Shown: positions 1 to 33,118 of the stretch, in pieces
How the letters are laid out: every line of letters begins with the position of its first letter
How positions within the stretch are numbered: the first letter of the stretch is position 1
DNA from: a virus
Direction: 5' to 3' (one strand)
Virus record (IMG/VR): IMGVR_UViG_3300017917_002672
Coordinates: 1-33,118 of that record
Length of the DNA: 33,118 nt
Made by a program: the position numbers and the translations under genes
The notes under the pieces: generated by a model
Seen by the model: only the letters and a program-made list of their open reading frames with translations
Told to the model about the DNA's origin: nothing
The model's database searches: none

Positions 1-124
1 CCGGGAGACAACCGGATGCGTTTGCCAAGACCATAACAGAGACAGTCTTTTTTCGCCATACCACAATATGGGGTCCGATACCTTACCTCACACCTGCTCG
101 GACCTACACAGGATTTGAAGGGTG
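1..124 (-). ncRNA. Candidate structured RNA, incomplete at window edge
   Basis: No tRNA and no convincing reading frame is seen here. Read on the tRNA strand, the stretch folds into consecutive hairpins: a 7-bp stem GGTCCGA/TCGGACC, CCATA/TATGG, AAGAC/GTCTT and CCGG/CCGG. It abuts the 3' end of tRNA-Ser(GCU), as other structured spacers in this array abut tRNAs. It continues past the left edge. Function is unknown; the RNA status is inferred from the local base pairing and position only. Confidence 0.35.
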
Positions 125-212
125 AGGAGAGTGAGAGACTCGAACTCTCGTACCGACTACTCGATCTATCACGTTAGCAATGTGACCCCTTCACCAACTT
201 GGGTAACTCTCC
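125..212 (-). tRNA. tRNA-Ser(GCU)
   Basis: Class II tRNA with a long variable arm. Acceptor stem GGAGAGT/ACTCTCC pairs fully, the T-loop is TTCGAGT, and the anticodon loop is TTGCTAA-like with GCU reading AGC/AGU. The CCA end is not encoded. Its first base overlaps the last base of the stop codon of the small upstream gene. Confidence 0.9.
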
Positions 213-445
213 TAATAAATTTTTTCGTCATAGTTTTTTGTTTTATTAAAAAATTGAATTGTGTTAACAATTAAATCAATAACAGTCCAAAAAGGCGCTC
301 CGAGGATAAACATAATACCATCAAACCCCGGCGTAGGTCCAATAACACCATCAAGTGATGTTTTATCATATCTTTTTATTAACCTCCATATTACATATGG
401 TACAGTTATTAAATACGATATACCGATCATAGTTTCTAAACTCAT
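212..445 (-). CDS. Small membrane protein of unknown function
   Basis: A 77-residue protein with two hydrophobic segments, near residues 5-22 and 42-65, joined by a short polar stretch with a GPTPGFDG loop and ending in a charged tail. A longer frame exists, but its first 29 codons lie within tRNA-Gln, so I take the ATG at 445, preceded by AT-rich DNA without a Shine-Dalgarno site. The TAG stop overlaps the first base of tRNA-Ser(GCU). No family recognised; likely an inner-membrane protein. Confidence 0.6.
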   Translation of the reverse strand: MSLETMIGISYLITVPYVIWRLIKRYDKTSLDGVIGPTPGFDGIMFILGAPFWTVIDLIVNTIQFFNKTKNYDEKIY

Positions 446-460
446 ATATTTTATTTTTAG

Positions 461-531
461 TTGTCCCTCAGGGATTCGAACCCCAACTAGATAGACCAAA
501 ACCATCTGTACTACCGTTATACTAAAGGACA
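461..531 (-). tRNA. tRNA-Gln(UUG)
   Basis: Full cloverleaf: acceptor TGTCCTT paired with the GAGGGACA side, D-stem GTAT/GTAC, anticodon stem GATGG/CTATC with loop TTTTGGT (anticodon UUG), T-loop TTCGAAT, discriminator A. Confidence 0.88.
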
Positions 532-536
532 AAGTG

Positions 537-608
537 AGCGAGTAGACGTAATCGAAACGTCGTATCCTACTTGGAAGGAAGGCATATTAACCACTATACT
601 ATACTCGC
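537..608 (-). tRNA. tRNA-Gly(UCC)
   Basis: Acceptor GCGAGTA/TACTCGC, anticodon loop CTTCCAA (UCC), and discriminator U73 as usual for glycine. One U-U mismatch lies in the anticodon stem. It lies 5 nt from tRNA-Gln. Confidence 0.88.
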
Positions 609-613
609 TTGGG

Positions 614-685
614 AGCCTCCGCCCGGAATCGAACCGAGTTATCATGATTACAAGTCATGCGCATCGCCTGCAATGCTTAAGAGGC
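614..685 (-). tRNA. tRNA-Thr(UGU)
   Basis: D-stem GCAT/ATGC and anticodon stem CATGA/TCATG with loop CTTGTAA (UGU). T-arm CTCGG/CCGGG with loop TTCGATT. Position 8 is A rather than U if the acceptor is taken as GCCTCTT, so the exact ends may shift by one base. Confidence 0.85.
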
Positions 686-691
686 TTTTGG

Positions 692-764
692 TAGAAGATA
701 CCGGGATCGAACCAGTGACATCTTGTATGTAAGACAAGTGCTCTTCCAACTGAGCTAATCTTCT
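692..764 (-). tRNA. tRNA-Val(UAC)
   Basis: Perfect acceptor AGAAGAT/ATCTTCT, anticodon stem CTTGT/ACAAG with loop CTTACAT (UAC), T-loop TTCGATC, discriminator A. Confidence 0.92.
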
Positions 765-827
765 ATGAGAGGAGACTGACTTACGTCACCCCTGTCGACA
801 TCGGGTAAGGTTTACCCTAATCTCCTG
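765..827 (-). ncRNA. Candidate 63-nt structured RNA
   Basis: This spacer between tRNA-Val and tRNA-Met reads, on the tRNA strand, as a closed fold: outer stem AGGAGA/TCTCCT, hairpin GGGTAAACCTTACCC, and a second arm around GTCGACAGGGGTGAC. It resembles a shrunken cloverleaf but lacks a T-loop and an anticodon arm. No protein frame. Could be a stable phage RNA or a tRNA processing structure. Confidence 0.35.
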
Positions 828-901
828 TGGACATGTCTGGGTTCGAACCAGAGACTTCGATGTTATGAGCATCGCACTCTTACCAACTGAGTTACACGTC
901 C
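828..901 (-). tRNA. tRNA-Met(CAU)
   Basis: Acceptor GGACGTG/CATGTCC, anticodon stem GATG/CATC with loop CTCATAA (CAU), T-loop TTCGAAC, discriminator A, class I variable loop. Elongator Met is likeliest; an Ile2 tRNA with lysidine-modified CAU cannot be excluded from sequence. Confidence 0.88.
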
Positions 902-907
902 AAACTT

Positions 908-1540
908 TTATTCTATTTCATCATTAGTTGTTGGGTCATATTTAAATTTAATATGTGTGTACCCAATTTCTAAATCATTATAGATTTCAATATTTTCTTC
1001 TTCTACATTGTATGAACACATGTCACAATTCCAAAGTGAACTTTTTAATCCTTCTTTGAATTTTTTGATATCGTCAATTCTAATTAAACTAAACACACAT
1101 TCCAAAGTTTGTGGAAGATATTTTTTCTCCAACATTTTTTTATAGTTTAGATATAATTTCCATTTTTCCTTATCGATCAATTCATCATTATTAATCCAAC
1201 TTTCTTTATTTAATCTTTCAATTTCTATAGTGTCTTCTTCATTAACTTGAATCACTTTTCTTGAATGAATCATATCGGTTGATAACGTTGGGAGATAATT
1301 ATTTACAATATTTTCACCAACAAAATATCCTAATTGAAAGTCCATTGATACCTCATCAAGATACTTTTGATGTTCCTTAATTTGTTTTTGTTTATATTCC
1401 GGCGTACTAATTTCATCAAATATTCTTTTCATTGATGATTTAACATCTTCAACTAATTGTTTCTTCCATTCATCAAATGTTAATGTTGAATCAGGATTAT
1501 CAATTTGATAATTTTTGTACTGTGTTTCCAACGTTGTCAT
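908..1540 (-). CDS. Phage protein of unknown function, 210 aa
   Basis: An acidic, soluble protein with no signal peptide or membrane segment. The N-terminus has the pattern YxxxxxDNPDSTLTFDEWKKQ (about residues 8-28), a short helical motif I associate with many hypothetical phage proteins. A CDMC pair lies near residue 173. The ATG at 1540 sits 13 nt after the tRNA-Tyr 3' end without a Shine-Dalgarno site. It lies between tRNA-Tyr and tRNA-Met, so it is probably made from the same transcript. No function can be assigned. Confidence 0.75.
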   Translation of the reverse strand: MTTLETQYKNYQIDNPDSTLTFDEWKKQLVEDVKSSMKRIFDEISTPEYKQKQIKEHQKYLDEVSMDFQLGYFVGENIVNNYLPTLSTDMIHSRKVIQVNEEDTIEIERLNKESWINNDELIDKEKWKLYLNYKKMLEKKYLPQTLECVFSLIRIDDIKKFKEGLKSSLWNCDMCSYNVEEENIEIYNDLEIGYTHIKFKYDPTTNDEIE

Positions 1541-1553
1541 AATATTTTATTTG

Positions 1554-1637
1554 TGAGAGTGGACGGATTCGAACCGCCGAAGTTGTAAAACTCCTGATTT
1601 ACAGTCAGGTGCCAATTACCGCATTGACGACACTCCC
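1554..1637 (-). tRNA. tRNA-Tyr(GUA)
   Basis: Class II tRNA. Acceptor GGGAGTG/CACTCTC, anticodon stem CTGA/TCAG with loop CTGTAAA (GUA), long variable arm, T-loop TTCGAAT, discriminator A. Confidence 0.92.
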
Positions 1638-1645
1638 AATTTATG

Positions 1646-1726
1646 TGACCCTGATAGGATTCGAACCTATACGTCTTTCGACATCAGTTTCTAAAACTGA
1701 CGTGTCTACCGTTCCACCACAAGGCC
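1646..1726 (-). tRNA. tRNA-Leu(UAG)
   Basis: Class II tRNA with the bacterial leucine D-arm pattern TGGTGGAAC..GGTAGACAC. Anticodon stem TCAGT/ACTGA with loop TTTAGAA (UAG). Acceptor GGCCTTG/CAGGGTC, discriminator A73. Confidence 0.93.
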
Positions 1727-1733
1727 ATTATTG

Positions 1734-1806
1734 CGCTTCCTGAGGGTTACGATCCCCCGACCTCAATCTTAACAGGATTTTGCTCTACCAACTGAGCTAA
1801 GGAAGC
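1734..1806 (-). tRNA. tRNA-Asn(GUU), altered T-loop
   Basis: Acceptor GCTTCCT/AGGAAGC, anticodon loop CTGTTAA (GUU), discriminator G73 as expected for asparagine. The T-loop is ATCGTAA instead of TTCGANN, so the usual U54-A58 pair is swapped to A54-U58. The same swap occurs in tRNA-Lys of this array. Confidence 0.88.
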
Positions 1807-1811
1807 AACTT

Positions 1812-1888
1812 AAAAGTTACGCTAAACCTATCCTACTTTAGTGGGAACGGCGGGATTTGAACCCCCATATTAGCCCATCGTAACTTTT
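1812..1888 (-). ncRNA. Candidate structured RNA containing a T-arm-like hairpin
   Basis: A perfect 10-bp stem (AAAAGTTACG at 1812-1821 with CGTAACTTTT at 1879-1888) encloses a T-arm-like segment with loop TTCAAAT and, after it, a hairpin CTAAA/TTTAG. The arms are not in tRNA order and there is no anticodon arm. It fills the whole gap between tRNA-Asn and tRNA-Pro. It could be a decayed tRNA whose 3' half was captured by a new stem, or a genuine small stable RNA. Confidence 0.45.
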
Positions 1889-1889
1889 G

Positions 1890-1962
1890 TAGAGTAAACA
1901 GGACTCGAACCTGCACCGTCTTCATCCCAAATGAAGTGACCTACCAATTGGTCAACTACTCT
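1890..1962 (-). tRNA. tRNA-Pro(UGG)
   Basis: Acceptor AGAGTAG/TTACTCT, D-stem GACC/GGTC, anticodon stem CTTCA/TGAAG with loop TTTGGGA (UGG), T-loop TTCGAGT, discriminator A73. Confidence 0.92.
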
Positions 1963-2012
1963 ATGGCCGACTCCAATTTTTAATACAGAACGTTGTCGAA
2001 GTAAACTGTTTG

Positions 2013-2084
2013 TGATCCGGATTGGGGTCGAACCAATAACCTACAGCTTAGAAGGCTGTTGCTCTTCCATTGAGCTACCGAACC
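2013..2084 (-). tRNA. tRNA-Arg(UCU)
   Basis: Acceptor GGTTCGG/CCGGATC, D-stem GCTC/GAGC, anticodon stem ACAGC/GCTGT with loop CTTCTAA (UCU), T-loop TTCGACC, discriminator A. Confidence 0.92.
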
Positions 2085-2123
2085 AAATTAACACTATCGT
2101 CTTTGAAAGTTTTTATTTAATTA

Positions 2124-2372
2124 TTATGCCTTACGGCCACTACTTAATTTACTTTCAAGTTTATCAAGTCTTGAATCCAAAACAGAATATAAATTTCGTT
2201 CCGAATCCATCACATTTCTATTCATTCTTTCAAATTCACCCGAATAAATTGTGTGAATTGATTCAATTTCTTTGTTTAGTTTGTTCACCTTAACAAAGGC
2301 TATAACCGCAACTATTGCAACTGCAATAACCACAACTATAGACATTCCTAAAATAAATGATAATATATCCAT
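2124..2372 (-). CDS. Small membrane-anchored coiled-coil protein
   Basis: An 82-residue protein with one N-terminal membrane helix (about residues 5-29, rich in Ile/Val/Ala) followed by a charged helical region of heptad character and ending KLSSGRKA. I chose the ATG at 2372 because AAAGGAG lies about 9 nt upstream (2382-2388); an in-frame ATG at 2396 would place that Shine-Dalgarno site inside the gene. A clear Shine-Dalgarno is unusual in this genome. No family recognised. A type II or spanin-like topology is possible but unproven. Confidence 0.7.
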   Translation of the reverse strand: MDILSFILGMSIVVVIAVAIVAVIAFVKVNKLNKEIESIHTIYSGEFERMNRNVMDSERNLYSVLDSRLDKLESKLSSGRKA

Positions 2373-2392
2373 ATTATGTTTCTCCTTTATTT

Positions 2393-2401
2393 TCAAAGAA
2401 C
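2393..2401 (-). promoter_or_regulatory. boxA-like antitermination motif
   Basis: GTTCTTTGA followed by AAA on the tRNA strand matches the core of bacterial rRNA boxA (for example TGTTCTTTGAAAAC of Bacillus rrn). It lies 21 nt upstream of the gene at 2372 and inside the right arm of the inverted repeat. Confidence 0.45.
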
Positions 2402-2463
2402 GATAGTGTTTGTACCTGGGGCGGGGGTCGAACCCGCACGGACTCTACAGTCCACAAGATTTT

Positions 2464-3154
2464 CATGCCACTATAGTTTTCACTACCTCTTTCGAGTTTG
2501 TGGTCTGGACTATACCTTCACCATATTATTAAAACTTAGGTGTTCCGTGTCTAGTCTCTACACGTTCCCTTTCGGGTTTCGCTCGGTATTCCCATATCAA
2601 AGGGTTCACCGAATTTACGGAATTCTACTTAGATAATTTCTTATCTAGCACTCATATTTTTTGCCCTATAGTTATCAGTAAATGCGTGACAATTAGGACA
2701 TAATAATTTTAAATTTTCTATCCTATTATCAAATTTATTTCCATTAACATGATGAAGTTCTAATGGTATCAGATTATTCATCCATTCAACACCATCACAA
2801 ATCTCACATTTATGTTCTTTAATACCAAGTTTTAATAATTGATTTTTTAAAACATAACTCGAAATAGGTAACCCACTTGAGTATGTTGAATGTTCAACTA
2901 ACTTAGATGAAATGTCTTTTGATTTTGACCATTTTTTTCCTTTGTTCCAAGTCATCCCATGAAAATGAGATGTGTCAATTTCAAAGATTTTAATTCTGGT
3001 TTTAATATTTTCATAATTACCACCAGCCTCCTTCAATCCTAATTTTTTTAATACCTGTCTTATCGAACCGCATTCACGTACCACGGACTCTAAATTTTCT
3101 TTCGTATATTTCATAATAATAAATACTATGAAATGTGGTAAACGAAAAGGATTT
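2464..3154 (-). ncRNA. Group I self-splicing intron in tRNA-Leu(UAA)
   Basis: 691 nt inserted after U34, ending in G (omega-G) at 2464, so both splice-site rules of group I introns hold. The conserved core is readable: P-like AATTCGGTGAA (2605-2615), Q-like AATACCGAGC (2581-2590), R-like GACTAGACAC (about 2547-2556) and S-like AAGGTATAGTCC (2507-2518), the last two forming P7. The insertion point is the one known from cyanobacterial and plastid trnL-UAA introns. An HNH endonuclease gene occupies a peripheral loop upstream of the core, so RNA folding and coding regions are separate. Confidence 0.9.
2641..3114 (-). CDS. Intron-encoded HNH homing endonuclease
   Basis: 157 residues from the ATG at 3114; a longer frame begins inside the tRNA exon and its first codons are tRNA sequence, so it is rejected. 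The C-terminal half carries the HNH nuclease: zinc pairs CEIC (near residue 104) and CPNC, with the core LELHHVNGNKFDNRIENL followed by LLCPNCHAFTDNY. The N-terminal half has a helix-turn-helix-like element (SIRQVLKKLGL), probably for DNA binding. It should cut intronless tRNA-Leu alleles and drive intron spread. The sequence TAGTATTTATTATT just before the ATG resembles the phage promoter element seen elsewhere. Confidence 0.88.
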   Translation of the reverse strand: MKYTKENLESVVRECGSIRQVLKKLGLKEAGGNYENIKTRIKIFEIDTSHFHGMTWNKGKKWSKSKDISSKLVEHSTYSSGLPISSYVLKNQLLKLGIKEHKCEICDGVEWMNNLIPLELHHVNGNKFDNRIENLKLLCPNCHAFTDNYRAKNMSAR

Positions 3155-3202
3155 AAGTCTTGCGTGTCTACCAATTCCACCACCCAGGCAATTTTCCCAA
3201 TA

Positions 3203-3213
3203 TGTCAAAGAAC
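3203..3213 (-). promoter_or_regulatory. boxA-like antitermination motif before tRNA-Leu
   Basis: TTGTTCTTTGACATATTGG is read on the tRNA strand, 13 nt upstream of the tRNA-Leu(UAA) 5' end. It shares TGTTCTTTGACATA with the copy at 8596-8606, which also lies about a dozen bases before a tRNA. The core matches bacterial boxA (NusB/S10 binding). Confidence 0.5.
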
Positions 3214-3240
3214 AATGAAAATATAAAAAATTTTTTCCGT

Positions 3241-3281
3241 AAAACAAAAAACCCGAACTTTTTTTTATTTAGTTCGGGTTT
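3241..3281 (-). terminator. Intrinsic terminator on the minus strand
   Basis: Stem AACCCGAACT/AGTTCGGGTT closing an AT-rich loop, followed on the minus strand by TTTTTTGTTTT. It lies just after the 36-residue gene at 3303-3413 and upstream of the tRNA-Leu boxA. Confidence 0.8.
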
Positions 3282-3302
3282 CTTTATAATGAATTTATTT
3301 TT

Positions 3303-3413
3303 TTATAATCCATCAAAATCCGAACTTGAACAATATAACGGTTGCACACCATATCCGTTACCGTTATTAAGTGGTCTCGTACTAAGTGTTATTATGTTAT
3401 TCAAATTCTTCAT
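3303..3413 (-). CDS. Small protein, 36 aa, unknown
   Basis: The frame begins MKNLNNIITLSTRPLNNG and ends YCSSSDFDGL before a TAA. It is too short for a family call. Support is positional: a promoter matching the Bacteroidota consensus lies about 20 nt upstream (3434-3464) and a strong terminator follows the stop codon by about 20 nt, making a complete single-gene unit. A plus-strand frame over the same DNA (45 codons from an ATG near 3289) lacks such signals. Confidence 0.55.
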   Translation of the reverse strand: MKNLNNIITLSTRPLNNGNGYGVQPLYCSSSDFDGL

Positions 3414-3433
3414 CGTTACTAAATAAGTATATG

Positions 3434-3464
3434 CAAATATACAAAAAGTTTTCTAAATACAAAA
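3434..3464 (-). promoter_or_regulatory. Bacteroidota-type promoter
   Basis: On the minus strand TTTTG (3464-3460), then 18 nt, then TATATTTG (3441-3434), matching the host primary-sigma consensus TTG / TAnnTTTG. It would drive the small gene at 3303-3413. Confidence 0.6.
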
Positions 3465-3475
3465 TTTATTTTTAT

Positions 3476-4198
3476 TTATTTCCAATAATTTACATCTTTT
3501 AAAAAATGTTGGTAGTTATTACGATTGATAAAATTTGTTATACATAATTTTATCATACCAAAATAACCCATCTTTTTAAACCTTCTATCATCTTGTCCAA
3601 TGAATTTTGATGAAATTCTGAATTTTTTTGGATTATATTTTTTGGATAAAAAATAATCTTCAGAATGTTCCATTTTTTCGTCAAATCCACCTAAATATCT
3701 AAAAACATCTCGTTTGGTTAAAAAATACATCCCAACAGCAAATGGTGTTTTTTTAGAAATAATTTTATTTACGATATTGAATAGTTTAAAGATTAATTTT
3801 GTTCTAATATTATTTCCGTGTGATTTTACTTTACAGGTTAAAAGATCCAATTTGTAATGATACATTTCAAACAACGTATGATTAATTAAATTTCGATCCG
3901 TTAAAATAACATCGGCATCCATGAAAAGTATATATTTGGTATCAACTAATTCTGATCCTTTATTTCTTCCATACGCCACTTTACCACCATCAATCATTTC
4001 AATATTTAAAATATCCTTGTAAGCCGATGATAATTCGATTATTTTTTCTTTGGTACCGTCTGATGAATTTCCGTCAGAAATGATAACTTTTGTTCCTTTA
4101 ATGTTATTTTGTTTGACAATCGATAAGATTGTATTACTAATATATTTTATCTCATTTTTACAAGGAATGACGATAGTGATTTTATCTTTAATATTCAT
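3476..4198 (-). CDS. Family 2-type glycosyltransferase
   Basis: 240-residue GT-A fold enzyme. The N-terminus ITIVIPCKNEIKYISNTILS and IISDGNSSDGT (near 40) form the nucleotide-sugar binding part; YILFMDADVIL (about 90-100) is the DxD metal motif; GGFDEKMEHSEDYFLSKKY (about 170) carries the acceptor-side ED motif. It transfers a sugar from a nucleotide donor; the acceptor (phage DNA base, host surface glycan or virion glycoprotein) cannot be told. No C-terminal membrane anchor is obvious. It stands alone in the tRNA array with TAGTTATTTATATT about 40 nt before the start, close to the phage promoter element. No Shine-Dalgarno. Confidence 0.88.
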   Translation of the reverse strand: MNIKDKITIVIPCKNEIKYISNTILSIVKQNNIKGTKVIISDGNSSDGTKEKIIELSSAYKDILNIEMIDGGKVAYGRNKGSELVDTKYILFMDADVILTDRNLINHTLFEMYHYKLDLLTCKVKSHGNNIRTKLIFKLFNIVNKIISKKTPFAVGMYFLTKRDVFRYLGGFDEKMEHSEDYFLSKKYNPKKFRISSKFIGQDDRRFKKMGYFGMIKLCITNFINRNNYQHFLKDVNYWK

Positions 4199-4286
4199 AA
4201 CAATATTTTTGAAATTGTTTCAATATAAATAACTACAAAACAACAAAAATATTTTATTATAGAATATTTTTCTATTCAAATTATTG

Positions 4287-4356
4287 TGTTTGGTAACAGA
4301 ATCGAACTGTTATTTACTCGATTAAATTTGTTGTTCTACCATTGAACTAACCAAAC
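4287..4356 (-). tRNA. tRNA-like gene with unpaired anticodon stem
   Basis: Acceptor GTTTGGT/ACCAAAC, D-stem GTTC/GAAC and T-arm AACAG/CTGTT with loop TTCGATT are perfect, with discriminator A. The middle (ACAAATTTAATCGAGTAAAT) does not form a standard 5-bp anticodon stem with a 7-nt loop; U33 placement gives UAA or UUA ambiguously. Either a decayed tRNA or an RNA that keeps only the acceptor/T/D body. No isotype assigned. Confidence 0.6.
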
Positions 4357-4562
4357 ATTCAGGTCCAGACTTCGGCTTCGTCTTTTAGGACCTTACTTTT
4401 CACTGTCGTTTGAGTTTCTATAGTAGGTCAGGAAACTCCTTCGGTAAGGAAATGGACCGGATAGTTTTACCATCAACTCCAGAAGGGAATGGATTACGTT
4501 ACTTTCTGTTTTACGTCAATAAAGTTAACTCACAAACGGGAGCAATATAAAAAGACGACCTG
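4357..4562 (-). ncRNA. Candidate structured RNA between tRNAs
   Basis: About 200 nt with no protein frame. On the tRNA strand CGTTTGTGAGTT pairs at long range with AACTCAAACG; further hairpins are CCTT-ACCG-AAGG and a nested AGGTCC/GGACCT stem containing AGAC/GTCT near the 3' end, next to the tRNA-like gene. The segment CAGTGAAAAG before the last hairpin also appears in the spacer at 8189-8327. Not recognised as RNase P, tmRNA or a group I intron (no P7-type R and S pair seen). Confidence 0.45.
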
Positions 4563-4647
4563 CAGAGAGTTAGGGATTCGAACCCCAGAAGCTGTTACAC
4601 TTGCCGCTTTTCAAGAGCGGTGCCATCAACCACTCGGCCAACTCTCT
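4563..4647 (-). tRNA. tRNA-Ser(UGA)
   Basis: Class II. Acceptor AGAGAGT/ACTCTCT, anticodon stem CCGCT/AGCGG with loop CTTGAAA (UGA), long variable arm, T-loop TTCGAAT, discriminator G73 as required for serine. Confidence 0.94.
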
Positions 4648-4652
4648 ATTAT

Positions 4653-5066
4653 TTATAAACCCCTATAATATTTACTACGAGGTCTACCTTCTTTTTTATT
4701 TGCCCCTTTATAACTGTCAGTTAAACTATGACAATTTGGACAAATTATCTCAAGATTTTCAATTTTATTGTTCATAAAATTTCCATCTTTATGACTTAAC
4801 TCTAATGGAACTTTTCCTGTATGTTTATTTCTTTCCGACCACCCACACGACATACATTTTTCATTACAAGTTTCCATCATATAATCTCTTATCCATTTTG
4901 CCGTTTGAGTTTTACCTCTCATTCCATCGTGATTACCATTTAACCATTCTTGAATTTTAATATCTCGTTTAACTTTCGCAACACAAGTTTGTGAACAAAA
5001 TTTGGTTCTTCTTCTACCAACATTACCACAACAAGGACAAGTTTTTTCTGAATATATTCCCGGCAT
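4653..5066 (-). CDS. Free-standing HNH endonuclease with zinc ribbon
   Basis: 137 residues from the ATG at 5066 (MPGIYSEK); the frame extends upstream but the extension has no support. An N-terminal zinc finger (CPCCGN and FCSQTC) precedes a helical linker, a second zinc pair (CNEKCMSC) and the HNH core LELSHKDGNFMNNKIENL with IICPNCHSLTDSY. The nuclease core closely resembles that of the intron enzyme at 2641-3114. The neighbouring tRNAs are intact, so it is not obviously inside an intron; mobile endonucleases of this kind insert in spacers. No Shine-Dalgarno; GATATTTATTATAA lies upstream. Confidence 0.85.
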   Translation of the reverse strand: MPGIYSEKTCPCCGNVGRRRTKFCSQTCVAKVKRDIKIQEWLNGNHDGMRGKTQTAKWIRDYMMETCNEKCMSCGWSERNKHTGKVPLELSHKDGNFMNNKIENLEIICPNCHSLTDSYKGANKKEGRPRSKYYRGL

Positions 5067-5140
5067 ATCTATTACTTTTATAATAAATATCTTGGTAGAC
5101 ACCAAAAGTATCTAAAACAGGTATATTCAACCTATTTTTT

Positions 5141-5150
5141 TCAAAGAACT
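5141..5150 (-). promoter_or_regulatory. boxA-like antitermination motif
   Basis: AGTTCTTTGAAAA on the tRNA strand, downstream of the structured spacer 5151-5429 and about 75 nt upstream of the HNH gene. Core identical to the other three copies in the array. Confidence 0.4.
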
Positions 5151-5429
5151 TAAAAAGTTCCCCACCTTGAGATTACAGGTGAGTAGTTATATCGGTTTTT
5201 ACTGTTTGAAAAACCTGCTGGGCGTCCCCGTTAAAAAAGTCAACCATATTACTCGGAGCAAGGATGATTTTCCAGCTTTATCCCGAAGGGACCGGCGTTT
5301 TACAGAGCCACACATAGTTTCTACCCATGGGATAGTCTTCTATGTGGATATTAGGATGTCCGGTCCTATACCCTATCCATTTTTAAATGAGTCTTGGATT
5401 AAAGACTGCTGAGTACCTCTCACTCATTG
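5151..5429 (-). ncRNA. Candidate large structured RNA (about 280 nt)
   Basis: No credible coding frame. On the tRNA strand it starts after tRNA-Asp with hairpin AGTCTT/AAGACT. A 7-bp stem GGACCGG/CCGGTCC then encloses CCACATAG/CTATGTGTGG, itself holding CTA-CCCATGGG-TAG. A CCCTTCGGG tetraloop hairpin and a domain CAGGTTTTT..AAAAACC..CCTG follow. GGATAG early on could pair with CTATCC in the internal loop, giving alternative folds. The density of GC-rich helices in such an AT-rich genome suggests selection for structure. No known family is recognised; large phage RNAs such as GOLLD and ROOL are worth testing. Confidence 0.5.
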
Positions 5430-5502
5430 CGGTTCATCACGGGATCGAACCGAGACTCTCTACATCGACAGTGTAGCATGTTAGCCATTACACCAATGAA
5501 CC
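5430..5502 (-). tRNA. tRNA-Asp(GUC), first copy
   Basis: Perfect acceptor GGTTCAT/ATGAACC and anticodon stem CTACA/TGTAG, loop CTGTCGA (GUC), discriminator G73. One mismatch in the T-stem. The loop has A38 where bacterial tRNA-Asp normally has C38; a second GUC tRNA at 8117 has the canonical C38. Confidence 0.88.
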
Positions 5503-5779
5503 AAATTGATTCTAACTTATCTTCAATCTGCACCATCCAAGTCATGCTCTGGTTGACAAATGCCTCGTTAAGTTAGTCTCAAAAAAATTTACAGGTTTTT
5601 CGTTCCCATTTGAACATCATAACTGATATATTTCTAAATCAGTGGTCACATTTTCACAATTGGGTTAATCACTCCCCGCTTATAGCGACTCTACCCGCAC
5701 CGCTTTGATATCTAGAATCAAGACAGCTCTTTGGGATTTATAGACAGAGGGGTTCCACCTCCGTCGTCACCTGATTTCT
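5503..5779 (-). ncRNA. Candidate structured RNA / long 3' region of the small basic gene
   Basis: No gene larger than a few codons. On the tRNA strand, hairpins are visible: GGAGGTGGAACCCCTCTGTC, GAC..GTC around AAAGAGCTGTC, and near the end a stem CTAACTTA/TAAGTTAG enclosing GCA..TGC and CCA..TGG pairs, ending just before tRNA-Asp. It could be an independent RNA or the structured 3' part of the transcript for the gene at 5780-5899. Confidence 0.4.
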
Positions 5780-5899
5780 TTACTTTCTTCTACGCTGTCG
5801 GAGTGCCGATCCTGCCACTGATTTATAATCTTTTGTAGTTCTTTTACTTCTTAAAGCACTACTGGCCTTTCTTGCCACTCTTTTTGACGTTCTCGCCAT
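5780..5899 (-). CDS. Small basic Lys/Arg/Ser-rich protein, 39 aa
   Basis: Begins MARTSKRVARKASSALRS and ends in a basic tail RQRRRK. The pattern TSKxVAxKASxxLR...KSVAGSAL(S/R)Q matches small conserved hypothetical proteins that I recall from many bacteria and phages. Strong positive charge suggests nucleic-acid binding, perhaps ribosome or RNA association, but that is inference. It lies between tRNA-Met and a structured spacer; no Shine-Dalgarno. Confidence 0.65.
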   Translation of the reverse strand: MARTSKRVARKASSALRSKRTTKDYKSVAGSALRQRRRK

Positions 5900-5924
5900 A
5901 GTCAAAAGTTTTAGTTGCAGGTGC

Positions 5925-6001
5925 AGGATTCGAACCTGACGTGCCATTTTATTGGCGTCGGCTTATGAGACCGCTGAGTTTGACCTCTACTCTAACCTGC
6001 A
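5925..6001 (-). tRNA. tRNA with anticodon CAU and a long variable arm
   Basis: Acceptor TGCAGGT/ACCTGCA, D-stem GAGT/ACTC, anticodon loop CTCATAA (CAU), T-loop TTCGAAT, discriminator A. The variable region is about 18 nt and forms a hairpin GCCA-ATAAAA-TGGC, so this is a class II tRNA although Met and Ile2 tRNAs are class I. Amino acid identity is therefore uncertain (Met by anticodon). Confidence 0.82.
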
Positions 6002-6007
6002 ATATGG

Positions 6008-6079
6008 TGTGATTGGAGAGAATCGAACTCTCACATGAAGAACCACAATCTTCCGCCCTACCATTAGGCTACAACCACC
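6008..6079 (-). tRNA. tRNA-His(GUG)
   Basis: Acceptor GTGGTTG/CAATCAC with an extra 5' G (G-1) as in all histidine tRNAs; anticodon stem GAAGA/TCTTC, loop TTGTGGT (GUG). The discriminator reads A rather than the usual bacterial C73; ACC follows. Confidence 0.9.
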
Positions 6080-6082
6080 ATG

Positions 6083-6799
6083 TTACCAATTTTTAATTTT
6101 TTCTAAAAGTTCATCAATTGTTATTGTTGAATTTGTTTTTTTTATATTATTATCCTTATGTTTCATCAATTTACAATTTGCTGGATGTTTTATTATATCG
6201 GGTGGTATTTTTAATTTGAAACCATCTTTTATCGAGAACATATGGTCTCTACTAACGCCATTCAAATTATTACCTCTATTTGACGCAGAATACCAACCAT
6301 GTTCTTTAATTAAATCTAAATCAAATTTGTTTGGATATTCATAAACATTAAAATTAAACTTACATTCTGTTCTATAATATTGATAATATTCTATTTTACA
6401 GGATTCACAAATGTATTTATATTTTTCTTTTACTTCATTTGTACAAATTTTACATTTTTTTATTGATTTTTCTTTTTTTGGTTTATTGTTATGAAAACTC
6501 GTTATTGAATTTTTTATTTTTTGTTTTGTTTCGTCTGTTAATTTTCTTTTTTTATTTGTGTGTTTTGCCGAACAAGAATTAGAACAAAATTTAGAATTAA
6601 TATTTGAATAATTTTCAAATTCATTTCCACAAAAAATACATTTTATTACATTTTTATATTTTATTTTTAATCCGAGTCTACCCATTTTTAACGATAGTGC
6701 CTTTTTAGTTACACCAAGTTCTTTGATAATTTCATTTGGTCTTTTGTTTTCATTTATTAAACATTTTAATTTTTCTATTTTTGTTTCACTCCATTTCAT
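6083..6799 (-). CDS. HNH endonuclease with N-terminal helix-turn-helix and zinc fingers
   Basis: 238 residues. N-terminal helix-turn-helix (about 5-45: IIKELGVTKKALSLKMGRLG) for DNA recognition, two C-x2-C zinc modules (CIFCGNEF with FCSNSC about 54-80; CKICTNEV with CESC about 115-135), then a C-terminal nuclease with SRDHMFSIKDGFK (His near 187) and IKHPANCKLMKHKDNNIKK, the variant HNH signature of phage homing enzymes. Very Lys-rich and AT-rich, as mobile endonuclease genes often are. It sits alone between tRNA-His and tRNA-Cys. An exact GTATTTATA element lies 5 nt before the ATG (6804-6812). Confidence 0.83.
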   Translation of the reverse strand: MKWSETKIEKLKCLINENKRPNEIIKELGVTKKALSLKMGRLGLKIKYKNVIKCIFCGNEFENYSNINSKFCSNSCSAKHTNKKRKLTDETKQKIKNSITSFHNNKPKKEKSIKKCKICTNEVKEKYKYICESCKIEYYQYYRTECKFNFNVYEYPNKFDLDLIKEHGWYSASNRGNNLNGVSRDHMFSIKDGFKLKIPPDIIKHPANCKLMKHKDNNIKKTNSTITIDELLEKIKNW

Positions 6800-6803
6800 A
6801 TTT

Positions 6804-6812
6804 TATAAATAC
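6804..6812 (-). promoter_or_regulatory. GTATTTATA phage promoter-like element
   Basis: Exact GTATTTATA on the minus strand, preceded by CTCATTTTTGTG. The same element precedes many plus-strand genes (9034, 21585, 25171, 26997, 30281, 31730). Confidence 0.5.
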
Positions 6813-6850
6813 CACAAAAATGAGGTAAATATCATTCTTGAACATATTAG

Positions 6851-6936
6851 AGACGATGGTGAGATTCGAACTCACAATGAAATAAAAATTTTCTGATTTT
6901 GCAGATCAGTGCTTTCAACCATTCAGCCACATCGTC
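6851..6936 (-). tRNA. tRNA-Cys(GCA) with serine-like body
   Basis: Acceptor GACGATG/CATCGTC, anticodon stem CTGAT/ATCAG with loop CTGCAAA (GCA), T-arm GTGAG/CTCAC, discriminator U73, the cysteine identity base. However the D-arm (GGCTGAATGGTTGAAAGCA) is serine-like and the variable region is 17 nt, so it is class II, which cysteine tRNAs normally are not. Confidence 0.85.
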
Positions 6937-7005
6937 ATTTTATTTATAACACCAAGAATAATATTTAATATATTCCATCTCCACGACCTAACTAACCTTA
7001 TTTAG

Positions 7006-7076
7006 AAGTCTCACAGGGATTTGAACCCCAATCATCTCGTCCGTAGCGAAACGTTTTTCCATTAAACTATGAGACC
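7006..7076 (-). tRNA. tRNA-Arg(ACG)
   Basis: Acceptor GGTCTCA/TGAGACT, D-stem GTTT/AAAC, anticodon stem TTTCG/CGAGA with loop CTACGGA (ACG, read as ICG if edited by TadA), T-loop TTCAAAT. Confidence 0.9.
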
Positions 7077-7080
7077 ACTT

Positions 7081-7506
7081 TTATTTTAACCTATCGTTCC
7101 AATCATCTTCAGTACCTAATCTAATTGGAACAAATAATGCAAAACCATCATCATCTTCAAAATGATTACAATCATCTTCCATCCAACCAAATTTATATCT
7201 CATGTGATCAAATTTGTTTTTTTCTGCATTCCATCTTTGGATTTTTGCATTTCTATGTTCTCCAATATAAATTTGACCATCAATCAAATCTTTTTTTGGG
7301 ATTGCGCCAGCTTCAATAAGTTTCGGAATATAAAATTCTTTCCATTCTTGTTCGTCAACTCTTGGTAATTCTGGAACATCATCTGGTTCAATAAATTTAC
7401 CTAATTCATTTTCCCAATATTCCCTAATTCTTTTTTTTCGATCTTGTCTTATTTGTTCAAGTTGGTCATCTGCTTTAATTTTGAACTCTAATTTTTCGTT
7501 TTCCAT
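7081..7506 (-). CDS. Phage protein of unknown function, 141 aa, with strong Shine-Dalgarno
   Basis: A charged, soluble protein: N-terminal helix rich in Lys/Glu (residues 1-40), a middle with PELPRVDEQEWKEFYIPKLIEAG, and a C-terminal part with WMEDDCNHFEDDDGFALFVPI. No signal peptide or membrane segment and no recognised family. AGGAGG (7512-7517) lies 5 nt before the ATG, inside the end of the upstream gene, which it overlaps by 19 nt. Such a perfect Shine-Dalgarno is exceptional in this window and suggests translation by ribosomes able to use the anti-Shine-Dalgarno, or coupling to the upstream gene. Confidence 0.78.
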   Translation of the reverse strand: MENEKLEFKIKADDQLEQIRQDRKKRIREYWENELGKFIEPDDVPELPRVDEQEWKEFYIPKLIEAGAIPKKDLIDGQIYIGEHRNAKIQRWNAEKNKFDHMRYKFGWMEDDCNHFEDDDGFALFVPIRLGTEDDWNDRLK

Positions 7507-7700
7507 TGTGTCCTCCTATTGTGTTTCCAAGATCTAAATTCTCTTCGTTTATATGATTCTATCGGTTTTCCACTTCCGTGTCTACCGTGTACAAAAGTTG
7601 GTGAACAATCATAATACCAACTTCCATTTCTTTTTTGACAAATGAAACAATAATCCCATAACTGTTTCATTTTTTTTACTCTATACTCTTTGTTTGTCAT
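7488..7700 (-). CDS. Small basic protein, 70 aa, unknown
   Basis: Rich in Lys, Arg and Trp with CFIC (about residues 18-21) and a lone Cys near 32; ends RRTQWKTKN. The CxxC, His and aromatic content would fit a small nucleic-acid or zinc-binding protein, but no family is recognised. It overlaps the downstream 141-residue gene by 19 nt in another frame, so the two form a translationally linked pair. TAG stop. Confidence 0.68.
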   Translation of the reverse strand: MTNKEYRVKKMKQLWDYCFICQKRNGSWYYDCSPTFVHGRHGSGKPIESYKRREFRSWKHNRRTQWKTKN

Positions 7701-7768
7701 ATTACATTAGTTTAACTAATGCATGTCAAATTGTTTTTTCATTTTTATATGTTTTTAAATATAATTTG

Positions 7769-7841
7769 CACGGATGCCTGAACTCGAATCAGGAACTTTA
7801 GTTTTGGAGACTAAAATGATAACCAATTTCACCACATCCGT
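7769..7841 (-). tRNA. tRNA-Trp(CCA)
   Basis: Acceptor ACGGATG/CATCCGT, anticodon stem TTAGT/ACTAA with loop CTCCAAA (CCA), T-loop TTCGAGT, discriminator G73 as for tryptophan. Confidence 0.93.
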
Positions 7842-7847
7842 ATTTTT

Positions 7848-7924
7848 TGGTTCCCCCGGTGAGGTACGATCTCACAACCCACCGGTTAAAAGCCGGTTAC
7901 TCTATCCAATTGAGCTACGAGGGA
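7848..7924 (-). tRNA. tRNA-Lys(UUU), encoded CCA, altered T-loop
   Basis: Acceptor TCCCTCG/CGGGGGA, anticodon stem ACCGG/CCGGT with loop CTTTTAA (UUU), discriminator A, followed by a genomically encoded CCA (7850-7848). The T-loop is ATCGTAC, with A54 and U58 exchanged relative to the universal T-loop, as in tRNA-Asn of this array. Confidence 0.9.
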
Positions 7925-8116
7925 TTCTGTTTGTCTGACTTGTCACTTTCCATAACAATTTGTTTTAAAGGTTTTTTATTTATTCGTCTTTCCGAATTGC
8001 CAACCCGTTCCCGTTTCCGGTTAAAGGATTTTGCCCAGAGTTTTATGGTGAGGTATCTTTCGATAGTAACAACATCGTTTTAATTGTTACAACTCCCAGG
8101 GACTATAACCATCTGC
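7925..8116 (-). ncRNA. Candidate structured RNA between tRNA-Lys and tRNA-Asp
   Basis: About 190 nt without a credible gene. On the tRNA strand it begins GGCAGATGGTTATAGTCC and contains hairpin GTAACAA/TTGTTAC and GC-rich segments (CCGGAAACGGGAACGGG). The ATAGTCC string recalls the S element of group I introns, but no matching R element is found upstream, so I do not call an intron. Confidence 0.4.
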
Positions 8117-8188
8117 CGGAACAACGGGATTCGAACCCGTACCACACACCGTGACAAGGTGGCATTGTAAACCATTCAACCATGCTCC
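8117..8188 (-). tRNA. tRNA-Asp(GUC), second copy
   Basis: Resembles bacterial tRNA-Asp: acceptor GGAGCAT against TTGTTCC (one mismatch, one wobble), anticodon loop TTGTCAC (GUC, C38), T-loop TTCGAAT, discriminator G73. Confidence 0.9.
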
Positions 8189-8327
8189 GTTGGCGCCCAT
8201 CTTTTCACTGCTATGGCGGAGACCAGTCCTATTTTACTTATTACCGAACGTGCTATGGTAATTTTCAAAATCATCAAACTGCTGATGGACCCCGCTGACC
8301 TTTATAAGTAAATGTCAGTAAAACTTG
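8189..8327 (-). ncRNA. Candidate structured RNA between tRNA-Asp and tRNA-Glu
   Basis: About 140 nt, no gene. On the tRNA strand a 10-bp long-range stem ATTTACTTAT/ATAAGTAAAAT encloses hairpins CATCAG-like CATCA/TGATG and ATTACC/GGTAAT; an alternative hairpin CTGAC/GTCAG uses part of the same sequence. GCAGTGAAAAGATGG near its 3' end recalls CAGTGAAAAG in the spacer at 4357-4562. Confidence 0.45.
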
Positions 8328-8399
8328 TACTCCCGACGAGAATCGAACTCGCATTTTCAGATCGAAAATCTGACATCCTAACCATTAGATGACAGGAGC
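8328..8399 (-). tRNA. tRNA-Glu(UUC)
   Basis: Acceptor GCTCCTG/CGGGAGT, anticodon stem TCAGA/TCTGA with loop TTTTCGA (UUC), T-loop TTCGATT. Confidence 0.92.
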
Positions 8400-8405
8400 A
8401 AAATG

Positions 8406-8480
8406 TGGTGAGAGTCGGACTCGAACCGACATCCCTGGATTTTCAGTCCAGTGCGAACTGACCATCTGCGCTATCTCACC
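8406..8480 (-). tRNA. tRNA-Phe(GAA)
   Basis: Perfect acceptor GGTGAGA/TCTCACC, anticodon stem CTGGA/TCCAG with loop CTGAAAA (GAA), T-arm GTCGG/CCGAC, discriminator A. Confidence 0.92.
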
Positions 8481-8506
8481 ATTATAGATATTTTTTTAAA
8501 TTTTTG

Positions 8507-8583
8507 TTGGCGGAATCGGACTCGAACCGATATTTTCAACCATTACCTTGCTCCAACGTATCAGATTGGGTGGTTATCCGCCA
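8507..8583 (-). tRNA. tRNA-Ile(GAU)-like RNA lacking a normal D-arm
   Basis: Acceptor TGGCGGA/TCCGCCA and T-arm ATCGG/CCGAT with loop TTCGAGT are perfect. Arm CCAAT/GTTGG holds a 7-nt loop CTGATAC with anticodon GAU. Only about seven bases (TAACCAC) separate acceptor and anticodon arm, so there is no D-arm; instead the region 3' of the anticodon arm is about 20 nt, and its TGGTT could pair with AACCA on the 5' side. Discriminator A fits Ile. Confidence 0.65.
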
Positions 8584-8595
8584 ATATTTCCATTA

Positions 8596-8606
8596 TGTCA
8601 AAGAAC
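8596..8606 (-). promoter_or_regulatory. boxA-like antitermination motif
   Basis: TTGTTCTTTGACATAATGG on the tRNA strand, 12 nt before the tRNA-Ile-like gene and just after tRNA-Ala. Nearly identical over 20 nt to the copy before tRNA-Leu(UAA). Confidence 0.5.
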
Positions 8607-8618
8607 AAAAGTTCAAGG

Positions 8619-8688
8619 TGGACACGTTGGGAATCGAACCCATTTACTCTGATTGCAAATCAGGTAGTCTGCCATTGACATCCGGCCC
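8619..8688 (-). tRNA. tRNA-Ala(UGC)
   Basis: First tRNA of the array in the direction of transcription. Anticodon arm CTGA/TCAG with loop TTTGCAA (UGC). Acceptor GGGCCGG/CGTGTCC has two mismatches but keeps G3-U70, the alanine identity pair, and A73. Confidence 0.82.
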
Positions 8689-8727
8689 GTAAAACAAAAA
8701 ACCCCGAGATTTTGTCTCGAGGTTTTT
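8689..8727 (-). terminator. Intrinsic terminator
   Basis: Stem AACCTCGAGA/TCTCGGGGTT followed on the minus strand by TTTTTTGTTTT, just downstream of the 33-residue gene and just before tRNA-Ala. Array transcription would have to read through it or start after it. Confidence 0.8.
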
Positions 8728-8748
8728 ACTTTTTAAAGTTAATCTATT

Positions 8749-8850
8749 TTAACCTAAATCAGTATCAAAAACTCGAGACATGGTAATATCACGCTCATCC
8801 GCCCATTTTGAACAGATAATAAATGATTTTGTATGTATGAATTGTTTCAC
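8749..8850 (-). CDS. Small protein, 33 aa, GTG start
   Basis: Begins (V/M)KQFIHTKSFIICSKWADER and ends SRVFDTDLG. GTG at 8850 is the only good start before an upstream stop. It has the composition of a real protein, its own host-type promoter (8922-8952), and a terminator 20 nt past the stop codon, so it is a complete unit. The leader has a possible hairpin TGTAAC/GTTACA. No family recognised. Confidence 0.5.
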   Translation of the reverse strand: MKQFIHTKSFIICSKWADERDITMSRVFDTDLG

Positions 8851-8921
8851 TGAATTATTTTATTTTTTAAATTTACTTTATGTAACCTCGGTACGAAATA
8901 CTTCTTACCTCAATTGTTACA

Positions 8922-8952
8922 CAAAGATACATATAAGTATTTGAAAAAACAA
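8922..8952 (-). promoter_or_regulatory. Bacteroidota-type promoter
   Basis: On the minus strand TTG (8952-8950), 20 nt, TATCTTTG (8929-8922), a perfect TAnnTTTG box. It drives the 33-residue gene and could feed the tRNA array by read-through of the terminator at 8689-8727. Confidence 0.6.
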
Positions 8953-9033
8953 GAAAAAATAAAAAAAATTAAAAAATATTTTTTTTTGTAAAAAATTGAT
9001 TAAAAAATAAAATAATATCTAATCATATTTGTA

Positions 9034-9042
9034 GTATTTATA
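9034..9042 (+). promoter_or_regulatory. GTATTTATA phage promoter-like element
   Basis: Exact copy of the recurrent element, preceded by CATATTTGTA, upstream of the envelope gene run that starts at 9140. The distance implies a leader of roughly 90 nt. Confidence 0.5.
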
Positions 9043-9044
9043 AT

Positions 9045-9064
9045 TGACAAAATAAATAAATGTA
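9045..9064 (+). repeat. 20-nt direct repeat, copy 1
   Basis: TGACAAAATAAATAAATGTA is repeated exactly at 15100-15119; similarity continues as CTT(A/G)AATAC. The copies bracket the whole envelope module. Confidence 0.75.
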
Positions 9065-9139
9065 TCTTAATACCACATTGTGTTACGTCTTTCTGATTTA
9101 ACCAAAGATTTAAGATACGTTAAGTAAATTAAATATTCT

Positions 9140-9784
9140 ATGAAAAAGGTTAAATTATTGACACTAAGTGTCATGGATAGATTTGTGTATCTATTATTAT
9201 TCTCAATTATTTTTTGTGTTGTATCAGCATTGTTATTTCAATTAACATTTATGTTTTTACAACTTGCCGGAAAAAAAGAAATTACTGAAAACATTTCGAA
9301 TTGGGTTAATTTGAAATTTGATGGAACATATAAAAACTCACCAGATAATGTTTGGTACAATGAACAAGAACATGTGTGGGTTGAAAGTGTTACTAATCAA
9401 GTAAAAATTGGTAAATTATCTGGAAACAGAAATTTGGAATTTGGTGTTAAAAATATTTTAGAGGAATACCTTCAAGAAAAAGGTTACGAATTGTCACCTA
9501 ATTCACCATATAAAATACAAGTTCAAATTGTTTATTTAGATGTTTTATCAACAAAAAAGAACATTTCAGTTTTTCATAAAAATGAAGATGAAGTTGTGAT
9601 CAGAATGAAGGGTGTTCTTTATAAAAACGATAAGAAAGAAAAAGAAGTAATGATAGAAGAATCTTCATCAGAAATTTCTATGTCGACATTAATAGTTGAT
9701 CAAGGCGGAAAATTTAATCAAACATCATTAAGTAACGCATTAAAAAAAGGATGTGATAAACTCGTAACAAAATTATTTGAATAA
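9140..9784 (+). CDS. Membrane-anchored periplasmic protein, 214 aa
   Basis: One N-terminal membrane helix (about residues 14-44) preceded by a short basic stretch, then a 165-residue domain expected in the periplasm. Its C-terminus (GGKFNQTSLSNALKKGCDKL) resembles that of the CsgG/LpoB-like protein at 13209-13925 (PVKFNQSTISISTKKALDIA), suggesting related folds. First gene of a run of eight; its stop codon is immediately followed by the next ATG. No Shine-Dalgarno. Function unknown; it may be the inner-membrane-attached partner in an envelope-spanning assembly. Confidence 0.75.
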   Translation: MKKVKLLTLSVMDRFVYLLLFSIIFCVVSALLFQLTFMFLQLAGKKEITENISNWVNLKFDGTYKNSPDNVWYNEQEHVWVESVTNQVKIGKLSGNRNLEFGVKNILEEYLQEKGYELSPNSPYKIQVQIVYLDVLSTKKNISVFHKNEDEVVIRMKGVLYKNDKKEKEVMIEESSSEISMSTLIVDQGGKFNQTSLSNALKKGCDKLVTKLFE

Positions 9785-11539
9785 ATGAAAAAAATATTAT
9801 CTATACTATTATTATTATATGTTACAAACATATATGGTCAAAATCCAATAAAATTTAAATTAAATGATAATCCAATTTATTTGGATAATAATGGACAACC
9901 TATTAATAGAGGTAGTGAATTTAATGTTATTGTATACGGTGACGGAAATGGTAATACAACAACTAGACAATTATTGTTTGATTTTGAATTTGATAATACA
10001 AACTTTGAAATAGTATCAATTAATCATACTGGTACTGGTGGTAATGGTGGAATTTTACCATATGGTTCGAATGTACAATTAACTTGGAATAGTTATATGG
10101 GATATACATATGTACAACCAACAAATACATCGGGTACCAACGCAACCAATGGTACTTACATGTTCAATAACTGTAACTACATTTATCAATCAGGCGGACC
10201 AAATACAATTATTCGTGCAACATTAACATGGGCATCAACAAATGGAATGCCATATACCGGATATTCAGATTTATTGGTTGTGAGAATGAGATTGAAACAA
10301 ACATCAACTGCAACCATGTTCAATCCAATAAAATTAGACTTTGTTGCGGGATGGAATAATAATGGTATTCAGGATATTACTTATATGGATGAACCAAAAA
10401 AAGTTGATGTTATAATGAATCAAAACGCAGGTAAATATGTAAATGTATTTGTTGACGTGAATCAAAATTTAACAAATCTTACAAACCTTAAAGTTGTATT
10501 TGTTGATAGTTTAACAAATATAGGTCATTTATTTCCGGTGTTATCTGATGGAACAGTTGATGTTAATCAGACACAATTACAACAAAATAATGTTTATTAT
10601 GTTCAGGTATTATATGACATGGATAAATCTTATGATGTTTATAACAATGCAATTACAATATCTGATTTCAGTACAACTCAAAATGAATTCAATACCATGG
10701 GTTTAGACGGTTCAAATGGAGCTGTGTTACAAACAGGTCAATCATTATATGCTGCAGATATTAATAGAAATAAAAAAATAGATGGTGGTGATTTACCTAA
10801 ACTTTTAGCACAAGTTGCTGGTGTAGACGTATTATACACTTTACCTCCCGGATATACAGTAGGTAGTGGTGGATATATGAGTATGCCAACTTGGGATCTC
10901 CTATCATGGAATAATATAACAACTTCAAATTGGTCGACGATAACATATCCTAGAACTTATTTTAAAACAGGTGTAATGGGAGATGTTAAAACATTAAATT
11001 TAAAATATTTGTTATGGGGTGATGCAAATAGATCTCACTCATCCCAAGTAATTGATCAAAATGGATTAGTTAAAAATTTCTCACTTAAATCAACAGGGTT
11101 TATTAATTCACCTTATAACATAAATTCGATCGATGTTACGTTACCAAATTTAACAGTAGTTTCAAATACTATTGAATTACCGGTAACAGTTAATACAAAT
11201 GTATCAAATGTGGGTGGATTACAATTTCAATTTGAGTATGATACAACAAAAATTAAATTTGAAGAACTTTTAACCGATTTACCAAATACTTGGTATGTAT
11301 TTGCTAATTCAAAAAGTGGTAAAGTTAAGTTTGGTGCTTTAGATCAAAACAATAACAAACCTTTAACGGGTATTGTCATCCCATTTAAATTGAAATTCAC
11401 AACTATAGGTGAAGGAGTTGATATTTTAACATCCATAAAAGTTTCTCCAATTATGGATGCAAGTGATAATAAAGGAATACAATTAGGTATTAATTTAAAT
11501 AATAAACAAATAAAATTAACAGGATATAATAATTTTTAA
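9785..11539 (+). CDS. Secreted protein with cohesin-like domains and a dockerin-like segment
   Basis: 584 residues with a signal peptide (MKKILSILLLLYVTNIYG, cleavage near 19). Residues 20-215 look like a cohesin-type beta-sandwich (LLFDFEFDNTNFEIVSI; later LLVVRMRLK). Around residue 320-345, AADINRNKKIDGGDLPKLLA matches the DxNxDxxI..xD Ca-binding loop and helix of a dockerin. Residues 455-580 form a second cohesin-like domain (GGLQFQFEYDTTKIKFEELL). No sorting signal at the C-terminus, so it is likely periplasmic or secreted. Cohesin and dockerin domains bind each other in cellulosomes; here they may mediate self-assembly. The assignment is from sequence pattern and needs profile support. 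Confidence 0.7.
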   Translation: MKKILSILLLLYVTNIYGQNPIKFKLNDNPIYLDNNGQPINRGSEFNVIVYGDGNGNTTTRQLLFDFEFDNTNFEIVSINHTGTGGNGGILPYGSNVQLTWNSYMGYTYVQPTNTSGTNATNGTYMFNNCNYIYQSGGPNTIIRATLTWASTNGMPYTGYSDLLVVRMRLKQTSTATMFNPIKLDFVAGWNNNGIQDITYMDEPKKVDVIMNQNAGKYVNVFVDVNQNLTNLTNLKVVFVDSLTNIGHLFPVLSDGTVDVNQTQLQQNNVYYVQVLYDMDKSYDVYNNAITISDFSTTQNEFNTMGLDGSNGAVLQTGQSLYAADINRNKKIDGGDLPKLLAQVAGVDVLYTLPPGYTVGSGGYMSMPTWDLLSWNNITTSNWSTITYPRTYFKTGVMGDVKTLNLKYLLWGDANRSHSSQVIDQNGLVKNFSLKSTGFINSPYNINSIDVTLPNLTVVSNTIELPVTVNTNVSNVGGLQFQFEYDTTKIKFEELLTDLPNTWYVFANSKSGKVKFGALDQNNNKPLTGIVIPFKLKFTTIGEGVDILTSIKVSPIMDASDNKGIQLGINLNNKQIKLTGYNNF

Positions 11540-11541
11540 AT

Positions 11542-11913
11542 ATGAAAAAAATAGATAGAATTTTAGGTTTAGGTTTTTTAATGACATTAATAACATTAAG
11601 TTGTAAAAAAGTCGATTTAATTAAACCAAACATAATTGACCTTGGAGTTAAACCAACTTCAACCTCAATTAAATCAATAAATCAAAATAATAATGTGGTT
11701 TCGGTGGTTTTGGAAACAACTGTAGGTTCAAAATATTCTTTACAGATAATTCCATTTGGTGATGATACTCCGGTAAAAAAATTAGGTTTTACTGCTACTG
11801 ACATTGAAACAAAAAAAATTATTGATTTGGCAGATTTGCCGAAAAAAGATTATGACATGATATTTATAGACATCAGTGGTAATCAAATAAAATACCCAAT
11901 AACAATTAAGTAA
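11542..11913 (+). CDS. Predicted lipoprotein, 123 aa
   Basis: N-terminal signal ending in lipobox LITLSC (Cys at residue 21), followed by KK rather than a strongly acidic LES. The mature part of about 100 residues has alternating beta-strand character with an Ig-like feel (SVVLETTVGSKYSLQII; IFIDISGNQIKYPITI). It directly follows the cohesin-like gene, with which it may work at the membrane. No family recognised. Confidence 0.72.
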   Translation: MKKIDRILGLGFLMTLITLSCKKVDLIKPNIIDLGVKPTSTSIKSINQNNNVVSVVLETTVGSKYSLQIIPFGDDTPVKKLGFTATDIETKKIIDLADLPKKDYDMIFIDISGNQIKYPITIK

Positions 11914-11927
11914 AAAAAAAAGAAATT

Positions 11928-12239
11928 ATGTCAGAAGAAACACAAAATGACGGTACTTTATCCGGTTTAAAAAAAACCATTATAGGTGTCGCAGGAACCG
12001 TAGTAACCGCTGGTGGAGTTTGGTTAACAACATTATTAGGTGGTGGTGATAAATCAGATCCTGCACCAGTACAAGCTGCACCGGTAATTAATATTACAAA
12101 CTCAAACGCACAACAACAATCAAGTGGTGGTGGTAAAACTGTTATTATAAAAGAAAAAACAGTTCCATCGGCACAACCAGTTGCAAAACCTAAAAAGAAA
12201 GACGGTGACGAATTTAAAGAAGAAGCACCAAAATGGTAA
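11928..12239 (+). CDS. Small single-span membrane protein, 103 aa
   Basis: A glycine-rich membrane helix (about residues 16-40, with GVAGTVVTAGGV, suited to tight helix packing) is followed by a flexible region rich in Ala, Pro, Gln and Lys, ending KEEAPKW. No signal peptidase site. Resembles small phage membrane effectors or TonB/ExbD-like linkers only superficially. ATG preceded by an A-run, no Shine-Dalgarno. Confidence 0.68.
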   Translation: MSEETQNDGTLSGLKKTIIGVAGTVVTAGGVWLTTLLGGGDKSDPAPVQAAPVINITNSNAQQQSSGGGKTVIIKEKTVPSAQPVAKPKKKDGDEFKEEAPKW

Positions 12240-12269
12240 TAAATAAAAAAAGATTATAAAGAAAAAAAA

Positions 12270-12860
12270 ATGAGTATTCAACAGACGCCAAGTGGTTTTA
12301 AAGATTTATTAAACTCAATGATGAGCCGTAGATGGTATATTACAGCAATAGTATTGGGTGGTTTCATGTTAATAATAGGAGGTATATTTTTAGCGGTATT
12401 AGGTAATGCTCAAATTAAAGGTGAATGGAAAGAACTTTTACTTTTATTGTTGGGAGCATTTATCGGTTCATACGGAAAAATTGTGGACTATTGGTTTTCA
12501 GACACCGATAAAGATAAAATGCTAGTACAAAAAATGGATGAAGAAGATGGTACGTCTTTAAGTAATACTGCAGATATGCCAAATAATCCAATTGTTCCAA
12601 TGTCAACCGCACCATTAGCGTTACCAACTACAAATCAAGTCGAAGTTGGACAACCTGAAAAGAAAGGTGTTGAAATTGATGAAGATGGTGACGGAGTTAT
12701 GGATGGATTAGATTTTGATGGTGATGGTATAATTGATGAATATTTTGAACACAGACAATGTGAACACGTTTGGGGTGATTTAGATGGTGACGGAGACGAA
12801 GAATGTTTAAAATGTGGTAAAATAAAAGATATTAATCCGGATGACCATACGGAGGGATAA
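12270..12860 (+). CDS. Two-span membrane protein with calcium-binding repeats and a zinc-ribbon-like tail
   Basis: 196 residues. Membrane helices at about 21-46 and 53-72. The rest is soluble: a Pro/Thr linker, then Asp-rich loops DEDGDGVMDG, DFDGDGIIDE and DLDGDGDEE (about residues 140-178) like thrombospondin-type-3 or EF-hand calcium sites, interleaved with CEHVW and CLKCGK, a likely zinc site (C, H, C, C). Combining these in a phage membrane protein is unusual. It lies between two other small membrane proteins. Confidence 0.7.
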   Translation: MSIQQTPSGFKDLLNSMMSRRWYITAIVLGGFMLIIGGIFLAVLGNAQIKGEWKELLLLLLGAFIGSYGKIVDYWFSDTDKDKMLVQKMDEEDGTSLSNTADMPNNPIVPMSTAPLALPTTNQVEVGQPEKKGVEIDEDGDGVMDGLDFDGDGIIDEYFEHRQCEHVWGDLDGDGDEECLKCGKIKDINPDDHTEG

Positions 12861-12891
12861 TAAACAAAAAACAAAAAACAAAAAACAAATT

Positions 12892-13167
12892 ATGGGATTT
12901 ATTAAAGAATTATTTGACGACAACAATACAATAAATGAAAAATCAGTAATTGGATTTGCATCATTTTTTTGTATGTTCATAGCATTACTTGTTGATCTTA
13001 TTACAGGATGGATGGGTAAACCATTGGTAATTAACGAATATATATTCAACGGATTCTTAGTTATTACATTAGGATCTTTTGGAATAGCTTCGGTTGATAA
13101 ATTTATCAATAGAAAAGCAGAACATGATGCAGCTAAATTAGACGCTGAAACCGAAAATGAAGGATAA
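12892..13167 (+). CDS. Small two-span membrane protein, holin-like
   Basis: 91 residues from the ATG at 12892 (MGFIKELFDD); an upstream in-frame ATG at 12841 lies within the previous gene's end and gives a lysine-rich extension read from a repeated AAACAAAA stretch, so I reject it. Two membrane helices (about 17-38 and 49-68) separated by a short loop, and a charged C-terminal tail. Size and topology fit a phage holin, but no endolysin is seen in the window. A terminator follows. Confidence 0.7.
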   Translation: MGFIKELFDDNNTINEKSVIGFASFFCMFIALLVDLITGWMGKPLVINEYIFNGFLVITLGSFGIASVDKFINRKAEHDAAKLDAETENEG

Positions 13168-13171
13168 AATC

Positions 13172-13195
13172 GGGGGAGTAAAACTCCCCTTTTTA
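13172..13195 (+). terminator. Intrinsic terminator
   Basis: Stem GGGGAGT/ACTCCCC with loop AAA followed by TTTTT, between the holin-like and CsgG-like genes; it may set a lower level for the last two genes of the module. Confidence 0.82.
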
Positions 13196-13208
13196 TATTA
13201 AAATAATT

Positions 13209-13925
13209 ATGAAAAAAATATTATTAAGTTTATTTTTATTAATAAGTGTTGTAAGTTTTACACAAACAATCGGCACAACTAAAACAGAACAATATAAGGC
13301 ATCATTTGAAACATCAATTGATATTTCTAATTTTTTAGATTATGATGGACCGCAAATACCAGTTCAAATTTTAAAATGTGGTATATCTGACGAAATGTAT
13401 GAAATGTATCCTGAATTAAAAGAAAAACGTGTTGGTTTAGGGGTGGCAAACATATCCATGGAATATTTGGAAAATCTTAATCGTTTTAAATTCACTGAAG
13501 ATAAAACCGAAATAAAAAATAGAATGGTAAAACAATTTCAAGCATCTCAAGCAGGTATTTCCGAAAATAAATTAGACGGTCGTGGTAAAATTAATCTGGC
13601 GAAATATTTTGTTACCATCGAGTGTTACGATTATTCAGTATCTGAAGATGAAACCATAAATTTAAAAGATGGTGTAAAAAATCTTATGGTAACACGTATC
13701 GGTTTACAAGTTAGATTTACCGATGCTGAAACAGGTGTTGTTTTTGGTGCAAGTGGTTTGGGTGAATCAAAAACAACTAGAGAGTTAACATTATTATCAG
13801 ATGCCACAGTTGATCCTGTTAAATTTAATCAATCAACAATATCAATTTCAACAAAAAAAGCGTTAGATATTGCATGCGCAAGAATACTTGATAGAATGAT
13901 TAAAAAAGGAATTTTTACTAAATAA
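13209..13925 (+). CDS. CsgG/LpoB-like exported protein
   Basis: 238 residues with a signal peptide (MKKILLSLFLLISVVSFTQ). The mature part has the pattern of the CsgG/LpoB/Tol-Pal-associated fold: an early RVGLGVANISMEYLE strand-helix, a middle YFVTIECYDYSVSE strand, then TRIGLQVRFTDAETGVVFGASG and a C-terminal helix with DIACARILDRM. No lipobox is present, unlike CsgG itself, so outer-membrane anchoring is unclear. CsgG proteins form oligomeric pores for curli subunit export; a phage relative beside a beta-barrel protein suggests an envelope complex. Family call is tentative. Confidence 0.6.
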   Translation: MKKILLSLFLLISVVSFTQTIGTTKTEQYKASFETSIDISNFLDYDGPQIPVQILKCGISDEMYEMYPELKEKRVGLGVANISMEYLENLNRFKFTEDKTEIKNRMVKQFQASQAGISENKLDGRGKINLAKYFVTIECYDYSVSEDETINLKDGVKNLMVTRIGLQVRFTDAETGVVFGASGLGESKTTRELTLLSDATVDPVKFNQSTISISTKKALDIACARILDRMIKKGIFTK

Positions 13926-13927
13926 AA

Positions 13928-15064
13928 ATGAAAAAATGGGTACTATTAATATTTTTAACAATATTATGTTTTAAAATTCATGCTCAGATTTTAACCAACA
14001 CATATTTGGATCCATGTGATGGAAAAACATACGTGGTATCGTTTCCTATTGGTAGTAACCAAATTATTGTGGTTATTAGAAATAATTCTAAAATTTTTAC
14101 AATAAACGAATTTTCTAACGGTACCGTAGATAAATGGGTAAATGAAATTTTTTCTAAACCATGTCCAACACCACAAATAATACAACAAACGATAACACAA
14201 ACTGTAACACAAACATCTTCTCAAACAGTTGCAAATTCAACATCTGCGGCGGTGTCTAATTCAACATCCGTACCATCAAACAACAATAATTCAACATCCA
14301 CTTCTGAATCTAAATCAGAAACAAAAAGTGAATCAAAAGAAACAAAATCTGAAGAAAAAAAAGAAGAAAAGAAAGAGGGGAAAAAAGAAGAAAAAAAGAA
14401 ACAACAAAATTTAAACCCATTATTAATGGCTTCGGATTTAACAACCGGACAAGGAAATGATGGGAGATTTAATATAGCCTTTTCAATTGGGGTAAGTAGA
14501 TCCTCGATGGCTGGTGATGAAAGTTTTGGTGTAAATTCAATAATTTATGCTAATTTAAAACAATTTGTTTTGAGCGGTGGTTATACTAAAATGAATTTTC
14601 AAGACGGTAGTTTAAATTCGATAAATTCATATGGTGTTGCAATTGCATATTTGGAAGGTAACTACATGAATATGTTATCATACACGTATATCAAACCACA
14701 CATAAAATATGGTACATATGGGTATAATGTTGGTATAGTTAATTTACTATTAAAAAATTTTAATAATAAATTTGAATTTAACACAATAACATCAGGAGTT
14801 GGGTTTTGGACAAAACAATATCCAACAAGTAGAAAAGTTACATTGTCTCCACAAATTTTTGTTATGATTTCACCATTGTCATATAACTCTATGTTAGGTA
14901 ACACATTGGTGAATCGACATGCTGGATTTCTTTTTGGTATGTCATTTGATTATAAAATAAGTAGGAGATTTGGATTCTCATCAAACTATAAATTAAATGT
15001 AAATACCACACCAAACACACCGTTATTACATAATTTTCTAATAGGTAGTAGACTAATATTATAA
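13928..15064 (+). CDS. Predicted outer-membrane beta-barrel protein with low-complexity linker
   Basis: 378 residues. Signal peptide (MKKWVLLIFLTILCFKIHA), a small N-terminal domain to about residue 75, a Thr/Ser/Gln tract, and a strongly charged Lys/Glu/Ser tract (about 120-160) that should be extended. The C-terminal 200 residues show alternating strands with aromatic girdles (FVLSGGYTKMNF, MLSYTYIKPHIKYG, RFGFSSNYKLNV) and end LLHNFLIGSRLIL, as beta-barrels do. It begins 2 nt after the CsgG-like gene stop, implying co-expression. Likely inserted in the outer membrane by host BAM; role unknown. Confidence 0.75.
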   Translation: MKKWVLLIFLTILCFKIHAQILTNTYLDPCDGKTYVVSFPIGSNQIIVVIRNNSKIFTINEFSNGTVDKWVNEIFSKPCPTPQIIQQTITQTVTQTSSQTVANSTSAAVSNSTSVPSNNNNSTSTSESKSETKSESKETKSEEKKEEKKEGKKEEKKKQQNLNPLLMASDLTTGQGNDGRFNIAFSIGVSRSSMAGDESFGVNSIIYANLKQFVLSGGYTKMNFQDGSLNSINSYGVAIAYLEGNYMNMLSYTYIKPHIKYGTYGYNVGIVNLLLKNFNNKFEFNTITSGVGFWTKQYPTSRKVTLSPQIFVMISPLSYNSMLGNTLVNRHAGFLFGMSFDYKISRRFGFSSNYKLNVNTTPNTPLLHNFLIGSRLIL

Positions 15065-15092
15065 AAAAATTCCCCGATAGAAATCGGGGAAC
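15063..15092 (-). terminator. Intrinsic terminator of the minus-strand operon
   Basis: Stem CCCCGAT/ATCGGGG with loop AGAA; on the minus strand it is followed by AATTTTTTT, whereas the plus side lacks a T-run. It ends the transcript from 18882 leftward and may also slow plus transcripts. Confidence 0.75.
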
Positions 15093-15099
15093 TATTCCG

Positions 15100-15119
15100 T
15101 GACAAAATAAATAAATGTA
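15100..15119 (+). repeat. 20-nt direct repeat, copy 2
   Basis: TGACAAAATAAATAAATGTA, identical to 9045-9064. It lies in the convergent gap between the beta-barrel gene and the minus-strand operon, where a plus-strand promoter would have no gene to drive. Confidence 0.75.
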
Positions 15120-15160
15120 CTTGAATACAATTATTACAAATTAAAAATAAGTAATTCTAT

Positions 15161-15496
15161 TTATAAAGTCAAGTTTTTATACAAACTAATTATTTCTGAA
15201 CAGGTTTCATAATCTTCAATATTCTCAAAATAAGGTATAATATCTCTTTTTAGAACTATCGTGTCGTTTCTATTGAAATTAAATTCGGTTTCCCAATCTA
15301 AACCTCTGATTTTTGCACTAATATATAAACTTAAATCATCATCGTTACCATTTTTAAATTCAGTAAAAATTTCAATTATTGATCTATATATCATTTCTTT
15401 ATTAATGTCATAAAAATCTTTAAAATCGGTATAATCGTTAGTTAATTCTACTTTTTTAAAGGGTTTAATCTCACCACTTTTTGTGTTTGTACCCAT
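15161..15496 (-). CDS. Unknown protein, 111 aa
   Basis: Soluble, acidic, with no signal peptide or membrane segment. Includes FKNGNDDDLSLYISAKIRGLDWETEFNF in the middle and helices at the C-terminus. Last gene of the leftward operon, 28 nt after the cREC gene. No family recognised. Confidence 0.68.
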   Translation of the reverse strand: MGTNTKSGEIKPFKKVELTNDYTDFKDFYDINKEMIYRSIIEIFTEFKNGNDDDLSLYISAKIRGLDWETEFNFNRNDTIVLKRDIIPYFENIEDYETCSEIISLYKNLTL

Positions 15497-15523
15497 TTTT
15501 ATATTTTTATTGATTGAAAAGAA

Positions 15524-16000
15524 TTATTTTGATTTTTTCCATTTTGCTTCTCTAGCTTCAGGTGATAGTTGTATGTTCTCATCAATAGTGTGTTCAATTT
15601 GAACTCTAACACATGTTTGTGATAATCTGCAATTCATTAAATAATTATTTATATATCCCATCATATTTCCACTACCAATTGGATTGGCTGAGTGTACATA
15701 AATTTGTGGTAACGGAATGTTTTTTTCAATACTTTCATTAACTAAAAATTTACAACAATCATATCCGGTCTTTTCATTGACAATATTATTATAATCTAAA
15801 GTATAGTTATATCTCACATTACTATAATATTCAATCATAGATTCGTCACCTAAATCGTGATCTAAGGATATTACCTCGAAATTTTCTAATCCATGTTCTT
15901 TAACTACATTAACAAATTCATTGTAGTTACGAACAACTAACCAATCTTCATTAGTTGGTGTTCTTACATCATCTAAATAAAGACGAAAACGTTTATTCAT
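15524..16000 (-). CDS. Cyclic-phosphate processing receiver (cREC) domain protein
   Basis: 158 residues. The pattern LYLDDVRTP (residues 7-15), ISLDHDLGD (about 44-52), TGYDCCKFLV (about 78) and LPQIYVHSANPIG (about 97-110) matches the cREC_REC domain, a receiver-like fold proposed by comparative genomics to act on cyclic phosphate ends such as those left by RNA cleavage or made during NAD/RNA repair. The conserved Asp pair of the receiver pocket is present. Its start codon follows the stop of the kinase-like gene directly, so the two are probably made together; a joint role in RNA end healing is my inference. Confidence 0.75.
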   Translation of the reverse strand: MNKRFRLYLDDVRTPTNEDWLVVRNYNEFVNVVKEHGLENFEVISLDHDLGDESMIEYYSNVRYNYTLDYNNIVNEKTGYDCCKFLVNESIEKNIPLPQIYVHSANPIGSGNMMGYINNYLMNCRLSQTCVRVQIEHTIDENIQLSPEAREAKWKKSK

Positions 16001-16001
16001 A

Positions 16002-16427
16002 TTAAAGTTTTATTTGAAATTTTTCCTTCATTTCATTGATTTTATCATTAGAAATGTTGTGTACATTCATATTACCGTGTCTATTTTCAACAATTACAGA
16101 ATGTACTCTATAGTGATATCGATTAGCAATTTCAAAATATTTCTCCATTTCAGACTCTTCGGTGAATGGATTTGCTACAACTATTTTTGAAATTTCTAAT
16201 TTCATTTTTTCCGCACATCTTAATAAACAATCATTATGGGCTTCTTTTAATTTTGTAGAATCAAAGTTATAAATTCCCTTTTCATCTATAAAAAAATCAT
16301 CAATTGAAAGAACATCGGGACAATCTATCGATGTAGATTTTAATATAACATTACCTAATGTGGTTTTTCCACTACCGTGTAGACCTCTTATTAGAATTAA
16401 ATCGCCTTTTATATTTGTTTCTCCCAT
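16002..16427 (-). CDS. P-loop kinase, polynucleotide-kinase-like (AAA_33 / N4BP2 type)
   Basis: 141 residues. Walker A GLHGSGKTT (about 15-23), the SIDDFF segment (about 41-46) with YNFD and LKEAHNDCL (about 54-68), and VVANPFTEESEM (about 84-95) are typical of the small kinases related to polynucleotide kinase and N4BP2. These use ATP to phosphorylate nucleic-acid 5' ends or small molecules. Preceded by an ATATTTATT element and no Shine-Dalgarno. Adjacent to a cREC protein in a phage carrying a large tRNA array, so repair of tRNA cut by host anticodon nucleases, as done by T4 Pnkp, is an attractive but unproven role. No RNA ligase is seen in the window. Confidence 0.75.
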   Translation of the reverse strand: MGETNIKGDLILIRGLHGSGKTTLGNVILKSTSIDCPDVLSIDDFFIDEKGIYNFDSTKLKEAHNDCLLRCAEKMKLEISKIVVANPFTEESEMEKYFEIANRYHYRVHSVIVENRHGNMNVHNISNDKINEMKEKFQIKL

Positions 16428-16453
16428 AATATTATTTTTAAATAAATATCAAA

Positions 16454-16489
16454 TGCAGGGAGTTCAGTATAAACTATACTCCCCGCATT
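16454..16489 (-). terminator. Hairpin after the lipoprotein gene
   Basis: Stem ATGCGGGGAGT/ACTCCCTGCAT with an inner AGTATA/TATACT helix. It follows the lipoprotein stop codon, but the downstream T-run is weak (ATTTGATATTTATTT), so it may be an attenuator or RNA-stabilising hairpin rather than a full terminator. Confidence 0.55.
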
Positions 16490-16492
16490 AAC

Positions 16493-16663
16493 TTATTTAA
16501 CCGTTGTATCAGCAACTGGTGACACAGTTGTGTCTACTTTAGTTCCTACTGAATCTACAACAACAGTTGATGAGTCTTTTGTGTTCGAAGTGGTTGACCC
16601 GGTACCACAAGCTGTTAGTGTAAACATAACACTAAGAGCAACAATTAAAATATAATTTCTCAT
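16493..16663 (-). CDS. Small lipoprotein, 56 aa
   Basis: Begins MRNYILIVALSVMFTLTACG: signal peptide with lipobox LTAC (Cys at residue 19). The mature part is about 38 residues of Thr, Ser, Val and Asp with repeated VDS/VDT units and no hydrophobic core. I use the ATG at 16663; an upstream in-frame ATG at 16729 would add a second hydrophobic stretch read through the preceding terminator. Could be a surface or superinfection-exclusion lipoprotein, or a spanin-like outer-membrane component; nothing decides. Confidence 0.7.
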   Translation of the reverse strand: MRNYILIVALSVMFTLTACGTGSTTSNTKDSSTVVVDSVGTKVDTTVSPVADTTVK

Positions 16664-16720
16664 AACAACAAAAATAAGAAAATATTTTTGAATAAAAAAA
16701 TAAATGGAAGATAAAATAAA

Positions 16721-16746
16721 AAACCCCAACAGGATGTTGGGGTTTT
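16721..16746 (-). terminator. Intrinsic terminator after the Clp gene
   Basis: Stem AAAACCCCAACA/TGTTGGGGTTTT with loop GGA; on the minus strand it is followed by TTATTTTATC. Between it and the Clp stop lie about 105 nt of leader or trailer with a GTGGG/CCCAC hairpin and no gene. Confidence 0.82.
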
Positions 16747-16854
16747 AAGGTCTTTGGGTGGGTTCAACCCCACTTACTTAATGAAAAAAAAACGAAAAGG
16801 TAATCGACAAAGAGAACCTCCAGAGATATAAATATATATATCTTTATTAAAAAA

Positions 16855-18882
16855 TCAACTATTTACAATATTTTTTTTATTGATGATTAAACTACCATTT
16901 TTGTATTTAATTGTTGCTTGTTCATTTTCTAAAATGTTACCTTTTAATATCTCTTCACTTAAAAAATCTTCACAAAGATTTTGGATTATCCTTTTAATTG
17001 GTCTCGCACCATATTCTTCTTGTAGATTCATTTCAAAAATTCTATTGATTACTGTTTTATCGAAAGTAATTTTATAATTTTTTTCTTTGAGTCTATTATT
17101 TAATTTAATAATCTCGATATTGATGATTTTTTTCAATGTATCTTCATTCAAAGAATTAAATAAAATAATATCATCTATACGATTTAAAAACTCAGGATTG
17201 AATTGTTGTTTTAATGCTTTTTGAATCATAGATTTTCTAACATCATATTTTTGTTGTTCACTGGATGATGTTGTAAATCCTACCCCTCCACCGAAATCAG
17301 AAACTTTTTTAGCTCCAACATTTGATGTTAAGATTACAATCGTATTGGTGAAATTTACTTTTCTACCGAATGAATCTGTTAGATGACCTTCATCTAAAAT
17401 TTGAAGTAAAATATTGAACACATCTTTATGTGCCTTCTCTATTTCATCAAATAAAATGACAGAGAATGGGTTATTTTTAACTTTTTCGGTCAATTGACCT
17501 CCTTCGTCATGTCCAACATATCCGGGAGGAGCTCCAATTAACTTTGATACGTTGTGTTTCTCCATGTATTCACTCATATCAACACGAATAATTTTATCAG
17601 GGTCACCAAATAATAAATCCGCTATCGATTTTGCTAAATATGTCTTTCCTACTCCAGTGGATCCTAAAAAGATAAACGAACCAATTGGTTTATTTACATC
17701 TTTAATACCAACTCTATTACGTCTAATTGATTTGGATATAGTTGCAATTGCTTCGTCTTGACCAATAATTTTACTTGAAAGTAAATCTTCCATTTTTAAA
17801 AGTTTCTCAACTTCTTTTGAGTCTAACCTAGTTATTGGTACACCGGTCATTTGTGTGATAATATTATACACATCATCATGTGTTATCGGTATTTTATTAT
17901 TTTTCTGTTTTTCAATCCACTTTAATTTTTCTTCTTCAAGTTTGGATAATATTTTTTTCTCATCGTCTCTCAATTTTGCTGCAAGTTCATAGTTTTGATT
18001 ATGTACTACTTGAAGTTTCTTTTCTTTTATTTGATCGTATTCTTTTTTCAACAATTCAATTGATTCCGGTACCCTACTACTTACTCTTTTTTCAGAACCT
18101 AATTCATCCAAAACGTCTATTGCTTTATCGGGAAATTGTCTATCGGTAATATATCTATCAGATAATTTTACTATTAGTTCAATTACACCATCTTCATATT
18201 TTACTTTATGATAATTTTCGTAAGAATCTTTTAAATTCTTTAATATTTCAATTGTTTCATTTGATGTCGGTTCTTTTAATATAATTTTTTGAAAACGTCT
18301 TACAAGTGCAGCATCTTTTTCTATATGTTTTTTAAATTCATCAAATGTTGTGGCACCTATACATTGAATTTCTCCCCGAGCCAAAGCCGGTTTTAGAATG
18401 TTTGCAGCATCCATCGCACCACTAGCGTTTCCCGCACCAACCATGGTATGTAATTCATCAATAAACACAATAACGTTTGGTTCTGATTGTAATTCAACTA
18501 AAATGGCCTTTATCCTTTCTTCAAACTGACCACGGTATTTTGTTCCTGCAACAAGTGATGTTAAATCCAAAGACACTATTCTTTTATCCAAAAGATTTGA
18601 GGGACAATCCCCTTTAACAATCATTTTTGCCAATTTTTCAACAAGAGCAGATTTACCGACACCGGCATCTCCAACAATTACTACATTATTTTTCTTTTTA
18701 CGAGAAAGAATTTGTGCAATTCTTTTCACTTCGTCATCTCTACCAACAATTGGATCAATTTTTCCTTCTTCCGCTAATTTTATCAGATCTCTTGAAAAAT
18801 TATCTAATATTGGTGTATTCGACCCTTTTTTTATTTTTTTAGGGTTTGTTGTTGGTCCATCTTCAAAAAAGTCTACTGCCAT
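16855..18882 (-). CDS. clpC-like: ClpC-like AAA+ unfoldase lacking the N-domain
   Basis: 675 residues, shorter than bacterial ClpC (about 810-850) because the Clp-N adaptor domain is absent; the protein begins just before the first AAA+ module ([24 protein letters not shown]). D1: Walker A GDAGVGKS (71-78), Walker [10 protein letters not shown] (137-145). A short UVR-like middle domain ([15 protein letters not shown], about 297-311). D2: Walker A GSTGVGKT (407-414), Walker B VILFDE (475-480). VGF at 534-536 occupies the ClpP-docking loop of ClpC, so it could feed the host ClpP; no ClpP is seen here. Divergent from Hsp20. Role in phage proteostasis or host protein degradation is inferred. Confidence 0.92.
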
Positions 18883-18969
18883 TAGAATATATTTTTATAC
18901 CACAAAAATAAGATAAAATATTCTAAAAAACAAAAAAATGTCAAAATGTCTAAAATATTTAAAAAAATA

Positions 18970-18982
18970 TGTCATATTGACA
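18970..18982. promoter_or_regulatory. Palindrome in the Clp-Hsp20 divergent promoter region
   Basis: TGTCATATTGACA is a 5-3-5 inverted repeat between the divergent Clp and Hsp20 genes. A half-similar TGTCAAAATGTC lies at about 18939-18950. It could be an operator serving both genes. The region has no gene and is extremely A-rich. Confidence 0.35.
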
Positions 18983-19035
18983 AAAAAATATAATTGGTAA
19001 AAATTTTGATTTAAAAGTAAAAAAATATAAAAACT

Positions 19036-19425
19036 ATGATAACATTATTTAAAGACCCATTTTTTACAACCTTAGATAAGGTTTTGGATGATTCTTATTT
19101 CAATAGAATGTCTGTTTTAGGTTCGAATAAACAAACGAACATAACTAAAAATGAAAATGAATACTTAATTCAAATTGCGGTTCCCGGTTTAACTAAAAAC
19201 GACATTAAAATTACATTAAATGAGAATGTCATAAATATTTCACATGAATCTCAAGAAACAGATGAAAAAACATTTTCATTTACCAATTCATTTAAAAAAT
19301 CATACACTTTACCTGAAGATATAGATGAAAAAAATATCAAGGGTAGTGTTGAAAACGGTGTACTTAATATTATTTTACCTAAAAATAAGAAAAAACCTAT
19401 TGAACGTTTTATATCCATTAACTAA
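19036..19425 (+). CDS. Hsp20 small heat-shock protein
   Basis: 129 residues, normal for bacterial and phage Hsp20. Alpha-crystallin domain from about residue 34 (ITKNENEYLIQIAVPGLTKN) through EDIDEKNIKGSVENGVLNIILPK, with the conserved A-x-x-x-G-V-L-type motif as ENGVLNIILPK. The C-terminal tail PIERFISI provides the I/V-x-I/V anchoring motif in modified form. Phage Hsp20s are common near virion genes of T4-like marine phages and are thought to assist folding. Followed by a strong terminator. Confidence 0.93.
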   Translation: MITLFKDPFFTTLDKVLDDSYFNRMSVLGSNKQTNITKNENEYLIQIAVPGLTKNDIKITLNENVINISHESQETDEKTFSFTNSFKKSYTLPEDIDEKNIKGSVENGVLNIILPKNKKKPIERFISIN

Positions 19426-19430
19426 GTTTC

Positions 19431-19456
19431 AAACCCCGAAAATCGGGGTTTTTTAT
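19431..19456 (+). terminator. Intrinsic terminator after hsp20
   Basis: Stem AACCCCGA/TCGGGGTT with loop AAA, then TTTTATTT on the plus strand. Confidence 0.85.
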
Positions 19457-19487
19457 TTATTAATTATATTTATATAAAAAAAATTAA

Positions 19488-20147
19488 ATGAAAAAAATCA
19501 TAAGACTTACCAAAACACAACTAAAAAAAATCATTAAAGAAAATGTAAATCTTGATGAATTAGATTATCAAGGTTACCATGAAGATGATAATTTACAAGA
19601 TTTAAGAGATTCTTTAGATAAAAATAAAACAGTTAGTGTTGCATTTGTTAAAAAAGACGGAAGTGTTAGACATATGGCGGTTAGAAAAAATTTAAGTTCA
19701 TATGTTGCAAGTGATAGAGAAAAAACTGACGCACAAATGAACGTTCAACAAAACCATAATTTAAAAAGAGTAATTGATATTAATGCATATATTAAAGAAC
19801 TTAAACAATTAAGGCTTAATAATCAAAACACAGATACTCCTCAAAGTGAAGATGAACTAAAACAAATTGCATCAAAAAAATCTTGGAGATCAATAAATTT
19901 AGAAACTGTTTTAGGATTTTTAGTAGGTGGTAAGTTTAAAGATTTACGTGATGAAAATAACATTAGAGAAAAATTTGGTGATGAAGTTTATAATAGTTTA
20001 ACAAAATCGATGGTAAAATCGATGAATCAAGAACAAACTCAAAATCAACAAGAATTAGAAGAAACACATCAAATACAGGAAAATAAAAAAGTAATTAAAA
20101 TTTCTGAATCAGAATTAAAGAAATTAATAATTAAAATGATAAAATAA
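19488..20147 (+). CDS. Phage SH3-barrel-type protein with repeated terminal motif
   Basis: 219 residues. N-terminus MKKIIRLTKTQLKKIIKENV and C-terminus VIKISESELKKLIIKMIK carry the same basic/hydrophobic motif, which recurs in neighbouring head-region genes. Residues 45-140 show the pattern of the small SH3-barrel phage family (VSVAFVKKDGSVRHMAVRK... KKSWRSINLETV). Several L/I-x-E sites follow the N-terminal motif (IIKE, NVNLDE), as would be cut by a T4-type prohead protease. A role as an internal head protein is inferred. Flanked by terminators, so a single-gene unit; TATATTTATATAA lies upstream. Confidence 0.7.
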   Translation: MKKIIRLTKTQLKKIIKENVNLDELDYQGYHEDDNLQDLRDSLDKNKTVSVAFVKKDGSVRHMAVRKNLSSYVASDREKTDAQMNVQQNHNLKRVIDINAYIKELKQLRLNNQNTDTPQSEDELKQIASKKSWRSINLETVLGFLVGGKFKDLRDENNIREKFGDEVYNSLTKSMVKSMNQEQTQNQQELEETHQIQENKKVIKISESELKKLIIKMIK

Positions 20148-20166
20148 TTTATAATCTATTATAAAT

Positions 20167-20197
20167 AAAAAACCTCGAGAAATCGAGGTTTTTTATT
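20167..20197 (+). terminator. Intrinsic terminator
   Basis: Stem AACCTCGA/TCGAGGTT followed by TTTTATTT, after the SH3-barrel-type gene. Confidence 0.85.
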
Positions 20198-20234
20198 TGA
20201 TATTTATTATGTATATTATATAAAATTTTACAAT

Positions 20235-20480
20235 ATGGCTATTTTATCAGAAAAAATCGAAGGTACCTTAATTGAGGTAGTAATTAACTCATCAAATTTA
20301 AAATCAGCAAAATATAACACTGAAAATGAAGATTTAACAGTTACTTTTAATACTGGTGCTATTTATGAATATAATAAGGTTCCTTGGAATAAGTTCACTA
20401 AATTTAGATTGGCCGAATCTCAAGGAAAATACTTCAACGAACATATCGCCAGAAGTCATAATTACAAAAAAATAAAATGA
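20235..20480 (+). CDS. KTSC-domain protein
   Basis: 81 residues matching the KTSC family: VINSSNLKSAKYNTENEDLTVTF then GAIYEYNKVPWNKF and AESQGKYFNEHI. KTSC domains are small, often found alone or fused to lysyl-tRNA synthetase, and of uncertain (possibly nucleic-acid or protein binding) role. It overlaps the next gene by ATGA, so translation is coupled. GATATTTATTATG lies about 35 nt upstream. Confidence 0.85.
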   Translation: MAILSEKIEGTLIEVVINSSNLKSAKYNTENEDLTVTFNTGAIYEYNKVPWNKFTKFRLAESQGKYFNEHIARSHNYKKIK

Positions 20481-21556
20481 GTGAATTTAAAGAATTAATC
20501 CTTAGATTGCGAAATGAACCTGAAAATATTCAAAAAATTTATGAATATGTAAAATCAGATCCAGTTAAGATGTCTCAATTACCCGATGATTCGTATGTAA
20601 TTAATGATGGTAATCATAGAGCCAATTTATTAAACTTATTAAATGTTAATAATATTCCATCAATAATAAATGGTGAATTTAAGTTAATTAAAACAAATAC
20701 ACTTAGAAGACCTAACGGATCAGTCGGTACTCAGGGATTTACTTCAGAAAATATGATTAAATTAATAAATTATATTTTAAAAAATAAAAAAATACATCAT
20801 TCACTGTTTGAAGAATTAATAGAAGATAAAGATTTAGATAACCAAATAGTTAAAACGTTTAAATCAAAAGAATCTTTATCTAATGATATTTTCACAAAAT
20901 CAAACAAAGGTTTTGTTATGAACGATGATGTTAGAAAAACATTATTAAAAATTGCAGATGAATTTATAGATACGTTAGGTATTGAATTTTTTATCCATGA
21001 CATCATTCTAACCGGATCATTAGCAAATTATAATTGGTCAAAATATTCAGATGTCGATTTACATATTCTTATTGATTTTAAAGAAACTGATTATGATTTA
21101 GGACTACTAAAAGAATTTTTTGATGCCAAAAAAAATATATGGAATGAGAAACATGAAATTAAAGTGAAAAATTTTGATGTTGAAATATATGTTCAAGATG
21201 TTAATGAAGAACATGTATCTTCAGGTGTTTATTCCGTATTAAATAATAAATGGATTATTGAACCTAAGAAAGACGACATTCAAATTGATGATAAGAAAAT
21301 TATTGAAAAGGGAGAAGAATTTGCAAAAAAAATTGATGATTTAATTCAATATAGTAAATCAAATAAAAATATTTTACCTGAAATAGAAAATTTAAGAAAA
21401 AAAATAAAAAAATTTAGACAGAGTGGGTTAGATAGTGGGGGTGAGTTTTCTTATGAAAATTTAACATTTAAATTATTAAGAAGAAATGGATACATTGAAA
21501 AGTTGTTAAATCTAAAAACAACACTAATTGATAAAAAATTATCCATAACACAATAA
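20477..21556 (+). CDS. Predicted nucleotidyltransferase with N-terminal ParB-like motif
   Basis: 359 residues. Residues 34-60 (DDSYVINDGNHRANLLNLL) resemble the DGxHR motif of ParB/sulfiredoxin-like domains. The centre holds a polymerase-beta-type nucleotidyltransferase: ILTGSLANYNWSKYSDVDLHILID (about 175-200, G-S and D-x-D) with the third acidic residue in VEIYV (about 235). The C-terminus SGLDSGGEFSYENLTFKLLRRNG is conserved among phage members of this group. Such enzymes transfer NMP to proteins, RNA or small molecules; the target is unknown. Placement at the start of the head region suggests a virion-associated or early-injected enzyme, which is inference. Confidence 0.78.
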   Translation: MSEFKELILRLRNEPENIQKIYEYVKSDPVKMSQLPDDSYVINDGNHRANLLNLLNVNNIPSIINGEFKLIKTNTLRRPNGSVGTQGFTSENMIKLINYILKNKKIHHSLFEELIEDKDLDNQIVKTFKSKESLSNDIFTKSNKGFVMNDDVRKTLLKIADEFIDTLGIEFFIHDIILTGSLANYNWSKYSDVDLHILIDFKETDYDLGLLKEFFDAKKNIWNEKHEIKVKNFDVEIYVQDVNEEHVSSGVYSVLNNKWIIEPKKDDIQIDDKKIIEKGEEFAKKIDDLIQYSKSNKNILPEIENLRKKIKKFRQSGLDSGGEFSYENLTFKLLRRNGYIEKLLNLKTTLIDKKLSITQ

Positions 21557-21584
21557 ATAGACCTATTTTTTTCCATATATCTAT

Positions 21585-21593
21585 GTATTTATA
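21585..21593 (+). promoter_or_regulatory. GTATTTATA phage promoter-like element
   Basis: Exact copy, 40 nt upstream of the ATG at 21634, in the only spacer between the nucleotidyltransferase and the acidic head-region gene. Confidence 0.5.
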
Positions 21594-21633
21594 GGATAAG
21601 AATAAGTGCTTATTAAAATAATCAAAAAAACAC

Positions 21634-22614
21634 ATGGCAGATTTAAAACCATTAGGTAGTGAAAAATTAAACGGGGATGATAAATTAAAAAGAATCCTAG
21701 AACTTACATACTACAACGAAAAAAATAAAAAAATAAATTCAAATAAACCTGAATTGGTTAAAGAAACTATAAAAGGTTTTAAATATGGAATCGTTAAAGA
21801 AAAAGACGGTTACTATGTAAAAAGTGGATTAAATGAATCATCACTTGATTATATTGGTGGTATGTTCATGAAAAATAAAAATAGATTTTCTTCATATGGT
21901 GACGCTTTAAAACGTCTTGAGCTATTAAAAGGTCAACAGGATTTACAAGAAGCCACAAAATATGTTTTAAAACAAACAAAACCTCAACAGGAATCACCTA
22001 TGTCGGAGCCCCCAATGGATACACCGTTACCGTCTCCAGAGGAAATGCCTAGTGATACATCAATGGACACAACGGAACCTTCACCTGAAGGTGGTACCGC
22101 AGCTCCAAGTGATTTACCACCTTCAGACGATACGGCTGGTGATGGTATGAGTAAAAAATCTGATTACATGTCAGAAGTACAAAAATATGCAGGTAAATTA
22201 GGTCAAGAACTAAGAGATTTACATGAAAAAATGGAAAGTGATGATATTAAGTATGTTCTTAATATGATTATATCTGCAGTTGATTTAGATAAATTAGATG
22301 ATGAAGATATTGAAGAAATCGGTAAAAAATTTGAGAGAGATTTAGAAAGTGGTACCGATGGTGATGAGACACCAAGTGACGAAACTCCATCCGAAACTCC
22401 GGCTGAAGAACCATCAGGAGAAGAAGATTTAGGTGAAACTATGTCTAAATTAGATGATTTTATTAACACCCCAATTGAAACTGATGAAATTGATTTATCA
22501 AAATATGCAGATTTAAGTGAGGATGATGATCTTCATGAACTTGATTTGGATGAAATAAAAAATGATATTAGTAACGCAATTGGTGAAACATTAAGTAAAT
22601 ATTTTAAACATTAA
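21634..22614 (+). CDS. Acidic Pro/Ser/Asp-rich protein, probable head-associated
   Basis: 326 residues. A basic N-terminal domain (1-110) with an SSLDYIGGMFMKNKNRFSSY segment; a disordered linker rich in Pro, Ser, Glu and Asp (about 115-175); a helical segment (YAGKLGQELRDLHEKMESDD); a second acidic linker with DETPSDETPSET; and an acidic helical C-terminus. Composition resembles phage head-core and decoration proteins. No enzyme motif. One nt separates its stop codon from the next ATG. Function unknown. Confidence 0.7.
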   Translation: MADLKPLGSEKLNGDDKLKRILELTYYNEKNKKINSNKPELVKETIKGFKYGIVKEKDGYYVKSGLNESSLDYIGGMFMKNKNRFSSYGDALKRLELLKGQQDLQEATKYVLKQTKPQQESPMSEPPMDTPLPSPEEMPSDTSMDTTEPSPEGGTAAPSDLPPSDDTAGDGMSKKSDYMSEVQKYAGKLGQELRDLHEKMESDDIKYVLNMIISAVDLDKLDDEDIEEIGKKFERDLESGTDGDETPSDETPSETPAEEPSGEEDLGETMSKLDDFINTPIETDEIDLSKYADLSEDDDLHELDLDEIKNDISNAIGETLSKYFKH

Positions 22615-22615
22615 G

Positions 22616-23011
22616 ATGCATTTAATATATGTTAATGAAATTGGTTCCGACTATAAAGGTCAAAAACAGTATGAATTTATTTTTAGTAATAGTACTGAAA
22701 TTGACATGGATGAATGGTTTATAATACCATCATCGTCATCATCTCAAAGTAAGTCACCGGAAATAGAATATGTTGATTTAGTGGGACTATTAAAAGATAC
22801 CGATTTACAATTAGAATTAATTCAAAACTCCGATTATTTCGGAGTTATTGATGCAGTAGACGGGGTAATATCTATGGCTTGGGAAAAATTTGATTTTGAT
22901 TCAGAATTTGAAAGATTAACATTTAAATTTGGTGAATCATTAGAAAGTGTTGTTAAAAAACTAAAACAAAGAAATTATATCCTTCTAAATGAAGAAATTA
23001 AATCCAATTAA
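22616..23011 (+). CDS. Conserved phage protein, 131 aa
   Basis: Begins MHLIYVNEIGSDYKGQKQYE and includes YEFIFSN, DMDEWFIIP and DYFGVIDAVDGVISMAWEKF, a pattern I recall from hypothetical proteins conserved near the terminase of T4-like marine phages. Soluble, acidic, with no known motif. Sits between two probable virion genes with spacings of 1 and 3 nt, so co-translated. Confidence 0.72.
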   Translation: MHLIYVNEIGSDYKGQKQYEFIFSNSTEIDMDEWFIIPSSSSSQSKSPEIEYVDLVGLLKDTDLQLELIQNSDYFGVIDAVDGVISMAWEKFDFDSEFERLTFKFGESLESVVKKLKQRNYILLNEEIKSN

Positions 23012-23014
23012 AAT

Positions 23015-23764
23015 ATGAAAAGAAACGAAATAGTAGGATCCTTATTAAAAGAAGGATTTTCAGAAAAAACATTATCAAAATTAACTGATAAACAAATAAA
23101 TAATTTAGCGGAAAGAATTTTAGGAGAAGAAACAGTTATGATTCCTAAAACTAGTCCAACATTTCAAAAAGACTTAGATACTGCTAAAAAAGCCAAAAAA
23201 ACTATAGAAACATATGAAGAAGAAATGAAGGAGGGGACTAAAAAGAAAAAACCATCTTCAGGACTTTCTAAAGAAAAGAAAAGTGAAATAGTTAAAAAGG
23301 CTAAAAAAGGTGAGGATATTGGTAAAAAAGGTAAGGGTTTTCAAAAAATTGTTAAAAAAGCAAAAGAAAGTGGTACCAAAGACCCTGAGGCAGTTGCAGG
23401 ATCTGTAATGTGGAAAAATGTAAAAAGAAAAAACGTAAAAGAAGATTTGGAAGTTAAAGAGTGGGTTCGTAGATTAGCTGAAAGTAAATATCATACCTTT
23501 ACATCTAAAAACGAAATTATGGAACTTATCCAAACTAAATTGACTGAATCAGAAGTAGCTACTCAACATGGACCAAATGTAAAAAAAGGACATAATGGTA
23601 TACCTGAATTCATGACATACGACTCAATTGCCACAGCAGCGGAACCTACAACAAAACCTGCACCTACAAAACCAAAGGTAAATCCGGGTACAAAACCAAA
23701 AACCCCTTATAATCCTGGTCCTGGTAAGAACCCTAAACCAAAAGCTTTAAAAGAAACAGAATAA
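23015..23764 (+). CDS. Lys-rich protein, probable internal head protein
   Basis: 249 residues. N-terminus MKRNEIVGSLLKEGFSEKTL has an LLKE site suited to prohead protease. A strongly basic stretch (about 70-115: KKKKPSSGLSKEKKSEIVKK and KKGKGFQKIVKKAKESG) leads to DPEAVAGSVMWKNVKRK, a segment common in small phage proteins. The tail is rich in Pro, Lys and Thr. High positive charge would suit DNA contact inside the capsid. Its stop overlaps the next start (TAATG). Confidence 0.68.
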   Translation: MKRNEIVGSLLKEGFSEKTLSKLTDKQINNLAERILGEETVMIPKTSPTFQKDLDTAKKAKKTIETYEEEMKEGTKKKKPSSGLSKEKKSEIVKKAKKGEDIGKKGKGFQKIVKKAKESGTKDPEAVAGSVMWKNVKRKNVKEDLEVKEWVRRLAESKYHTFTSKNEIMELIQTKLTESEVATQHGPNVKKGHNGIPEFMTYDSIATAAEPTTKPAPTKPKVNPGTKPKTPYNPGPGKNPKPKALKETE

Positions 23765-25140
23765 TGTCAATTTCTAAGAAAAAATTGTTATCTTTGATTA
23801 AAGAAAATTTAAAAGAGATGGCAATGGATTTCGAAACACCAGATAGACCTGACCAAGGTGTCCAAGATAAATTGGCTCAGAAAGATACACCCTTTAAAAA
23901 AGTTCCACTTCCTTCTACAGGGGACGAACCAAATAAAAATTTCCAAGAAGTTTTAGCGTCAGAACGTTATAAACAGGTAGTTGCAAATTTAAGAAGATAC
24001 CTTGGTGATAGAGCACCTATACAACAAGGTATGAGTGGTGTAATGCAATTACAACTTACATTAATGAACGCCCATAATACGATTGTTCAAATTGAATCTC
24101 AACACAAACAACAATTAGAACAACTTGCGGTGGAGTTAGTGATGAAAGAAATGGGTATCCCTGAAGGTGCCATTGAATATGATGCAAAACTCGTTGGTAT
24201 GGGTGAGATAGATATGGGTGATTTTAACAATGACGATAATAACGAGGAAAACTCTGAAGAAGTTAATATTGAAAATGAAGTTGAAATATTTAACGAGTTA
24301 CAAAATTTAGATTTAGAGAAAGCAAAAAGAAGAATGATTAATGCAATCATTCAAGGAGCATCTAAAAAAGGTCATTATATGTTTCATTTGGTACCTGAAA
24401 GATTAGAACAAATCACAGGACATCCAAATATTCTTAACCTTTATGGTACAATGATGTCAATTAATGATTTGAATTATTGGCAAATAAGTGATGATTTAAT
24501 TAAAGGGTTGAGTGGATCTGCTGCAGGAAAGGAAAGTGTTGAAAGACCTGAAGATGAGGAAGGTACCGCTAAAGTGGTCGCACGTGGTATTAATTTTCCA
24601 GTTTTAGTCCATGAATTAATTAAAGGTACTTTAGAAGTATTTGCAATTCAAGGAAGACCTGAAGGTGATGAAGGTTTTGAAGATGTTGAAAGTACTGAAG
24701 ACACATTAGAAAAAGAAATGTGGGATTTAAGATTAGGTCCTGCCATTTGGGATAGAATTAGAAGTCAATTCCCTGAGGATATTTTGACCGATGAAAACAA
24801 AATTGAGTTGCAAAATTATCTTTTAGTTGAAATTTTTAAACTTCCTGCGAAAAAGTTTTTAACACTTATGAAGGAAGTATTAGGTAAAACAAATAGAGGT
24901 AAACAATTGATTAATCAGTTAATGGACGGTATCCAAAAAATGTTCAATGATCAAGATTATGAAGATTCAATTTCACAATTTAGAAGTAACTTAGACGATG
25001 CGGAGGAAGAAATTACTGATGATGAGTTATCTGATTTGTTGGGTGGATTAAACATTCGTCCATCAAATTCTAAAAATGATGATGATGACTTAGATGATTT
25101 TTTAAGTCGATTCGGGATGAGAAGACCTGATGAAGAATAA
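23764..25140 (+). CDS. Probable virion protein, 458 aa, unknown
   Basis: N-terminus MSISKKKLLSLIKENLKEM repeats the basic/hydrophobic terminal motif of the region, with IKE and LKE sites. A helical middle (about 60-130) with MQLQLTLMNAHNTIVQIESQ, an acidic linker, a folded domain (about 180-400: GHYMFHLVPERLEQITGHPN; FPVLVHELIKGTLEVFAIQG), and an acidic C-terminus. The position directly before the terminase recalls a structural or core gene. Followed by a strong terminator. No family recognised. Confidence 0.7.
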   Translation: MSISKKKLLSLIKENLKEMAMDFETPDRPDQGVQDKLAQKDTPFKKVPLPSTGDEPNKNFQEVLASERYKQVVANLRRYLGDRAPIQQGMSGVMQLQLTLMNAHNTIVQIESQHKQQLEQLAVELVMKEMGIPEGAIEYDAKLVGMGEIDMGDFNNDDNNEENSEEVNIENEVEIFNELQNLDLEKAKRRMINAIIQGASKKGHYMFHLVPERLEQITGHPNILNLYGTMMSINDLNYWQISDDLIKGLSGSAAGKESVERPEDEEGTAKVVARGINFPVLVHELIKGTLEVFAIQGRPEGDEGFEDVESTEDTLEKEMWDLRLGPAIWDRIRSQFPEDILTDENKIELQNYLLVEIFKLPAKKFLTLMKEVLGKTNRGKQLINQLMDGIQKMFNDQDYEDSISQFRSNLDDAEEEITDDELSDLLGGLNIRPSNSKNDDDDLDDFLSRFGMRRPDEE

Positions 25141-25144
25141 TTAA

Positions 25145-25170
25145 AAGGTGGTTTTTAACCACCTTTTTTT
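25145..25170 (+). terminator. Intrinsic terminator before the terminase gene
   Basis: Stem AAGGTGGTT/AACCACCTT with loop TTT, then TTTTTT; it directly abuts the GTATTTATA element at 25171, giving a stop-and-restart junction. Confidence 0.88.
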
Positions 25171-25179
25171 GTATTTATA
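25171..25179 (+). promoter_or_regulatory. GTATTTATA phage promoter-like element
   Basis: Exact copy immediately after a terminator and only 3 nt before the terminase ATG. If it is the -10 part of a promoter, the terminase mRNA would be almost leaderless. Confidence 0.5.
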
Positions 25180-25182
25180 TAT

Positions 25183-26955
25183 ATGAATACAAGAGCAGAA
25201 CAATTAATGGAGTATGCCAAAATAATTAAAGACACTCCATACGCTTTAAAGACATATTTACAAACTTACGATAATACACAAAAAAAATATGTCCCCTTAG
25301 AGTTATTTGAAGATCAAATCCAATTATTAAAGGATTATGAAACATATAACGAAAACATCACAAGAAAATATAGACAAGCAGGGGTAACAACAGTAACAGC
25401 GGCTTGGATCTCAAAAAAATTACAATTAGCTAAACCTGAAAATCCTGAAAGAGTACTCGTAATTGCAAATAAAAGAGATACTGCAATTGAAATGGCTAAT
25501 AAAATTAGACATTTTTTAGAACAATGGCCGGAATGGATAAATGTTGGTTTTTCACCAGATAAAAATTCAGAAAGTAGATTTAGATTAAATAATGGTTGTG
25601 AAGTAAAAGCAGTTGCAACATCAGCAGATGCACTTCGTGGTTATACACCAACAATATTAATATTTGATGAGGCTGCCTATATTGAAGCGGGGGAAGACTT
25701 TTGGGCGGCATCTATGGCCTCCCTTTCTACTGGTGGTAAAATCATTTTAGTTTCGACACCGAATGGGTACGACCCAATTTATTATGGTGTATTTGATCAA
25801 GCACTAAGGGGTATTAATGACTTCCATATAACTGATTTAAGATGGTTTAAAGATCCTCGTTATACAAAAGATTTACGTTGGGTTAAATGTAATGATATTT
25901 GTCATTACATGTTAAATAGAGAACAATATAATGATGATGAGGTTGTTATGTTTGATTTTGATCCAAAAAATTATAACCAATACTTGGAACAAGGGTATAA
26001 ACCATTTTCATCTTGGTTCGAGTCAATGTCTAAGAAATTTAAATATGATAGACGTAAGATAGCTCAAGAATTGGAGTGTGATTTCTTAGGTTCTGGAGAT
26101 GGTGTGATTCCCGGTGAAATTCAAGAAAACATAGCAAAAAACTTAGTTCGTGTACCTAAAGAAAAATACATGCAGGGTACTTTTTGGCAATGGAAAGAAC
26201 CTATTCCGGGTCATCGTTATATTATGGGTGTTGATGTTAGTAGAGGTGATAGTGAGGATTTTTCATCAATTAACATTGTTGATTTTGATGAAAGAGAACA
26301 AGTTGTTGAATATGTTGGAAAAATACCACCTGATGATTTAGCGTCTATTTGTTACAAATGGGGAGTGTTATATGATGCTTTTATTGTTATAGATATCACC
26401 GGAGGTATGGGAATTGCAACATCTAGAAAATTACAAGAATTGAATTATAAAAATCTCTATATTGATGGTGTTAACACTCAAAATATTTGGGAATATAATA
26501 AAAAGGCCATGGAAAAAATTCCGGGTATAAATTTTAATAATAAACGAACACAAATTGTTGCCGCATTTGAAGAACAAGTTAGAAAAGGTTTTGCTGTTAG
26601 GTCAACAAGATTATTAAATGAACTTAATACGTTTGTGTATATTAATGGAAGACCTGATCATATGAAGGGTGCACATGATGATTCTATTATGAGTCTTTCA
26701 ATGGCACTATATTGTGGGGATTTGTGTTTTAATCAATTACAAAGAAATGATTCTAAAAATAAAGCAATGTTAGAATCTTGGGCATTGTCTGAAAGAACAT
26801 ATGAATCTAACAAAACATTTTATTCTTACGGATCGTCTTTTGACCCTATAGGTTCAATACAAACCGATTCAAGTTTATACCATAGAGACAATCCTTTAAA
26901 TGTACCAAAAGAGACATATAAAGAATATTCATGGTTGTTTGGTAAATCCAAATAA
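25183..26955 (+). CDS. Terminase large subunit (T4 gp17-like)
   Basis: 590 residues, close to T4 gp17 (610). ATPase: the P-loop region reads TRKYRQAGVTTVTA (61-74), where the usual GK(S/T) is VTT, as in some other large-phage terminases; Walker B ILIFDEAAY (156-164); coupling motif STPNG (189-193). Nuclease: RNase H-like fold with YIMGVDVSRGD (about 346), FIVIDITGG (about 403) and AHDDSIMSLS (about 495) supplying the three acidic residues. It packages and cuts DNA at the portal. Tail sheath and tube genes, between 17 and 20 in T4, are not between terminase and portal here. Confidence 0.95.
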   Translation: MNTRAEQLMEYAKIIKDTPYALKTYLQTYDNTQKKYVPLELFEDQIQLLKDYETYNENITRKYRQAGVTTVTAAWISKKLQLAKPENPERVLVIANKRDTAIEMANKIRHFLEQWPEWINVGFSPDKNSESRFRLNNGCEVKAVATSADALRGYTPTILIFDEAAYIEAGEDFWAASMASLSTGGKIILVSTPNGYDPIYYGVFDQALRGINDFHITDLRWFKDPRYTKDLRWVKCNDICHYMLNREQYNDDEVVMFDFDPKNYNQYLEQGYKPFSSWFESMSKKFKYDRRKIAQELECDFLGSGDGVIPGEIQENIAKNLVRVPKEKYMQGTFWQWKEPIPGHRYIMGVDVSRGDSEDFSSINIVDFDEREQVVEYVGKIPPDDLASICYKWGVLYDAFIVIDITGGMGIATSRKLQELNYKNLYIDGVNTQNIWEYNKKAMEKIPGINFNNKRTQIVAAFEEQVRKGFAVRSTRLLNELNTFVYINGRPDHMKGAHDDSIMSLSMALYCGDLCFNQLQRNDSKNKAMLESWALSERTYESNKTFYSYGSSFDPIGSIQTDSSLYHRDNPLNVPKETYKEYSWLFGKSK

Positions 26956-26996
26956 CTCTTCAAATTTTAATAAAATAGTTTATATTATAAAAAAAA

Positions 26997-27005
26997 GTAT
27001 TTATA
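26997..27005 (+). promoter_or_regulatory. GTATTTATA phage promoter-like element
   Basis: Exact copy 3 nt before the portal ATG, with the same placement as at the terminase. Confidence 0.5.
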
Positions 27006-27008
27006 TAC

Positions 27009-28811
27009 ATGACAGATAAAAATTTAACAATCTTTCAGAAATTAACAAAAATGTTTGGTTACCCGGGTCAAATGAAACCGGAACAATCACCATCGTTTAA
27101 TTTTTCTAAAGATGAATTATTAAAAACAGGTAGTAAAGAAGATTACGAAAAGGCTTTGTTACATGCACAACAAAGTCAATACATTTCAGATAAATGGACA
27201 AAACTAGATCAATCTTTATACAATCAATCGGTATATTATGAACCAAATAGATTGGCAGCATATTATGATTATGAATCAATGGAATTCACACCCGAAATAT
27301 CCGCAGCCTTAGATATATACGCAGAAGAATCTACAACATTATCAGAAAAAGGACAAATATTAACAATATATTCTGAATCAGATAGAATTAAAACAATTTT
27401 AGAAGATTTGTTTAATAATAAATTAGACATCAACACAAATTTACAAATGTGGGCAAGAGGATTGTGTAAATATGGTGATGATTTTGTTTATTTAAAAATT
27501 GATCCTGAAAATGGTGTTATAGGTGTTCAACAATTACCAAATATAGAAATAGAAAGAATTGAAGGAGCTTCTTCTAAAACACCAAATCAAAGAGATGCCA
27601 ATGTACCTACAAGAGAATTACGTTTTCAATGGAAAAATAAAGATTTAGAATTCCAAGCATGGGAAGTTGCTCACTTTAGATTATTAGGTGATGATAGAAA
27701 ATTACCATATGGTACCTCTATGTTAGATAAAATCAGAAGAATTTGGAAACAACTTTTACTAGCTGAAGATGCAATGTTAATTTATAGAACATCAAGAGCA
27801 CCCGAAAGACGTGTATTCAAAGTATTTGTTGGTAACATGGACGATAAGGACATTGAACCGTATGTACAAAAAGTTGCAAATAAATTTAAACGTACTCCAA
27901 TTTCAGATCCTAAAAATGGTCAGGTAGATATGAGATATAATCAAATGGCGGTAGACCAAGATTATTTCATTCCAGTTCGTGATCCATCACAAACAATGCC
28001 GATTGAAACATTGCCAGGTGCTCAAAATTTAGGTGAGATTGCAGATATCGAATACATTCAAAAGAAAATGTTAGCAGCACTTCGTATTCCAAAGGCATTT
28101 TTAGGTTTTGAAGAAGTCGTTGGTGACGGTAAAAATTTAGCATTAATGGATATTCGTTTTGCTAGAACCATTAACAAAATTCAAAAATCGTTAATACAAG
28201 AATTAAATAAGGTTGCATTAATTCATCTTTACTTTTTGGGATTAGAAGATGAATTAAATAATTTTTCATTGTCTTTAACTAACCCGTCAGCACAATCCGA
28301 TTTATTACGTATTGAACAATGGAAAGAAAAGGTTACGTTATATAAAGATGCTACATCAGATCAATCACAAGTGGGTATCTTACCTGTATCACATACTTGG
28401 GCAAAAAAGAATATATTAGGATTTAGTGATAGTGAGGTTATCCTTGATTTACAACAACAACGTCTTGAAAGAGCGATTGGATTTGAATTAACTAATACTC
28501 AAAACATTATTAAACGTTCAGGGGTGTTTGATGAAGTGGATAAAAAATATGGTATACCTGAAGAAGAAAGAAAAAAAGTCGAATCACAAGGTGGCGGTGA
28601 ATCACCTGCCGGTGGTATGGATATGGGTACATCAGTACCATCAACACCAGTGCCAGCTGGCGAAGGACCATTGAGCGAATCTAAAAAATCAAAAATATTA
28701 GGAATGTTGGGTGATGAAAAATTAGATTTTAGTGAATTATTTGATATGGAAAGAGCTCAACAGAATATTTATGAAATAGAAAATAAAATAAAAGATATTT
28801 TAAACGATTAA
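27009..28811 (+). CDS. Portal protein (T4 gp20-like)
   Basis: 600 residues, slightly longer than T4 gp20 (524). Signature segments of the T4 portal family: YESMEFTPEISAALDIYAEE (about 90), RTSRAPERRVFKVFVGNM (about 260-277), IETLPGAQNLGEIADIEYIQ (about 332), and KKMLAALRIPKAFLGFEE. The C-terminus has a flexible Gly/Ser/Pro linker then a short helix. It forms the dodecameric ring through which DNA enters the head. The next gene starts 2 nt after its stop codon. Confidence 0.95.
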   Translation: MTDKNLTIFQKLTKMFGYPGQMKPEQSPSFNFSKDELLKTGSKEDYEKALLHAQQSQYISDKWTKLDQSLYNQSVYYEPNRLAAYYDYESMEFTPEISAALDIYAEESTTLSEKGQILTIYSESDRIKTILEDLFNNKLDINTNLQMWARGLCKYGDDFVYLKIDPENGVIGVQQLPNIEIERIEGASSKTPNQRDANVPTRELRFQWKNKDLEFQAWEVAHFRLLGDDRKLPYGTSMLDKIRRIWKQLLLAEDAMLIYRTSRAPERRVFKVFVGNMDDKDIEPYVQKVANKFKRTPISDPKNGQVDMRYNQMAVDQDYFIPVRDPSQTMPIETLPGAQNLGEIADIEYIQKKMLAALRIPKAFLGFEEVVGDGKNLALMDIRFARTINKIQKSLIQELNKVALIHLYFLGLEDELNNFSLSLTNPSAQSDLLRIEQWKEKVTLYKDATSDQSQVGILPVSHTWAKKNILGFSDSEVILDLQQQRLERAIGFELTNTQNIIKRSGVFDEVDKKYGIPEEERKKVESQGGGESPAGGMDMGTSVPSTPVPAGEGPLSESKKSKILGMLGDEKLDFSELFDMERAQQNIYEIENKIKDILND

Positions 28812-28812
28812 C

Positions 28813-29550
28813 ATGAACAAATTTGGGGTGATAAAAAGTAAATTGTTAAATAAATTAACAGAATCATATACTAAGGAAAATAAAACTGAATTTAAAAGTA
28901 TACTAAAAGAAATTAACGAAAACAAAGATTTTAAAGAAATGTATTTGTTTTATGAAGAAATTGAAAACATGGAATTAAACTATCCCGGATCTGCTCAATT
29001 ATATGTTGAGACCGTAGAACCTCTTTTAGTTGAAAAAACAAAATCAATTGAAAATTTTTGTAATAAATTATCTAAATTTATTGGTGATGTTGATTATGAA
29101 AAAAATGAACTATATGAATGTTTAGATGAATTATCTGAGAAATCTAATTTAACTAACATTGATAGAAAAGTAATTGCAAAGAAAAAATTAATTGATCATT
29201 TATCAACTAAAAAGGAAGTTAAAACAATTGAAGAATCTGTTTATGTACCGAACGAAAATCTTTTACATGCGGTATTAACAAATAACTTCAATACACTTTA
29301 CAACAATTCTTTAAATGAAGATGAAAAAAATGAATTTAAAGATATCTTGTTATTAACAAATGAAGATATTGAAAATAAAATAAAGGAATTAAAAGAATCA
29401 GTTTTAAAACAAGTTGAAACATTATTAAACGAATCAAAAGATAATGATTTTATTAATAAACTAAAAGATGTAAAAGATGAAGTTCAAAAAATGAATTCAT
29501 CAAAATATAATTATTACAAATTAACAGAATTAAAAAACGGTCTTAACTAA
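28813..29550 (+). CDS. Probable prohead core protein
   Basis: 245 residues, helical, Lys/Glu/Asn-rich, N-terminus MNKFGVIKSKLLNKLTESYT with LTE and later ILKE sites. No membrane segment or enzyme motif. It occupies the slot of T4 genes 67/68 (prohead core) between portal and protease, so core or internal protein is the best guess. Its last codons and stop lie inside a terminator hairpin shared with the oppositely oriented S21 gene; the stop codons overlap the opposite gene by 8 nt. Confidence 0.68.
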   Translation: MNKFGVIKSKLLNKLTESYTKENKTEFKSILKEINENKDFKEMYLFYEEIENMELNYPGSAQLYVETVEPLLVEKTKSIENFCNKLSKFIGDVDYEKNELYECLDELSEKSNLTNIDRKVIAKKKLIDHLSTKKEVKTIEESVYVPNENLLHAVLTNNFNTLYNNSLNEDEKNEFKDILLLTNEDIENKIKELKESVLKQVETLLNESKDNDFINKLKDVKDEVQKMNSSKYNYYKLTELKNGLN

Positions 29551-29563
29551 GACCGTTTTTTAT
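29533..29563. terminator. Bidirectional terminator encoding two C-termini
   Basis: Almost perfect palindrome AACGGTCTTA AC TAAGACCGTT with A-run on the left and T-run on the right. Both convergent genes end inside it: plus strand ends NGLN-stop, minus strand ends NGLS-stop. Confidence 0.9.
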
Positions 29564-29734
29564 TTGTTCAACATAAATAGCTTTCAAAACTTCATTTCTT
29601 CGTTTGATTGAAGGTTTTACATATTCTTGTCTTTCTCTTAATTTTTGAATTTGTTTAGTTTTTTGAATTTTTTGTTTATAAACTCTTAATGCCGAATCAA
29701 TGTTTTTTTCTTTTTCTAAATTGATTATGATCAT
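29543..29734 (-). CDS. rpsU: Phage-encoded ribosomal protein bS21
   Basis: 63 residues, the length of Bacteroidota S21. The pattern MIIINLEKEKNIDSALRVYK, then QKTKQIQKLRERQEYVKPSI, then RRNEVLKAIYVEQIK matches S21: the N-terminal xIDxALRxYK, the central RxRxxYxKPS and the basic helix. In E. coli S21 binds near the 3' end of 16S rRNA and helps mRNA engagement; in Flavobacterium it helps to sequester the anti-Shine-Dalgarno. S21 is among the ribosomal proteins most often found in phages. No Shine-Dalgarno precedes it; ATATATTTATAAAA lies about 20 nt upstream. A role in steering host ribosomes to phage mRNA is inferred. Confidence 0.9.
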   Translation of the reverse strand: MIIINLEKEKNIDSALRVYKQKIQKTKQIQKLRERQEYVKPSIKRRNEVLKAIYVEQIKNGLS

Positions 29735-29841
29735 AATTTAATTATCTTTTTTATAAATATATTAATTTTTTTTGGTTTTTCGATTTTTTTTCTTTATTCT
29801 TTATATTACACCATAAAATAAAGAAATATATGTAAAGTTAA

Positions 29842-30267
29842 ATGAAAATTGGAAAATATATTCCCATAGGAACGTACAAAAATGTTAAAATTGGATATGG
29901 AACAGTTGATTTTAAAAATCTAAAAACCATTTATTTGAAGTTAAATTCTTGGGTACAACCTCAAAATGAAAATGAAGATTTTAATCAATTAATAATAAAA
30001 TCAAGAAGAAGAATAAAAGAAATAGTTTATTCTTTAAATAATAATCATTTCAGGAAAGAATCTATTGTTGATTTAGATATAAGAACTAAAGGAATAAAAT
30101 TAGATAAAAAATCTTTTATGAATTTAGAGATAACTTTATATACTGTAAAACAATTAGATATAAAATCAAAAGAAGTTAAAATAGATATTAAAAATTTATT
30201 GGAATCCATAATTGAAAACGGTTTATCTGATAAAAATTTATTCAATTTTCACAAAACCAAAAAATAA
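29842..30267 (+). CDS. Unknown protein, 141 aa
   Basis: Small basic, Lys/Ile/Asn-rich soluble protein starting MKIGKYIPIGTYKNVKIGYG. An apparent beta-rich first half and helical second half (SRRRIKEIVYSLNNNHFRKE). No signal peptide and no family recognised. More AT-rich and lysine-rich than the flanking head genes; together with the adjacent GIY-YIG gene it may be a late insertion between core and protease genes. Confidence 0.65.
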   Translation: MKIGKYIPIGTYKNVKIGYGTVDFKNLKTIYLKLNSWVQPQNENEDFNQLIIKSRRRIKEIVYSLNNNHFRKESIVDLDIRTKGIKLDKKSFMNLEITLYTVKQLDIKSKEVKIDIKNLLESIIENGLSDKNLFNFHKTKK

Positions 30268-30280
30268 CTTACATATCGAT

Positions 30281-30289
30281 GTATTTATA
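30281..30289 (+). promoter_or_regulatory. GTATTTATA phage promoter-like element
   Basis: Exact copy 19 nt upstream of the GIY-YIG gene start. Confidence 0.45.
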
Positions 30290-30308
30290 GTATTAATAGA
30301 AACTATAA

Positions 30309-30989
30309 ATGAAGATATTAGGTCCTAACGAAACTTACATATATTGTCTATTACATAACAATGAAGTAAAGTACGTTGGTAAATCTGATAATCCTAATCA
30401 AAGATTTAAAGAACACATAAAAAAATCTAAATACAAAAAAACATATAAAGATAACTAGATAAACAGTTTAATTGAGTCCTCTCAAAAACCTGAATTATTA
30501 ATATTGGATAAAGTACCATTTAATAATTTTGGATTTTGGGAGGATTTTTATATTGATTTATTTAAGTCATTCGGTTTTAAATTAACTAATATGGTACCTG
30601 GAGGTGGAGGAGGTAATTTTGGTGATGAAGTTAATAAAAAAATATCAGAAAAATTAAAAGGTAGAATTATTAATGACATATGGAGAGATAACATGAGAAA
30701 AGGATGTATTGGTAGAAAACACACAAAAGAGACCAAAGAAAAATTTAAACAACAAAGATTAGGTATCGGAAATTCAATGTTTGGTGTTAAAAGAAACAGA
30801 AAATGGGATGAAAATAAAAGAAAAAAGATAATTCAATTAGATTTAAATGATAATTATTTAAACGAATGGGAATCGATACAAGATGCTGTAATTAGAACAA
30901 ACACAAATAGAACATCCATAAACTATGTGTTAAAAAATAAAAGAAATTCAGCAGGTGGATATAAATGGAAGTATTGTGATATTTATTGA
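30309..30989 (+). pseudogene. GIY-YIG homing endonuclease interrupted by an amber codon
   Basis: From the ATG at 30309 the frame reads ETYIYCLLHNNEVKYVGKSD (the GIY-YIG motif as YIYC..YVG), NPNQRFKEHIKKS, then KDN-TAG-INSLIESS at codon 50 (30456-30458), where related enzymes have Trp (TGG to TAG is one base). The frame continues intact for 176 codons: FGFWEDFYIDLFKSFG (catalytic Glu), MVPGGGGGNFG, and a DNA-binding tail with repeated NUMOD-like segments (HTKETKEKFKQ, IIQLDLNDNYLNEWESIQDA). Either a nonsense mutant or read-through; the uninterrupted remainder suggests a recent change. It ends 3 nt before the protease gene. Confidence 0.85.
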
Positions 30990-30992
30990 GAT

Positions 30993-31676
30993 ATGGAAAA
31001 TGGAATCACATTTAAAGACGGAAGAAAATTATTAATCGAATACGACGCTGGACACGTTTCCCCCGAAGACAACAAAAAAATTATATCGGAGATGAAGGAT
31101 ATGGACTTTTCACAAGACCTTATCCTTTATGCCGTTTTACAAAAATACGACACTCCAAATAAAAACGGAAGAATTTATCCCGAATTTATTCTTAAAAGAG
31201 AAAACGAAAAATACCAATCATTAATTAAAAAAGGTGGTGCTCTTAACGAATTAAACCACCCTTCCTCATCACTTATCGATTTAGATAGGGTATCCCATTC
31301 AATTCTCGAAACATGGTGGGATGGTAAAATCCTTATGGGTAAAATTAAACTATTCACTTCACCGGGATGGAAGAAGATGGGTATTGTATCAACTAAGGGT
31401 GACCAAGCGGCTATGTTAATTATGAATGGTGCCACTTTGGGAATATCATCTCGTGGTGTTGGGTCATTAAAAAATGTAAAAGGTGAAAACATAGTTCAAG
31501 AAGATTTTGAATTAGTGTGTTTTGATTTAGTATCATCTCCATCTACACCTGGCGCTTACGTATTTTCTGACCCATCCGATAGAGAACAATACCAAGAATC
31601 AATTAAAGAAAAACCACCAGTTGATGATAAAATTATGAGATTGATGGGAAAATTAGATAGCTTTTTAACAAAATAA
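30993..31676 (+). CDS. Prohead protease (T4 gp21-like, peptidase S77/U9)
   Basis: 227 residues, near T4 gp21 (212). GALNELNHPSSS gives the catalytic His (residue 89), ATLGISSRGVGSL the catalytic Ser (about 152-153), and VCFDLVSSPSTPGAYV the late Asp-containing strand, all conserved in order. It is expected to cleave scaffold, core and capsid proteins after (I/L)-x-E sites during head maturation. It lies in the T4 order portal-core-protease-scaffold-capsid. Confidence 0.93.
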   Translation: MENGITFKDGRKLLIEYDAGHVSPEDNKKIISEMKDMDFSQDLILYAVLQKYDTPNKNGRIYPEFILKRENEKYQSLIKKGGALNELNHPSSSLIDLDRVSHSILETWWDGKILMGKIKLFTSPGWKKMGIVSTKGDQAAMLIMNGATLGISSRGVGSLKNVKGENIVQEDFELVCFDLVSSPSTPGAYVFSDPSDREQYQESIKEKPPVDDKIMRLMGKLDSFLTK

Positions 31677-31729
31677 CCAATTTTATAGGTCTACTAATAT
31701 TAAAAAATAAGTTTTTTAATAAAATCATA

Positions 31730-31738
31730 GTATTTATA
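31730..31738 (+). promoter_or_regulatory. GTATTTATA phage promoter-like element
   Basis: Exact copy 24 nt upstream of the scaffold gene; likely boosts scaffold and major capsid expression. Confidence 0.5.
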
Positions 31739-31762
31739 AGATAATAAAACAAATTAAAAAAA

Positions 31763-32956
31763 ATGAATCAAAAATCCATTTTAGAACAAGCGTTACTTCA
31801 GGTACAAACACTTGAAGAAGCAGTAAAGCAAAATGCAAAAGGTATACTTGCTTCAACAATGAAACAAGAACTAAACGATTTGCTTAAAGAATCAATGGAA
31901 GAAGAGGAAAAGGTTACTCCAATGGACGAACAACCTAATCCTGATGAAGAGGAAACAGATGATATGCCAGATGAAGAGGCTACCGACGATGAAGAAGGTA
32001 CCGAAGATTCTGAAAATGATGACGACCTTGATAACGGAGAATTAAGTAAAGGAATTGACGATATGGATTCTGAAGATGATATGGATTCCGAAGATGGTGA
32101 TGATGATTCTACTGATGATGTAGATTTTGGATCACAATCTGATGACAATTTCGACGACGATGAAGATGTAATGGACATGACGGGTGCTTCTGATGAAGAA
32201 GTATTAAAAGTGTTCAAGGCTATGAAACCAGAAGATGGTATTGTAGTTAAAAAAGACGGAAACAACGTTGAGCTTGAAACCGGTGATGATGAGTATATCA
32301 TTAAACTTGATGGAGACGATTCATTCGAAGAAGAAGAGGAAGAATCATTTAATGATTTATCACAAATGGATGAAGAGGAAGAAGAATCAGTTTATGAAAT
32401 AGAATTGGATGAAGAGGAAGAAACTACAGAAGAAGAGGAAGAAACTAAAAAAGTAGAAGCCACTGAAGCCGCTAGAACTAAATCTAATCCTCATGGAAAT
32501 AAAGGCGGAGCCGAAAGATCTGGACTTCCAAGTAAAAAAAGATATAAAGCAGGTTCTGGTGTTGTTGGTATCAACGAAGATGTTGAGAAATTAAAAAAAC
32601 AAAATTCAGAATATAAAAAGGCTTTAATTCTTTTTAAGGAAAAACTTAATGAAGTTGCTGTGTTTAACGCAAATCTTGCTTATGCTACTCGTCTTTTCAC
32701 TGAACATTCTACAACAAAACAAGAGAAATTGAATATTTTAAAGAGATTTGATACAGTTTCAACAATGAATGAATCTAAAAATTTATTCGCAACAATAAAA
32801 TCTGAATTAGGTACTAAAAAAACAGTAACTGAGACAGTTGCAGAAAAAATCTCTATCGCACCGACATCATCTTCAAAAGAAATGTTGGCTGAATCAAAAG
32901 CTTACGAAAATCCACAATTCAAAAGAATGAAGGATTTGATGTCAAAATTAAAATAA
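31763..32956 (+). CDS. Prohead scaffold/core protein (T4 gp22-like)
   Basis: 397 residues. N-terminus MNQKSILEQALLQVQTLEEA is helical with a DLLKES site; residues 45-235 are extremely acidic (runs of DDDE, DSEDDMDSED, EEEEET); the C-terminal third is a coiled-coil-like region (INEDVEKLKKQNSEYKKALI; FKEKLNEVAVFNANLAYATR) ending AYENPQFKRMKDLMSKLK. The C-terminal helical pattern and position before gp23 match the T4-family scaffold; the acidic insert makes it longer than T4 gp22 (269). It should assemble the prohead core and be degraded by the protease. Confidence 0.88.
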   Translation: MNQKSILEQALLQVQTLEEAVKQNAKGILASTMKQELNDLLKESMEEEEKVTPMDEQPNPDEEETDDMPDEEATDDEEGTEDSENDDDLDNGELSKGIDDMDSEDDMDSEDGDDDSTDDVDFGSQSDDNFDDDEDVMDMTGASDEEVLKVFKAMKPEDGIVVKKDGNNVELETGDDEYIIKLDGDDSFEEEEEESFNDLSQMDEEEEESVYEIELDEEEETTEEEEETKKVEATEAARTKSNPHGNKGGAERSGLPSKKRYKAGSGVVGINEDVEKLKKQNSEYKKALILFKEKLNEVAVFNANLAYATRLFTEHSTTKQEKLNILKRFDTVSTMNESKNLFATIKSELGTKKTVTETVAEKISIAPTSSSKEMLAESKAYENPQFKRMKDLMSKLK

Positions 32957-32989
32957 AAAATAAAACCAAAAAACAAAATACAATTCAAA

Positions 32990-33118
32990 ATGGGAGCATT
33001 ATTAGAATCAGGTATGGTAGGTAACATCGGTCTTAAGCACCTTCGTGTTATCAAAGAAGATACCATCAAAAAATGGGATGACTTAGGATTTTTAGAAGGT
33101 CTTAACGGTCACCAAAAA
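32990..33118 (+). CDS. Major capsid protein (T4 gp23-like), N-terminal fragment
   Basis: The first 43 codons before the window edge: MGALLESGMVGNIGLKHLRV followed by IKEDTIKKWDDLGFLEGL. The WxxLGFLEGL segment resembles the N-terminal region of gp23-type capsid proteins, and the gene order (protease, scaffold, then this) is that of T4. 33 nt after the scaffold stop, with an A-rich leader and no Shine-Dalgarno. Confidence 0.85.
   Translation, partial: MGALLESGMVGNIGLKHLRVIKEDTIKKWDDLGFLEGLNGHQK

Follow-up and report, generated by a model that had tools for sequence, protein, structure and literature searches.

Can a tRNA gene of a phage harbour a group I intron that still splices and moves? 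According to a 2014 review, all phage introns observed until then lay in protein genes, despite the many tRNA genes that phages carry (Hausner et al. 2014, PMC3984707), and a search of the open-access literature (subscription papers and preprints stood outside it) turned up no later description of a phage tRNA gene with a group I intron. The question is raised by a 33-kb metagenomic phage fragment (33,118 nt, hereafter the window), in which a tRNA-Leu(UAA) gene is split by an insertion with an HNH gene (Table 1). Our preferred reading, to which we assign a probability of about 0.85, is a mobile group I intron that sits after the wobble base of the phage tRNA-Leu(UAA), would leave the transcript by splicing and would spread by HNH homing. 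This type of mechanism, group I splicing combined with HNH homing, is known; the gene class is unreported for phages in the open-access literature. A Bacteroidota host is plausible for the window phage, the closest named phages by portal protein being a Microcystis phage (38%) and Flavobacterium phages (37%).

Table 1. Features of the split tRNA-Leu(UAA) locus (positions in the window)
Feature	Position	Strand	Description	Evidence
5' exon, tRNA-Leu(UAA)	3155..3189	-	3' end at U34, GCAAGACTT	ARAGORN split tRNA, spliced fold
3' exon, tRNA-Leu(UAA)	2413..2463	-	from A35 (AAAATC) to A73; no encoded CCA	
Group I intron	2464..3154	-	691 nt, terminal G at 2464	Rfam, ARAGORN, covariance model R1
TATTTAT	3119..3125	-	4 nt before HNH start codon; candidate late promoter or start signal	
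HNH homing-endonuclease ORF	2641..3114	-	157 aa, in P1 loop	PHROG, Pfam, invariant residues, selection
Internal guide GAGTGC	2648..2653	-	pairs with exon ACUU, U34.G wobble; inside last ORF codons	
P2 hairpin TAGATAA-GAAA-TTATCTA	2630..2647	-	ORF stop codon in its 5' strand	
Catalytic core, P3 to 3' splice site	2464..2623	-		R1, pair counts, RNAalifold
P3	2622-2617/2548-2543	-		
P4	2613-2608/2587-2582	-		
P5	2604-2602/2593-2591	-		
P6a	2576-2567	-		
P7	2556-2552/2512-2508	-	GACTA/TAGTC	
P8	2542-2539/2522-2519	-		
P9	2503-2500/2471-2468	-		
Small membrane-like ORF downstream	2124..2381	-	synteny anchor: tRNA-Leu, ORF, tRNA-Arg	

A split tRNA gene with a complete group I core

Read on the minus strand, the locus runs from GCCTGGGTGGTGGAATTGGTAGACACGCAAGACTT through the intron into AAAATCTTGTGGACTGTAGAGTCCGTGCGGGTTCGACCCCCGCCCCAGGTA. 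With introns allowed, ARAGORN returns a tRNA-Leu(taa) with a 691-nt intron (gactt/intron/aaaat) inserted at position 35-36, and the joined exons (3189-3155 and 2463-2413) make up a complete tRNA-Leu(taa) in which all arms are paired. Both the rejoining of the exons into a leucine tRNA and the insertion at U34/A35, which an earlier note had read from this DNA by itself, are thereby upheld. In its default mode, with introns disallowed, an ARAGORN scan of the window did not report the split gene. The window carries at least 24 tRNA genes between 124 and 8688, the split tRNA-Leu counted in; two of them (4287-4356 and 8619-8688) were found by Rfam and missed by ARAGORN.

Scoring with Rfam Intron_gpI, a check that the earlier note had proposed, gave 59 bits, against a cut-off of 50, for positions 2671-2483 in the 911-base slice scanned (E 2.8e-14). 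The default Rfam scan of the whole window did not find the intron, apparently because of its speed filters, and the same model also stayed silent on several clear cores (L186, L187, L190 and L026); its silence was therefore not taken as evidence. To avoid circularity, a covariance model of the core from P3 to the 3' end (R1) was built from 13 ORF-less phage and bacterial introns, all of them from outside the window's own clade. R1 has a sole match in the 33 kb, at 2623-2464 (154 bits, E 1.9e-41), and none in three intron-free relatives or in L189, a locus of Dulem virus 42. RNAalifold predicts 44 pairs for the 13 introns, 21 of which show double compensatory changes. Across 83 phage introns the cells of P3, P4, P7, P8 and P9 are paired at about 98-100% and those of P5 at 86%, with two-sided changes in P3, P4, P5, P8 and P9.

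In the window intron every core helix is intact and P7 is fully conserved, its two strands being the P7-type motifs quoted in the earlier note. The core from P3 to P9 includes the P7 guanosine pocket, the exon ACTT faces the GAGT guide at 2653-2650 with the 5' exon U in a U.G pair, and the preceding U and terminal G named before are U34 and the G at 2464. At the level of sequence comparison, a group I intron after U34 of a phage tRNA-Leu(UAA) is confirmed, and the observation is real and well supported. Other candidates were rejected: a chance resemblance on the E-value (2e-41), and a group II or an archaeal bulge-helix-bulge intron on the complete group I core.

Splicing would proceed by the usual route: the precursor tRNA would be transcribed, P1 would form between exon ACUU and guide GAGU, a guanosine held in P7 would attack after U34, and the exons would join to a working tRNA-Leu. 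A very unlikely alternative is that an HNH gene has inserted in the tRNA-Leu gene beside a decayed ribozyme, so that the tRNA is dead and no splicing occurs. Such a state is suggested by the ORF that fills the P1 loop of the window intron, and possibly has a counterpart in Dulem virus 42 (L189, PP511876.1), where an HNH of the window's family splits tRNA-Leu(UAA) at U34 (1392-2009) and leaves no room for a ribozyme core. The core helices of the window, however, are all intact, with a conserved P7, a score of 154 bits and covarying pairs, and the exon stems are still perfectly paired; a decayed ribozyme was rejected on these intact helices. As to the Dulem virus 42 locus itself, the ORF ends in KNICA and its TAA stop coincides with the junction to the 3' exon, which looks like a deletion of everything from the guide through the core. 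Either this tRNA is dead, as is probable, or the locus represents an intermediate stage in which an HEG is invading.

An HNH gene that runs into the ribozyme

The ORF begins 40 nt past the intron start and matches PHROG 10822 (E 5.6e-45), which bears out the intron-borne HNH endonuclease gene claimed before. A match to Pfam HNH_3 (E 3.3e-4) is below Pfam's own cut-off, and the motif with its zinc-binding CxxC pairs is present (CEIC..LELHHVNG..N..LLCPNCH), the HNH residues being invariant among relatives. The gene is under purifying selection, with dN/dS of 0.03-0.17 where synonymous sites are unsaturated. The predicted fold is of moderate confidence (pLDDT 74); a PDB sequence search gave no match, and a fold search with the model gave no significant match, the enzymes that it resembles weakly being HNH proteins of the McrA type.

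The ORF closes with AAT ATG AGT GCT AGA TAA (N M S A R stop), and these codons also contain the guide together with the P2 5' strand. In ORF-less introns some 10 nt separate the guide from the 5' splice site (TTTGAGTGC; AATTTGAGTGC). Similar endings recur: six further introns (L004-L006, L009-L011) have an ORF that spans the entire P2 hairpin (e.g. ..NMSARGETL stop), two from Bacteroidota genomes (L145, L150) have a TGA stop within the guide (TTTGAGTGCC), and the P6-loop versions L026 and L187 have a TAG stop within the core word GTGTAGAGACT. Contact or overlap between the 3' end of an HNH gene and the ribozyme is thus a recurrent feature; the earlier note did not mention that the ORF of the window overlaps the guide. 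Cases in which an intron ORF extends into core sequence, under tight control, are noted in the 2014 review (PMC3984707), so that the overlap in the window has a precedent in kind. Ribosomes that finish the ORF would block the formation of P1 and P2 on the same RNA molecule, and since the ORF runs into guide and P2, translation and splicing are expected to be mutually exclusive for each molecule. An ORF inside the P1 loop could also hinder the choice of the 5' splice site.

The TATTTAT element stands at the same 4-nt spacing before the starts of terL (25172) and portal (26998). The window has three copies of TATTTATNNNNATG, one each ahead of HNH, terminase and portal, where 0.47 occurrences are expected and none of 100 shuffles reaches three. 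All 74 relatives tested have TATTTAT no farther than 40 nt ahead of the portal gene, 65 of them at 4-5 nt, the gene-body background being 73 of 3943 stretches; it also precedes 10 of the 11 P1-loop intron ORFs. We infer a late-gene signal used throughout the lineage, so that the HNH would probably be made from its own element inside the intron, like the late genes; the element may be a promoter, or it may serve to start translation. Late promoters occur inside T4 introns, and the TATTTAT signal of the window lineage is unlike the T4 signal TATAAATA.

Other genes of the window deserve mention. A second PHROG 10822 HNH protein (4653-5069) lies outside introns and ends 5 nt from tRNA-Ser(TGA); it is a candidate free-standing homing gene of the tRNA cluster. 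A NUMOD3-containing protein among the structural genes (30504-30989) is likely a relict of a homing endonuclease. A predicted secreted protein (9785-11539), which matches cohesin weakly and contains a stretch resembling a dockerin (DINRNKKIDGGDL), is unusual in a phage, and a ClpB-like gene (16855-18882) is found together with an Hsp20 gene (19036-19425).

Introns of this type in phages and bacteria

A pattern scan of viral contigs gave at least 120 matches, some of which lacked a surrounding tRNA and were discarded as chance; the 5' exon positions were taken from ARAGORN coordinates. Together with HNH matches, the scan yields at least 83 distinct viral trnL(UAA) introns, most of them 190-260 nt long and ORF-less; that the form is common in phages had escaped the earlier note. 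About 17 introns among the matches listed, 640-770 nt long, bear an ORF. The uniform U34/A35 site is partly there by construction, because the search pattern fixes the 3' junction. The cultured Agrobacterium phage Atu_ph07, a jumbo phage, has an unannotated 278-nt trnL intron (tRNA-Leu at about 112890-113249 of MF403008.1), and trnL(UAA) introns are also found in two huge phages of 735 and 595 kb.

Two further phage loci differ in the gene that is split. Microcoleus phage My-WqHQDG (L191, 1313-1598) has a ribozyme of the same type in a tRNA-Arg(CCT) gene; this group I intron measures 213 nt, and the depositor's annotation labels all 286 nt of the gene as tRNA-Arg. In Pelagibacter phage HTVC120P (L188, 1494-1651) the same ribozyme type (R1, 125 bits) stands between two annotated capsid-gene fragments, an intron of trnL type in a protein gene.

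A scan of bacterial genomes with a pattern that required TATAGTCC, and thus addressed introns other than the cyanobacterial ones, found 50 loci, nearly all of them trnL introns. The genomes belong to Alpha- and Betaproteobacteria, Acidobacteriota and Planctomycetota, with a small number from Bacteroidota. An HNH is present in 3 of the 48 bacterial trnL introns analysed. The HNH family of the window also occurs in another loop of trnL introns, in other phages and in one Acidobacteriota genome. A Pyrinomonadaceae MAG (L162, c[125,887]) carries an HNH gene of this family in P6 that is read in the opposite direction from its trnL intron.

tRNA-like pieces are likewise seen in introns. A 290-nt trnL intron (L038, c[5732,6108]) has a tRNA-like sequence in its P6 loop (..GTGGGTGAGATAG...CAGTTCGATCCTGGCACTCACA), possibly a tRNA gene nested in the intron of another tRNA gene, and the P9 region of L012 holds a T-arm-like piece.

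Turnover of the endonuclease

In a tree of the cores (133 rows, 145 columns, many unresolved forks) the window groups with 15 phage introns (86/96), ten with an ORF and five without; bacterial introns stand mainly elsewhere. ORF-less introns are nested among HEG-bearing ones (98/92), and L055, L092, L106, L064 and L077 are ORF-less inside the mostly HEG-bearing window clade. In the HNH tree, the window and eight other P1-loop HNHs form one group (99/98), family B (L145, L150, L273 and L015; 100/99) stands apart from it, and the HNHs of L044, L079 and L129 are of a third kind. L006 and L065 have near-identical cores with HNHs on separate branches, and an HEG must therefore have been replaced. 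The interleaving of HEG-bearing and ORF-less cores, together with distant HNHs on near-identical cores, indicates repeated gain, loss and swap of HEGs.

The earlier note had thought of an independent or ancestral mobile form. That the ORF-less trnL introns of phages, bacteria and perhaps cyanobacteria and plastids descend from an HNH-bearing intron is very unlikely. The five ORF-less introns inside the window clade are compatible with a loss of the HEG, but the HNH genes belong to at least three lineages in at least two loops, amid ORF-less introns, which makes the HNH form recurrent and derived rather than ancestral; furthermore, the near-identical cores of L006 and L065 have HNHs that are far apart, and most phage and bacterial introns are ORF-less. 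In the 145-column core tree the Anabaena reference, the sole cyanobacterial one, is on a very long branch and the Azoarcus reference on a long one.

It is also unlikely, less strongly so, that the HNH is a passenger protein with another function that hitch-hikes in a permissive loop. The second PHROG 10822 protein of the window, outside introns and next to tRNA-Ser, would fit a passenger, as would related proteins in tRNA clusters outside introns (L012, L013, L015). Yet the HNH families A and B each occur in trnL introns of unrelated genomes and in different loops, which suggests that the tRNA-Leu site is what they have in common; one HNH sits in a tRNA-Leu without a ribozyme, and the gene is under purifying selection. 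Our preferred reading remains a homing endonuclease, which would cut or nick the anticodon-stem region of intron-free tRNA-Leu(UAA) genes in co-infecting phages, whereupon repair from the intron-bearing copy would insert the intron.

Empty and occupied sites

If the intron is mobile, closely related phages should differ in whether the site is occupied, and they do. Four relatives (L274-L277) with portal proteins 82-84% identical to that of the window have an uninterrupted tRNA-Leu(UAA). In L277 the gene order tRNA-Leu(TAA), 90-aa ORF, tRNA-Arg(TCT) is that of the window, the small membrane-like ORF being 73% identical over 90 residues, and the site is therefore syntenic and empty. In L273 (portal 84%), by contrast, the tRNA-Leu beside tRNA-Arg(TCT) is split by an intron whose HNH is a different one and lies in the P6 loop. 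For the nearest relatives of intron plus HNH, at 73-83% protein identity, none of the neighbour genes of the window that were tested is present within the loci compared, and the neighbourhood relatives of the window lack the intron; such a difference between the kin of the intron and the kin of its surroundings is the pattern expected of horizontal spread. The mobility proposed in the earlier note finds support at the comparative level in these syntenic empty sites, and the introns appear to be moving between phages.

Implications

Introns in tRNA-Leu(UAA) are common in environmental phages and unannotated in the cultured Atu_ph07. Default ARAGORN and default Rfam both failed at the window intron, and counts of phage tRNA genes will overlook split ones wherever the settings disallow introns. 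The spread of trnL introns has long been regarded as ancient and mostly vertical, and the phage introns offer a candidate for a still-mobile system in which this spread can be tested directly. Tentatively, and with more doubt than confidence, one may go further: phages might rank among the main reservoirs for trnL(UAA) introns that are mobile, in which site-specialised HNHs enter, swap and leave the loops and carry introns between phages and bacteria, while the ORF ends couple translation to splicing; the 'ancient' trnL introns of bacteria may then descend from such elements.

Comparison with known systems

The cyanobacterial and plastid trnL(UAA) intron (e.g. of Anabaena) shares with the window intron the gene, the U34/A35 site, the exon partner in P1, the terminal G and a similar core layout. 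It is described as ORF-less, whereas the window intron carries an HNH, and the phage core differs from it in the sequence of J8/7-P7 and P9. IC3-type bacterial tRNA introns (Azoarcus tRNA-Ile, bacterial trnL) have nearly the same core words AAATTCGGTGAA, GTAGAGACTAGAC and GGTATAGTCC; at the level of such words, the likeness of the window core to the Azoarcus and Anabaena sequences is strong. The tRNA-Leu introns of Alphaproteobacteria, Acidobacteriota and Planctomycetota occupy the same site as the phage intron, and IC3-type bacterial introns are mostly ORF-less, unlike that of the window. The Bacteroidota introns L145 and L150 agree with it in the U34/A35 site, the HNH in the P1 loop and the ORF end within the guide, but their HNHs are members of family B, which forms a clade of its own (100/99).

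The Synechocystis tRNA-fMet intron with I-Ssp6803I is also endonuclease-bearing and also placed in the anticodon region of a tRNA, yet it is bacterial and interrupts a different tRNA, and I-Ssp6803I belongs to an endonuclease family other than the HNH of the window. Finally, introns of the T4 td and SPO1 type are phage group I introns as well, with an endonuclease in a peripheral loop and a late-gene-like start signal; these introns split protein genes, whereas that of the window splits a tRNA gene.

Follow-up and report, generated by a model that had tools for sequence, protein, structure and literature searches.

Phage tRNA genes are accompanied by several kinds of structured RNA. Phage T4 produces two stable RNAs, species 1 and species 2 (RNA C and RNA D), of about 120-140 nt, which lie inside the phage tRNA cluster and are processed from the tRNA precursor. 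To our knowledge, the RNAs GOLLD (RF02032) and ROOL have received no functional assignment since their discovery. Many members of GOLLD are over 800 nt long and the RNA forms nanocages, ROOL, which is large and structured, occurs near tRNA islands in phages and prophages and has no known protein partner, and both RNAs self-assemble (PMC12286853). In gut phages, the theta (HDV-like) ribozymes are pseudoknotted and lie immediately 3′ of phage tRNAs, with the cleavage site at the tRNA 3′ end (PMC10879173). The element described here, E1, sits in a phage tRNA island, the location that characterizes GOLLD.

The window, by which we mean the whole stretch of DNA that was analysed (33,118 nt, a 33-kb IMG/VR virus record), has a GC content of 30% and comes from a tailed phage, with matches to T4-type terminase and portal proteins. 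The nearest named relative of its terminase was that of a Flavobacterium myophage, at 28% identity. ARAGORN found 22 tRNA genes, all on the minus strand and within the first 8.7 kb, compared with 24 counted by Rfam. E1 lies on the minus strand at 5160..5427, where the covariance model of the family (R1) matched over its full length (1-214) with 189 bits and an E value of 1e-58. The extent of 5151-5429 given in a preliminary description of this DNA was therefore very good; the processed RNA probably spans about 5429-5155. Directly upstream is tRNA-Asp (GTC; 5430..5502, minus; ARAGORN, and Rfam RF00005 with 58.5 bits), separated by 2 nt from the start of the model. On the 3′ side lies a free-standing HNH endonuclease gene (4653..5105, minus), which has PHROG HNH matches and is outside the E1 family. 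Its 150-aa protein had only HNH-type matches of note, and no RuvC part was seen. Elsewhere in the array, 8690-8870 (minus) is the tRNA operon leader, in which a hairpin resembling a terminator comes after a small ORF (MSRVFDTDLG); this leader is 72-81% conserved in other phages. Five non-coding spacers between tRNAs (1-123, 765-826, 4357-4510, 7955-8112 and 8190-8326, minus) look structured and have a GC content of 37-51%. They had few or no homologues in the fetched loci, and their folding z ranged from +0.9 to -2.2.

Three related contigs were found via a neighbouring phage gene. In contig L004, the sequence after the tRNA-Asp opened with the same GCAATGAGTAAGAGATACTCAG and closed with the same motif as in the window. 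A pattern scan of IMG/VR with the 5′ end (GAGTNAGAGNTACTCAG) matched at least 119 stretches, most of which were E1 beside a tRNA and some of which were chance matches in coding sequence. R1, with 214 model positions, was built solely from this set. A second scan with a 3′-end pattern gave at least 68 further loci, and R1 matched all 68 of 68, 64 of them at full length. From both scans and the model, the family comprises at least 119 distinct full-length copies and at least about 140 IMG/VR loci; the 119 copies are 200-284 nt long (median 209). E1-bearing phages reach 465 kb. The homologues all come from metagenomic contigs, from which alone the genomic setting is known. Among 27 phage records with E1, 24 carry a single copy. 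Record G004 holds an additional weak copy. In G012 and G013 an additional copy (G012:130139-130340 and G013:88672-88873; L185 and L186) follows the first at about 500 nt; it is strongly diverged, has a different 5′ hairpin and scored 55 bits.

A search of 4227 families of Rfam 15, at the gathering score and at E up to 10 (4900-6010), gave no credible match to E1, only implausible chance-level ones. The preliminary description, which had reported a candidate structured RNA of unrecognised family near tRNAs, was right on both points, the neighbour being tRNA-Asp. BLAST with three family members gave no credible match in 50,697 named phages. Across 84,980 genomes of bacteria and archaea, a conserved 19-base motif of E1 had a single match, cut off at a contig end, which argues that E1 is restricted to phages. 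We did not find a description of this RNA in the literature searched, a partial collection, so an earlier description is possible. E1 is a real, previously uncatalogued phage RNA family. Ornate RNAs of phage tRNA islands are a known kind; the family and the fold of E1 appear to be new.

As had been remarked in the preliminary description, the stretch is GC-rich in an AT-rich genome (43% versus 30% in the window), and 3.5% of 270-nt windows are equally GC-rich. Its folding energy was barely better than that of shuffled sequences (z -1.7; 11 of 200 shuffles folded equally well). Homologues were therefore needed. We aligned 52 E1 sequences and sought pairs by mutual information without a prior structure. 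The top covarying pair (148-181, in helix P4) was G-C in 27 sequences, A-U in 10, U-A in 8 and C-G in 7, that is, 100% paired. In the full structure, 89.7% of cells were paired, compared with 79.3% in shuffled and 38-49% in slid alignments. Changes on both sides of a pair occurred in 291 cells versus 87.5 after shuffling, and the covariation score was 0.285 versus 0.119. None of 500 shuffles reached the observed value of any of these three measures. The covariance model does not include the three pseudoknots. They were tested by an alignment-free method, in which the pairing of a copy's loop with its own downstream strand was compared with its pairing with the strands of other copies. The z values were 14.6 for the P2 loop (PK1), 9.3 for S1 across S2 and 9.9 for the P4 loop (PK3), against -0.9 to 1.1 for four control segment pairs. 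The shuffles leave the relatedness among copies in place, and the control segment pairs carry equal relatedness. Covariation among homologues, whose absence would have counted against the candidate according to the preliminary description, was thus found, and it supports seven helices, three pseudoknots, a kissing contact and one tertiary contact. Since the fold of E1 is preserved through changes in its sequence, the RNA almost certainly does a job.

All the following coordinates are on the minus strand. Hairpin P1 (UGAGUG-AGAGG-UACUCA, 5410..5426) was paired in 99.4% of cells, and one homologue had the compensatory form UGAACA/UGUUCA. Hairpin P2 (AGUCUU/AAGACU, 5390..5407) was 95% paired, with a UA to AU double change in eight sequences. 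In PK1 (AUCC/GGAU, 5375..5399), the P2 loop (5399-5396) pairs with 5378-5375, and double changes were seen in 4/4 pairs. The pseudoknot helix S1 (5354..5373), formed by GGGU (5373-5370) with AUCC (5357-5354), crosses S2 and occurs as GGGU/AUCC, CGGU/AUCG, UGGC/GCCA and UAGC/GCUA. In S2 (5289..5366), GGACCGG (5366-5360) pairs with CCGGUCC (5295-5289), with double changes in 7/7 pairs. P4 (5253..5286) consists of 5286-5282/5257-5253 and 5276-5274/5260-5258, and in PK3 (5243..5268) its loop AAUCAU pairs with a downstream AUGGUU. Hairpin P5 (5219..5230) has the loop GGAYGC or GUAAGA and double changes in 3/3 pairs. Its last loop base covaries with position 5187, which precedes P7; the combinations are C with A and A with U, suggestive of a tertiary contact. 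Hairpins P6 (GGUUUUU/AAAAACC, 5193..5217; double changes in 4/7 pairs) and P7 (CUCACC/GGUGGG, 5161..5183; 94.5% paired, three pairs with double changes) complete the fold. The P7 loop UCUC kisses the P1 loop (GAGG; z 5.2), so that the first and last hairpins are joined; in three copies GAGA/UCUC has become GAAG/CUUC.

The window copy keeps every consensus helix and has one more hairpin, within the loop of S2. The outer stem of the preliminary description, GGACCGG/CCGGTCC, is the covarying helix S2, which pairs in all copies. Its inner stem, CCACATAG/CTATGTGTGG (as RNA CCACAUAG/CUAUGUGUGG; 5347-5340 / 5317-5308), is indeed a hairpin in the S2 loop, but not a conserved part of E1: it is a lineage-specific insert present only in the window, L011, L017 and L071 among the 52 aligned copies. 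The UUCG-like hairpin (CCCUUCGGG) was not conserved, since its halves belong to different helices in homologues. The suspected pseudoknot became three, found by covariation and the alignment-free test. Also as described, E1 has no conserved reading frame, with any of the six frames open throughout in only 15 of 119 copies. We rejected a coding reading: AUGAGUAAGAGAUACUCA can be read as codons in frame, yet this frame is displaced by 2 nt from one homologue to another. A plus-strand reading was rejected as well, with a folding z of -1.3 and all homologues following the tRNA strand. The tmRNA model (RF00023) had no match in E1, though it does find the tmRNA of L014, and an AUG-initiated frame shifts between homologues; this identity was therefore discarded.

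An upstream tRNA was found by ARAGORN in 55 of 119 copies, at exactly equal distance in 51 of the 55, and it belonged to at least 11 isotypes. Downstream, ARAGORN found a tRNA of at least 12 isotypes in 68 of 119 copies, 59 of them at 5-6 nt, and the downstream flank was the start of a tRNA-Leu-like RNA in 24 of the 119. No tRNA on the opposite strand was found beside E1 in the 119 copies by ARAGORN. The remaining upstream sequences were read by eye, leaving about 13 of 119 copies that are not directly preceded by a tRNA or a tRNA-like end. Most copies share the two bases CA, which separate the discriminator base of the tRNA from the start of the model, and a run rich in A after the model end. 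The 3′ neighbour of the window copy is the HNH gene, whereas in most homologous loci E1 is followed by a tRNA at 5-6 nt. GOLLD was present in 20 of 37 phage records examined and in 11 of the 27 with E1; in these 11, both RNAs were on the same strand (11/11), 0.8-17 kb apart. The GOLLD-like setting noted at the outset was therefore real, with E1 itself being neither GOLLD nor ROOL. The GOLLD matches, in L131 and 19 other records of the group, scored 239-330 bits and were often a few kb from E1 or from E2, a second element described below. A tmRNA gene (L014:5724-6218, +; 68.5 bits) lies inside a phage tRNA array that also holds E1 and GOLLD.

We consider it likely that E1 is a passenger RNA of the tRNA operon, which is released when the tRNAs are processed and acts in trans, in the manner of GOLLD, ROOL and the T4 species 1 and 2 RNAs. 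A spacing that hardly varies with the isotype of the tRNA, the shared strand and the single copy in shuffled arrays point to a passenger RNA gene that is cut free. A conserved, closed fold with several pseudoknots and no conserved reading frame points to a stable trans-acting RNA. E1 would be transcribed within the polycistronic tRNA precursor. Its 5′ end would come from the 3′ cut of the preceding tRNA and its 3′ end from the RNase P cut of the following tRNA, so that the excised RNA would keep tails of 2-3 nt and 5-6 nt. The freed, nuclease-resistant RNA would then act in trans during infection. It would probably bind a protein or the translation apparatus, or self-associate via the loop-loop contact; such a partner, or self-assembly of the kind known from GOLLD and ROOL, is plausible. 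The approximately 13 of 119 copies without a directly upstream tRNA count against this model, as does the window copy without a downstream tRNA. Because the 3′ neighbour in the window is the HNH gene, the 3′ end of the window E1 must form in some other way.

The main rival is a cis-acting E1, either a self-cleaving ribozyme or a module for the processing or stability of the flanking tRNAs, with no later life. A nearly fixed distance to the tRNAs on either side, regardless of isotype, would be expected here too, and theta ribozymes at phage tRNA 3′ ends provide a precedent (PMC10879173). However, a genome has a single E1 for its dozens of tRNAs, the majority of which lack it, and the copies missing a neighbouring tRNA, including that of the window, again do not fit. 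As for a ribozyme, E1 does not have the topology of HDV, since S2 and S1 are not separated by a P3 and the tRNA end is not followed by a G1, and no Rfam ribozyme matched up to E 10. We therefore regard cis action as unlikely. The passenger reading could take the form of a decoy, an antitoxin-like RNA that binds and neutralizes a nuclease of host defence, or else a toxin, of phage or host origin, that attacks tRNAs or ribosomes. In type III toxin-antitoxin systems, compact RNAs with several pseudoknots bind toxins. E1 resembles them in this respect, travels with tRNAs, which are targets of defence systems, and has as neighbours tRNA-Leu-like RNAs without an anticodon arm. However, no toxin gene was linked to E1 within the window and no repeat array of the ToxI type was seen, which makes a decoy quite improbable.

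It is very doubtful that E1 is an intron, or the guide RNA of the adjacent HNH gene as in HEARO or omega RNA. The HNH gene directly follows E1 in the window, but most homologues adjoin a tRNA instead, and these flank statistics nearly refute the idea. We rejected a HEARO/IscB omega RNA on these mostly tRNA-flanked homologues and on the 150-aa HNH protein with only HNH-type matches of note and no RuvC part seen. Group I and II introns were rejected because no Rfam model of either group, nor that of HEARO, matched and the upstream tRNA is intact, with no split exon. Chance folding of a GC-rich spacer has next to no probability. The folding energy z of only -1.7 would agree with it, but it is refuted by the compensatory changes seen in most helices and in the three pseudoknots, for which the controls were clean.

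The arrays hold other structured RNAs. E2, a second conserved element of about 180 nt between tRNAs (window 5590-5775, minus; CAGGTGACGACGG...AAAAACCTG), is followed by a conserved 85-nt stretch (window 5510-5590). It is 79% identical in L002, is present in about 25 loci and has a consensus fold of -71 kcal/mol from 17 full copies; no Rfam match was found for it. Of the records with E2 that were searched, only one lacked GOLLD. A small basic ORF (MARTSKRVARKASSALRSKRTTKDYKSVAGSALRQRRRK; window 5779-5901, minus) has tRNA-Met on one side and E2 on the other. Related arrays, such as those of L006, L079, L007 and L014, contain tRNA-Leu-like RNAs (TAGTCAGGTGGCGGAATGGTAGACGC...ACAGGTTCGAATCCTGTCCTGACTA; 141 distinct, with as many as nine in one locus). 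Within a strict set of 55, the acceptor and T arms were 97% identical, and the middle was hypervariable (30% identity, 35-162 nt), with an anticodon arm of normal size in only three. Some have a further insert in the D-loop (L072:3429+, L014:4210+, L103:1309-, L074:2152+), and that of L074 resembles another tRNA-like sequence. The tRNA-Leu-like RNAs may use a tRNA scaffold to carry variable payloads, or may serve as decoys for defences that target tRNAs. We tentatively suggest, at somewhat less than even chances, that phage tRNA islands are factories for unrelated structured RNAs processed with tRNAs (E1, E2, GOLLD and the payload-bearing tRNA-Leu-like RNAs), in which E1 is a core single-copy member with its own function in infection and not a variant of a known RNA class. 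E1 suggests that these islands hold many processed structured RNAs that tRNA finders and Rfam miss.

Among the known systems, the T4 species 1 and 2 RNAs are shorter than E1, and we know of no sequence relation between them, so the likeness is one of setting only. Theta ribozymes have the minimal nested double pseudoknot of HDV with G1 at the tRNA end, whereas E1 opens with a hairpin and is larger. We rejected a theta or HDV-like identity because E1 has only 2 nt between the 5′ strand of S2 and the 3′ strand of S1, starts with CAAUGAG and had no Rfam HDV match. ROOL, at about 660 nt, has a different fold, and its Rfam model had no match in E1. The GOLLD model, which finds GOLLD in related phages, gave no match in the window, nor in 4900-6010 at E up to 10. 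GOLLD and E1 are unrelated in sequence and fold, with models of 416 and 214 positions, respectively, and E1 is about 210-285 nt long versus more than 400-800 nt for GOLLD and ROOL. Nevertheless, GOLLD and E1 are both phage RNAs with several pseudoknots in tRNA islands. E1 is thus a third and much smaller family (about 210 nt) in the setting of GOLLD and ROOL, often in the very array of GOLLD, and is tractable for structural work and knock-outs.
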